Shown here: positions 1 through 64,000 of the stretch, piece after piece
Layout of the letters: each line of letters starts with the position of its first letter
How positions within the stretch are numbered: position 1 is the stretch's first letter
Source of the DNA: Alphaproteobacteria bacterium
Lineage (GTDB): Bacteria; Pseudomonadota; Alphaproteobacteria; Sphingomonadales; Sphingomonadaceae
Assembly (NCBI GenBank): GCA_030424845.1
Contig: JAUHWC010000002.1
Span: 186,001 to 250,000, forward strand
DNA: 64,000 nucleotides
Direction of reading: 5' to 3'
The notes under the pieces: generated by a model
What the model saw: only the letters and a program-made list of their open reading frames with translations
The model's database searches: none
Told to the model about the DNA's origin: nothing
Position numbers and translations under genes: made by a program

Positions 1-1
1 C

Positions 2-508
2 GGCGACCAGCCCGAAGGGGCCGCCTTCTACGCCATCAAGCACGAGGCCGCCTTCGAGGCGATCGATATCCCCAACCGCTTCACCTATCCCGCGGGCTTT
101 GCGAAGAAGGAACTGTTCGACATTCCCGGCTGGGGAAGGGCCGCGCGCACCTATGGCGCGATCCCCGTGCATCGCAAAGAAGGAGCAAAGGCGCTGCGCA
201 ACATGCTCAAGGAGGCTCGGCCCTATATCAACCAGGACCGCCCGATCATCATCTTCCCCGAAGGCACGCGGGTGAAGCATGGCGAACGGGCCAAGCTGCA
301 AGCGGGCTTTGCCGCGCTGTACAAGCTGCTGGGCCTGCCGGTGATTCCCGTCGCGGTGGATAGCGGCAGGAGCTATGCGAAGCTGTGGAAGCGGCCGGAA
401 ACGATCCGCGTGCATTTCGGCGAACCGATCCCGCCCGGCCTGCCGCGCGCAGAGGTGGAGGCACGCACCCATGCGGCAATCAACGCGCTGAACTCACCGC
501 CTGCCTAG
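2..508 (+). CDS. 1-acyl-sn-glycerol-3-phosphate acyltransferase (PlsC family), 5' end truncated by window
   Basis: Frame is open from base 2; ...FYAIKHEAAFEAIDIPNRF...FPEGTRV... matches the PlsC acyltransferase FPEGTR motif. Confidence 0.85.
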   Translation, partial: GDQPEGAAFYAIKHEAAFEAIDIPNRFTYPAGFAKKELFDIPGWGRAARTYGAIPVHRKEGAKALRNMLKEARPYINQDRPIIIFPEGTRVKHGERAKLQAGFAALYKLLGLPVIPVAVDSGRSYAKLWKRPETIRVHFGEPIPPGLPRAEVEARTHAAINALNSPPA

Positions 509-1224
509 GGCATCAGCGCCAGCATGCGGTGCACCCATTCATGCGCTTCGTCATCCTCGCCCGCATCTGCCACGAATTCCTGGCCACGTGCCACGCTTTG
601 CAACATGCCATTGCCGCGCCAGCATTCGGCCTTGTCGTGATAGGACAGTCCTGAACGCTCGAGCCAGGCAGGTACGCGCCACAAGCTGGGCGGTCCTCCC
701 TCAACGCTCAACCGCAATTCGGGATGGCTGGAATGCGCCGTCGCCCCGCGCCCGACCCAGATCGCATCGTTCCCGGCGTGGGCGGCCAGCGCGTGCGGGT
801 GGCCAAGTTCCGCCAGTTGCACCATCGCCGGATCGCCGTGACGGATCACTTCCTCCACCCACAGCCAGCCGAAGATGCGGTGGTGCGCTCGCTCCTTCCC
901 TTCGCGGAAGAAGCCGAAGAACAGGAACAGGTCGCCTGCGCCCACACCCTGGTTCTCGAGGTGGGTCTGTGCTGCGCCGCACTGGCCGAACCGGCAGGTG
1001 CCATCGTCCATGAAAGCGGGATCAGCATGGGCCTTGCTGCGCCCCGTCAGCTTGCCGCCACTTGCCGTGCGCACGTGGCCGGACAGGCCGAGCGAGGCAT
1101 AGCTCACCCCGGGCATGCCCTTGCCCGCCGGGATCGGCAGGCTCACCGGCGCGCCATCCACGATCGGAGACGGCCCGCCGCCGGAACTGGAATCGAAACC
1201 CTTGCGGGACAGCACCACTTTCAT
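505..1224 (-). CDS. Nmad3-like (nucleotide modification associated domain 3) protein
   Basis: N-terminus MKVVLSRKGFDSSSGGGPSPIVDGAPVSLPIP resembles Nmad3 family; 239 aa ORF. Confidence 0.7.
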   Translation of the reverse strand: MKVVLSRKGFDSSSGGGPSPIVDGAPVSLPIPAGKGMPGVSYASLGLSGHVRTASGGKLTGRSKAHADPAFMDDGTCRFGQCGAAQTHLENQGVGAGDLFLFFGFFREGKERAHHRIFGWLWVEEVIRHGDPAMVQLAELGHPHALAAHAGNDAIWVGRGATAHSSHPELRLSVEGGPPSLWRVPAWLERSGLSYHDKAECWRGNGMLQSVARGQEFVADAGEDDEAHEWVHRMLALMP

Positions 1225-1297
1225 GGGGCAGCAGGCCTAGCGCAGCAGGCCCCAGCGCACTAGGCTGCACTGCAAAAGGGAGAGGACAGACAAGACG

Positions 1298-2194
1298 ATG
1301 AAGCCGATCACGCTGGGGCGCATGCGCGTCCACAAGATCCATGAAATGGATTCACCCACGCCGATGCTGGCCAACCTGCCCGGTGTCGAGCCGGCTGACC
1401 TTGTGCGGCTGAAGCAGTGGTACACCGCGCCCGATGACGAGATCACCGACGATCCCGAAACTTCCATGATGACCTTCGGTGTGCACAGCTGGGTGATCGA
1501 GGTCGACGGGCAGACCATCCTGGTGGATAGCTGCTGCGGCAACCACAAGAACCGCTCCATCCCCGAAGTCCACCAGATGGATACGCGCTACCTCGAGAAC
1601 CTGCGCGCAGTCGGCTTCGCACCCGAGGATATCGACCTTGTCATGTGCACGCACCTGCACTTCGACCATGTCGGCTGGAACACGCGGCTGGAGAACGGCA
1701 AGTGGGTGCCCACCTTCCCCAATGCCAAGTACCTGTTCGGGCGGAAGGACTATGATTACTTCGTCACCAACCCGGAAGGCGAGGAGGTCCACCAGGAAGC
1801 CTTCCTCGATTCGATCCTGCCGGTCATGGATGCCGGGCAAGGCATACTGGTGGACGAGAACCATGTCGCCCATCGCGAGATCGGCAATGGCATCTGGCTG
1901 GAACCCGCCTTCGGCCATTCGCCCGGCAACGTAACGGTCCACGGCCAGTGCGGCGCCGAAGAAGCGATCTTCTGGGGCGACGTGATCCACCACCCGTTGC
2001 AAATGATCCGCTTCGACTTGCCCTTTGCCTTCGATGCCGATCCGGCCGCTGCCAGCCTCACCCGACAGCGCGTGATGCGCAAGGCCGCGGAGGAAGACCT
2101 GCTGTGCTTCCCCGCCCACTTCCGCCTCACCTCCGCTGGCAAGGTACGCGCAGATGGCGACGTCTTCCGTTATGAATGGTGGAAGGAAGGCTGA
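1298..2194 (+). CDS. MBL-fold metallo-hydrolase
   Basis: CTHLHFDHVGWNT (HxHxDH) metal-binding motif, downstream H/D residues; 298 aa. Confidence 0.85.
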   Translation: MKPITLGRMRVHKIHEMDSPTPMLANLPGVEPADLVRLKQWYTAPDDEITDDPETSMMTFGVHSWVIEVDGQTILVDSCCGNHKNRSIPEVHQMDTRYLENLRAVGFAPEDIDLVMCTHLHFDHVGWNTRLENGKWVPTFPNAKYLFGRKDYDYFVTNPEGEEVHQEAFLDSILPVMDAGQGILVDENHVAHREIGNGIWLEPAFGHSPGNVTVHGQCGAEEAIFWGDVIHHPLQMIRFDLPFAFDADPAAASLTRQRVMRKAAEEDLLCFPAHFRLTSAGKVRADGDVFRYEWWKEG

Positions 2195-2266
2195 CCCAGG
2201 CATCCGGCACGACAGCTTGAGCGACTGAGGTTGAATGCGCATGGTTGCGCAGGCACATAGGCCCGC

Positions 2267-2574
2267 ATGCAGTTTGACCGCGTTGACCGCAAAGCCCTTC
2301 GATCCGCCTATCGCATGGAGGAGGGGGCCTGCGTGGCCGAGCGGCTGCAGGAGGCAGCCGATGTCACCCGGCTGCACCCGCGTTCCCGCGACCTTGCCGC
2401 GCAACTGATCGAAGGGGCGCGCAGGCAATCGAGCGACGGGCTGGACGACTTCCTCAATTCCTAGGGCCTTGCCACGAAGGCATCGTGCTGATGTGCCTTG
2501 CCGAAGCCTTGCTGCGCGTGCCGGACAGCAAGACGGCAGACGCGCTGATCCATGACAAGCTGGCAGGGGGTTAG
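2267..2574 (+). pseudogene. putA: putA (proline dehydrogenase / P5C dehydrogenase) N-terminal remnant
   Basis: ORF 2267-2464 ends ...SSDGLDDFLNS*; another frame continues EGIVLMCLAEALLRVPDSKTADALIHDKLAGG*, a PutA N-terminal block; premature TAG plus frameshift, rest of gene absent. Confidence 0.7.
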
Positions 2575-2656
2575 CCTGTTCTCCCGTCCCGCAAGCGGGA
2601 GGGGATAAATCGCCAGAGCCCTTGCCCTTCCCGCGCCCATCGGGAATCCCTCTGGC

Positions 2657-3211
2657 ATGGCAATTCTTTCCGATAAGTGGATTCGCGAGGCTGCGCAGAC
2701 GAAAGGCATGATCGAGCCTTTCGTGGAGGCGCAGCGGCGCGATGGCTGCATTTCCTACGGCCTGTCTTCCTTCGGCTATGACGCGCGGGTCGCACCCGAA
2801 TTCAAGATCTTCACCAATGTGAACTCTGCCGTGGTCGATCCCAAGGATTTCGATGGCGGCAGCCTGGTGGACCGGGAGACCGACGTTTGCATCATCCCGC
2901 CCAACAGCTTCGCGCTGGCCCGCACGGTGGAATATTTCCGCATCCCGGAAGACGTGCTGGTGATCTGCCTGGGCAAGAGCACCTATGCCCGCTGCGGGAT
3001 CATCGTGAACGTCACCCCGCTGGAGCCGGGCTGGGAAGGCCACGTGACGCTGGAGTTTTCCAACACCACCCCGCTACCCGCCAAGATCTACGCCAATGAG
3101 GGCGCCTGCCAGTTCCTGTTCCTGCAGGGCAATGAGCGGCCCGAAGTGACCTATGCTGACCGCGCAGGCAAATACATGGGCCAGCGCGGAGTGACACTGC
3201 CGCGACTATAG
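2657..3211 (+). CDS. dcd: dCTP deaminase
   Basis: [13 protein letters not shown]...[50 protein letters not shown] is typical Dcd. Confidence 0.95.
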
Positions 3212-3240
3212 GCAGCCGCGACAAGGCGAGGGGAAACAGC

Positions 3241-3837
3241 ATGACCACGACAAAGGAACTGGCCGAGCGGATTGACCGGCTGGAAGCACAGGCGCGCAAG
3301 GCGGCAGACTGGGTGGACATCGCCAACCTGCAAGCGGCCTATGGCTACTATGTCGACAAGGGGATGTGGGACAAGGCGGCGGACCTCTTCGCCAGGGATG
3401 GCACGCTGGAGATCGCCGGGCGCGGTGTCTACGTGGGCCAGGACCGGGTGCGGCAGTACCTGCACGAGCTGCCCAGATATGAAGACGGCGCCATCTTCAA
3501 CCACATGCAGTTGCAGCCGGTGATCCACTTCGATGATGACGGCAGCCGCGCCAAGGCCCGCTGGCGCACGCTGATCATGATCGGCTGGATCGGCAAGGAA
3601 GGCCGCTGGGGCGAGGCGACCTACGAGAATGCCTATGTCCGCGAAGGCGGCAAGTGGCGCATCGCCTCACTGCACGGCATCATCAACTTCTATTGCGAAT
3701 ATGACGAAGGCTGGCATCGCGGCGGCGTGCCGCTGTTGCGATCCACCAAGGGGCTGGAACCCGACCTGCCGCAAAGCTTCGAGTACGAGGCCCACCCCAA
3801 GGCGGTGATCGCGCCGTTCCACTACGACGAGGTCTAG
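3241..3837 (+). CDS. nuclear transport factor 2 / SnoaL-like family protein
   Basis: 198 aa, AADWVDIANLQAAYGYYVDKGMWDKAADLFARDGTLEIAG...; SnoaL-like pattern. Confidence 0.7.
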   Translation: MTTTKELAERIDRLEAQARKAADWVDIANLQAAYGYYVDKGMWDKAADLFARDGTLEIAGRGVYVGQDRVRQYLHELPRYEDGAIFNHMQLQPVIHFDDDGSRAKARWRTLIMIGWIGKEGRWGEATYENAYVREGGKWRIASLHGIINFYCEYDEGWHRGGVPLLRSTKGLEPDLPQSFEYEAHPKAVIAPFHYDEV

Positions 3838-6047
3838 ATCCTGCTGCGGATGGTCAGGCTGAAGTTGCGGCCTGCCAGCGGCACGAAATCCTTAGTGTAG
3901 CTGGTATGGCGGCGGCCTTCGGCATCGAAGATGTTCTTGGCCTGCAACAGCACCACGATCCGCTGGTCCGCGAAGGGATGGAAATTGGCGGACAGGTTCA
4001 CATGGGTGAAACCGTCGGTGCGTGTTTCATAGGCGGCAATGCGATCCTGCGCGTCGTGCCATTCCACCTCGCCGCGGATATCGACCATGCGTGATTGCCA
4101 TTCCAGGGCGCCCGTCAGGCTCAATGGCGGGATGCGCGGCACGGGGGAGCCATCGTCCAGCGTGGCGCGGATATAGGAACCGCTGATGTCGGCGATAAGG
4201 CCGCCATTGTCGCCATTGTAGAGCGGCACGCTGGCCTCTGCCTCCACGCCGAACCAGTTCGCGCCCTGCTGCTGGAAGGCGAACAGCGGAAGCTCGTCCT
4301 CCTCCAGGCCGGTGTCGGCAAGGTAGATGAAGTTGTCGAACCAGTTCTTGTAGACGGCCAGGCGCATTTCCGCCCCGCCGATGGAGGCATTGGCATAGCC
4401 TTCCAGCCCCCATGCGCTCTCCACCCGCAAGCCCGGATCACCCAGTTCATACTGGCTGGTGGCGATATGCGGACCGTCGGCGAAAAGTTCCTCCGATGCC
4501 GGCGCGCGCTCGGTGTGCGAGACATTGATGCCGGTACGCACGCCAGTGTCCGTGGTGTAGGAAAGGCCGAGCGCACCGGAGAAGGTGTCGAAGTCGCGCT
4601 TCAGCCCCAGGCCGGATGCTTTTTGCGAGGTGCTTTCCCAGCGTGCCCCGGCTTCCGCCTCGAAAGGCCCGCTGCGCAATTCCTGCAGGGTGAACAGCGC
4701 GAATTGGCGTGTCGTGTTGGGCGGTACGAAGGCTTCGGCGCCGATCGCCTCGAAATCGCGGTGGAAGAATTGCGCGCCGGTGGAACCGCGCAGCGTCACG
4801 CTGCCCAGGTCCTGCGGGTTCTGGATCAGTTCGATGCGGCCTTCCACGCCTTCCACGGCGAAGGTGGTGCCCACCTCGTCGCCTTCGAGTTCGACATGGG
4901 TATAGTCCGAATAGCCCCAGCGCGTAGCGATGTTGCCGAACAGTCCCTCGCCCAGGTAGATGTCGCCGCGGAAATCCGCGCGGAACTGCTCGAGGTCGAT
5001 GGAAACGGATTCCTCGCCGTGCTCGTGGCCTTCCTCCTCGTGGTCCTCGTCGCCATGATCATCGTGATCGTCATGATCATCGTGGTCGTCGTGGTCGTCG
5101 TGGTCCTCTTCCTCGCCATGGGCATGGCCGGCACCGGGGGCCAGCGGCACGCCGTAGAGCGTGTCGTAATAGCCGACGGAAAAGCCGAAGCTGGACCGGC
5201 CGGCAAACAGTGTCAGGCCGGTGCCCAGCGACCAGGTCTCGCTTGAACTGTCCGGCAGGATCCCGCGCACATTGGCTGCTTCGAGCAGCTCCTCGCCTTC
5301 CTCGTCATGGCCTTCCTCGAATTCCTCCGCGGCATCGGCCAGGAGGTCAGCCCGCAGGTCATCCGACAAGGCAAAGCCGGCAATCTCCAGGTCATCGGTC
5401 CGGCGATAGGAACCATCGACGTGCCAGACCAGGCTGTTGCCCAGCGCCAGGTCTGCCGCGCCGGCGGCGTTGAACATGTCGCTGGCGGTATCCATGCCCA
5501 CCAGGCCTTCTGCATGGAAGCCGCCGGCAGGGCGCGAACGGGGGATGCGCTTGTCGCGCACGTTCACCGCGCCGCCGATGGCGGAGGAGCCGTAGAGCAG
5601 CACGGCCGGGCCGCGCAGCACTTCGATGGCCTCGGCGGTCATCGGGTCGATCGACACGGCATGGTCGGCACTGGTGTTGGAGGCATCGAGCGAACCCAGT
5701 CCGTCCACCAGCACGCGCACGCGCTCGCCATCGAAGCCGCGCAGGATCGGGCGCGAGGCTCCGGGCGCAAAGCCGCTGGCGGAAACACCGGGCAAACCGG
5801 CGAGCACTTCACCGAGCTGCCCATCCTGGTTGCGGTCCAGCACCTCGCCCGCCACGACCGATGTGCCAGCCAGGAAATCGAGCCGCTCGAGACCGCCAGC
5901 GGTAATGACGATCACATCCTCGTGCGGATCATGGCTATGCGGCAGGTCATCCTCGCCTGGCGCATCCTGCGCAATGGCAGGCGCTGCACCCAGCATGGCA
6001 AGGCTTGCGGCGGACAACAGCAGAACGGCACGATTGCGGATGGACAT
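3834..6047 (-). CDS. TonB-dependent outer-membrane receptor, ZnuD-like (His/Asp-rich loop)
   Basis: Signal peptide MSIRNRAVLLLSAASLAMLGAAPAIAQ; plug domain ...GVSASGFAPGASRPILRGFDGERVRVLVDGLGSLDASNTSADHAVSIDPMTAEAIEVLRGPAVLLYGSSAIGGAVNV; HDDHDDHDDHDDH loop. Confidence 0.85.
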   Translation of the reverse strand: MSIRNRAVLLLSAASLAMLGAAPAIAQDAPGEDDLPHSHDPHEDVIVITAGGLERLDFLAGTSVVAGEVLDRNQDGQLGEVLAGLPGVSASGFAPGASRPILRGFDGERVRVLVDGLGSLDASNTSADHAVSIDPMTAEAIEVLRGPAVLLYGSSAIGGAVNVRDKRIPRSRPAGGFHAEGLVGMDTASDMFNAAGAADLALGNSLVWHVDGSYRRTDDLEIAGFALSDDLRADLLADAAEEFEEGHDEEGEELLEAANVRGILPDSSSETWSLGTGLTLFAGRSSFGFSVGYYDTLYGVPLAPGAGHAHGEEEDHDDHDDHDDHDDHDDHGDEDHEEEGHEHGEESVSIDLEQFRADFRGDIYLGEGLFGNIATRWGYSDYTHVELEGDEVGTTFAVEGVEGRIELIQNPQDLGSVTLRGSTGAQFFHRDFEAIGAEAFVPPNTTRQFALFTLQELRSGPFEAEAGARWESTSQKASGLGLKRDFDTFSGALGLSYTTDTGVRTGINVSHTERAPASEELFADGPHIATSQYELGDPGLRVESAWGLEGYANASIGGAEMRLAVYKNWFDNFIYLADTGLEEDELPLFAFQQQGANWFGVEAEASVPLYNGDNGGLIADISGSYIRATLDDGSPVPRIPPLSLTGALEWQSRMVDIRGEVEWHDAQDRIAAYETRTDGFTHVNLSANFHPFADQRIVVLLQAKNIFDAEGRRHTSYTKDFVPLAGRNFSLTIRSRI

Positions 6048-6073
6048 CGGTGAATGCAGCCTCATGAAACTAT

Positions 6074-6091
6074 GTAATGGTATATCATAAG
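6074..6091 (-). promoter_or_regulatory. Zur-box-like operator upstream of TonB receptor
   Basis: GTAATGGTATATCATAAG resembles the alphaproteobacterial Zur-type palindrome GTAATGTTATAACATTAC. Confidence 0.5.
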
Positions 6092-6163
6092 GCCATATAG
6101 ACGAGGCAGATCGCGGCGCAAGGGCGCTGTTGCATCATTCTGTCGCAATCAGGGAACCTTTGG

Positions 6164-7492
6164 TCAGGCTGCGGCGCCCTTGAGCCTCTTCAAGGCCTGT
6201 TCGGTGCCGATCAGTGGCAGCAGGCTGGCCATGTCCGGCCCGTGATCCATGCCGGTCAGCGCCAGCCGCAGCGGCAGGAACAGCGCCTTGCCCTTGCGGC
6301 CGGTCCGCTCCTTCAAGGCAGTCGTCAGCGCCTTCCAGTCATCGCCCGTTTCGGCCATGACTTCGGCCGCCATGGCGCAATAGGCCTTGTCCTCCGCCTC
6401 AAGGCCCCTTGCCGCAACCGGCCCGGTGACGATGGACCACCAGTCCGCCACGTCGCTGACCTTCTCGATGTTCGGGCGGATCGCCAGCCATGCGGCCTCG
6501 TCCATGCCATCGGGAAGGCGCGCAGCCACGTCGGCATAGGCAAGGGAGTGCACGATCGCGGTGTTGAGGCGGTGCAGTTCCTCGTCATCGAAGCGCGCCG
6601 GTGCCCGCCCGAAGGTCGACAGGTCGAAGCCGCCGACCAGCACATCGCGATCCGCAACCGGTTCCACCGGCTGCGAGGTTCCGAGCCTTGCCAGGAGCGC
6701 CACAAGCGCTTCCGGCTCGACACCCTGTGCGCGAAACGCATCGCACCCAAGCGCACCAAGGCGCTTCGACAGCTTGCCTTCGCGGCCAACAAGCAGCGCC
6801 TCATGCGCGAAAGACGGGGGCGCAGCCCCCAGCGCGGTAAACATCTGGATCTGCACGGCGGTGTTGGAGACATGGTCCTCCCCGCGCAGCACATCAGTCA
6901 CGCCCATGGCGATATCGTCCACGGCGCTCGGCAGCATGTAGAGCCAGCTGCCATCTGCTCGGCGGATCACCGGATCGGAAAGCTGTGCGGCATCGAACTT
7001 CTGGCTCCCGCGGATGGCGTCCTCCCAGCGGATCGGCTCGTCATGGTCGAGCTTGAAGCGCCAGTGCGGGGCGAAGCCTTCCGCCTCCTTCGCAGCACGA
7101 TGCCCATCGGACAGGGCAAGCGCGGCACGGTCATAGATCGGCGGCAAGCCGCGCCCCAGCTGGATCTTGCGCTTGAGGTCCAGCTCCTGCGCGGTTTCGT
7201 AGCAGGGATAGACGCGGCCGGCTGCCTTCAGCTTGTCGAAGGCCTCCTCATAGATCGCGAGGCGGGCGGACTGCCGCTCCTCCCCGTCCGGCACCATGCC
7301 CAGCCAGGCCAGGTCCTCGCGGATCGCCTCGACATATTCCTCCCTGCTTCGCTCGGCATCGGTATCGTCGATCCGCAGCAGGAACCTGCCGCCGGCCTTG
7401 CGGGCGAGCAGCCAGTTATGCAGCGCCGTGCGGATATTGCCGACATGCAGGCGGCCCGTGGGCGATGGGGCAAAGCGGTTGATCGTGGTCAT
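6164..7492 (-). CDS. gltX: glutamyl-tRNA synthetase
   Basis: MTTINRFAPSPTGRLHVGNIRTALHNWLLAR...EGKLSKRLG class I aaRS signatures. Confidence 0.93.
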   Translation of the reverse strand: MTTINRFAPSPTGRLHVGNIRTALHNWLLARKAGGRFLLRIDDTDAERSREEYVEAIREDLAWLGMVPDGEERQSARLAIYEEAFDKLKAAGRVYPCYETAQELDLKRKIQLGRGLPPIYDRAALALSDGHRAAKEAEGFAPHWRFKLDHDEPIRWEDAIRGSQKFDAAQLSDPVIRRADGSWLYMLPSAVDDIAMGVTDVLRGEDHVSNTAVQIQMFTALGAAPPSFAHEALLVGREGKLSKRLGALGCDAFRAQGVEPEALVALLARLGTSQPVEPVADRDVLVGGFDLSTFGRAPARFDDEELHRLNTAIVHSLAYADVAARLPDGMDEAAWLAIRPNIEKVSDVADWWSIVTGPVAARGLEAEDKAYCAMAAEVMAETGDDWKALTTALKERTGRKGKALFLPLRLALTGMDHGPDMASLLPLIGTEQALKRLKGAAA

Positions 7493-7541
7493 GGCCGCAG
7501 CCTCTAGCGCGGAACGCTGCCCAGCGCGAGCATTGGCGCGA

Positions 7542-8474
7542 TCAATAATCGCTGCGCATGCGGAACTTCGTCAGTTCCTTGCGCACGATCCGTTCCACCA
7601 GCAGACGGTTGGCGTAGATGCCAAGACCGAAGGCGAGATAGGCGGCGATGAACAGCCACTGCACCAGCTCCGATGCCTCGAAGTGGGCCATTGTCGAGAG
7701 CACCATCATGTATCCCAGCCACAGGCCCCAGGCGAACCACATGATCCAGCGATTGCCCAGCCGCCGCAGGAAGCGGGCGATGTGCCAGTAGATACCACCG
7801 ACAAGGTTGCGTGACAGTTTCACCCCGCCGAGCAGGTCCAGCGCCTCGACATTGTTGGCATCGATGGACAGGGCCGACATGGCAAGGTGCCACGCTTCGT
7901 CCACATCGCCGCGATCCCGGCGGATTTCGCCTAGCAGCACCAGCGCGCCGACATGGTGCGGGTCTTGCGCCACGAGCTCGCGCGCCTTCGCCTCGGCCTC
8001 GTCCAGCCGCCCGCGCGAGTGGGCAACACGTGCCAGTTCGAGCTGGGACGCGCGATTGCCCGGCCAGAGCCGCAGCGCTTCGGTGATGGTCTCTTCCGCG
8101 CCTTGCCAATTGCCGGCATCGCGCAAGTATTGCGACTTGATCTGCAGGGCCTCGATATTGAGCGGATCGATGGCGAGCACCTCGTCCAGCCGGGCAATCG
8201 CTTGCTTGCGGCGGTTCTCGAAGAAGTCGCACAGTGAAAGCACCACCAGCGCCTGCGTGTTCTGCGCGTCCAGTTCCAGCGCACGGCTCGCCTCCGCCCG
8301 GGCCCCGACCAGGCGCCGTTCCTCGAACAGGCTGCTGGCAAGCCCGGCATGCGCGTTGGCGATCATCGGGTCTTCGGTCAGCACATCGCGCCATGCCTCG
8401 ATCGCGGCACCATGATGGCCGCGGCGGGCAAGGCTTTCGGCCCGGTCATATGCTGCCCACACGGCCTCGCTCAC
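7542..8474 (-). CDS. tetratricopeptide repeat protein with C-terminal transmembrane helices
   Basis: Multiple TPR units (AAIEAWRDVLTEDPMIANAHAGLA; ALELDAQNTQALVVLS; EALRLWPGNRASQLELA); hydrophobic C-terminus; GTG start overlaps upstream gene stop. Confidence 0.75.
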   Translation of the reverse strand: MSEAVWAAYDRAESLARRGHHGAAIEAWRDVLTEDPMIANAHAGLASSLFEERRLVGARAEASRALELDAQNTQALVVLSLCDFFENRRKQAIARLDEVLAIDPLNIEALQIKSQYLRDAGNWQGAEETITEALRLWPGNRASQLELARVAHSRGRLDEAEAKARELVAQDPHHVGALVLLGEIRRDRGDVDEAWHLAMSALSIDANNVEALDLLGGVKLSRNLVGGIYWHIARFLRRLGNRWIMWFAWGLWLGYMMVLSTMAHFEASELVQWLFIAAYLAFGLGIYANRLLVERIVRKELTKFRMRSDY

Positions 8475-8854
8475 AGTGCCACCGATGCGCGCAATTGCAC
8501 CGTGCGCTGTTGCTGGATCACGGAATGGACCTGCGGCAGGAACATCACCGCAATCATCAGGTCCCGCGTGTATTCGGCAAGGAGGCCATCCAGCCCCATG
8601 TCGAGCAGCAGGCCGACGGCGATGGCGGCGAGCAGGAAGATCACGAAGGACAAGCCGCACATCAGCGGATCGAACAAGCGATGCCGCCCGCCGATGAACA
8701 GGCCGATCAAGCCGGGAATGGCAAGGAATAACAGCGATTGTGACAGGGACAGGAACACCGTTGCGGGCAAGGACAGGAAGATCAGCAGCTCCATGCCGTG
8801 GAAGGGCATGCGCGCAGGCTCATCGTCTATCCGGTAACGGCCATCATCGCGCAT
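8471..8854 (-). CDS. small integral membrane protein of unknown function
   Basis: 127 aa with several hydrophobic segments; stop overlaps GTG start of the TPR gene. Confidence 0.65.
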   Translation of the reverse strand: MRDDGRYRIDDEPARMPFHGMELLIFLSLPATVFLSLSQSLLFLAIPGLIGLFIGGRHRLFDPLMCGLSFVIFLLAAIAVGLLLDMGLDGLLAEYTRDLMIAVMFLPQVHSVIQQQRTVQLRASVAL

Positions 8855-8860
8855 CCCGAC

Positions 8861-10213
8861 CTACTTCCCGTATTTCGCGATGAACTTGGCAACCTCGTCA
8901 TACTGGCCGCCGCTGTTGCCGTATTTGGCGAAGTTGCGCGCGGTGGTGAGCCATTCCGCCGTGGTCGCCTTCACCTCCTCCAGGCTTTCCGTGAAATGCG
9001 CCATGGTGATCGGCACCTCGTCCCCCGCATCGATCGATTCCTCGATGGCGAAGTCCGTTGCGGTATCGACGAGGTTCTGGATGTCCGCACCGGAAAAGCC
9101 CGGCGTTCTTGCAGCAATCGCGCCCAGGTCCAGCGCATCGGCACCGGGCCTGCCATCCAGTTGCAGGCGCAGGATCTCTGCCCGCGCCTCGCGGTCCGGT
9201 GGAGGCACGAACAACAGCCGGTCGAACCGGCCCGAACGGCGGAAGGCAGGATCGACCGACCATGGCATGTTCGTGGCGGCAAGGATCAGCACGCCCTCGT
9301 TGTTCTGGGCAAAGCCGTCGAGTTCGGCAAGGAAGGTGGAGACCACCGCCATCTCGTGGCTGGAGGAGGCATGGCTGCGCTTGCCCGCCAGTGCCTCGAT
9401 CTCGTCAAAGAACAGCACGGCGGGGGTTTCCCGGCGGGCATCCTCGAAGATGGCGGCCAGCTTGCGTTCGGGCTCTCCCACATATTTGTCGAGCACGTCC
9501 GTCACCGGCACGTTGATGAAGCGCGCCTGGCATTCGCCAGCCGTGGCCCGGGCCAGCAGCGTCTTGCCGCATCCGGGCGGGCCGTAGAGCAACTCGCCGC
9601 CGCCCGCCTTGCGGCGGAAGCGGGCGAACAAGGCAGGCTTGCGGAAGGGCGCGATGATGCGGCGGTCGATCTGCTTCTTGACCGCATCATGACCGCCGAC
9701 ATCCCTGAAGGTGACACGGCCCGCCTCGACGAAAGAGAGGCGCGCGCGCTCCATCTCCTGTTCTTTCGTTGCGTCGCCTGGCTGCGGAGTGCCTCGCGTC
9801 GCAAGCTGGACGACATTGCTTTCCTCGCCAGCTTGCGAACGCGCCGCGAGGATGGCTTCGAGCAGCTTGGGCTGTTCCAGCGCGGGGTTGGCGTGGACGA
9901 CTTCACGATAGCGCGCTTCGGCTTCGTCCAGCACACCAGTGGCGAGCAGCGCGCCGACTTCGCTTTCCATCGCCTCGGGCAGGCCTTTGGACAGGCGCAG
10001 CGCAAGGTCGTGATAGCCTGCATCGAGTGCGGCGGCGGCCAGCCGGACAAGCTCGGGATCGGAGAGGTCGTTCTGTGAAGTCTCCTCCGCCAGATCGAGC
10101 ACCCTGGCCACGTCTTCCTTGCCGGAGCAGACATCGAGCGCCGGAACGAGCAGGCGCGGATCGCCGCTCGCGGCATGGGCGGAAAGCATCGCCTCAAGTG
10201 CAGGATTACTCAT
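8861..10213 (-). CDS. AAA+ family ATPase with N-terminal repeat-like region
   Basis: Walker A GPPGCGKT, Walker B VLFFDEIEAL, RRSGRFDR arginine-finger region; start at MSNPALEAML. Confidence 0.88.
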   Translation of the reverse strand: MSNPALEAMLSAHAASGDPRLLVPALDVCSGKEDVARVLDLAEETSQNDLSDPELVRLAAAALDAGYHDLALRLSKGLPEAMESEVGALLATGVLDEAEARYREVVHANPALEQPKLLEAILAARSQAGEESNVVQLATRGTPQPGDATKEQEMERARLSFVEAGRVTFRDVGGHDAVKKQIDRRIIAPFRKPALFARFRRKAGGGELLYGPPGCGKTLLARATAGECQARFINVPVTDVLDKYVGEPERKLAAIFEDARRETPAVLFFDEIEALAGKRSHASSSHEMAVVSTFLAELDGFAQNNEGVLILAATNMPWSVDPAFRRSGRFDRLLFVPPPDREARAEILRLQLDGRPGADALDLGAIAARTPGFSGADIQNLVDTATDFAIEESIDAGDEVPITMAHFTESLEEVKATTAEWLTTARNFAKYGNSGGQYDEVAKFIAKYGK

Positions 10214-10260
10214 GGGTTTCGATATGTAGCACGCAGCAGGGCGCGGCAAGTGGAGACACG

Positions 10261-10292
10261 AAAAAGCCCCGCCGGATCGCTCCGGCGGGGCC
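10261..10292 (-). terminator. rho-independent terminator downstream of rpoC
   Basis: gccccgccgga-tcgc-tccggcggggc hairpin, followed by T-run on the minus strand. Confidence 0.8.
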
Positions 10293-10327
10293 TTTCATGT
10301 CAGCAGACAAGCTGGTGGAAGGAGCGC

Positions 10328-14599
<4,272 letters not shown>

Positions 14600-14674
14600 G
14601 TCTCAAATTCCCTTGGGGGGATTAACAGGGGTTGGCGGGGATGGCGGCCCTGCGGAAGGGCCGCCGGACCCCTG

Positions 14675-18844
<4,170 letters not shown>

Positions 18845-19175
18845 AGGAGGAATAAGCCTCTTGCCTTGGGGCCGGCCCCTCATGCTCAAGGGCCGGACAA
18901 ATGAAATTTTCGCAAGCGGTGGGACCCGTGAGACGCCAAAACGGCCACGTCCACACAACGCCTCACCGGCGCCGCGACGCAGCCTTCATATCGGTCTCAC
19001 GGAATGTCGAAGCTTCCATCCGATTGCGCGCCCCCGCGATTGGCCCGCATTGCTCGAAGCTGTTCGACGAGGTGGGCATATAGGGAGAGGGGGACTGTGG
19101 GTCAATGGGGGGGGGGGTGTCGGCGTTTGTCCAGTGCCAATTGACACACGGCGCGGCATTGCCGAGGAGGGGGCC

Positions 19176-19400
19176 ATGAACGCCGACGTCCTCAATGCAC
19201 TTTGCCAGGCGGCAACTGAAATCCACTCGCTGTTGCAGGCAGGCAAGGGCCTTACTGTTGCCGGGGACCTCAACGCCACTGGTGACAAGCAGCTGGAACT
19301 GGACCTGGTGGCGGACCGAATCCTAGTCGAGCGGTTGTCCCAACTCGATTGCGTGCGCTTCGTCGCTTCGGAAGAAAGACCCGAACTGCTGCGCGCGGGC
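19176..19400 (+). pseudogene. fructose-1,6-bisphosphatase class I N-terminal remnant (putative)
   Basis: RBS-like gaggaggggg then MNADVLNALCQAATEIHSLLQAGKGLTVAGDLNATGDKQLELDLVADRILVERLSQLDCVRFVASEERPE, resembling FBPase-I N-terminus; the DPLDGSSN region is not recoverable downstream. Confidence 0.5.
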
Positions 19401-19653
19401 AGGAACCCCCGCGCTTTGGATCATCGTTCGTCACGCGAGAACGGGTGCATACCGGGACGCAAAAGAGCCGCACTCCAAACGCAAACCCCCGGGCCGCATG
19501 GTGTGCAGCTTCAACATAAGCGTCGCGAATATGGCGAGCGCCGCTTCCATTCTTGGCGCGATCCCCGCGCATGAATCGGTCCGGCTCGAAGCTGGCGTGT
19601 GAGGGTGCATTTAGGGGGGATGTTGGATTTGTAAAGGGGGAGTATTTCTGGTC

Positions 19654-19875
19654 CGCACGCCATCCGGCGTGCGATATCCTCGCTCACGCGGCCTGACGGC
19701 CGCATCGCTGCGGGCGCGCGGTCACGCTTGCGACGCCTGCGGCGTCGAACCAGCACACCGGTCTCTGCGTGTGGGAAGGCACGGTTGCGCCAGCAACCGC
19801 AAGGGCGGCCGCCCGCCCGCAGCGGGTGCAGCTCGCTGCACGCATAGCGAGGACGTGCAGCCGGATGGCTGCACG
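19654..19875. repeat. array of consecutive short perfect inverted repeats (hairpins)
   Basis: cgcacgc/gcgtgcg, gcggcc/ggccgc, cgacgcc/ggcgtcg, cggttgc/gcaaccg, gggcggccgccc, cccgc/gcggg, gtgcagc/gctgcac, cgtgcagcc/ggctgcacg in about 220 bp. Confidence 0.8.
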
Positions 19876-19984
19876 GAAAACAATAAACGTCATATCGTTT
19901 TTCAATATTATTGATTGACAATAAATCGAATCGGCTGTAGCTGCGGATTATCGATAAACAATATGTCATTTAAAGGAGATCGAT

Positions 19985-20116
19985 ATGACCCGTTTTGCCA
20001 ACCATGCGTTCGCCGTCGCCGCCGCGCTGTTTCTCACCCTCGGATCGATCGGCACGATCGTGACTGTGCCAGCCGCTCAGGCGCACAGCGCCATCGCTCC
20101 GACCGAACTTGCCTAA
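19985..20116 (+). CDS. small secreted/membrane peptide (43 aa) with signal-peptide-like N-terminus
   Basis: AAAGGAG RBS; MTRFANHAFAVAAALFLTLGSIGTIVTVPAAQAHSAIAPTELA*; AQA cleavage motif; just upstream of DUF2975 gene. Confidence 0.55.
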   Translation: MTRFANHAFAVAAALFLTLGSIGTIVTVPAAQAHSAIAPTELA

Positions 20117-20137
20117 ACCACAACCAAGGGGATCACC

Positions 20138-20668
20138 ATGACCGCCAAAAGCTCGCTTGGCCTTGTCCGTGTCGCCAAGCTCTTCAACATTGTCGCCATG
20201 TTCCTTATTGCGATTGGATGGGTTGTCCCGATCCTCGCAGTCGCGATGCATATCCTCATTCTTTTCGCCAACAATCTCGGCTATGGCGGCGACCTAATAT
20301 TTGACGATTGGCAGGAGGCAGGGCCGCTCCTGATCGCTTTCTTGATCTGCTTCCCGATGTATTTCTTTTTCAAACGGCTGGGCGCTATCATTGATAGTGC
20401 AACCGGCAGTGACATCTTCTCGACCGACAACGCCGACAATCTTCAAGCCATGGCCTGGTTTCTTTTCGCGTCACAAGCGGCCATCACGCTCGCAACAGCC
20501 TGGAACTTCATCTGGATCGAAAGCTCTGATGAAGATGCGATATGGGATAACTCGATCGAACTGGCCCTGACGTTCCCGTATTATCTCATGGTGGTTGTCC
20601 TGTTCATCCTGGCCGGAGTCTTCCGCCACGGCGCCGCAATGCGCGACGATCTCGAAGGGACCGTGTGA
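20138..20668 (+). CDS. DUF2975-like integral membrane protein
   Basis: 176 aa, multi-TM; followed directly by a YozG-type HTH gene, the usual neighbour of DUF2975. Confidence 0.65.
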   Translation: MTAKSSLGLVRVAKLFNIVAMFLIAIGWVVPILAVAMHILILFANNLGYGGDLIFDDWQEAGPLLIAFLICFPMYFFFKRLGAIIDSATGSDIFSTDNADNLQAMAWFLFASQAAITLATAWNFIWIESSDEDAIWDNSIELALTFPYYLMVVVLFILAGVFRHGAAMRDDLEGTV

Positions 20669-20697
20669 TGCCTGCTGATGATGAAGGAGCAACGATC

Positions 20698-20895
20698 ATG
20701 GTCAAACTCGACGACCTGCTGCACGACCGCCGCATGACCCTGACCGAACTGGCAGACCGCGTGGGTCTGACCCTCGCCAACCTCTCGATCCTCAAGACCG
20801 GCAAGGCCAAGGCGATCCGCTTCTCCACCCTCGCCGCGATCTGCCGCGAACTGGAGTGCCAGCCGGGGGACTTGCTGAGCTACCAGACGGACTGA
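20698..20895 (+). CDS. helix-turn-helix transcriptional regulator (Xre / YozG-like)
   Basis: MVKLDDLLHDRRMTLTELADRVGLTLANLSILKTGKAKAIRFSTLAAICRELECQPGDLLSYQTD; RBS aaggag. Confidence 0.85.
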   Translation: MVKLDDLLHDRRMTLTELADRVGLTLANLSILKTGKAKAIRFSTLAAICRELECQPGDLLSYQTD

Positions 20896-20903
20896 CAAAG
20901 GAT

Positions 20904-20989
20904 CGTCATTGCGAACGGAGCGAAGCAATCCAGAGCGTCCGAACGAAATGGCTCTGGATTGCTTCGTCGCTTCACTCCTCGCAACGACG
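20904..20989. repeat. dispersed palindromic repeat of the type that translates as CHERSEAIQ
   Basis: cgtcattgcgaacggagcgaagcaatccagagc ... gctctggattgcttcgtcgcttcactcctcgcaacgacg inverted arms. Confidence 0.8.
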
Positions 20990-21277
20990 ACAAGCGCGCT
21001 TTTGGGTTGACCTTTGGAACGATTCAGCTATCTGCGCGCCCCGACCGCTCTTGAGTGGTCATCCGTCCGAGACAGTTGGTGACCGGAATTTGCCGGTCTT
21101 AATTTCCAGCCTAGACGGGGAAAAGAGATTACTCGCGGTGGCCATCTGCCATCGTTTCGCACGTTTGGCGTGCACTCCTTCCCCATCAACGGACTCGTCC
21201 CTGTCGCATGAGCGGCATGGCAACTTGAGCCGGTCGTTCGCACCAATACGCGAGCGGCCATAGTGAAGGAGTACGGC

Positions 21278-21793
21278 ATGGATCGTTCGCAGAAAGCCGA
21301 TGCGGTCGCCCAGCTGAACGCAGTGTTCAACGAGGTTGGCGTGGTGGTTGTCACCCGCAATCTCGGCCTGTCGGTGGAGCAGTCCACTGACCTGCGGAAC
21401 AAGATGCGCGAAGCAGGTGCGTCCTACAAGGTTGCGAAGAACCGTCTCGCCAAGCTCGCCCTGAAGGACACCGATTACGCCGGGATCGAAGAGTTTCTCT
21501 CCGGCCCGACCGGTCTGGCCTGGTCGGAAGACCCGGTCGCAGCTGCAAAGGCTGCTGTCGAGTTCGCCAAGACGAACGCCAAGCTGGAAATCGTCGGTGG
21601 TTCGATGGGTTCGCAGGTTCTCGACGAAGCAGGTGTGAAGGCCCTCGCCTCCATGCCCAGCCTCGACGAACTGCGTGGCAAGATCGTGGGTCTCGTCAAC
21701 GCGCCGGCAACCAAGGTTGCCCAGCTCGTCAACGCCCCGGCTGCCAAGCTTGCCCGTGTCTTCGGTGCCTATGGCGCCAAGGACGCTGCGTAA
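21278..21793 (+). CDS. rplJ: 50S ribosomal protein L10
   Basis: [62 protein letters not shown]. Confidence 0.97.
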
Positions 21794-21867
21794 CAGACGT
21801 TTCTCGCATTCGAGACGAAACATCATGGGGCGCAATCTGCCCCGCCTAAATTTTGGAGTGTTACATC

Positions 21868-22248
21868 ATGGCTGATATTGCCAAGCTTGTTGAAGATCTG
21901 TCGGCGCTGACCGTCATGGAAGCCGCTGAACTGGCCAAGGCCCTGGAAGAAGCATGGGGCGTTTCCGCTGCAGCAGCTGTTGCTGTTGCCGGCCCGGCTG
22001 CCGGTGGCGGCGATGCCGGTGGCGCAGCTGAAGAAAAGGACGAATTCGACGTCATCCTGACCGGCGACGGCGGCAAGAAGATCCAGGTGATCAAGGAAGT
22101 CCGCGCCATCACCGGCCTGGGCCTCACCGAAGCCAAGGCTCTCGTCGAAGGCGCCCCGAAGGCGCTGAAGGAAGGCGTGAACAAGGCAGAAGCCGAAGAA
22201 ATCAAGGGCAAGATCGAAGCAGCCGGCGGCACCGTCGAACTGAAGTAA
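21868..22248 (+). CDS. rplL: 50S ribosomal protein L7/L12
   Basis: [32 protein letters not shown]...[35 protein letters not shown]. Confidence 0.98.
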
Positions 22249-22280
22249 TCTTGGCCTGCCGATTTCGGCAGACGAAAAAG

Positions 22281-22317
22281 AAGGGCGGCATCTCCGACTG
22301 GAGGTGCCGCCCTTTCT
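22281..22317 (+). terminator. rho-independent terminator downstream of rplL
   Basis: aagggcggcatctcc-gact-ggaggtgccgccctttctt. Confidence 0.8.
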
Positions 22318-22369
22318 TGTTGGCGTTGGATCGGCTGGGCCGGGAATCCGGCCGAGCGCAGCCCGCGCC

Positions 22370-22921
22370 TTACAGCGTCTTGAGGTAGTCGATGATCGCC
22401 TTGCGCTGCGCGGCATCCAGCGGACCGACTGCCATCGTGGTGCCGGGAACGACGCCCGACGGATTGGCGAGGTAGCGATCGAGGTTGGCCTCGTTCCAGG
22501 TCAGGCCCGAGTTGCGCATGCCATCGGTGTAGGAAAAACCGGAAACGGCAGCAGCACGGCGGCCGAACACGCCGGCCAGCGAGGGGCCGATACCGTTCTG
22601 GCCGGGCTGCACGGCATGGCAGACCTGGCATTGGGTGAAGGATGCCGGCGGTCCGGCGGGCGCGGCAGCAACCGTGGCAGTAGGCGTGGGTGTGGGCGTG
22701 GCTTCCGCTTCAGGCTCTTCAGCCCCCTCTTCGGCGGCCGCATCTTCACCTTCGGCATCTTCGGATGCAGCGTCTTCGCCTTCTGCTTCCGTAGTATCCA
22801 CTTCCATAGCTTCCTCTGCTTCTGCGGCGGCTACATCATCGGCTTCCTCTTCCGGGCCACCGCAAGCGGCAAGCGCCAGGGCAAGGGCGGAAACGGCGAC
22901 AAGGTGACGGTTGGTACGCAT
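22370..22921 (-). CDS. c-type cytochrome lipoprotein with acidic low-complexity linker
   Basis: Lipobox LALAACGG; Glu/Ala/Asp-rich segment; CQVCHAV haem-binding motif; ...GTTMAVGPLDAAQRKAIIDYLKTL. Confidence 0.8.
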   Translation of the reverse strand: MRTNRHLVAVSALALALAACGGPEEEADDVAAAEAEEAMEVDTTEAEGEDAASEDAEGEDAAAEEGAEEPEAEATPTPTPTATVAAAPAGPPASFTQCQVCHAVQPGQNGIGPSLAGVFGRRAAAVSGFSYTDGMRNSGLTWNEANLDRYLANPSGVVPGTTMAVGPLDAAQRKAIIDYLKTL

Positions 22922-23126
22922 GATTACTCGCTCCACTCGGAAATGCTCGGCGGCGCTCCTAACCCCGCCGGACGCAAAGGGGAAGAGCCTTTGCCACATG
23001 TCCTGCCGGGCGCGAAAAGCTGTGGCCTGATGGCCGCAGGCAGCAAAGGAAATTTCATTCGCAACCATTCCGGCCTTCCCGGCGATCCACGCCGCGCCTA
23101 TCCGGGCCGGCTTTTTCGAGCACGTG

Positions 23127-24527
23127 ATGAGACCGGTTGCGCATCCCCGCCCGCTCGGCTGGAAGGCCGAATGCATCGAGACCCTGCGCCTGTCGGGGCC
23201 GCTGGCGGCTGCCAATCTGCTGCAGATGCTGACTTATGCGGTGGACGTGATGTTCATCGCCCGGTTAGGGGCCAGGGAACTGGCGGCATCCTCTCTTGCC
23301 ATCGCCGTCTTCGCCATCATGCTCTCGGCACTGAGCGGGCTGATGAGCGCGCTCTCGCCCATTGCCGCGGCGGAACTCGGGGCCCGCGCACCCGCCTTGC
23401 GCCCGATCCGCCGAACCGTGCGCATGTCGCTGTGGCTGGCGGTTGGCGTTTCCGCGCTGGGCATATTCCTGTGCTCGCAAGCCGAAGCGATCATGCTCGC
23501 GACCGGGCAGGACCCGGCCATAGCCGCGCTGGCCGATCGGTATCTTGCGATCCTCATGTGGTCGATCCTGCCTATGGCGATGGCCATGGCCCTGCGCAAC
23601 TTCGTGTCCACGCTGGGCAGGCCGTTGTACGCCACCATGATCACCGCATTGGCAGTGGTGGTGAACGCACTGGCGAACTACGCTCTGATATTCGGTAATT
23701 TCGGAGCCCCCGCGCTGGGCCTGGAAGGTGCGGCGATCGCCACGGTCATCTCCACCACGACGGTGCTGTTCGCCTATATATTGGCGATCCGCATCGATCC
23801 GCGGCTGCACCGCTACCACATATTCGGCTTCTTCTGGCGGCCGGACTGGCAACGGCTGTCGGAGCTGCTGCGCATCGGCATCCCCATCGCCTTTACCGTT
23901 ATGGCCGAAGGGGGAGTCTTTGCCGCCGCCGCGTTCCTGATGGGCCTGTTCGGGCCCGAACAGCTGGCAGCTCACACGCTTGCGATCCAGCTCGCGGCGC
24001 TTGCCTTCATGATCCCGGCCGGCGTCAGCCAGGCGGCCACGATCCGCGTGGGCTACTTCTTCGGTGCGCGCGAGCCCGAAGGGATTCGCCAGGCCGGCTG
24101 GTCAGCCATTGCGATCGGCACATGCTTCATGGCCTTCTCCGCCAGCGTCATGGTCATGGCGCCGGACTTGCTGTTCGGACTTTATCTGGACACCGGCAAT
24201 CCGGCGAGTGCAGCGGTACTCGGCTTTGCGCTCAACTACGTGGTGATCTGCGCGGCCTTCCAGCTCTTCGATGGCCTGCAGGTCGTGTGCGTCGGGGTCC
24301 TGCGCGGCTTGAAGGATACCCGCGTGCCGATGTGGATCGCGATCTTTTCCTACTGGGTGCCGGGCTTCGGCCTTGCTGCCGGCCTGGGACTTGGCACTCC
24401 GCTTGCCGATATCGGCGTATGGATCGGCCTTGCCGCGGGCCTCACCTGCGCCGCCCTCCTGCTGCTGACCCGCTGGCACCGGCGCGAGGCGCTTGGCCTT
24501 ACCGCAAGGGCAGCATTGGGCGCGTAA
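23127..24527 (+). CDS. MATE family efflux transporter
   Basis: MRPVAHPRPLGWKAECIETLRLSGPLAAANLLQMLTYAVDVMFIARLGARELAASSLA; about 12 hydrophobic segments. Confidence 0.88.
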   Translation: MRPVAHPRPLGWKAECIETLRLSGPLAAANLLQMLTYAVDVMFIARLGARELAASSLAIAVFAIMLSALSGLMSALSPIAAAELGARAPALRPIRRTVRMSLWLAVGVSALGIFLCSQAEAIMLATGQDPAIAALADRYLAILMWSILPMAMAMALRNFVSTLGRPLYATMITALAVVVNALANYALIFGNFGAPALGLEGAAIATVISTTTVLFAYILAIRIDPRLHRYHIFGFFWRPDWQRLSELLRIGIPIAFTVMAEGGVFAAAAFLMGLFGPEQLAAHTLAIQLAALAFMIPAGVSQAATIRVGYFFGAREPEGIRQAGWSAIAIGTCFMAFSASVMVMAPDLLFGLYLDTGNPASAAVLGFALNYVVICAAFQLFDGLQVVCVGVLRGLKDTRVPMWIAIFSYWVPGFGLAAGLGLGTPLADIGVWIGLAAGLTCAALLLLTRWHRREALGLTARAALGA

Positions 24528-24583
24528 AAATTTTCGCCGTCACCTGTTGACTCATGTGCGGCCCGCCCCCATCTGCGCCGCCG

Positions 24584-24610
24584 TTGGCACTCTTGAGAGG
24601 AGAGTGCCAA
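24584..24610 (+). promoter_or_regulatory. CIRCE element (HrcA operator) upstream of groES
   Basis: TTGGCACTC-N9-GAGTGCCAA. Confidence 0.92.
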
Positions 24611-24649
24611 GTCAGACAACCACTCAAGCTTTAGGAAGAGGTCGTTACT

Positions 24650-24937
24650 ATGGCATTCCGTCCGCTGCATGACCGTGTTCTGGTCCGTCGCCTCGAAGCC
24701 GAGGAAAAGACCGCCGGTGGCATCATCATTCCCGACAGCGCCAAGGAAAAGCCCAGCGAGGGCGAAATCGTTGCCGTGGGCGACGGCGCCCGTGACGACG
24801 ATGGCGATCGTATCCCCATGGACGTCAAGGTTGGCGACCGCGTGCTGTTCGGCAAGTGGTCCGGCACCGAGGTGAAGATCAACGGTGAAGAACTGATCAT
24901 CATGAAGGAAAGCGACATCATGGGTGTGATGGGCTGA
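24650..24937 (+). CDS. groES: co-chaperonin GroES
   Basis: [44 protein letters not shown]. Confidence 0.98.
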
Positions 24938-24954
24938 TCGCCCCACGCTTTTGA

Positions 24955-26643
<1,689 letters not shown>

Positions 26644-26665
26644 GCCTTTCGTCCACGACCGAGAG

Positions 26666-26704
26666 AAAAAGGGGCCGGGAGGAGCGATCCTCCCGGCCCT
26701 TTTT
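26666..26704 (+). terminator. terminator downstream of groEL
   Basis: aaaaaggggccgggagga-gcga-tcctcccggccctttttg. Confidence 0.85.
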
Positions 26705-26768
26705 GATTGCAGGCCCATCCGATCCTCGCGGATTTGAGATTTGCGTTCAAATCGGTATCCTCCTGTTC

Positions 26769-27524
26769 ATGCAGGAGGAAGTCGAAACACCGGCCCGCCC
26801 GCAACCCGCCGGCGAGGAGCGATACGAACGCCCCAGGCAATCGCTGTCCGTTCGCATCGGGCGCAAGCTTCGCCGCCCGGTCAATGGGTTCCTCGAAGGC
26901 CAGTCACTTGTCGGCAATGATCCGGTTCTGCCTGCCGATATCCTGCCCCAGCTCGCCCCGCTGGTGCCGCAATGGCAGGACTTCCGGCGCGAAGCGGAGG
27001 ACCTCCTGCGACAGCGCCAGAGCGTCCCGGCCTTCGGCAAGATCTCTCCCGATCACCGCCGCATTGCCAGTGACGGGAAATGGAAGAGCCTGTTCCTCAC
27101 CGGCTATGGCTACCGGGCAGAGAAGAACCATGCGCAGGTCCCGCGCATCAGCGCCGCGATCGAGGGCATGGACGGGCTTGTCACCGCATTTCTGTCGATC
27201 ATGGAACCGGGTATCCACGTGCCCAGCCACCGCGGGCTGACCAAGGGCTGGCTCAATTGCCATTTGCCGCTGGTCCTGCCCAGGGGCGAAGGGCAATGCG
27301 CAATCGAGATCGCTGGCCGGACCTACCATTGGCGCGAAGGAGAATGGCTGGTCTTCGACGAGACCTTTGTCCAAAAGGTCTGGAACACCACGAAAGAACC
27401 GCGCGTGGTGCTGTTCCTGCAGGTGCGCCGCCCGATGCGCTGGCCGGGAAGGCTGCTATCCGGGCTGATCTACCGGATGATCCGCCGTTCCCGCTTCGTG
27501 CAGGATGTCAGGAAACGCTTGTGA
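26769..27524 (+). CDS. aspartyl/asparaginyl beta-hydroxylase family protein
   Basis: ...GIHVPSHRGLTKGWLNCHLPLVLP...EIAGRTYHWREGEWLVFDETFVQKVWNTTKEPRVVLFLQVRRPM. Confidence 0.75.
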   Translation: MQEEVETPARPQPAGEERYERPRQSLSVRIGRKLRRPVNGFLEGQSLVGNDPVLPADILPQLAPLVPQWQDFRREAEDLLRQRQSVPAFGKISPDHRRIASDGKWKSLFLTGYGYRAEKNHAQVPRISAAIEGMDGLVTAFLSIMEPGIHVPSHRGLTKGWLNCHLPLVLPRGEGQCAIEIAGRTYHWREGEWLVFDETFVQKVWNTTKEPRVVLFLQVRRPMRWPGRLLSGLIYRMIRRSRFVQDVRKRL

Positions 27525-27581
27525 CACGCGGCCATTGGGCTAGTCTTTCCGCCACCTAGAGGAGTTGGGGGAGAATTCATC

Positions 27582-28382
27582 ATGCGCAAGTTCCTGGGCA
27601 TCGCCCTTGCCACCACCATTCTGGCATCCTGCGGTTCATCGGAAGAAGCGGCGGTGGAGGCGCCGCAGTATGAAGCACGGCAGTACATGCAGGCGATCAA
27701 CGACGTCGCCCGCATCGATGACCAGCAGTATGATGAGGCGCGCAAGCCCGGCGAGCTGCTGGCCTTCGCCCAGATCGACAGGGGCGAAGCGGTCGGCGAT
27801 TACATCATGGGCGGCGGCTACATCACCCGGCTGCTGGCCACGGCTGTCGGGGCTGACGGCCGGGTCTATGCTTTCCAGCCCGAGGAATTCATCGCCTTCC
27901 GCGGCGAGTATGCGGACGAGCAGGATGCCGCGATCGCGCCCTACACCAATGACCAGGGCGAACCGGTTCGGGTCTTCCCGCTTCGCGCACCGATCACGGA
28001 ACCGGGCTGGCCGGAGCCGCTCGACACCATCATCACGGTGATGAACCTGCATGACCTGTTCATTCCGCAGATGCCCGAAGGCACGGCGCAAGCCGCGATC
28101 GCCAATCTCTATGCCTCGCTCAAGCCGGGTGGCACCTTGGTGGTGGTGGATCATCTCGCTGCCGATGGCGGCGGTCTGGAAGCAGCGGACGCCCTGCACC
28201 GGATGGATCGCGAACTGGCATTGCAGGCGCTGACCGATGCCGGGTTCGTGCTGGAGGAGGAGAGCGACCTCTATTCGCGCCCGGACGATCCGCGCGATGC
28301 CAATGTCTTCGACGAGGCAATCCGCGGCAAGACGGACCAGTTCGCCTGGCGACTGCGGAAGCCGGAAAGCGCTTCCGAATAG
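27582..28382 (+). CDS. predicted class I methyltransferase-like lipoprotein
   Basis: Lipobox TILASCGSS; GEAVGDYIMGGGYITRLLATAVGADGRVYAFQP and SLKPGGTLVVVDH Rossmann-type methyltransferase pattern. Confidence 0.7.
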   Translation: MRKFLGIALATTILASCGSSEEAAVEAPQYEARQYMQAINDVARIDDQQYDEARKPGELLAFAQIDRGEAVGDYIMGGGYITRLLATAVGADGRVYAFQPEEFIAFRGEYADEQDAAIAPYTNDQGEPVRVFPLRAPITEPGWPEPLDTIITVMNLHDLFIPQMPEGTAQAAIANLYASLKPGGTLVVVDHLAADGGGLEAADALHRMDRELALQALTDAGFVLEEESDLYSRPDDPRDANVFDEAIRGKTDQFAWRLRKPESASE

Positions 28383-28455
28383 CGGCAGGATCGGGCACTT
28401 TCTCCCGTCTTGCTCGTTGATATAATGAAACGACAGGCAAACGGGAGAAGATGCC

Positions 28456-28863
28456 ATGAAAGTACCGCACAAGGCACATGTCGCGCTGGTTGACGGCCAG
28501 AATTTCCGCCTCCTTCACAACGAGGGCCAGATCTTCGAGCCCAAGCTGGTGCTGGTTGAGGAGCCTTCGCTGGAAGCGACCAATTACAGCGCCGGGGTTC
28601 GCCACCAGGACGAGCCCGGCATGCGCAAGACCGAGACCGATTTCGAGGAACTGGCACACGCTGCTGCGGCCGCCGAATGGCTCAACCAGGCGGCGATCAA
28701 GGGGATGTTCGACAAGCTCATCATCGTTGCCGACCCCAAGAGCCTTGGCGAGATGCGCCGGCACTACCACAAGCAGCTGCAAGCCTGCCTGGAAGCCGAG
28801 TTGGACAAGGCCATCGCGGCAGAGCCGCTGGACAGGCTGGAGCAGGTCCTGAAATCGGCGTGA
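28456..28863 (+). CDS. host attachment protein family (baeRF-like)
   Basis: MKVPHKAHVALVDGQNFRLLHNEG...FDKLIIVADPKSLGEMRRHYHKQLQACLEAELDKAIAAEPLDRLEQVL. Confidence 0.7.
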   Translation: MKVPHKAHVALVDGQNFRLLHNEGQIFEPKLVLVEEPSLEATNYSAGVRHQDEPGMRKTETDFEELAHAAAAAEWLNQAAIKGMFDKLIIVADPKSLGEMRRHYHKQLQACLEAELDKAIAAEPLDRLEQVLKSA

Positions 28864-29022
28864 TTCCCGGGCTGCAGGCCGTTTTTGCCTGCAGCCGACC
28901 CCGGATCTACGCAGATTTATGCAACTTGCCGACGCGAGGACTCGTCTCGTCGTATGGCAAATTGCCAGGCAGCGCGGCCCTGTTAAGTTATCCACAACCA
29001 TAATAAGGGCATGACGGGTCCC

Positions 29023-30039
29023 ATGAGAATCACATTGCTCAGCAAGTTTGTCGCCGCGGCCGCACTGGCTCTCGCGCCGCTGGCTCCTGCACAGGCAAAC
29101 GACCAGGCGATCGAAAGTGCCTTCGATGCCTATTTCGGGACCGAGGTCCGTACTCCGCGCGATTATTCACCGGTCTATGGCAGCGAGCTTGAGCGCCATA
29201 TCGCCACATTGGCCGAAGGCAGCCAGGGGCGGATCGGTGTGGCGGCAATCGATCTTTCCACCGGCCAGCAGATCTCCATTCTGGGCGACCAGCGTTTCCC
29301 GATGGCGAGCACCAGCAAGATCGCCATCGCCGCGACCTATCTCGAGATGGTCGACCAGGGCCGCGCCAGCCTGACCAGCGAATATCCCCTGCTGCTGCCG
29401 GTCCGCTCGCAGCGCTTCTCGACCGCCGTCGCGCCGGTTCGCCGCGGCGACTACATGGCTGCGTACGAGTTGATCGACCTGATGATCACCCGCAGTTCCA
29501 ACCCCGCCACCGATGCGCTGATTGCCGCGGTTGGCGGCGTGGATGCCGTGAATGACTGGGCCCGCCGCGCGGGGATCGAGGATTTCAACCTCACCCGCGA
29601 TATCGCCACGCTCGTGCGCGATGATGGCGAATTCGATCCTGCGGTGCATATCGATCTGCGCGACAGTTCCACGCCCGAGGCGATGGTGGAATTGCTGACG
29701 GGATTGTACCAGGGCCGCTGGCTGACACCGACGAGCCGTGAAGTCATCATCGATGCCATGGAACGCTGCCGGACGGGTACGCGCCGCATCCCTGCACTGA
29801 TGCCGGAGAATGTGACCGTCGCGCACAAGACCGGCTCGCTCAACAACACTTCGAGCGATATCGGCATCATCACGGGCCCTGATGGCCGCTCCATCGCCGT
29901 TGCCATCTATGTGACCGGGCAAGGCACGCGCCGCAACCGCGAAGCACGCATCGCGGCAATCGCCCGAGCCATCTATGATGGCTATTCCGAGCCACGCCGC
30001 ATGTATGCCAGCGCCGAATACGGCGGGACCGGCAGCTGA
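29023..30039 (+). CDS. serine hydrolase with class A beta-lactamase-like fold
   Basis: Signal peptide; STSK (SxxK), SSN (SxN), HKTGS (KTG) motifs; no recognisable ExxLN omega-loop. Confidence 0.8.
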   Translation: MRITLLSKFVAAAALALAPLAPAQANDQAIESAFDAYFGTEVRTPRDYSPVYGSELERHIATLAEGSQGRIGVAAIDLSTGQQISILGDQRFPMASTSKIAIAATYLEMVDQGRASLTSEYPLLLPVRSQRFSTAVAPVRRGDYMAAYELIDLMITRSSNPATDALIAAVGGVDAVNDWARRAGIEDFNLTRDIATLVRDDGEFDPAVHIDLRDSSTPEAMVELLTGLYQGRWLTPTSREVIIDAMERCRTGTRRIPALMPENVTVAHKTGSLNNTSSDIGIITGPDGRSIAVAIYVTGQGTRRNREARIAAIARAIYDGYSEPRRMYASAEYGGTGS

Positions 30040-30101
30040 GGAGCCGCAGCCCGGTTCGTGCCAATGCACGAGGCGGCGCGCTAATTCGGGACGGGCAAAA
30101 G

Positions 30102-30138
30102 AAAAGGGCGCGGCCAGCAGGCCACGCCCCTTCTTTTT
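30102..30138. terminator. bidirectional terminator between convergent genes
   Basis: aaaagggcgcggcc-agca-ggccacgccccttcttttt. Confidence 0.7.
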
Positions 30139-30156
30139 CGAAAAGTCGCGAAGGAC

Positions 30157-30408
30157 TTATTCGCTCACAGCTTCGACAGCGCCTTCAGCGGCGTCAACAG
30201 CTTCACCAGCAGCGTCGACGGCTTCACCAGCAGCGTCGGTAGCTTCTTCAGCAGCGCCTTCCATGGCATCGCCAGCAGCTTCAGCATTTGCTTCCATGTC
30301 GGCAGCAGCAGCGTCCACAACGTCGGTTGCTTCTTCAGCGGTTTCGCTGCAAGCGGACAGGGTCAGAGCGGCACCGGCTGCAGCAGCAGCGAGAATGATC
30401 TTGCGCAT
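30157..30408 (-). CDS. small Ala/acidic repeat lipoprotein
   Basis: MRKIILAAAAAGAALTLSACSETAEEATDVV...DAAGEAVDAAGEAVDAAEGAVEAVSE; lipobox LSAC. Confidence 0.6.
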   Translation of the reverse strand: MRKIILAAAAAGAALTLSACSETAEEATDVVDAAAADMEANAEAAGDAMEGAAEEATDAAGEAVDAAGEAVDAAEGAVEAVSE

Positions 30409-30638
30409 GAATTCAATTCCTTACACAGCAATAGGATTGGACCGGATGGTAACTCTCGATCCAGAGCCGACCGCAACGGCCGACCTGCTGCCTAATTACT
30501 GCCACAATTGTGACAGCGCAAGAGAAATATGGCGACAATGCGGCAAGGGCTTTGCCGGTCGGTCCAATTCGGCCAATTCTGTGCCTAGGTCAAGCAAGCC
30601 CCAAGACCTGCGCAAGATTGGCTGCTAGCAGTGATCGC

Positions 30639-33479
30639 ATGAGCGACAAGCAGCACCTCTACCTGGTGGACGGATCGTCCTATATCTTCCGCGCCTACCA
30701 CCGGCTCCCGCCGCTGACCAACCCGGAGGGCACGCCCGTGGGTGCGGTCTATGGCTACACCACGATGCTGTGGAAGCTGGCCGAAGACCTCGACAAGGCA
30801 GAAGGGCCCACGCACCTGGCCGTGATCCTGGATGCGGCAAGCAAGAGTTTCCGCAACGAGATCTATGCGGAATACAAGGCGCATCGCCCACCCGCGCCGG
30901 AAGACCTGGTGCCCCAGTTCCCGCTGATCAGGGACGCAACGCGAGCCTTCAGCCTGCCCTGCATCGAGGAAGAGGGGCTGGAAGCGGACGACCTCATCGC
31001 CTCCTATGCCCGCGCGGCGGCGGCCCAGGGCTGGGATGTCACCATCGTTTCTTCCGACAAGGACCTGATGCAGCTTGTCAGCAAGGGCGGAGACGGCGTG
31101 GGCGAGATCGACATGCTTGACACGATGAAGAACCAGCGCATCTCGATTCCCGAAGTGGAGGAAAAGTTCGGCGTGCCGCCGGAGCTGGTCGGCGACGTGC
31201 TGGCGCTGATGGGCGATTCGGTGGACAATATCCCCGGCATCTTCGGCATCGGCCCCAAGACCGCGACCAAGCTGATCCAGGAACACGGCAGCCTGACCGC
31301 CGCGCTGGATGCCGCGCCGGACATGAAGAAGAGCAAGCTCAAGGAACGCCTGCTCGAACATCGCGCCGATGCGGAAATGAGCCGGGTGCTGGTGGAACTG
31401 AAGCAGGATGCCGCTCTTCCCCAGCCGCTGGAGGAGTTCAAGCTGGATGGCGTGCCGAAGGAACCGCTCGCAGCCTTCCTCAAAAAGCACGGCTTCTCCA
31501 GCCTGCTGCGCCGCCTTGATGCAGGCACCGGCAGCCCGACGCGCGCGACGGACCTCAACCCGGCGAAGCAGGAAACCGCGAGCGAGGCACATGCTCCTGA
31601 AGGCAACCGGCAGGACATGCCTGAATGGCCGGATATCGACCGCGAAGCATACGAGTGTGTCCAGACCATGGAACGGCTGGAGCACTGGATCGCCCGCGCC
31701 AGCGCCGCCCGGATCGTGGCGGTGGATACAGAGACCAATTCGCTCGATGCCATTTCTGCCGATCTGGTCGGTGTCAGCCTTGGCCTTGGCCCCAATGATG
31801 CCTGCTACATCCCGCTGGGCCACGGCGGGACGGACATGTTCGCCGAAAAGCCCGAACAGGTTGATCGCGATGCCGCGATCGCGGCACTGAAGCCGCTGCT
31901 GGAGGATGATGCCGTCCTCAAGATCGGCCAGAACATCAAGTATGACCTCAACGTGCTGGCACGCCACGGCATTACGGTAGCCCCCATCGACGATACGATG
32001 GTGTTGAGCTTCGCGCTTGATGCCGGTCGCGGCACCGATGGCATCGGCGGCGGCCACGGCATGGACGAGCTGGCCGAGCGCCATCTTGGCCACACCTGCA
32101 TGAGCTTCAAGGAGGTGTGCGGCACCGGCAAGAAGCAGATCCCCTTCGGCGAAGTGCCGCTGGACGTTGCAACGAAATATGCTGCGGAAGATGCCGAAGT
32201 GACGTGGCGGCTCTGGAAGCACCTGAAGCCGCGCCTCGCGCTCGAAGGGGGCACAAGAGTTTACGAGCGCGTCGATCGCCCGCTGGTGCCTGTCGTCGCC
32301 CGAATGGAACGCGAGGGCATCAAGGTTGACCGCGCTGCCCTGTCCCGCCTGTCGGAGGAATTCGCCAACCGCACCGCCGCGATCGAAGCGGAGATCCACG
32401 AGATCGCAGGCGGCGAGTTCACCATAGGCAGCCCGAAGCAGCTGGGCGAGGTGCTGTTCGACAAGCTGGGATACAAGGGCGGCAGGAAAGGCAAGAGCGG
32501 GCAATATTCCACCGACCAGTCAGTGCTGGAAAAGCTCGCAGCCGAAGGCGCTCCGATTGCAGGCAAGGTGCTGGAATATCGCCAGCTGACCAAGCTGAAG
32601 AGCACCTACACGGACGCGCTGCAGGAAGCGATCAACCCCGATACCGGCCGCGTGCACACCAGCTATTCGCTGGTCGGCGCGCAGACGGGGCGCTTGTCCT
32701 CGACCGATCCCAACCTGCAGAACATCCCCATCCGCACCGAGATAGGACGCGAAATCCGCAAGGCCTTTGTACCTGAAGCGGGCAATGTCCTGCTCGCGGC
32801 GGACTACAGCCAGATCGAACTGCGCCTTGCCGCGCACATGGCGGACGTGCCGCAATTGCGCGAAGCCTTCGAGGCTGGCGAGGACATCCATGCCCGCACC
32901 GCGCAGGAGATGTTCGGCACGGTTGATCGCGACACCCGCGCCCGCGCCAAGACGGTGAACTTCGCCATACTCTACGGCATTTCGCGCTGGGGCCTTGCCG
33001 GCCGACTGGGCGTGGAGGCCGACGAAGCACAGGAGATCATCGACACCTATTTCCAGCGCTTCCCGGGCATCCAGAACTACATCCACGAAACGCTCGAAAG
33101 CGTGCGCGAGCGCGGCTATTCGGAAACGCTGTTCGGCCGCAAGACGTGGTTCCCGCGCATCAATTCCAAGAACCAGGCGGAGCGACAGGGATCGGAGCGC
33201 GCCGCCATCAACGCCCCGATCCAGGGCACCAGCGCCGACATCATCAAGCGCGCCATGGCCCGGATGCTGCCCGCGCTGGAAGAGGCCGGCCTGCCGGATG
33301 TGCGCATGCTCCTGCAGGTGCATGACGAACTGGTTTTCGAACTTCCCGAAAGTGACGTGGAGGCGGCCTCACCCGTCATCGAGAAGGTGATGGCCCAGGC
33401 GGCAGCGCCAGCCGTGGAGCTGAGCGTGCCGCTGGGCGTCGAGATCGGCACGGGCACCAGCTGGGACGCGGCACACTAG
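30639..33479 (+). CDS. polA: DNA polymerase I
   Basis: MSDKQHLYLVDGSSYIFRAYHRLPPL...VDTETNSLD...SSTDPNLQNIPIRTEIGREIRKAF...ADYSQIELRLAAH...LQVHDELVFELP. Confidence 0.97.
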   Translation: MSDKQHLYLVDGSSYIFRAYHRLPPLTNPEGTPVGAVYGYTTMLWKLAEDLDKAEGPTHLAVILDAASKSFRNEIYAEYKAHRPPAPEDLVPQFPLIRDATRAFSLPCIEEEGLEADDLIASYARAAAAQGWDVTIVSSDKDLMQLVSKGGDGVGEIDMLDTMKNQRISIPEVEEKFGVPPELVGDVLALMGDSVDNIPGIFGIGPKTATKLIQEHGSLTAALDAAPDMKKSKLKERLLEHRADAEMSRVLVELKQDAALPQPLEEFKLDGVPKEPLAAFLKKHGFSSLLRRLDAGTGSPTRATDLNPAKQETASEAHAPEGNRQDMPEWPDIDREAYECVQTMERLEHWIARASAARIVAVDTETNSLDAISADLVGVSLGLGPNDACYIPLGHGGTDMFAEKPEQVDRDAAIAALKPLLEDDAVLKIGQNIKYDLNVLARHGITVAPIDDTMVLSFALDAGRGTDGIGGGHGMDELAERHLGHTCMSFKEVCGTGKKQIPFGEVPLDVATKYAAEDAEVTWRLWKHLKPRLALEGGTRVYERVDRPLVPVVARMEREGIKVDRAALSRLSEEFANRTAAIEAEIHEIAGGEFTIGSPKQLGEVLFDKLGYKGGRKGKSGQYSTDQSVLEKLAAEGAPIAGKVLEYRQLTKLKSTYTDALQEAINPDTGRVHTSYSLVGAQTGRLSSTDPNLQNIPIRTEIGREIRKAFVPEAGNVLLAADYSQIELRLAAHMADVPQLREAFEAGEDIHARTAQEMFGTVDRDTRARAKTVNFAILYGISRWGLAGRLGVEADEAQEIIDTYFQRFPGIQNYIHETLESVRERGYSETLFGRKTWFPRINSKNQAERQGSERAAINAPIQGTSADIIKRAMARMLPALEEAGLPDVRMLLQVHDELVFELPESDVEAASPVIEKVMAQAAAPAVELSVPLGVEIGTGTSWDAAH

Positions 33480-33541
33480 GCTGTAACAACCCCGCCCCGT
33501 TCGCACTTGCAGCATGACGGCGAGGCGCCTACCTTGCCCCC

Positions 33542-34693
33542 ATGCCGGAACTCACCTTCCTGCCTGCAGGAGCCCAGGCCTTCCTGGACGGCCTGCCCCA
33601 ATGGATGGCTGTCGCGACCATTGGCGGTACCGCCGCCCTTCTCGCGATCATCGCTTCCCTGGGCGTGCATTCGCTGATCTTCCGCGTACTGCGGCGGATC
33701 GCGAAATCCAGCGAGAGCGAGGCCGACAATATCGTGGTACGCAAGCTTGCCCGCCCCACGCGGTGGGCGCTGGTTGCACTCGCGCTGGTGCTCGTGTCCG
33801 ACATCTTCCCCGTCTTCGAGACCTTGTGGGACCGCATGGGCGGGCTGGTGATGCCGCTGCTGGTGGGCTGGATGGCGCTCGCCATCATGCACGCGCTGGT
33901 CGAGGCGGCGATCCTGAAGAATGATATCGACATGGCAGACAACCGCGCTGCCCGCCGCAAGCGTACCCGCCTCACCATCTTCAACCGCATCGCCACCTTC
34001 GTGATCGTCTTTGTTACCGTGGGGCTGATGCTGCTCGCCATTCCCGGCGTGCGCGATATCGGGGTGACGCTGATGGCCTCTGCCGGCCTCGCGGCCCTTG
34101 CAGTGGGTGCCGCCGCGCAGCCTGCGCTCAAAGCACTGATCGGCGGCTTCGAGATGGCGCTGACAGAGCCTGTGATCGTGGGCGATGCGGTGATCATCGG
34201 AGGCGAATGGGGCTGGGTCGAGGAAATCCGCACCACCTATGTCGTGGTGAAGGTGTGGGACGAGCGGCGACTGGTTGTCCCGACATCGAAATTCCTCGAG
34301 GAGATCTTCCAGAACTGGACCAAGACCACCGCCCAGCTGATGGGCACCGTCTATCTCTATGTCGATCCGGCGACCAAGCTGGACCCGATCCGTAAAAAGG
34401 CACTGCAGCTTATCGAAAGCAACGAGCGGTGGGATGGCCGCGTGAAGCACATGCAGGTGACTGACCTCACCCGTGACGCCTTCGAACTGCGCTTCCTGAT
34501 GACGGCAAGGGATTCGCCCACGCTCTACGACCTGCGCTGCGATGTGCGCGAAGCACTGATCCAGTGGCTCGCCGCCGAGATGCCCGAAGCACTGGTGCGC
34601 AGCCGCATCGTCCCGACCGGCGAGGACGGCAGGATGCTCGGCGCACCCTCGGCAGAGGCCCTGGCTCAGCTGGGCGAAGGTTCCTCCAGCTGA
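33542..34693 (+). CDS. mechanosensitive ion channel (MscS family)
   Basis: ...IGVTLMASAGLAALAVGAAAQPALKALIGGFEMALTEPVIVGDAVIIGGEWGWVEEIRTTYVVVKVWDERRLVVPTSKFLEE. Confidence 0.85.
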   Translation: MPELTFLPAGAQAFLDGLPQWMAVATIGGTAALLAIIASLGVHSLIFRVLRRIAKSSESEADNIVVRKLARPTRWALVALALVLVSDIFPVFETLWDRMGGLVMPLLVGWMALAIMHALVEAAILKNDIDMADNRAARRKRTRLTIFNRIATFVIVFVTVGLMLLAIPGVRDIGVTLMASAGLAALAVGAAAQPALKALIGGFEMALTEPVIVGDAVIIGGEWGWVEEIRTTYVVVKVWDERRLVVPTSKFLEEIFQNWTKTTAQLMGTVYLYVDPATKLDPIRKKALQLIESNERWDGRVKHMQVTDLTRDAFELRFLMTARDSPTLYDLRCDVREALIQWLAAEMPEALVRSRIVPTGEDGRMLGAPSAEALAQLGEGSSS

Positions 34694-34702
34694 GCGCCAG
34701 GC

Positions 34703-37006
<2,304 letters not shown>

Positions 37007-37138
37007 TTGTCTGTCCGTCTTGCGAAGAAACTGTTTCGACAAAGCTAGGTAGCAGGCAGGCGGATTGCAAAGGGCTTTTCCATTCAGCGTAGTAGCTGCC
37101 ATTTGCCCGCCATCGCCTTTGCCCTATGGATGCCAGCG

Positions 37139-38488
37139 ATGAGAAAGCTGCTTATTGTTCTGGGGTTGATTGCCGGGTTTGCGTTGGGCCTGCAGCCTGC
37201 GGTCGCGAAGGATGCGGCAGAGCCGGTGAAAGTCGAAGTCACGCGGCACGATGGCGTCTGGTCTGCACGTTTTACCTTCCCCGAGAGCGCGGCACACTGG
37301 GCCTTCCAGCGATCTTCCCTGCAACGCATCACGCAGCAGCCGTGGCGGCAGGAAAGCTGGCGCATCGCAACCCCGGGGGTGCGGCTGGAACGGATCGGCG
37401 AATTCGAGGTGCTGGTGGCCGATGGCGAGGCCGTTCCCACGCAGGTGGAAATGCAGTTCACGCCTTTCGCCAAGGACCTGATGGCCGATTACGATCCGGC
37501 CATGGTCTTCTCCAACGGCACGGTCGGGCTTTACACGGGGCACTTCTTCACCTTCCCCATCCACGAACGGGCGGACCTCGAAGCCCTCTCGCGCCCCCGC
37601 GACTATCCCTCCCAGATAGTGCTGACCGACGAAGGCGATGCACAGCTGCTCTACAACGGCCAGCGTTGGAACAGCGTGACCACCGCGAACGAGGCCTATG
37701 TCCTGTTCGGCGAGGCGGCACTGGTGGAAAGCGCGCTGGTGGCAACGATCTTCGATCCCGGACTGCCTGCATGGCTGAGCGAAGCGATGCCCGGCTTCAA
37801 CGAGCGAACCTTCGCATATTACACCAGCCGTCTTGGCGAACACACGCAGGCGCGCCCCACGATCCTTGCCAGCTGGGCCGGGCCGACACCGGAACTGATG
37901 AGCATGGGCGGCAGCGTTACCGGCAACATGGTGGCCATGCGGCTGGAAGGCGAAGGGCTGCTGGAACCCCGAACCGAGGCGCTGGAGAGGATCGAGTGGT
38001 TCGTGGCGCATGAGGCTGCCCATTTCTGGCTGGGGCAGACGGTTTCGCATGACGATCGGCGCAACGCGTGGATTTCGGAAGGCGGGGCCGACCTGATGGC
38101 CCTCAGGTTGATGCTCAGGCAACCGCTGCCAGCGGAATCCGAGATGTTCGAGGCGATCCCCAACGCCCGCCAGGATTGCGCACGATCGCTGGCTGACGGC
38201 GGCGTCCAGCAAGCGGGGGACAGGCTGGATCATCGTGCCAATTATGCCTGCGGGATGATCTTTGCCCTGGCCGTGGAACAGGCCGGGAAGGAGCGCGGGG
38301 AGGACTTTTTCGACTTCGTTGCCCTGCTTGCCAGCCGCTATCGCGAACAAGGGATCGGCAGCGACGAATGGCTGGATTCCGCCCGGGATTTCGGCATGGC
38401 GGAGAGCGACCTGCTGCATATCCGTGCCTTGCTGCACCATGGCGCCAAAGATGGCGAAGCCGCTTTGGCACGATTGCTTGACAGCTGA
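37139..38488 (+). CDS. secreted M1-like (gluzincin) metallopeptidase-domain protein
   Basis: Signal peptide MRKLLIVLGLIAGFALGLQPAVAK; HEAAH-x18-E (HEAAHFWLGQTVSHDDRRNAWISEGGAD). Confidence 0.6.
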   Translation: MRKLLIVLGLIAGFALGLQPAVAKDAAEPVKVEVTRHDGVWSARFTFPESAAHWAFQRSSLQRITQQPWRQESWRIATPGVRLERIGEFEVLVADGEAVPTQVEMQFTPFAKDLMADYDPAMVFSNGTVGLYTGHFFTFPIHERADLEALSRPRDYPSQIVLTDEGDAQLLYNGQRWNSVTTANEAYVLFGEAALVESALVATIFDPGLPAWLSEAMPGFNERTFAYYTSRLGEHTQARPTILASWAGPTPELMSMGGSVTGNMVAMRLEGEGLLEPRTEALERIEWFVAHEAAHFWLGQTVSHDDRRNAWISEGGADLMALRLMLRQPLPAESEMFEAIPNARQDCARSLADGGVQQAGDRLDHRANYACGMIFALAVEQAGKERGEDFFDFVALLASRYREQGIGSDEWLDSARDFGMAESDLLHIRALLHHGAKDGEAALARLLDS

Positions 38489-38521
38489 CACTCCGCAGCC
38501 AGAGCGCCGCAGAAAAAGAAA

Positions 38522-38543
38522 AGGCCCGGTCGAAACCGGGCCT
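38522..38543. terminator. terminator hairpin
   Basis: aggcccggt-cgaa-accgggcct. Confidence 0.65.
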
Positions 38544-38834
38544 GGGAAGTTTTGGGAGAGGATGCCTGAAAGGCCCGACCTATGTGCTTGAGGCCGCGCC
38601 ATTTCGCAAGTGCGAAAAGCGCAATCGATGTTCGATTTTATGCAACTCATGTTCGAGTCTCTGTAATCAAAAGACTTATTCTGGTTTCAGTAGAGAATAA
38701 ATTGTCCGGTCGAGTCCCGGTTTCGCCATTCGCGAGTCTCATATTGCAATGCAATAATGGATGAAAGCGGGGTGACAGGGGCATCGGCAGGGCTTATCCG
38801 GTGGTCTGGAAATCCGTCAGAAGGAAGCCAACCG

Positions 38835-39542
38835 ATGCGCAAACTCTTTCCCGACGCGGCCTCTGCACTCGAGGGCCTGCTGCATGACGGCATGCTGATT
38901 GCCAGCGGTGGTTTCGGCCTGTGCGGCATTCCCGAACGCCTGCTCACCGCCATCCGCGACAGCGGGGTGAAGGACCTGACCTTTGCCAGCAACAACGCCG
39001 GGATCGACAATGAAGGCATCGGCATGCTGTTGCGCACACGGCAGGTGAAGAAGATGATCAGCTCATATGTCGGCGAGAACAAGGAGTTCGAGCGGCAGTA
39101 CCTGGCAGGCGAACTGGAAGTGGAATTCTGCCCGCAAGGCACGCTGGCAGAGCGCATGCGCGCAGGCGGGGCCGGCATTCCCGGCTTCTACACCAGGACC
39201 GGCGTGGGCACGCAGGTGGCCGAAGGCAAGGAACACAAGGAATTCGACGGCGAGACCTACATCCTTGAGCGCGGCATCTTTGCCGACCTTTCCATCGTCA
39301 AGGCATGGAAGGCGGATGAAACGGGCAATCTGATGTTCCGCAAGACGGCGCGCAACTTCAACCTGCCTGCCGCAACCTGCGGCAAGGCCTGCATTGTCGA
39401 AGTGGAAGAAGTGGTGCCTGCAGGCGCGCTCGATCCGGACTGCATCCATCTGCCCGGCGTCTATGTCCAGCGCATGATCGTGGGCGCGCCCTACGACAAG
39501 AAGATCGAATTCACCACCACCCGGGAACGCGAGGCTGCATGA
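38835..39542 (+). CDS. scoA: 3-oxoacid CoA-transferase subunit A
   Basis: MRKLFPDAASALEGLLHDGMLIASGGFGLCGIPERLLTAIRDSGVKDLTFASNNAG. Confidence 0.92.
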   Translation: MRKLFPDAASALEGLLHDGMLIASGGFGLCGIPERLLTAIRDSGVKDLTFASNNAGIDNEGIGMLLRTRQVKKMISSYVGENKEFERQYLAGELEVEFCPQGTLAERMRAGGAGIPGFYTRTGVGTQVAEGKEHKEFDGETYILERGIFADLSIVKAWKADETGNLMFRKTARNFNLPAATCGKACIVEVEEVVPAGALDPDCIHLPGVYVQRMIVGAPYDKKIEFTTTREREAA

Positions 39543-39546
39543 TCCG

Positions 39547-40935
39547 ATGATCCGTAGCGCGCAGGCACGGTTGGCATTTGCCGCGGCCCTTGCAGGCACC
39601 GCCTTGCAAGGGTGCAGCGGTATGGAAAAGCTCAACATCCTTGCAGCGATCGACGGACCCTACATCAGCCCTTCCGAGCGCGAGGCGATGGCTCGCGAGC
39701 AGGCGGCTCTCGCCCAAGCAGAAGCACTGGCAAGAGCCGATGAACCGGTTGCAAGCCCCGTTCCTGCCGCACCGGCCAGCCCGGCATTGGCTGCACCTGC
39801 CATCGCAGAGCCGGAACTGGCTGCCTCGGCAACTCCTGTTCAGACACCTCCGCAAACACCCTTGGCAACGACATCCCCCCCAGGGCCTTCCGCCGCCGAG
39901 ACAGCGGTGATCGGCACCGAGGCCTTGCCGGTGCTGGCAGACCCGGCGCTGACCAGCGTGGGACCGGACTTCCTGCCGCCGGAGGTAACGGCACCGGCAG
40001 CGCCGATCCCCGCTTCGGTTTCCACCGCGTTTATCGGGCCCGTACTCACTGCGGAGGAACCGCCGGCTGCAAGGCTGCAAACGCAGCTGCCTTCGGCTTT
40101 TGACTATGTTGCCAGCGAGCAGCAAACGCCGCCGCCGGCACGTCGCCCCGTGCCGGCAGAAGCAACGCCTGTCGCGGGCGAGGCGGCCGCATCGGTCGTA
40201 ACCCTGCCCGCAAGCGCGCTGGCTGCATTGCCGGAGCCGGAGCCTGAACCGCAAGCCGAGGCAACGGGTTCCGCATCGGCGGACCCTTTGGCCAACGCAG
40301 CCGATGCAGCGGGTTATTCCGTGGTCAGCACGCTACCTTCACCGGCAACGCCCGCCGCGCGTTCGGCAAGCGCGAGCAGCGATGGGTGGGCCTATCTCGG
40401 CTTCTACCAGTTTGCCTTGTCGAAGCTCGGGGAAGTACCGGCAGGCGGTGCGCGCGAGAGCATGCTGCTGCTTGATCCGCCGAGCCTTGATCCCGAGTTG
40501 CAGAAATGCGGCAATCTTCCACCTGCCGTGCTGATCGACCTCGACCCCGCCAACGGCTTGCTGCCGCTGGTGAGCAGCAACCGCACGAGCCCGGAGCTGG
40601 CCGGCTATCTTGCGGACCTGCGCCGGAAAGGCGTGACGATCTACTGGATCAGTGGCCATGCGCCCAATGCCGCCGGCCGCATCCGCCAGCGGCTCAGGGA
40701 CAGCGCGCTCGACCCTTACGGGATCGATCCGCTGATCGTCACCCGCTTTGCCGGCGAGAGCAAGCAGGAAAGGCGCTATGCGCTGGGCGAAAGCCATTGC
40801 CTGCTGGCAATCCTTGGTGACCATCGCGGCGACTTTGATGAATTGTATGACTTCGTGCTGGATCCGATCATGGCCGGGCCGCTTGAAGTGCACGTTGGCG
40901 ATGGCTGGTTCATTGCCCCTCCCCCGCTTGATTGA
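39547..40935 (+). CDS. Ala/Pro-rich lipoprotein with C-terminal HAD/acid-phosphatase-like domain
   Basis: Lipobox-like ALQGCSG; long low-complexity Ala/Pro linker; LIDLDPANG, IYWISGHAP, YALGESHCLLAILGDHRGDFDELYD HAD-like motifs. Confidence 0.6.
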   Translation: MIRSAQARLAFAAALAGTALQGCSGMEKLNILAAIDGPYISPSEREAMAREQAALAQAEALARADEPVASPVPAAPASPALAAPAIAEPELAASATPVQTPPQTPLATTSPPGPSAAETAVIGTEALPVLADPALTSVGPDFLPPEVTAPAAPIPASVSTAFIGPVLTAEEPPAARLQTQLPSAFDYVASEQQTPPPARRPVPAEATPVAGEAAASVVTLPASALAALPEPEPEPQAEATGSASADPLANAADAAGYSVVSTLPSPATPAARSASASSDGWAYLGFYQFALSKLGEVPAGGARESMLLLDPPSLDPELQKCGNLPPAVLIDLDPANGLLPLVSSNRTSPELAGYLADLRRKGVTIYWISGHAPNAAGRIRQRLRDSALDPYGIDPLIVTRFAGESKQERRYALGESHCLLAILGDHRGDFDELYDFVLDPIMAGPLEVHVGDGWFIAPPPLD

Positions 40936-40950
40936 AGGAACCGGATACGC

Positions 40951-41586
40951 ATGCCCTGGACCCGAGATGAAATGGCTGCGCGCGCGGCGCGCGAATTGCA
41001 GGATGGCTTCTATGTCAATCTGGGGATCGGGATCCCGACGCTGGTGGCAAACCACATCCCCGAAGGGATGCAGGTGACCTTGCAGAGCGAGAACGGCATG
41101 CTCGGCATCGGCCCTTTCCCCTATCCCGACGAGGTGGATGCGGACCTGATCAACGCCGGCAAGCAGACCATCAGCGAGCTGCCGCATTCGGCCTATTTCG
41201 ACAGCGCGGCCAGCTTCGCCATGATCCGCGGCGGGCATATCGACCTGACGGTGCTGGGCGCGATGGAAGTGTCCGAGAAGGGCGATATCGCCAACTGGAT
41301 GATCCCGGGCAAGATGGTGAAGGGCATGGGCGGCGCGATGGACCTTGTCGCGGGCGTGAAGAAGATCATCGTGGTGATGGAGCATGTCTCGAAGCACGGC
41401 GATCCCAAGTTCATCCCCGAATGCACGCTGCCGCTGACGGGCCAGAACGTGGTCGACATGATCATCACGGACCTGTGCGTGTTCGCGCGCGAAGATCATG
41501 ACAGCCCCTTCAAGCTTGTGGAGCTTGCCCCCGGTGTGACGGCTGAGGAAGTGGCCGAGAAAACCTCGGCCGCTTACGTAAGCTGA
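40951..41586 (+). CDS. scoB: 3-oxoacid CoA-transferase subunit B
   Basis: [57 protein letters not shown]. Confidence 0.93.
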
Positions 41587-41590
41587 CACG

Positions 41591-42064
41591 ATGCGAACCG
41601 GTTTTTCCTCTCGCGCCGTTGCGCTTGTCTTTGGTGCGGCATCGCTTGGCCTAGCGCCAGGCCTTCATGCGCAGGAGGCCGGGCTTGCTGATCAAATCGC
41701 CCAGGCAATTGAGGCCGGCGATACCGAGGCACTGGGCGCCCTTGTGCCCGGCGGAACCTATCAAGTGGTTGGACCGGACTTTATCGATTCGTCTTTCGAT
41801 CAGTTGCTGCAAGCCGTGGACGGTTGTGACCTTGCAGAGAGCGAGGACATTACCGACCGGATATTCCTCACTTCCGCCGGCTGGTTGTGCACGGGGCAAA
41901 CCATGCCCGATGACGAGTGCTTCACCCTGGGCTATCTGGTGATGGCCATGCGGCAGTCAGACGGGCCCGCCCTCGCATTTACCGAGGCACCGACCTATTC
42001 CTATGAGCGCTGCGGCCAGCCCACCGTGCGCAGCTTCCCGGTTCCCCCGCCTCCTTCGCAATAG
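41591..42064 (+). CDS. secreted hypothetical protein
   Basis: 157 aa ORF with signal peptide MRTGFSSRAVALVFGAASLGLAPGLHAQ. Confidence 0.55.
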   Translation: MRTGFSSRAVALVFGAASLGLAPGLHAQEAGLADQIAQAIEAGDTEALGALVPGGTYQVVGPDFIDSSFDQLLQAVDGCDLAESEDITDRIFLTSAGWLCTGQTMPDDECFTLGYLVMAMRQSDGPALAFTEAPTYSYERCGQPTVRSFPVPPPPSQ

Positions 42065-42118
42065 CGCCCGGGTGACGCTGCAACGCCAAGGAACTTGACT
42101 TTGCACCCAATACTCTTA

Positions 42119-42136
42119 TTTCTGAAATTACAGAAA
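42119..42136 (+). promoter_or_regulatory. inverted repeat TTTCTG-N6-CAGAAA upstream of GbsR-type regulator
   Basis: TTTCTGAAATTACAGAAA; related copy TTTCTGTTTTTACCGAAA at 42761-42778. Confidence 0.5.
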
Positions 42137-42149
42137 TTGGAAAAGCGCA

Positions 42150-42695
42150 ATGCGAGTCACCGATATTCCCGAAGCCGAAGCCTTCATCCTCCACTGGGGG
42201 GAGATGGGTTCGCATTGGGGGGTGAACCGCTCGGTCAGCCAGGTGCACGCCCTGCTCTATCTGTCCGACCGCCCGCTGCATGCGGAAGAGATCTGCGAAA
42301 CGCTGGGCCTCGCCCGTTCCAACGTCTCCACCGCACTCAAGGAACTGCAGGGTTACGGCATCATCCGCCGGCAGCACGTGGTGGGTGACAGGCGCGATCA
42401 CTTTGTGGCCGAAACCGATCTGTGGGACATGCTGATGCGCATCACGGCAGAGCGCAAGAAGCGCGAGATCGACCCCACCATAGCCACGCTGGGCGAACTT
42501 GCCGCCAAGCTGGAAGGGCGCAAGGACGTGCCTGCCCATATTCGCGAACGCATTTCCCACATGCATACATTCATCGACAGGCTGGCCACTTGGTATGACG
42601 ACGTGCGCCGCCTGCCCAAGTCCACCCTTGTCACGCTGATGAAGCTGGGCAGCCGCGTTGCGCGCCTGCTTCCGGGCGCCGGCAAGAAGGACTGA
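42150..42695 (+). CDS. GbsR/MarR family transcriptional regulator
   Basis: WGEMGSHWGVNRSVSQVHALLYLSDRPLHAEEICETLGLARSNVSTALKELQGYGIIRRQHVVGDRRDHF. Confidence 0.85.
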   Translation: MRVTDIPEAEAFILHWGEMGSHWGVNRSVSQVHALLYLSDRPLHAEEICETLGLARSNVSTALKELQGYGIIRRQHVVGDRRDHFVAETDLWDMLMRITAERKKREIDPTIATLGELAAKLEGRKDVPAHIRERISHMHTFIDRLATWYDDVRRLPKSTLVTLMKLGSRVARLLPGAGKKD

Positions 42696-42790
42696 CACCC
42701 CTCCCCTCCCGCCACTGAAAGGACAATCCAGCAGCATACCGACCCAGTCACAAACAGGAATTTCTGTTTTTACCGAAATAACAGGAGGAA

Positions 42791-43165
42791 ATGATGATCG
42801 AAGTAAGCTATGCTCTCTATCTCGTCTTCAGCATCGGCCTGACGGTGTGGGTTGCCCGCACGCTGAGCACCAATGGCGAGATTTTCCTGATCGACTGCTT
42901 CGGCCATGACGAGAAGCTGGCGAGGAGCACCAACCACCTGCTGGTCGTCTGCTTCTACCTCGTGAACCTGGGCTTCATCCTGCTGGCGCTGCAACTCGGC
43001 AAGGAACCGACAAGCGCGCCGGAGGCGATCCGCTTTGTTGCCACCAAGGTGGGTTTGGCCGTGCTGGTGCTGGGCGGATGGCACTTCTTCAACATGCACG
43101 CCATCGCCAAGTTCGGCCGCAAGGTAGGCCGCTGGATCCGCGAAGCCCACGTGCTGAACGGATGA
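42791..43165 (+). CDS. small integral membrane protein
   Basis: 124 aa, several hydrophobic segments, strong aggagg RBS. Confidence 0.65.
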   Translation: MMIEVSYALYLVFSIGLTVWVARTLSTNGEIFLIDCFGHDEKLARSTNHLLVVCFYLVNLGFILLALQLGKEPTSAPEAIRFVATKVGLAVLVLGGWHFFNMHAIAKFGRKVGRWIREAHVLNG

Positions 43166-43246
43166 CATGCAACTTGCACCGCGAGGCTGGAACCTGACCA
43201 GCCTCGCCCAGTCCACACAACCCAGTCCATACAAGGAGCGTTGATC

Positions 43247-43783
43247 ATGCCAGAAGCGACCCAAAAAGCGATCCGGGCGATGCTGCTGGGCATCCTCGTC
43301 ACGGGCGGACCGTTCATGTTGCTCACCGTCCCCATCGGCCTTGCGATCCTGTTTGGGGACGGCAGGCCGGAGGGTATCGCATTTGCGGCTATGCCCTTGC
43401 TGGTTGCAGGCGTGGGCGTGGTTCCGGCCTTTGTGCTGATAGGCCTGCCACTGACAGCGCTTTATCGCCACCTGAAATGCGAGAGCGTCTTTCTCTATGC
43501 TTGGTCTGGCCTTGCCACCGGAATAGTAGCGCCAGGCCTGCTCATGTTTGCATTGGAAGGACAAAGCGGGCTTGGCTTAGGCATACTGCTATATCCTTTA
43601 GGTGCTTTTGCCGGACTGCTCACTGCCGATTCATGGGGAAGGTGGCGCGTCGAGCAGGCAGAGGCTGAGCGCGACAGCGACGACGAACTTCGCCCCGCCG
43701 CGGGCGTGAGAAATTCCTCTCCTGAACCCAACGGGCTTGCCAAAGCGCGCCTTTGGTGGGAGCCATGGCGTTGGAGGCGGTAA
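43247..43783 (+). CDS. hypothetical membrane protein
   Basis: MPEATQKAIRAMLLGILVTGGPFMLLTVPIGLAILFG; multi-TM. Confidence 0.55.
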   Translation: MPEATQKAIRAMLLGILVTGGPFMLLTVPIGLAILFGDGRPEGIAFAAMPLLVAGVGVVPAFVLIGLPLTALYRHLKCESVFLYAWSGLATGIVAPGLLMFALEGQSGLGLGILLYPLGAFAGLLTADSWGRWRVEQAEAERDSDDELRPAAGVRNSSPEPNGLAKARLWWEPWRWRR

Positions 43784-43813
43784 CACCCGCCCGGAGAGGG
43801 AGAGACTTCGCAT

Positions 43814-45097
43814 ATGACCATGCGGCGCAATTCGCCGGTGCTGGCGCTGGTGGTGCTGGCTGCGATCAGTACGGTGGGCTTTATTGACCGGATCGTGGTC
43901 AATGTGCTGGTGGAGCCGATCAAGACCGAGTTCGGGCTGACAGACGGGCAGGTCTCGCTGATGGCGATGGCCTTCACCGTGCTGAACATCGGGGTGGGCC
44001 TGGTTGTCGCCCGCTTCGCCGAGCGGGTGCGACGGCTGTCGCTGATATCGGTCGGCACCTTGCTGTGGTCCGGCGCGACCGCACTGTGCGGCTGGGCAAC
44101 GGGCTGGATCAACCTGCTGGTGGCGCGGATGGGCGTGGGCCTTGGCGAGGCAATCGGCCTGCCAAGCCTGCAATCGGTGATCGCCGACTACTTTCCTGCA
44201 AACAAGCGCGGCACGGCGATCTCGGTGCTGATGCTCGCGCCGCCCGTCGGTGCCTTCGTCGGCTTCGTGGGCGGCGGCTACATCGCCCAGGAATATGACT
44301 GGCGCTTCACCTTCCTGATCGCGGCCCTTCCGGGCTTCGTGCTGGCAGCAGTGGCGTGGTTCCTGGTGGCAGAACCGAAGCGCGGCGCGCATGACGCGGT
44401 GGCGGACAGCGACGATGTCCCCTCGGTCATGGAAGTGCTCCGGCGGCTGTTTGCACTGCCCAGCGCACGCAACCTGGTGATCGGGTCTGCATTTGCCGCA
44501 ATGCTCGGCTTCGGGGTCAACTACTTCTTCACCTCGCTGATGATGCGCAAGTTCGAGGTCGGGCTGGCGGAAGCAGGGCTGTATTCCGGCCTGATTGCCA
44601 GTGCGCCAGCGGCGCTTTCCGTGGTCATCTCGGGCATGCTGGGAGACAAGCTGGGCGCGAAGAACCCGGCTGCCTATGCGCTGGTTCCTGCCGTCTGCCT
44701 GTTGCTGGGCGGGCCGATCTATGCGCTGGCCATCACGCGGGAGGATCTGGGCGCATTGCTCGGCCTGGTCAGCATCGCCACATTCCTCAACTTCGGCTAT
44801 CTCGGCATCACCTATGCCGCCCTGCAGAACCTGATGCATCCGCGCATGCGCGCCACCTGTTCCGCCGTCCTCAACGTGGTCTACGGCATCGCCAGCGCGC
44901 TGGGACCGATCCTGGTCGGCTATCTGAGCGACGGGTTTGCCGCCAGCCGGGGCGAGATTGACGGATTGGTCCTGGCCATGGCGATCACTGGTGCGCTCTA
45001 TGTCTGGGCAGGCGTGCATTACCTGCTGGCCGCCCGTCGCTACGGGGCGGACCTTGCCCGCACAACAGTGCCAACCTCACCAGCGGCCGAGGGCTAG
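43814..45097 (+). CDS. MFS transporter
   Basis: 12-TM pattern; LVARMGVGLGEAIGLPSLQSVIADYFPANKRGTAISVL. Confidence 0.88.
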   Translation: MTMRRNSPVLALVVLAAISTVGFIDRIVVNVLVEPIKTEFGLTDGQVSLMAMAFTVLNIGVGLVVARFAERVRRLSLISVGTLLWSGATALCGWATGWINLLVARMGVGLGEAIGLPSLQSVIADYFPANKRGTAISVLMLAPPVGAFVGFVGGGYIAQEYDWRFTFLIAALPGFVLAAVAWFLVAEPKRGAHDAVADSDDVPSVMEVLRRLFALPSARNLVIGSAFAAMLGFGVNYFFTSLMMRKFEVGLAEAGLYSGLIASAPAALSVVISGMLGDKLGAKNPAAYALVPAVCLLLGGPIYALAITREDLGALLGLVSIATFLNFGYLGITYAALQNLMHPRMRATCSAVLNVVYGIASALGPILVGYLSDGFAASRGEIDGLVLAMAITGALYVWAGVHYLLAARRYGADLARTTVPTSPAAEG

Positions 45098-45124
45098 GAC
45101 TCCCGGACAGGAGAACGCGCCACG

Positions 45125-45160
45125 ACGCAAAAGGGGCGCAGCGCTGCGCCCCTTTTGCGT
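45125..45160. terminator. perfect 36-nt palindromic bidirectional terminator
   Basis: acgcaaaaggggcgcagcgctgcgccccttttgcgt, between convergent MFS and metK genes. Confidence 0.8.
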
Positions 45161-45181
45161 TTCCGGTTTCACGCGTCAGGC

Positions 45182-46399
45182 TTAAGCAAGCGCGGCCTTG
45201 AGATCGTCGACCAGGTCAGTGCGTTCCCACGGGAAGGTGTCGCCTTCCGGCTTGCGTCCGAAGTGGCCATAGGCCGCGCTGGTGCGATAGATCGGCTTGT
45301 TGAGGCCCAGGTGCATGCGGATGCCGCGGGGGGTCATGCCGCCCAGCTTGCCGATGGACTTGATCGCATCCTCGATCCTGTCGTCAGTCACCTTGCCCGT
45401 GCCGTGCGTATCGACATAGAGCGACAGCGGCTCGGACACGCCGATGGCATAGGCCAGCTGGATCGTGCACTTTGTGGCAAGGCCGGCCGCCACGATGTTC
45501 TTGGCAAGGTAGCGCGTGATGTAGGCGGCCGAACGGTCAACCTTGGTCGGATCCTTGCCGGAGAACGCACCGCCGCCATGCGGGGACGCGCCGCCATAGG
45601 TGTCCACGATGATCTTGCGGCCGGTGAGGCCGGCATCACCATCAGGCCCGCCGATCTCGAAGCTGCCGGTGGGGTTGAGGTGGTAGACCGTCTCGTCCGA
45701 CAGCAGCTCGGCCGGGATCACCGATGCAATCGCATCCTTCAGGTAAGCCTTCAGCTCGGCTTCCTTCTCGCCCTTGTCGTAACCGGGGGCATGCTGGGTG
45801 GAAATGACGACCGCAGTGCAAGCCACCGGCTTGCCGTTTTCGAAACGCAGGGTGACCTGGCTCTTGCTGTCCGGCTCCAGGAAAGGCGCGGCGCCGGACT
45901 TGCGGTCATCAGCCAGCTTCTGGAGGATCTTGTGGCTGTAATCGAGCGTTGCCGGCATCAGGTCCGGCGTCTCGTCACAGGCATAGCCGAACATGATGCC
46001 CTGGTCGCCTGCGCCTTCATCCTTGTTCGAACCTTCCGCGCCAGCATCCACGCCTTGCGCGATATGGGCGCTCTGCCCGTGGAGGTGGTTTTCGAACTTC
46101 AGCGTTTCCCAGTGGAAGCCGTCCTGCTCGTATCCGATGTCCTTGACGACGCCGCGAACGGTCTTTTCGATCTCGTCCAGCGCGCCCGGAGCCCATTCGC
46201 CATTCTCGTACACGCCCTTGCAACGGATCTCGCCAGCCAGCACCACCAACTGCGTGGTCGTCAGCGTTTCACAAGCAACACGCGCCTCCGGATCCTTCGA
46301 CAGGAACAGGTCGACGATCGAATCCGAAATCTGGTCCGAAACCTTGTCGGGATGGCCTTCGGAGACACTTTCTGACGTGAACAGGTAGGATTGGCGCAT
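45182..46399 (-). CDS. metK: S-adenosylmethionine synthetase
   Basis: [30 protein letters not shown]...[12 protein letters not shown]...[19 protein letters not shown]. Confidence 0.97.
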
Positions 46400-46450
46400 A
46401 GCTCTTGTCGGTCCTTCGCGTAACAGGGAAAGATGATGTCGCCTCGCGGT

Positions 46451-48028
46451 CTAACTGTCCGTTTGCCGCAATGCAACGAAAGCGATCAGTAGAAATGCGA
46501 GGGCCCATCCAAGCGCGAGCATGTTGCCCAGGCGCGCGAAGGGCGTGACAGCGCCGGCAGCGGGCACGATTGCGTCGATGCGATCCGCCCGGTGGGCGGG
46601 AATGGACGCGCGAACCACGCCGCGTGAATCGATGATTCCAGATATGCCGGTGGTGGTTGAGCGCAGCACCGGCAAACCTTCCTCGATCGCGCGCATGCGG
46701 GCCTGGGCGAAATGCTGCCGCGGCCCGAACATCCCGAACCAACCGTCATTCGATCCGGTATAGATGTAGTCCGGGCGATGGCCGCGATCGACCACCTGGC
46801 CGGAAAAGATGATCTCGTAGCAGACCTGGATCCCTGCCTTGCCATGCGCGCCAAGATCCAGCGTCTGCGGGCCGGGGCCGGGCAGGAAATCGATCGCTCC
46901 GGGGACAAGGCGGCTCAGGCCGAGCGGCTCGAGGATCGCGCGCATCGGCAGGTACTCACCGTAAGGGACAAGGTGCGCCTTGGAATAGATCCCGGCAATC
47001 CGGGCGTCGTCATCCACCGCCAGCACGGAATTGTATGCACCTGCAAGGCGGCCATCCTCGAAGGCGAGCCTTTGCCCGCCGGTCAGCAGCAGCGCCCCTT
47101 CGCCCAACGTGCGGGCAATGCGCGCGCGGGCGAATTCAGGGCTGCCCAGCGCGGTGGTGCGGTCATAATAGCGCTGCGGGTAACCCTCCTCGAGGTAATC
47201 GGCCATGCCGGACTCAGGCCACAGCACAAGCCGGGGCTCGCCGGCTTCACCCTGCGGGAGGGAAAGCTCTGCCAGCCGGGAGAAATTGGCTTCGTAAAAG
47301 CGCGAATCATTGAGCTGTGCCTGGCGGATGTCAGGCTGCACCAGCGTGACGGCCAGCGTGCCATCCTCGCCCTTGCCCGCGGGCCAGTACATCCCGGCCG
47401 CCACGAGAACGGCGGCAAGGGCAGCAAGTGTCCAGCGCCGTTCCACCAGCAGGCGCACCAGCCCTGCGGCAAGCAGCACGGCAATGCCGGACAGGGCATA
47501 GGTACCCATCCATGGAACCATGGCGGCAAGACCCGGGCGATCCATCGGCCCCAGCAGGACCATGGAGAAGGGGTTCCAGGAATAGCCGGTGAAGACCCAG
47601 CTGCGCAGCCATTCGGATATGATCCAGAAGCCGGCGAACGCCAGCACCGCCGCCATGCCCCGCCGCTCACCCGCCAATGCCCGCGCAGCCCCCGCCGCCA
47701 GCGCCGGATAGACCGCGAGGTAGACGGACAGCAGCGGCACCGCTGCCCAGCCGAGCACGGCGGGCATGTTGGACTGGTAGGTAAAGGCCGTGGCAATCCA
47801 GTTGTTGCCGAATGTGAAGTGCCCCATGCCGAACAGCCAGCCGAGCCAGGCCGCCTGTTTCCAGCCGTTGCACAAGGGAACAAGGGCCGCAAAAACACCC
47901 ATTGCGAAAAGCGCGAGCGGCCACAGGCCCAGCGGCGCGAAGCCGGCAGCCGAAAGCACGCCGAGCAACAGCGTGAGTAGCCAGTAAAGGCGTGGCCTGG
48001 TCTGGAGGAGGCCGGACAGTCGCGTCAT
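46451..48028 (-). CDS. lnt: apolipoprotein N-acyltransferase
   Basis: LVLWPESGMADYLEE...YSKAHLVPYGEYLPMR...GIQVCYEIIFSGQVVDRGHRPDYIYTGSNDGWFG. Confidence 0.92.
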   Translation of the reverse strand: MTRLSGLLQTRPRLYWLLTLLLGVLSAAGFAPLGLWPLALFAMGVFAALVPLCNGWKQAAWLGWLFGMGHFTFGNNWIATAFTYQSNMPAVLGWAAVPLLSVYLAVYPALAAGAARALAGERRGMAAVLAFAGFWIISEWLRSWVFTGYSWNPFSMVLLGPMDRPGLAAMVPWMGTYALSGIAVLLAAGLVRLLVERRWTLAALAAVLVAAGMYWPAGKGEDGTLAVTLVQPDIRQAQLNDSRFYEANFSRLAELSLPQGEAGEPRLVLWPESGMADYLEEGYPQRYYDRTTALGSPEFARARIARTLGEGALLLTGGQRLAFEDGRLAGAYNSVLAVDDDARIAGIYSKAHLVPYGEYLPMRAILEPLGLSRLVPGAIDFLPGPGPQTLDLGAHGKAGIQVCYEIIFSGQVVDRGHRPDYIYTGSNDGWFGMFGPRQHFAQARMRAIEEGLPVLRSTTTGISGIIDSRGVVRASIPAHRADRIDAIVPAAGAVTPFARLGNMLALGWALAFLLIAFVALRQTDS

Positions 48029-48083
48029 CACAGGCGCACTGGTGGACTGCCGCGTTCGAGCTGGCAAGCCCCCGATGCGGCGA

Positions 48084-48731
48084 TCAGCTTACCGCCTGCA
48101 ATTCCTCTTCACCATCGTCGCCGCGCGGTTTGCGGGCGCGCAGGCGACGCGGCTTGGCAGCGGGCTCCTCACCGTCATCATCGCCATCACTGGATCGGGC
48201 AATCGACGGAGGCAGCATTTCGGGATCCAGACCCGCCTCGCCATCGTCCTTGCTTTCCGTCTTGCGGGAACGCTTCTTGCGCGGCTTGGCGGCGAAAGGG
48301 TTTTCACCGTCCTCGCCTTCGGCACCGCGCTCGCCTTCGCTGGCACACGCATCGTCGGAACTGTCATCCTTGCGCGAACGGCGCGGCTTGCGGCCACGAT
48401 CTTCCTCGCGGCGATCGTCACGATCATCGTCATCGCTGTCGTCGTCGTTCTGCTCGCGCTCGGCATCGCGCTTGGCGCGCTGCTCGTCCTTCTGCGCCTT
48501 GGCATCGGCAATGACGCGGAAATAGTGATCGGCGAACTGCAGGTAATATTCGGTCTGCACCCGGTCGTCATTCAGCGAAGCCTCATGGGCCAGCTTCTTG
48601 TACTTTTCCAGCAGCTGCGGCGCATTTCCGCGCGCCCGGGAATCGATCCGGTTGGACTGGTTCTGGTTGCCGCCTCCGCCGCGATTGCCACCACGGCCGC
48701 GCCGACGATTGTTATTGCGTTGGCTATTCAA
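48084..48731 (-). CDS. DUF4167 domain-containing protein
   Basis: MNSQRNNNRRRGRGGNRGGGGNQNQSNRIDSRARGNAPQLLEKYKKLAHEASLNDDRVQTEYYLQFADHYFRVIAD. Confidence 0.85.
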   Translation of the reverse strand: MNSQRNNNRRRGRGGNRGGGGNQNQSNRIDSRARGNAPQLLEKYKKLAHEASLNDDRVQTEYYLQFADHYFRVIADAKAQKDEQRAKRDAEREQNDDDSDDDDRDDRREEDRGRKPRRSRKDDSSDDACASEGERGAEGEDGENPFAAKPRKKRSRKTESKDDGEAGLDPEMLPPSIARSSDGDDDGEEPAAKPRRLRARKPRGDDGEEELQAVS

Positions 48732-48961
48732 GGGAAATCCGTTTCCTCATTGGGACCGGTTCTCATTCTTTCCGGTCACATGACCCCCGATGCAGCGCCA
48801 CATGGCGCGTGCACGTTCTCCGATTTGCGTAGACGAATGACGTTCCCGCCGCTCAAAAAGCAAATTTGGGAGTTCAGGCCGTGGCTGGGGGAAAATCCCT
48901 TCGCAGCAATGGCCTTCGAGTCAGAGGTAGCTACTCGAAAATGGTTTGCCAAGTCCTAATG

Positions 48962-49789
48962 TCACTCGGGGCGCAGCACGAGAGCGCGCGGCCTGCCGGC
49001 AAGATCATCGCGGCATTCCACTGAAAATCCGGCACTTCTCGCGATTTCGCTGACGCTTTCGCGCTGTGTCGCGCCAATTTCGAGCACAGCGAGGGCGCCT
49101 TCGCCGAGCAGATTCGCCAATTGCGGCACCAGCTTGCGATAGTCGTCCAGCCCGTCCTTCCCGGCAAAGAGCGCACCTGCAGGTTCCCAGTCCCTGACGT
49201 CGGGATCGAGTTCGGCATCGGCCTCCACATAGGGCGGGTTCGCCAGGATCAGGTCGAACGTGCCGAGATCGTCTGCCCAACCCTCCTCGTGCCAGTCGGC
49301 ATGGAGGATTCGCACGCGATCCTGCACGCCCAGCCGCGCAGCATTCTGCGACGCGACCGCCATTGCGCCCAGCGAACGGTCGATGCCGATCCCCTCGGCC
49401 TGCGGACGCTCCGCCAGCACGGTGAGCAGCAGCGCGCCCGTCCCGACACCACAATCCAGAACGCGGGCGGGAGCGGGCGCAGCATCGAGCGCGGCTTCCA
49501 CCACGCTTTCGCTGTCACCGCGCGGGATCAGCGTTTCGCAGGTCACGACAAAGCTGCGGCCATAGAATTCCTGCGAGCCGGTGATGTAGGCCACCGGCTC
49601 GCAGTGCCTGCGGCGTTCGATGAAGTCGGCAAATCCATCCGGCACCTCGCCCTGCATATGACGCAGCAACAGGTCGGACCGCGACACACCCAGCGCGTGC
49701 GCCATCAACAGTTCGGCATCGAGCCGTGCGGTGCCAGAAGTGCCTGCCAGCGCCGCGCTCGCATCGCGCAAGGCATCGGCGATGGTCAT
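48962..49789 (-). CDS. prmC: peptide chain release factor N5-glutamine methyltransferase
   Basis: DCGVGTGALLLTVL...FDLILANPPYV; adjacent to prfA. Confidence 0.93.
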   Translation of the reverse strand: MTIADALRDASAALAGTSGTARLDAELLMAHALGVSRSDLLLRHMQGEVPDGFADFIERRRHCEPVAYITGSQEFYGRSFVVTCETLIPRGDSESVVEAALDAAPAPARVLDCGVGTGALLLTVLAERPQAEGIGIDRSLGAMAVASQNAARLGVQDRVRILHADWHEEGWADDLGTFDLILANPPYVEADAELDPDVRDWEPAGALFAGKDGLDDYRKLVPQLANLLGEGALAVLEIGATQRESVSEIARSAGFSVECRDDLAGRPRALVLRPE

Positions 49790-49790
49790 C

Positions 49791-50858
49791 TCACCCTTCC
49801 ATCGCGGCAAGGCGCTTGGCTTCGTCTTCTGCGGTGAGCGCATCGACGATCTCGCCCAGCGCGGTGCCGGCGAGAACCTCGTCAAGCTTGTGCAGGGTGA
49901 GGCCGATGCGGTGATCGGTCACGCGGCCTTGCGGGAAATTGTAGGTGCGGATGCGTTCACTGCGGTCGCCACTGCCGACCATTGCCTTGCGCGCGGCGGC
50001 TTCCTCGCCCTGCGCTTCCTCGCGCATCTTTTCATAAAGGCGCGCGCGCAGCACCTGCATCGCCTTGGCACGGTTCTTGTGCTGGCTGCGCTCGTCCTGC
50101 TGGATCACCACGAGGCCTGTCGGCAAGTGGGTGATGCGCACTGCGGAATCCGTCGTGTTGACGTGCTGGCCGCCTGCACCGGAGGCGCGGTAAATATCTA
50201 TTTTCAAATCATTATCATTGATCTGGACATCGACCTCGGTGGGCTCCGGCAGTACCGCCACTGTTGCCGCAGAGGTATGGATGCGGCCGCCGCTTTCGGT
50301 GACGGGAACGCGCTGCACGCGGTGCACGCCGCTTTCCCACTTGAGCTTGGCGAACACGCCCTGGCCGGTGATGTTGGCGACAATTTCCTTGAAACCGCCG
50401 GCATCGCTGGCGTTCATCGAAACAGGCTCCACGCGCCAGCCGTTCTCGGCCGCGAAACGCTCGTACATGCGGTAGAGGTCGCCCGCGAAGAGCGCCGCCT
50501 CGTCGCCGCCCGTTCCGGCGCGGATTTCCAGCATGGCGGGGCGCTGGTCCGCCTCGTCCTTGGGCAGCATGGCGATGGCGAGCGCGCGTTCGGCTTCGGG
50601 CAACGCCTTCTTCAGGCTCGCCAGTTCCTCCTCGGCCATGGCCTTCATTTCCGGATCGGAGAGCAACTCGGTGAGCCCTTCGACCTCGCTGCGCATGGCG
50701 GAAACTTCGGCTGCCGCCTTCGCCACCGGCTCCAGCTCGGCATAGTCGCGGCTGGCCTTGACGAACTCCTCGCCCTCCAGCTGGCCGGACGCCATCCTCG
50801 CCTCGAGTTCAGCGAAGCGGTTGGTGATCTGGTGCAGGCGTTCGGCGGGTATCTGCAT
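49791..50858 (-). CDS. prfA: peptide chain release factor 1
   Basis: [31 protein letters not shown]...[25 protein letters not shown]. Confidence 0.97.
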
Positions 50859-50861
50859 GGG

Positions 50862-52103
50862 TCAGGAGAGGGCCGCTTCGATCTTCGCAGCGTGCACATC
50901 GTCGGCCTTGATCCGCCGGTCTGCTTCGCCATCTCGCGTTGCAAGGGCAACGATCGATACCGCGCCGGACTTCACAGCCTTGTCGAAGCGCTTGCGCGGC
51001 GAACCACTTGCGACCAGTTCGGCAGACATTCCCGCTGCGCGCAGCTTGCCAATGGCGACAATTGCATCGCCAATCAGTTCATCATCCTCGACGACAACAG
51101 CAACATCCGCGCCAGCCTCACCCTTCTCGCCAACCAGCATCGCAAGCCGTTCGATACCGGCAGCCCAGCCGACAGCGGGCGTGGGCGCGCCGCCGAGCGA
51201 TTCCATCAACCCGTCATAACGGCCGCCGCCCAGCACGGTGCTCTGGCTGCCGAGTGCGCCAGCTGCGGCGGAGCCTTCGTCAGGGATGAACTCGAAAGCG
51301 GTGTGGCGGTAGTAGTCGAGCCCGCGCACCAGGGTTTCGGCGCGTTCCCACCTCACGCCCGCCGCATCAAGCCCGCTGGTCACTGCATCGAAGAAGGCTC
51401 GCGCGTCGTCTGACAGGAACTGGTCGATGCGCGGGGCATCGCCGACGAACTTGCGGTCGCGCGGGTCCTTGCTGTCCAGGATGCGCAGCGGGTTCTTGTG
51501 CAGCCTTTCCTGCGAATCCTCGGACAACTCGCCCTGCACCGCGCCGAAATATTCGATCAGTGCCGCGCGCCATGCCTCGCGGCTGTCGCCATCGCCCAGC
51601 GTGTTGAGGTGCAGCGTGACGCCTTCGATGCCCAGTTCCTTCAAGAGCTGGTCCGCCATGCACAGCAGCTCCACGTCCGCCTGCGGTTCGGCAGCGCCTA
51701 TGATTTCCGCATCGATCTGGTGGAACTGGCGATAGCGGCCCTTCTGCGGGCGCTCGTAGCGGAACAGGGGCCCATGCGTCGCCACTTTCAGCGGCGCATA
51801 TTGCTGCCAGCCTTCGGTGAGATAGGCGCGGGCGATACCTGCGGTGAATTCGGGGCGCAGCGTCAGCGATTCGCCGCCGCGATCCTCGAAAGAGTACATT
51901 TCCTTGGAGACAACGTCGGTCGTCTCGCCAATGGCGCGGCTGAACACCTCGGTCTTTTCGAACACGGGCATTTCCACGCGGCGGAAGCGATAGAGCTTGC
52001 GCACGCGCTCGAAGGTTTCGACCACAAAGGCGAAGGCTTCGGCCTCGGGACCGAAAATGTCCTGCGTTCCCCGGATCGGGCGCGGTGTCTGTGTCTTGCT
52101 CAT
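50862..52103 (-). CDS. hisS: histidyl-tRNA synthetase
   Basis: [65 protein letters not shown]...[12 protein letters not shown]. Confidence 0.96.
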
Positions 52104-52141
52104 GGGGAGCAGCCCTTAAGCCGCCCCCGCAAAAGCCGCAA

Positions 52142-53254
52142 CTACTCCGCTGCTTCCAGGAAGCGATCATCAATGCTGGTTTCGGCTTCCCAGCTCTTCA
52201 CTTCGGGCAGCACCTTCTCGGCAAAGAGCCGCATCGAGCGGACCGCATCTTCTGCCGGCATGCCCCCGAAATAGACATGCGGGAAGAAGCCCTGCGGCTG
52301 GTAGATTTCCTTCAGCTCCCACATCCGGTCGAGGATCATCTGCGGGGTGCCGGTGACAGCCGACTTGCTGAAGTTCTCGACATAGGCATCGATCTCTTCA
52401 GGCGAGTGCAACATCATGTTCTCGTAATGCTCGTAGCCCTTCACATTGGCGAAGGTGCCGGGCTTGGCGAGGGAATAGTTCTTCACCGCCGCGCGCATGG
52501 TGTGGGCGAGGTATTTCTGGCCCTGCTCCTCTGCGTAACCGGCATCCTCGTGGATGTAGAAATTGCCCGAGAGCATCGGCGGCGGCGGAGTGGAGCCGTC
52601 CTTGTGCACGTCCTGCCACACTTCCTTGTACTGGTCCGGCGGGGCCTCCTTGCCGCGCTGGGGCAGCATCAGCACCATGTTGCCGAAGCCGTGGCGGGCG
52701 GCCGCAACCATCGAATTGCCCGAAAGTGAGCCGCAGAACTTGCGGCCTTCGAAGCTCTTGATCGGGCCGGGGAACAGCTTTGTGCGCGGGATTTTCCCGA
52801 AAGCGCCCTCGCCCTCGATCACGCCGGTTTCCAGCGCCGGGATCAGCACGTCGAGGATATCGTTGTAAAGGTCGCGGCTCTTGTTCTGGTCAATGCCGAG
52901 GCCGGCAAATTCCTGCGGTGCCAGCCCGCCGCCGAAGCCCAGCAGCGCCCGCCCGCCGGACAGGATGTCGAGGTTGATGATATGCTCTGCCAGGCGCACC
53001 GGGTTGTGCCACGGCACGATGATGCACTGGGTGCCCAGCTTCACCCGCTTGGTGCGTCCGGCGAGGTAGGTGAGCAGCTGCAAGGGATCGTTGGAAACCG
53101 AATAGTCGGAGAAGTGGTGCTCGGTGATCCAGACCGAATCGAAGCCCAGTTCCTCTGCCAGTACCAGCTGGTCCACTTCCTCGCGCACCAGCCGCGCGGC
53201 ATCATAGCTGTCACCGCGCTGGTGCGCGAAACCCGTGCCGATACCTACATGCAT
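52142..53254 (-). CDS. LLM class flavin-dependent oxidoreductase
   Basis: EELGFDSVWITEHHFSDYSVSNDPLQLLTYLAGRTKRVKLGTQCIIVPWHNPVRLAEHIINLDILSGGRALLGFGGG. Confidence 0.88.
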   Translation of the reverse strand: MHVGIGTGFAHQRGDSYDAARLVREEVDQLVLAEELGFDSVWITEHHFSDYSVSNDPLQLLTYLAGRTKRVKLGTQCIIVPWHNPVRLAEHIINLDILSGGRALLGFGGGLAPQEFAGLGIDQNKSRDLYNDILDVLIPALETGVIEGEGAFGKIPRTKLFPGPIKSFEGRKFCGSLSGNSMVAAARHGFGNMVLMLPQRGKEAPPDQYKEVWQDVHKDGSTPPPPMLSGNFYIHEDAGYAEEQGQKYLAHTMRAAVKNYSLAKPGTFANVKGYEHYENMMLHSPEEIDAYVENFSKSAVTGTPQMILDRMWELKEIYQPQGFFPHVYFGGMPAEDAVRSMRLFAEKVLPEVKSWEAETSIDDRFLEAAE

Positions 53255-53450
53255 TCCCTCTCTCCTCTCCGTCGGCGGGCGGAGCCGTTTGCCGACTCTT
53301 CTCACACCCCATCTTCACGGCCGTGAGGATGACCCAGATCGCCCCCTTGCGCAATTCGCCTGTGGCATTGCCGGGCAACTTGCTCTAATCCCGCGCCGGA
53401 ATTTGGGAGGGGATGCCGCAGAATCTCGCAAAGAGGACACACGAGCATCC

Positions 53451-53987
53451 ATGCGTATTGAACATATCACGGTCGGCGACAACCCGCCGGAAAACCTGAA
53501 CGTCATCATCGAAGTCCCCACCGGGGGCGAACCGGTGAAGTATGAGTTCGACAAGAAGTCGGGCGCCTTGTTCGTGGACCGCATCCTGCACACGCCGATG
53601 CGCTACCCGGCCAATTACGGCTTCGTTCCGCACACGCTGAGCCCGGACGGGGATCCGCTCGATGCGCTGGTCATCGCCCGCTCGCCCTTCATGGCCGGCT
53701 GCGTCGTCCGCGCGCGCCCGATCGGCGTGCTCAACCTGGAAGACGAGCATGGCGGCGATGAGAAGCTGATCTGCGTGCCGGTGGATTCCACCTTCCCCTA
53801 TTACTCCGACGTCGGGGAAACAAAGGACCTGCCGAGCATCATCTTCCAGCAGATCGAGCACTTCTTCACCCACTACAAGGACCTCGAAGCCGAAAAGTGG
53901 GTGCGCATCGGCGCATGGGGCGATGCCGCCGAAGCGCGCAAGGTGACCCTGGAAGCGATCGAGCGGTACAAGGCCAGCAAGGGCTAG
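53451..53987 (+). CDS. ppa: inorganic pyrophosphatase
   Basis: MRIEHITVGDNPPENLNVIIEVPTGGEPVKYEFDKKSGALFVDRILHTPMRYPANYGFVPHTLSPDGDPLDALV. Confidence 0.97.
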   Translation: MRIEHITVGDNPPENLNVIIEVPTGGEPVKYEFDKKSGALFVDRILHTPMRYPANYGFVPHTLSPDGDPLDALVIARSPFMAGCVVRARPIGVLNLEDEHGGDEKLICVPVDSTFPYYSDVGETKDLPSIIFQQIEHFFTHYKDLEAEKWVRIGAWGDAAEARKVTLEAIERYKASKG

Positions 53988-54043
53988 GCCTTGCGCTGAC
54001 CGGGCCGCACGATCACCTGCGGCCCGGTTGCCTTGTGCCGCGA

Positions 54044-56050
54044 TCAAGGCGTGACGATGTTGAAATCGGGCGCAAAGGTATCGAACAGCCCGAAGAATTC
54101 CCCCGCCTTTGCCGCATTGCCTGAAATCGCCACCATGTCCTGCGCTGCCGCATCAGCGAGGGCGATCCTGCCGTTGAGCAATTGGTCGAATGCCCGCTTG
54201 TCCAGCCGGACAATCGCATCCGGGTCCTGCGCTGCACCGGCGCGATAATTCAGCAGGCCGCCACGGACTGCGACCTGATAAATGCCGCCTCCGCTGCCGA
54301 AGTCGAGGTTGAGCAGGATCGAGGCGCTGCCTGCCTTGGCAGGCGAAAGGGCAATGCCAGCGTAGTCGAGCAGCATTTCGGGTGACATGTTGACGAGAAA
54401 ATCGTCCAGCCTTGCTCCCGGCGGGATCGGCACCACGCCTTCGCGCAGTTCGCGTGCCGCAGTGAGATAGACGTTGCGCCAGGTGGCGGACACCTGCTGG
54501 TAGCCCAACTGTTCCAGCGTCCGCGCCTGCAGTTCACGCGCCGCCATATTCTCCGGCTCGGCAAAGACCAGCCGGTTGAGCACTTCGGCAACCCAGCGGA
54601 AACGGCCGGCATCGAAGTCAGCCTGCGCACGCGCCAGAATGGCATCTGCACCACCCATGTACTCGGCGTAATGCGCTGCGCTCTGGTCAGCCGGCAATTG
54701 GTCAAGGTTTGCCGGATTGCCGTCATACCAGCCGAGATAGAACTGGTAGGTTGCCTTGCCGCCGGAACCGAAGGTCCCGTAGAAATCCTGCACAGACCAG
54801 ACATCCTCCAGCCCCGGCGGCAATTCCATGCGTTCGCCGATCTCGTGCATGGTGAAGCCCCGGTTCGCCAGGTTGAGGCTGCGGTCATGCACGGCCTTGT
54901 AAAGGTCGCGCTGGTTCTCGAGATGGGTGATCGCGGCCGCATTGCCCCAGGTCGGCCAGTGATGTTGCCCGACAAGAACATCGGTTCCCTCGCCAAACTC
55001 GGTGATCATCCGGTCAATCGCCTGCCACCACAAGGCGGCATCGCGTGCCTTGGCCCCGCGCGGGGTCAACACGTTGTGCAGCGTGCGCACTGCAACTTCG
55101 GACACGTTGAGCAGCCGGAACTGCGGCAGATACATAGCGAATTCCGAAGGCGCCTCGGTTCCGTTGGCCCCCATGAAGACGATCTCGACCCCGTCAATCG
55201 TCCGGCTCGCCAGGTCCTCGCCGATCTCTTCCGTGGGCGCAATGAAGCTCTGCTGCCCGTTGGACACACCAGGGCCGAGCCCCGCACCGGTTGGCCCTTC
55301 CGGCCCGGGCGGGACCATGATGCCCGAGTAGTAGATCGTCCGGCGCAACATGGCATTGCCGGCACTCACGTTCTCGCTGACCGCTTCCTCGAGGAAATCT
55401 CCCGGCGCAATCACCTGCACCTTGCCGCTGGCGACATCTTCGGGCGAGATCACGCCGCGGACACCGCCGAAGTGATCCATATGACTGTGGGTATAGATGA
55501 CAGCGACCACGGGTTTGTGCCCGCGATGCGAATAATAGAGATCGAGCCCGGCACGCGACACCTCGATCGTGGTCAGGGGATCGATGATGACAAGACCCGT
55601 CTCGCCTTCGATGATCGTCATGTTGGCAAGGTCGAACCCGCGGATCTGGTAAACCCGGTCGGTGACGCGGAACAGGCCGTGAATGGCATTCAACTGCTGC
55701 TGCCGCCACAGCAGGGGATGGACATTCGGCGGAGCGGGTTGGTTGCGGATTGCCTCATCGTCGCGGAAGGTCCAGACGACGTTCCCCGCCTCCCCGTAGA
55801 TCACCGGATCGGGGTAGCGTGCAACCAGGCCGCGCAGGGCAGCTTCGAAATCGCTCCGATCACTCCAGTCGAAATCGGCCAGTGCCTCCTCGAACACGGC
55901 AGTGGTCGAAGGGCTGACCCAGGCTGGCGAATGTTCCGGAGCGGCATTGGTGGAAGACGCGTCCTGCTCGTTGGCAAGGATCGGCGATGCCGACAGGCAC
56001 AGGATTGGCGACACCGCCGTCAATGCGAGCAGACTTGTCTTTCTAGCCAT
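54044..56050 (-). CDS. alkyl/aryl sulfatase (SdsA1-like MBL-fold)
   Basis: Signal peptide; IYTHSHMDHFGGVRGVI; C-terminal SCP2-like part; FDLANMTIIEGETGLVIIDPLTT. Confidence 0.88.
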   Translation of the reverse strand: MARKTSLLALTAVSPILCLSASPILANEQDASSTNAAPEHSPAWVSPSTTAVFEEALADFDWSDRSDFEAALRGLVARYPDPVIYGEAGNVVWTFRDDEAIRNQPAPPNVHPLLWRQQQLNAIHGLFRVTDRVYQIRGFDLANMTIIEGETGLVIIDPLTTIEVSRAGLDLYYSHRGHKPVVAVIYTHSHMDHFGGVRGVISPEDVASGKVQVIAPGDFLEEAVSENVSAGNAMLRRTIYYSGIMVPPGPEGPTGAGLGPGVSNGQQSFIAPTEEIGEDLASRTIDGVEIVFMGANGTEAPSEFAMYLPQFRLLNVSEVAVRTLHNVLTPRGAKARDAALWWQAIDRMITEFGEGTDVLVGQHHWPTWGNAAAITHLENQRDLYKAVHDRSLNLANRGFTMHEIGERMELPPGLEDVWSVQDFYGTFGSGGKATYQFYLGWYDGNPANLDQLPADQSAAHYAEYMGGADAILARAQADFDAGRFRWVAEVLNRLVFAEPENMAARELQARTLEQLGYQQVSATWRNVYLTAARELREGVVPIPPGARLDDFLVNMSPEMLLDYAGIALSPAKAGSASILLNLDFGSGGGIYQVAVRGGLLNYRAGAAQDPDAIVRLDKRAFDQLLNGRIALADAAAQDMVAISGNAAKAGEFFGLFDTFAPDFNIVTP

Positions 56051-56115
56051 GGTTCAACCCCATCGTATGAATTGGCAGCACTTGAGGAAGGGGAGACAAT
56101 CCTCCCGCATCGCCC

Positions 56116-57501
56116 TTATTCCACCGGCCTGCCGGGATCGAGCAGGTCCTTCTCGCCTGCTCCGCTTGTCGCGCGCTCCTCTTCCACCTTGCGGGCGATT
56201 TCGTCTGCGGGGCGGACATCGGGCGTGCTGTCGTCTCTCGGGGCCGCGGAATGGGCCGGCGCAGGCACAGGTCCCGTGCCTGACGTTGGCAAGGGCGCGC
56301 TGCGCGGGTCCCTGCGCAGGCGGTAGATCGGTTCGGGTATGGCAAAGCCTGCCTGTTCCAGTGCGCTCTTCACGGCAGGGATCGCGCGGCTCTTGGCCTT
56401 GTACCAGTCGGTCTCCTCCTGGTTGATCCAGCCGAGGAACTTGATGACGATGTTGGAATCGCCCACCGCTTCCACCCGGCCTTGCGGCTCCGGCGTGTCG
56501 AGCACGAAGGGCAGGCTGCGCAGCACGTCCACGCCAAGGTGGCGCGCGGCGGTGGGGTCATCATCCGCATCGATCCCGATATCGAATTCGAAGCGGCGTT
56601 CCGGGTTGCGGGTGTAGTTCAGGATCACCGCCTTGAAGACGGCCGAATTGGGAATGCGCAGGTGATTGCCGTCCAACGTCATCAGGATCGTGGCGCGACT
56701 GGTAAGGCGGATCACGCGTCCTTCGTGGTTGTCGATCACCACCCAGTCGTTGGCGCGGAACGGCTGGCGCAGGCTCAGCATCAGGGACGCGACGTAGTTC
56801 TCCACCGTGTCGCGCATGGCAAAGCCCAGCGCGATGCCGATCACACCCGCACCGCCCAGCACCGCGCCGAGCAGCGTGCCCGCACCCAGCATGTCAAGCG
56901 CCACCACCAGCCCGCCGATCACGAAGATGAAGCGGATCGCGCTGGCGATCAGTTCGGCAAGGAAGACATTGGGCGTGACCTTGCGCCACAGGCCGGAAAG
57001 CGCGGCGAGCGCATAACCGATGCCGGCGATCAGGAAGGCGACCAGCGCGGCTGCACCGAGCAAGGGCAGGAGGCGCGAGAAATTGGCCAGCTTCTCGCCC
57101 AACGCGCCCAGTTCGTCCCCCGCATCGACGGAGATATCGCGCTCGACATTGTTCTCAACCGTCACCACGCCGGTAATCCGGCTGGCGATCGCCTCGGCGC
57201 GCGCGCCCGCCTGGGCATCCTGCACGGTGCCCGACAAGGTGACCACGCCCTCCTCCACCGTGGCGGTGATGCCCGCCAGGCTGGGCACCTCGGCAAATAT
57301 CCCGGCAATCCGCTCGGCGATCAGGTCATCCTGCCCGGTTTCGCGTTCGGCCGCGATGGCAGGGGCCGCAGTGGCCTCTGCCGCAGGCGGTTCGGGCGTC
57401 TCGACAGGCAGGATCGCGGCATGCGCAGCGCTCGCCAGCAGCAGCACGGGAACCAGCAGCATCGCCAGCATTCCCCGCATCGGGACATTGCCTCTCTTCA
57501 T
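56116..57501 (-). CDS. BON domain plus MscS mechanosensitive channel fusion
   Basis: Signal peptide; IAGIFAEVPSLAGITATVEEGVVTLSGTVQDAQAGARAEAIASRITGVVTVENNV (BON) followed by GLGFAMRDTVENYVASLMLSLRQPFRANDWVVI-type MscS core (GIALGFAMRDTVENY). Confidence 0.82.
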   Translation of the reverse strand: MKRGNVPMRGMLAMLLVPVLLLASAAHAAILPVETPEPPAAEATAAPAIAAERETGQDDLIAERIAGIFAEVPSLAGITATVEEGVVTLSGTVQDAQAGARAEAIASRITGVVTVENNVERDISVDAGDELGALGEKLANFSRLLPLLGAAALVAFLIAGIGYALAALSGLWRKVTPNVFLAELIASAIRFIFVIGGLVVALDMLGAGTLLGAVLGGAGVIGIALGFAMRDTVENYVASLMLSLRQPFRANDWVVIDNHEGRVIRLTSRATILMTLDGNHLRIPNSAVFKAVILNYTRNPERRFEFDIGIDADDDPTAARHLGVDVLRSLPFVLDTPEPQGRVEAVGDSNIVIKFLGWINQEETDWYKAKSRAIPAVKSALEQAGFAIPEPIYRLRRDPRSAPLPTSGTGPVPAPAHSAAPRDDSTPDVRPADEIARKVEEERATSGAGEKDLLDPGRPVE

Positions 57502-57588
57502 GCGGGCCAGTGTGCAGCAGATATGCAAGGGGAGGCAACGGCTTTTACCGCGCCTCCCCTTGTCCCCCTGCGTATCCGGCGTGCGATG

Positions 57589-57972
57589 TCAGGCAAGCAG
57601 CGCGGCCAGCCCCTTCACGATGGCAGCCAGCGCCAGCGGCGCGAGCAACGCGAAACACCAGATGATCGCGCGATCCCGGCGATATGTCCCGGCCAGCGCC
57701 GGGTCAGCGGCAGCCTCGTCCGAAAGCTCGCTCCAGCGCGCTTCGAACAGGCGGCAAGCCGGAATGATCGCGAAGACCAGCACGACCAGTGCGAAATAGG
57801 GCAGGATCGACGAGCTGTTTTCCTTCAGCACCGTCATGGTCACGAAAATCTGCAGGCCGGTATAGACCAGCAAGCCATAAGCCACGTGATCGCTGACGCG
57901 CTTGCGCCAATCCAGTTTATCCGCCGTGCGCTGTTGCGCTTGTTCGGCGGAGTGATGCAGCGCCTTTGCCAT
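57589..57972 (-). CDS. small membrane protein of unknown function
   Basis: 127 aa, hydrophobic segments. Confidence 0.55.
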   Translation of the reverse strand: MAKALHHSAEQAQQRTADKLDWRKRVSDHVAYGLLVYTGLQIFVTMTVLKENSSSILPYFALVVLVFAIIPACRLFEARWSELSDEAAADPALAGTYRRDRAIIWCFALLAPLALAAIVKGLAALLA

Positions 57973-58145
57973 CGCGCCATCTCCTCTCCAGTCCCGTGAT
58001 ACACATTATTACAAATTGGCATGCCCCTGCAAGGGCGGTAACCATATTTTCAAAATGGCCTGCCAATGCGGGTTTTCATGGAGGCCATGCATGAATCTTG
58101 CCAATTTCACTTCAAAGCATCGCCAGCCATGCTAGAGGACCGGTC

Positions 58146-58961
58146 ATGAGAAGCCTTGAAGACAATGCGCTGGACACCCAGGCGCTGGCCGAAAAGATGG
58201 AACAGGCCCACGATGCCGCCGCCCCGACGCTGGGCGAGGCGGGCGGGCTGGAAGTGGTTTCCATCGCCAAGAGTTATGACAAGCGCGCGGTGCTGACCGA
58301 CATTTCGCTGACCGTGGCGAAGGGCGAGGTGCTGGGCCTGCTCGGCCCCAATGGCGCCGGCAAGACAACGTGCTTCTATTCGATCATGGGCCTGGTGCGC
58401 CCGGATAGCGGCCGCATCCTGATGGACGGCGTGGATGTCACCAAGCTGCCGATGTATCGCCGTGCGATCCTTGGCCTTGGCTACCTGCCGCAGGAAACCA
58501 GCATCTTTCGCGGCATGACCGTGGAACAGAACATCATGTGCGTGCTGGAAATGGTCGAGCCGGACAAGGCCACCCGCGAAGCCGAGCTGGAACGGCTGCT
58601 GGAGGAATTCCACATCACCCGCCTGCGTGACAGTGCCGCCATGGCGCTGTCAGGCGGTGAACGCCGCCGCTGCGAGATCGCCCGCGCGCTGGCCGCCAAG
58701 CCCTCGATCATGCTGCTGGACGAACCCTTTGCCGGTATCGACCCGCTGTCGATCAGCGACATCCGCGACCTGGTGAAGGACCTGAAGCAGCGCGGCATCG
58801 GCGTGCTGATCACCGATCACAACGTGCGCGAAACGCTCGACATCGTGGACCGCGCCTGCATCATCTATGGCGGGCAGGTGCTCTTCGCAGGCAGCCCGGA
58901 AGAACTGGTGGCCGACGAGAACGTGCGCCGCCTGTACCTGGGCGAATCCTTCACATTATGA
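58146..58961 (+). CDS. lptB: LPS export ABC transporter ATP-binding protein
   Basis: GLLGPNGAGKTTCFYSIMGLVRPDSGRILMDGVDVTKLPMYRRAILGLGYLPQETSIFRGMTVEQNI; upstream of rpoN. Confidence 0.95.
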   Translation: MRSLEDNALDTQALAEKMEQAHDAAAPTLGEAGGLEVVSIAKSYDKRAVLTDISLTVAKGEVLGLLGPNGAGKTTCFYSIMGLVRPDSGRILMDGVDVTKLPMYRRAILGLGYLPQETSIFRGMTVEQNIMCVLEMVEPDKATREAELERLLEEFHITRLRDSAAMALSGGERRRCEIARALAAKPSIMLLDEPFAGIDPLSISDIRDLVKDLKQRGIGVLITDHNVRETLDIVDRACIIYGGQVLFAGSPEELVADENVRRLYLGESFTL

Positions 58962-59064
58962 TTTTCCGGCCACTTGCGATCACGTCGCGAGCGGCTGATG
59001 TCGGTGGCCGGACCCGCCACTGGCCCGCGACCTGCCAGCATCGCTGGCAGCGGACAACGCACTG

Positions 59065-60546
59065 ATGGCGCTCGGCCCACGCCTCGACTTACGCCAGTCG
59101 CAGTCGCTGGTGATGACGCCGCAGTTGCAGCAGGCGATCAAGCTGCTGGCGCTGTCCAACCTGGAGATCGAGGCCTTCATCGGCGATGCGCTGGACAACA
59201 ACCCGCTGCTCGAAGCAGGCGAGGTCAGCCGCGAAAATGGCGATGACGCACCGGATGGCAATTTCGAAGGCGACTCCCCGCCCGATGCCCCCACCGCCGA
59301 CGAGCTGATGCTGGCAGGCGGCGGCGAGGCTGATGCCCCGCTCGACCTTGATCCGGGCGCGCTCGATATCGATCGCGAAACCGGCGAATGGTCGGCCAGC
59401 CAATCCATCGGCGGCGGCGAGGACGGGCCGGATATCAACGAGCAGGGCGATGCCGAGCCTGACCTTGCCGCCCACCTCGAAGCGCAGGTCGGCCCCGCCG
59501 CGCCGGACGAGCGCACCGCCTTCATCGCCCGCCACATCATCGGCCTGCTGGACGATGCAGGCTATCTTCCGGTTTCCCTGCGCGATCTTGCGGCGGACCT
59601 CGGCATACCGCTCGCCGAAGCAGAGCGCGCGCTGGAACTGGTGCAGACACTCGATCCCACCGGCGTGGGTGCGCGCAGCCTTTCCGAATGCCTCGCGCTG
59701 CAAGCGATCGAAGCGGACCGCTACGATCCCTGCATGGAAGTGCTGATCGCCAACCTGGACCTCCTCGCCAAGGGCAGCTTCGCGCAACTGAAGCGCATCT
59801 GCGATGTCGATGACGAGGACTTTGCGGACATGCTGGGCGAGCTTCGCAGCTACAACCCCAAGCCCGGCCTCAAGTTCTCGCGAGGGGAACGCGCGCCGGT
59901 GGTGCCTGATGTCCTGATTACCGCAGCCGGCGATGGCGGATGGGACATCCGCCTCAACGAAGCGACGCTGCCGCGCCTTGTGGTGAACCGCGACTATTAC
60001 GTCGAACTGCGCGGCGGCTGCACCGACAAGCAATCGAAAGGCTGGCTGAGCGAGAAGCTGGCCGATGCCAACTGGCTGGTGAAGGCGCTGGACCAGCGGC
60101 AGAAGACGATCCTCAAGGTCGCCAGCGAAATCGTGAAGCAGCAGGACGGCTTCTTCAGGAAGGGCGTTTCCGAACTGAAGCCGCTCACCCTCGCCAAGGT
60201 GGCTGAAGCCATCGAGATGCACGAAAGCACTGTCAGCCGCGTCACCAGCAACAAGTATCTCAATTGCGACCGCGGCACCTTCGAGCTGAAATACTTCTTC
60301 ACCAGCGGCGTGGGCGGCGGAACCGATGGCGAAGGCGCGAGCGCGGAAAGCGTAAAGGCCCGCATCAAGGCGCTGTGCGATGCAGAAGACCCGAAGAAGA
60401 TCCTGTCAGACGACAAGCTGGTGGAGCTTTTGAAAGCCGAGGGCTTCGACCTGGCCCGGCGGACGGTGGCGAAATATCGCGAGGCTATCGGGATTGGCTC
60501 CAGCGTGCAGCGGCGGCGGCAGAAGAAGTTGCAGGGGGTTGGGTGA
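59065..60546 (+). CDS. rpoN: RNA polymerase sigma-54 factor
   Basis: MALGPRLDLRQSQSLVMTPQLQQAIKLLALSNLEIEAFI...RRTVAKYREAIGIGSSVQRRRQKK (RpoN box). Confidence 0.96.
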   Translation: MALGPRLDLRQSQSLVMTPQLQQAIKLLALSNLEIEAFIGDALDNNPLLEAGEVSRENGDDAPDGNFEGDSPPDAPTADELMLAGGGEADAPLDLDPGALDIDRETGEWSASQSIGGGEDGPDINEQGDAEPDLAAHLEAQVGPAAPDERTAFIARHIIGLLDDAGYLPVSLRDLAADLGIPLAEAERALELVQTLDPTGVGARSLSECLALQAIEADRYDPCMEVLIANLDLLAKGSFAQLKRICDVDDEDFADMLGELRSYNPKPGLKFSRGERAPVVPDVLITAAGDGGWDIRLNEATLPRLVVNRDYYVELRGGCTDKQSKGWLSEKLADANWLVKALDQRQKTILKVASEIVKQQDGFFRKGVSELKPLTLAKVAEAIEMHESTVSRVTSNKYLNCDRGTFELKYFFTSGVGGGTDGEGASAESVKARIKALCDAEDPKKILSDDKLVELLKAEGFDLARRTVAKYREAIGIGSSVQRRRQKKLQGVG

Positions 60547-60662
60547 TGTGATCCTTGGCCGAACGTCAGCTTTTCGGCGATGTCGCAGCATTCGGTAGCG
60601 ACTGGCACTAGGTGGAAAGCGGACGTTGAGGACGTTGCCAATGTCGGGCATAATCAACCGCT

Positions 60663-61427
60663 GTGGACACTCTTAAGCTTTATGATCTCCAAATGAGGTC
60701 CCAGCCGCCGCTGGAGCCCGGCTTGGTATTGGAGCGCCAAGGTAAAAGAACAAGGCTCGCCGGACCCTACAACTGCCTCATTTACTCCGAACTCTCGGAG
60801 CAAGATGCGGACAAAGAAATCGATGATGAGGTCGCTTTTCTCCGTGCAAACAGCCGTACGCTGGAGTGGAAAGTCCACGGGCACGATCAACCCCATGATC
60901 TTGCCACCCGATTGAGCCGGCGCGGATTTCAGCCTGAACCAACTGAGACCCTTTTGGTTCGCGAGGTAGGAGAGGATATTCACACAATGGCCTTTAATCC
61001 TGACGTGACCATCAGCGTTGCATCGACACTTGCGGAGCTAGAGGCATTCATTTCGGTTACGGCGACAGCATTCGGCCAGCAATTCTCTGATGATCCGTCC
61101 GACCTAATGTCGCGCATCACGGCCGGAACCTGCTCGGTTCATGTTGCTTATCTTGGCCGCGAGGTCGTGGGCGGGGGTCGATTAGAGATGCCGCCATCGC
61201 GCGCCTTTGCTGGCCTCTTCGCTGCGGGCGTAACCCCCAATCAACGCGGCAAAGGAATTTATCAGACTCTAGTCCGAAGCCGATCCCTCCAAGCCGCGGA
61301 GCGGGGTTATCAGTTCTTGTTTAGCGAGGCGGCTGAAACCAGTCGCTCAATCCTTCAGCGGCTGGGTTTTCATCCGCTTACTACTGTGCAGGGGTGGCAG
61401 TATGATCCCTGTCGGAAGATCGCCTGA
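60663..61427 (+). CDS. GNAT family N-acetyltransferase
   Basis: FAAGVTPNQRGKGIYQTLVRSRSLQAAERGYQFLFSEAAETSRSILQRLGFHPL. Confidence 0.8.
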   Translation: MDTLKLYDLQMRSQPPLEPGLVLERQGKRTRLAGPYNCLIYSELSEQDADKEIDDEVAFLRANSRTLEWKVHGHDQPHDLATRLSRRGFQPEPTETLLVREVGEDIHTMAFNPDVTISVASTLAELEAFISVTATAFGQQFSDDPSDLMSRITAGTCSVHVAYLGREVVGGGRLEMPPSRAFAGLFAAGVTPNQRGKGIYQTLVRSRSLQAAERGYQFLFSEAAETSRSILQRLGFHPLTTVQGWQYDPCRKIA

Positions 61428-61575
61428 TACAACTCTCCAATGTCCGCCATCGGGTCGTTAGCTGACTGGCTGCTGTTAGCCCGGCCTTTCCTACTCAAAT
61501 CGACGTGCATTACGCGGTGCACCCAACTCCTCGACAGGCGCTACCCATGCCGCATCCTCCGAATTCGCCCGACAC

Positions 61576-61666
61576 GGTTACACTTCACCCCAGCCAAGGT
61601 GACGCTATCGGCGGCAAAGGTCACACATTCGCACCCGAGGGTGACACTTTCGCCGCCCACAGTCAC
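61576..61666. repeat. 21-22 bp phased array of five GGTNAC-type motifs
   Basis: ggttac 61576, ggtgac 61598, ggtcac 61619, ggtgac 61640, agtcac 61661. Confidence 0.7.
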
Positions 61667-61746
61667 AGAACGGCGTTTTCCGCCCTAGGACCGTGTTCCA
61701 AGTGTTCCATATTCCCGTTCACTGCAGCGCCAGAAGGAAGCTGGAA

Positions 61747-61763
61747 CCCGGATCAAGTCCGGG
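61747..61763. repeat. REP-like inverted repeat (cccgga-tcaag-tccggg)
   Basis: gctggaacccggatcaagtccggggtgacg. Confidence 0.6.
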
Positions 61764-61777
61764 GTGACGTCGGTTTG

Positions 61778-62000
61778 TTTTGGCCCCTCAGGCGCCGGGC
61801 GCAGCGCATCCGCGCTGCTTGGCTTGGCCTATGGCCGTCTTCGACTCCGCCCTACCGGGCGGCGCATGGTCATGCGCTGGCGACGCGTTCCGCATCTTGT
61901 TTATTTTGGCCCCTCAGGCGCCGGGCGCAGCGCATCCGCGCTGCTTGGCTTTCGCCCTACCGGGCGGCGCGCGGTCGCGCGCTGGCGACGCGTTCCGCGC
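61778..62000. repeat. two-copy tandem repeat composed of hairpin modules
   Basis: Identical 47 bp block at 61778-61824 and 61904-61950, then diverged shared hairpins and ggcgacgcgttccgc. Confidence 0.85.
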
Positions 62001-62185
62001 CGCGAACATTCCAAGCCAAGCAGCTCGCGCCAAGGTTCCTGGTCACGGCAGTCAAAGGCCGACTGGCCGCCCGCAGGGGCCCCGAAGCGGAGCGGAGGGA
62101 TGCGCCCCGGAGGACGCTCCGGCAGATGCCGGAGTATGAAACAAAAACTGTCACCCAAAAGACTCACACCAGAATCCACGGAGCC

Positions 62186-62230
62186 TTAAACCTGTTATTA
62201 ACCTTTTTTGGTGAGAAGTTGCGTGGTTAA
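62186..62230 (+). promoter_or_regulatory. candidate CtrA boxes upstream of ctrA
   Basis: ttaaacctgttattaacc (62186-62203) and inverted ggttaa (62225-62230). Confidence 0.5.
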
Positions 62231-62286
62231 TTCGCGGCAACCTCTCCTAAGGAGGGATTACCGCAGGGGAACAATGGGACACCCAA

Positions 62287-62988
62287 ATGCGTGTGCTGCT
62301 GATCGAAGACGAGCCGACAACCGCCAAGGCGATCGAGCTGATGCTCACCACCGAAGGCTTTAACGTCTACTCCACTGACCTGGGCGAGGAAGGCCTCGAT
62401 CTGGGCAAGCTGTATGACTATGACATCATCCTGCTGGACCTGAACCTGCCGGACATGCACGGCTATGACGTGCTCAAGAAGCTGCGCGTCGCCAAGGTGC
62501 AGACGCCGGTGCTGATCCTTTCCGGCATTTCGGAAATGGACAGCAAGATCCGCTCGTTCGGCTTCGGCGCCGATGACTACGTGACCAAGCCCTTCCATCG
62601 CGATGAGCTGGTTGCCCGCATCCACGCCGTGGTGCGTCGTTCCAAGGGCCACAGCCAGTCGGTCATCCGCACCGGCAAGCTGGCGGTGAACCTGGATGCC
62701 AAGACCGTTGAAGTCGATGGCGCCCGTGTGCACCTGACCGGCAAGGAATATGCGATGCTGGAGCTGCTCAGCTTGCGCAAGGGCACGACCCTTACCAAGG
62801 AAATGTTCCTGAACCACCTTTATGGCGGCATGGACGAGCCCGAACTCAAGATCATCGACGTGTTCATCTGCAAGCTGCGCAAGAAGCTCTCCAGCGCATG
62901 CGGCGGGGACAACTACATCGAAACCGTGTGGGGCCGCGGCTATGTGCTGCGCGATCCTGATGCGGAAGAAGAGACGGCAGCAGCCTGA
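62287..62988 (+). CDS. ctrA: cell cycle response regulator CtrA
   Basis: [80 protein letters not shown]...[13 protein letters not shown]. Confidence 0.95.
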
Positions 62989-63047
62989 TCTTTTGAGGAC
63001 CGTCTTCGGAGGGGCAAGTACCCGAAGGACGGGGGGAGCACAGCGAG

Positions 63048-63082
63048 ACGGCCCGCTACCGGCGATGGTAGCGGGCCGTTTT
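63048..63082. terminator. terminator hairpin between convergent genes
   Basis: acggcccgctacc-ggcgat-ggtagcgggccgttttcg. Confidence 0.75.
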
Positions 63083-63089
63083 CGCTTTC

Positions 63090-63998
63090 CTACACGCCCT
63101 TGAGGCCCTGAAGGTCCAGCCCGCTCGGTTCCTGGAACAGGCGCAGGCCGAATTCCGGCAGGATCGCAATCAGGTGGTCGAAGATATCTGCCTGGATGCT
63201 TTCGTATTCGCCCCAGTTGGTGGTGTTGGTGAAGCAGTAGATTTCCAGCGGCAGCCCTTGCGGCGTGGGTGGCAGCTGCCGCACCAGCAGGGTGAAGCCC
63301 TTGTCCGTCAACCTGGGGTGGGCCTTGAGATAGGCGATCACATAAGCGCGGAAGGTTCCGATATTGGTGATCCGCCGTGCATTGACCGGGTTGGTATCGC
63401 CAGCCAGCTCGCGCTCGTTCCATTCTGCCAGCTCCTTGTCCTTGGCGGCAAGGTAATCGGTGAGCAGGCGGAAGCGGTGCATGCCCTTCACTTCGTCCGC
63501 GCTCAGGAAACGAACGGAGTTCTGGTCCAGCGGCAGGGCGCGCTTGATCCGCCTTCCGCCGGCATCGCTCATCCCGCGCCAGTTGCGGTAGCTGTCGGAA
63601 ATCAGCTTGTGCGTGGGAATGGTGGTGATGGTCTTGTCGAAATTCTGCACCTTCACCGTGTGCAGCGCGATATCGACCACGTCGCCATCGGCATTCATGC
63701 TCGACATCTCGATCCAGTCGCCCACGCGCAGCATGTCGTTGCTGGAAAGTTGCACCGAGGCGACCAGCGAAAGGATGGTGTCCTTGAACACCAGCATCAG
63801 CACCGCCGCCATCGCGCCAAGGCCGGAAAGCAGCAGCAGCGGCGATTCCTCGATGAGGACGGAGATCATCAGGATAACCGCAGTGCAATAGACCGCGATC
63901 TTGAGCACCTGGATATAACCCTTGATCGGGCGGCTCTTCGCCTCCGGTCGGCGCGAATAGAGCTCGTTGACGTAATCCAGCGCCTTGCTCATCGCCAT
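63090..63998 (-). CDS. mechanosensitive ion channel (MscS family, YbdG/YnaI-like), probably continues beyond window
   Basis: FKDTILSLVASVQLSSNDMLRVGDWIEMSSMNADGDVVDIALHTVKVQNFDKTITTIPTHKLISDSYRNW. Confidence 0.88.
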   Translation of the reverse strand: MAMSKALDYVNELYSRRPEAKSRPIKGYIQVLKIAVYCTAVILMISVLIEESPLLLLSGLGAMAAVLMLVFKDTILSLVASVQLSSNDMLRVGDWIEMSSMNADGDVVDIALHTVKVQNFDKTITTIPTHKLISDSYRNWRGMSDAGGRRIKRALPLDQNSVRFLSADEVKGMHRFRLLTDYLAAKDKELAEWNERELAGDTNPVNARRITNIGTFRAYVIAYLKAHPRLTDKGFTLLVRQLPPTPQGLPLEIYCFTNTTNWGEYESIQADIFDHLIAILPEFGLRLFQEPSGLDLQGLKGV

Positions 63999-64000
63999 GG

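Follow-up and report, generated by a model that had tools for sequence, protein, structure and literature searches.

The hairpin-rich repeat upstream of ctrA in the 64,000-nucleotide window, the whole stretch of DNA that we analysed, does not look like a local oddity but like one member of a dispersed family of small DNA elements that are, or once were, mobile. We consider it probable, at roughly 0.6, that the repeat is an interspersed element of the MITE/BIME type, non-autonomous and built as a mosaic of palindromes. This explanation is supported by the dispersal of the copies, by covariation in their stems, by occupied and empty orthologous sites, by TNA duplications in relatives and by the restriction of the family to one class.

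The element spans 61774-62148 and has the arm order S-S-E. Its parts, its neighbour gene and the arms of a second element in the window are as follows.

61774-61785, + strand: T-rich left end of the first S arm (TTTGTTTTGGCC); a T-rich flank is also found at S ends in congeners
61786-61880, + strand: S arm copy 1, matching the S-arm model (R1) at 70.5 bits
61801-61818 (loop ATCC), 61848-61861 (loop TACC) and 61862-61877 (loop GGTC), + strand: hairpins of S arm copy 1
about 61825-61845, + strand: 21-nt module nested in S arm copy 1, also in copy L009 on contig C7
61900-61911, + strand: T-rich left end of the second S arm (TTTATTTTGGCC)
61912-61985, + strand: S arm copy 2, matching R1 at 97 bits and forming a row of alignment A3
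61927-61944, 61953-61966 and 61967-61982, + strand: hairpins of S arm copy 2
61986-62053, + strand: S-to-E linker, with an equivalent stretch in other copies
62054-62138, + strand: E arm, matching the E-arm model (R2) at 90.5 bits
62117-62134, + strand: hairpin closing the E arm, loop AGAT; most other copies have GGAT
62138-62148, + strand: A-rich right end (gaaacaaaaac), immediately next to the conserved region upstream of ctrA
62287-62988, + strand: ctrA, outside the element (NCBIfam NF045991, 425 bits, cut-off 350)
19651-19730, - strand: E arm of the second window element, inverted (R2, 33.6 bits, E = 1e-4)
19800-19877, + strand: E arm of the second window element (R2, 47.4 bits, E = 2.5e-7)

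The first-pass annotation had described a 47-bp block, identical at 61778-61824 and 61904-61950, and this is correct, with the match extending to 53 bp at 98%. It had also read the third hairpins accurately, as gcgcat-ggtc-atgcgc at 61862-61877 and gcgcgc-ggtc-gcgcgc at 61967-61982. Both copies do continue alike after the block, with the correction that the 21 extra bases of the nested module precede cgccctaccgggcg in copy 1. The closing hairpin was placed properly and its loop is redrawn here (ctccggc-agat-gccggag). The proposed kinship with 19654-19875 is borne out by the two E-arm matches there, which form an element of two inverted E arms (19651-19877), the only symmetric element in the window.

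The repeat unit is ~75-110 bp long and consists of three or four hairpins whose loops and linkers are conserved, also across orders, and whose stems are variable yet paired. The S arm is ordered CCTCARNCGCCGGGCG, stem-ATCC-stem, CTTGGCTT, a hairpin with loop TAMC and a hairpin with loop GGTC, and the E arm CGCCCGCAG, a hairpin, GAGGAC and stem-GGAT-stem. The end hairpins of S and E have a common loop, ATCC when read from outside being GGAT when read from inside, and are interchangeable at element ends. An element may consist of a lone arm, an inverted pair or arms in tandem; in the genus its ends resemble TTTGTTTTG and CAAAACAAA, and it is flanked by T-rich sequence on the left and A-rich sequence on the right. 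The loop of the E hairpin, GGAT in the host genome, is GGAG or GGAC in some congeners (L026, L039, L041 and L043 versus L010-L021); it looks uniform within species, and the stems differ between copies.

About 20 copies are dispersed over the 2.83-Mb host genome. The element at ctrA found at least 18 matching places in it by blastn, and the covariance models matched 15 S arms and 16 E arms, so that the anticipated modular palindromic family with further copies does exist. In the window the next match to the own-genome S model scored 13.6 bits, versus 97 and 70 bits in the element, which together with the blastn matches argues that the repeat beside ctrA is not a product of chance. The suspected tie to ctrA itself was not upheld: the copies that we read sit between genes or beside tRNAs (tRNA-Arg, -Thr, -Gln and -Leu), with locations that include the upstream regions of ctrA and ftsK (thiE-ftsK), rsfS-rlmH, rnpA-rpmH and tRNA ends. 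Among these neighbours, ctrA, rpoN, lptB, rsfS and the tRNAs were matched by models, and the other gene names were taken from sequence and context. No conserved ORF was seen within the copies read. Stems mostly differ among copies in the host genome, and recent copying there is therefore not obvious.

The S model, which was trained on the genus itself and gives lower bounds on range, matched 29 of the 37 genomes sampled from the genus (8 of the 37 had no R1 match), 19 of 289 genomes in a class-wide sample and 9 of 399 in a phylum-wide sample, the last all Alphaproteobacteria. A degenerate DNA pattern found at least 119 stretches in public genomes; among the matches listed were Sphingomonadales, Rhodospirillales, Acetobacteraceae and MAGs named only as Alphaproteobacteria or Proteobacteria. 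Searches of phage and plasmid collections gave no match to the element. A chance repeat, or gene conversion between the two neighbouring copies only, has nothing in its favour beyond the view of these two copies, and with covarying copies across the genome and the class we regard its probability as negligible.

Evidence for mobility comes from more distant genomes. In one of these, G074, a 146-bp unit that includes the S arm is found at sites that are unrelated and differ in their flanks. The unit ends in TACC...GGTA (one copy starts with TGCC), and all five complete copies have identical 3-bp flanks (TAA, TTA, TAA, TCA and TTA). Draft contigs of this genome (L304-L311) break off at copies of the unit, which is what a high-copy repeat would produce. 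A second group, mostly from the Rhodospirillales MAG CAIXKV, has ~147-bp units with similar ends, and 5/8 have identical TNA flanks. Overall, identical 3-bp TNA flanks were found in 10 of the 13 copies counted, L077 having been excluded as a false regex match, versus a mean of 3.8 by shuffled pairing (P ~0.0004). The inverted ends and the 3-bp TNA target duplications thus show that elements with an S arm have transposed in more distant genomes; this applies to the TACC-ended relatives, with the TTTGTTTTG-ended form of the host genus standing apart. In that genus we could show neither a target duplication nor an exact empty site, and the ends differ from the TACC ends. Long imperfect inverted arms occur in L161 and L128. 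In L107 an ORF enclosed by two inverted arms was considered as a candidate autonomous element and dismissed, since it looked like an ordinary host gene.

The helper gene that had been suggested was not found. A domain search for Y1_Tnp/RAYT detected none in the host genome, and RAYT was present in three of 40 congeners, in none of them flanked by elements. We therefore rejected RAYT as the helper, as it is absent from the host genome, rare in the genus and not near elements. Some IS5-family groups make 3-bp TNA duplications, which gives a lead only.

To follow the elements at orthologous positions, four sites (ctrA, rsfS-rlmH, rnpA-rpmH and thiE-ftsK) were each read in 30 genomes of the genus. 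The E model matched at rsfS-rlmH in 21/30. Elements there usually start just past the stop codon, and many run almost up to where rlmH begins; they vary in orientation and module combination, with arms in both orientations at the one site. The spacer is almost nil in L225 and L229, and in L206, L218 and L228 the site is taken up by another kind of palindromic repeat (CCCTCCCGC...GCGGGAGGGG). The rnpA-rpmH site is occupied in ~24 of the 30 genomes and thiE-ftsK in 15, with L268-L270, L274, L275, L277 and L288 element-free at the latter. At ctrA, 11/30 are occupied by the model and ~14/30 by eye, and the elements are always distal to the conserved ctrA upstream region. Short element-free versions thus exist at orthologous gene pairs in some species. 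From the occupancy of the four sites we conclude that many copies have been inherited in place with strong internal turnover, and that others have been gained or lost.

The first-pass annotation had further held that stem pairing is maintained, and that the two copies beside ctrA record a local compensatory change. The first part stands. In ten S units of the host genome (alignment A3), 98.3% of cells are paired, slid controls being near zero, and two-sided changes number 25 versus 9.1±2.1 in shuffles. Because related rows inflate covariation scores, a second set was built from a single orthologous hairpin in twelve species, namely the one nearest downstream of the rsfS stop codon; here 96.3% is paired, with 29 two-sided changes versus 9.1±2.0 shuffled. 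The second part does not hold. Contig C7 carries another S-S locus, whose first arm holds the 21-nt module; the third hairpin is again of ATG type in the first arm and of GCG type in the second, and since the same pair of types recurs at this second locus, the difference between copies 1 and 2 is not a local change. The ATG-type and GCG-type hairpins are thus two old subtypes.

Such pairing might be selected in RNA, if the arrays were structured 3’-UTR elements acting in mRNA downstream of genes through stability, termination or translation coupling. If selection acted on a single RNA strand, G-U pairs should be tolerated. The 176 H1 hairpins collected from all loci, which have 76 different stems, contain 889 Watson-Crick pairs, and the mismatches read on the ATCC strand are 4 GT, 12 AC and 38 other; 87 E hairpins contain 545 Watson-Crick pairs, with 11 GT, 6 AC and 44 other mismatches on the GGAT strand. 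Summed on the GGAT strand, GT outnumbers AC by 23 to 10 (p 0.035), a weak lean, and other mismatches exceed both. Because mismatches of other kinds outnumber the rare G-T wobbles, the pairing appears to be kept mainly as DNA and not as one-strand RNA, and we infer that it is held at the DNA level through recognition or through template-switch correction.

The positions of the hairpins offer the RNA explanation some support. Among 31 congener E ends with a nearby ORF stop, 16 have the hairpin starting exactly 8-9 nt past the stop codon, a count inflated by repeated orthologous sites and drawn from six or more loci. At rpmH the array finishes with a hairpin resembling an intrinsic terminator, plus TTTT. 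T tails are confined mostly to this site, however; arms occur in both orientations at a single site, and an Rfam covariance-model search with the element returned no match at E up to 1. We therefore think a role as structured RNA unlikely. As a general function intrinsic termination seemed unlikely too, with T tails found mostly at rpmH, and a terminator scan of the ctrA element gave one site versus 1.0 expected. In L245, L247, L249, L254 and L260 the rpmH-site array closes with a classic intrinsic terminator (CGGGCTCC-loop-GGAGCCCG-TTTT), suggesting that this array may have been co-opted.

The covariation could also have arisen without selection or transposase recognition, if these were old neutral insertions whose arms are matched by quasi-palindrome correction, that is, by template switching at replication. 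The near absence of one-sided intermediates is in keeping with this, as are stem differences between copies that fit arm-to-arm copying and the vertical descent with turnover at rsfS-rlmH. Neutral decay, however, would not be expected to leave loops and linkers conserved across orders, and relatives have near-identical copies with target duplications; as a full account we judge this quite improbable. Quasi-palindrome correction may nevertheless coexist with a mobile element as the cause of the covariation.

If the family is a non-autonomous mobile element, the copies in the host genome would have spread like those of the distant relatives, by a transposase acting in trans that may since have been lost. 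The hairpin shape together with its loop would be the feature recognised, and copies would persist through their intergenic position, often starting right after a stop codon. A bolder version, which we offer as a rather unlikely conjecture, is that the hairpin arm is the recognition module of a trans-acting enzyme reading folded single-stranded DNA, and that this arm has been carried by two or more kinds of element that differ in their ends, as a class-wide mobile-DNA system without RAYT.

Several known repeats resemble this family. Like REPs and BIMEs (GTAG REPs), it consists of dispersed intergenic palindromes that occur singly or as inverted pairs and form mosaics, but its arms are ~75-110 bp long with three or four hairpins, and the host genome has no RAYT domain. 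No GTAG lies beside the hairpins in the flanks read, which were CCTCA...CGCCGG, GAGGACG or TTTGTTTTG, and the family was not classed as a GTAG REP. The RIME of rhizobia is likewise an intergenic mosaic palindromic element, of ~108 bp, similar in general description. MITEs are non-autonomous transposable elements with TIRs and TSDs (PMC10969869). The present elements resemble them in being short, without coding capacity and present in multiple dispersed intergenic copies, and the distant S-arm relatives (G074 and the CAIXKV MAG) also have TACC...GGTA inverted ends and a 3-bp TNA duplication. It is thus these relatives that have the defining MITE characters, and the copy in the window can be likened to them through the common S arm; in contrast to MITEs, the family has an internal multi-hairpin arm with constant loops and free stems, and different ends in the host genus.

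We set the family apart from CGTC REPs and CIR by their published definitions. CGTC REPs (Di Nocera 2013) have an 8-9-bp stem that begins with AT and is preceded on its 5’ side by a CGTC tag, and a CCA tail (PMC3733652). They too are typical of Alphaproteobacteria and form hairpins with 4-5-nt loops, without a known dedicated transposase (PMC3733652), but the tag, the AT-starting stem and the CCA tail are all absent from the E and S hairpins. The CIR of Caulobacter and Brucella (Chen and Shapiro 2003) is also ~110 bp with inverted-repeat arms, intergenic and alphaproteobacterial, and has a conserved GANTC in a loop (PMC2229807); GANTC is depleted here, in 7/61 and 11/153 units versus 12.8 and 32.5 expected. 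As proposed for BIMEs and CIRs, the elements could be sites of chromosome organisation, binding gyrase, IHF or a methylase. The intergenic, dispersed palindromes would fit this by analogy with what is established for BIMEs, but the genus genomes without an R1 match and the under-representation of CcrM sites (GANTC) make it very improbable. A literature search confined to open-licence papers found none describing this repeat, and our best reading is of a MITE/BIME-like mosaic palindromic family not found described in the papers searched.

If this reading is right, the repeat family is spread across several alphaproteobacterial orders and sits right next to core genes (ctrA, rpmH, rsfS and ftsK). 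It would then provide a test case for whether palindromes are maintained by selection, transposase recognition or template switching, and could be used to mark intergenic turnover near conserved operons. It would also be a caution that covariation alone is no proof of structured RNA.

Two smaller features accompany the elements. The 21-nt mini-module TTGGCCNNTGGCCGTCTTCGACT is nested in arms at three loci, in the window at ~61825-61845, in L009 at ~1840 and in L245 at ~1204, where it lies inside the body of an E arm with CTCCG on both sides. Directly upstream of the ctrA element, at 61747-61769, lies a palindrome resembling CGTC REPs (CCCGGATCAAGTCCGGGGTGACG).
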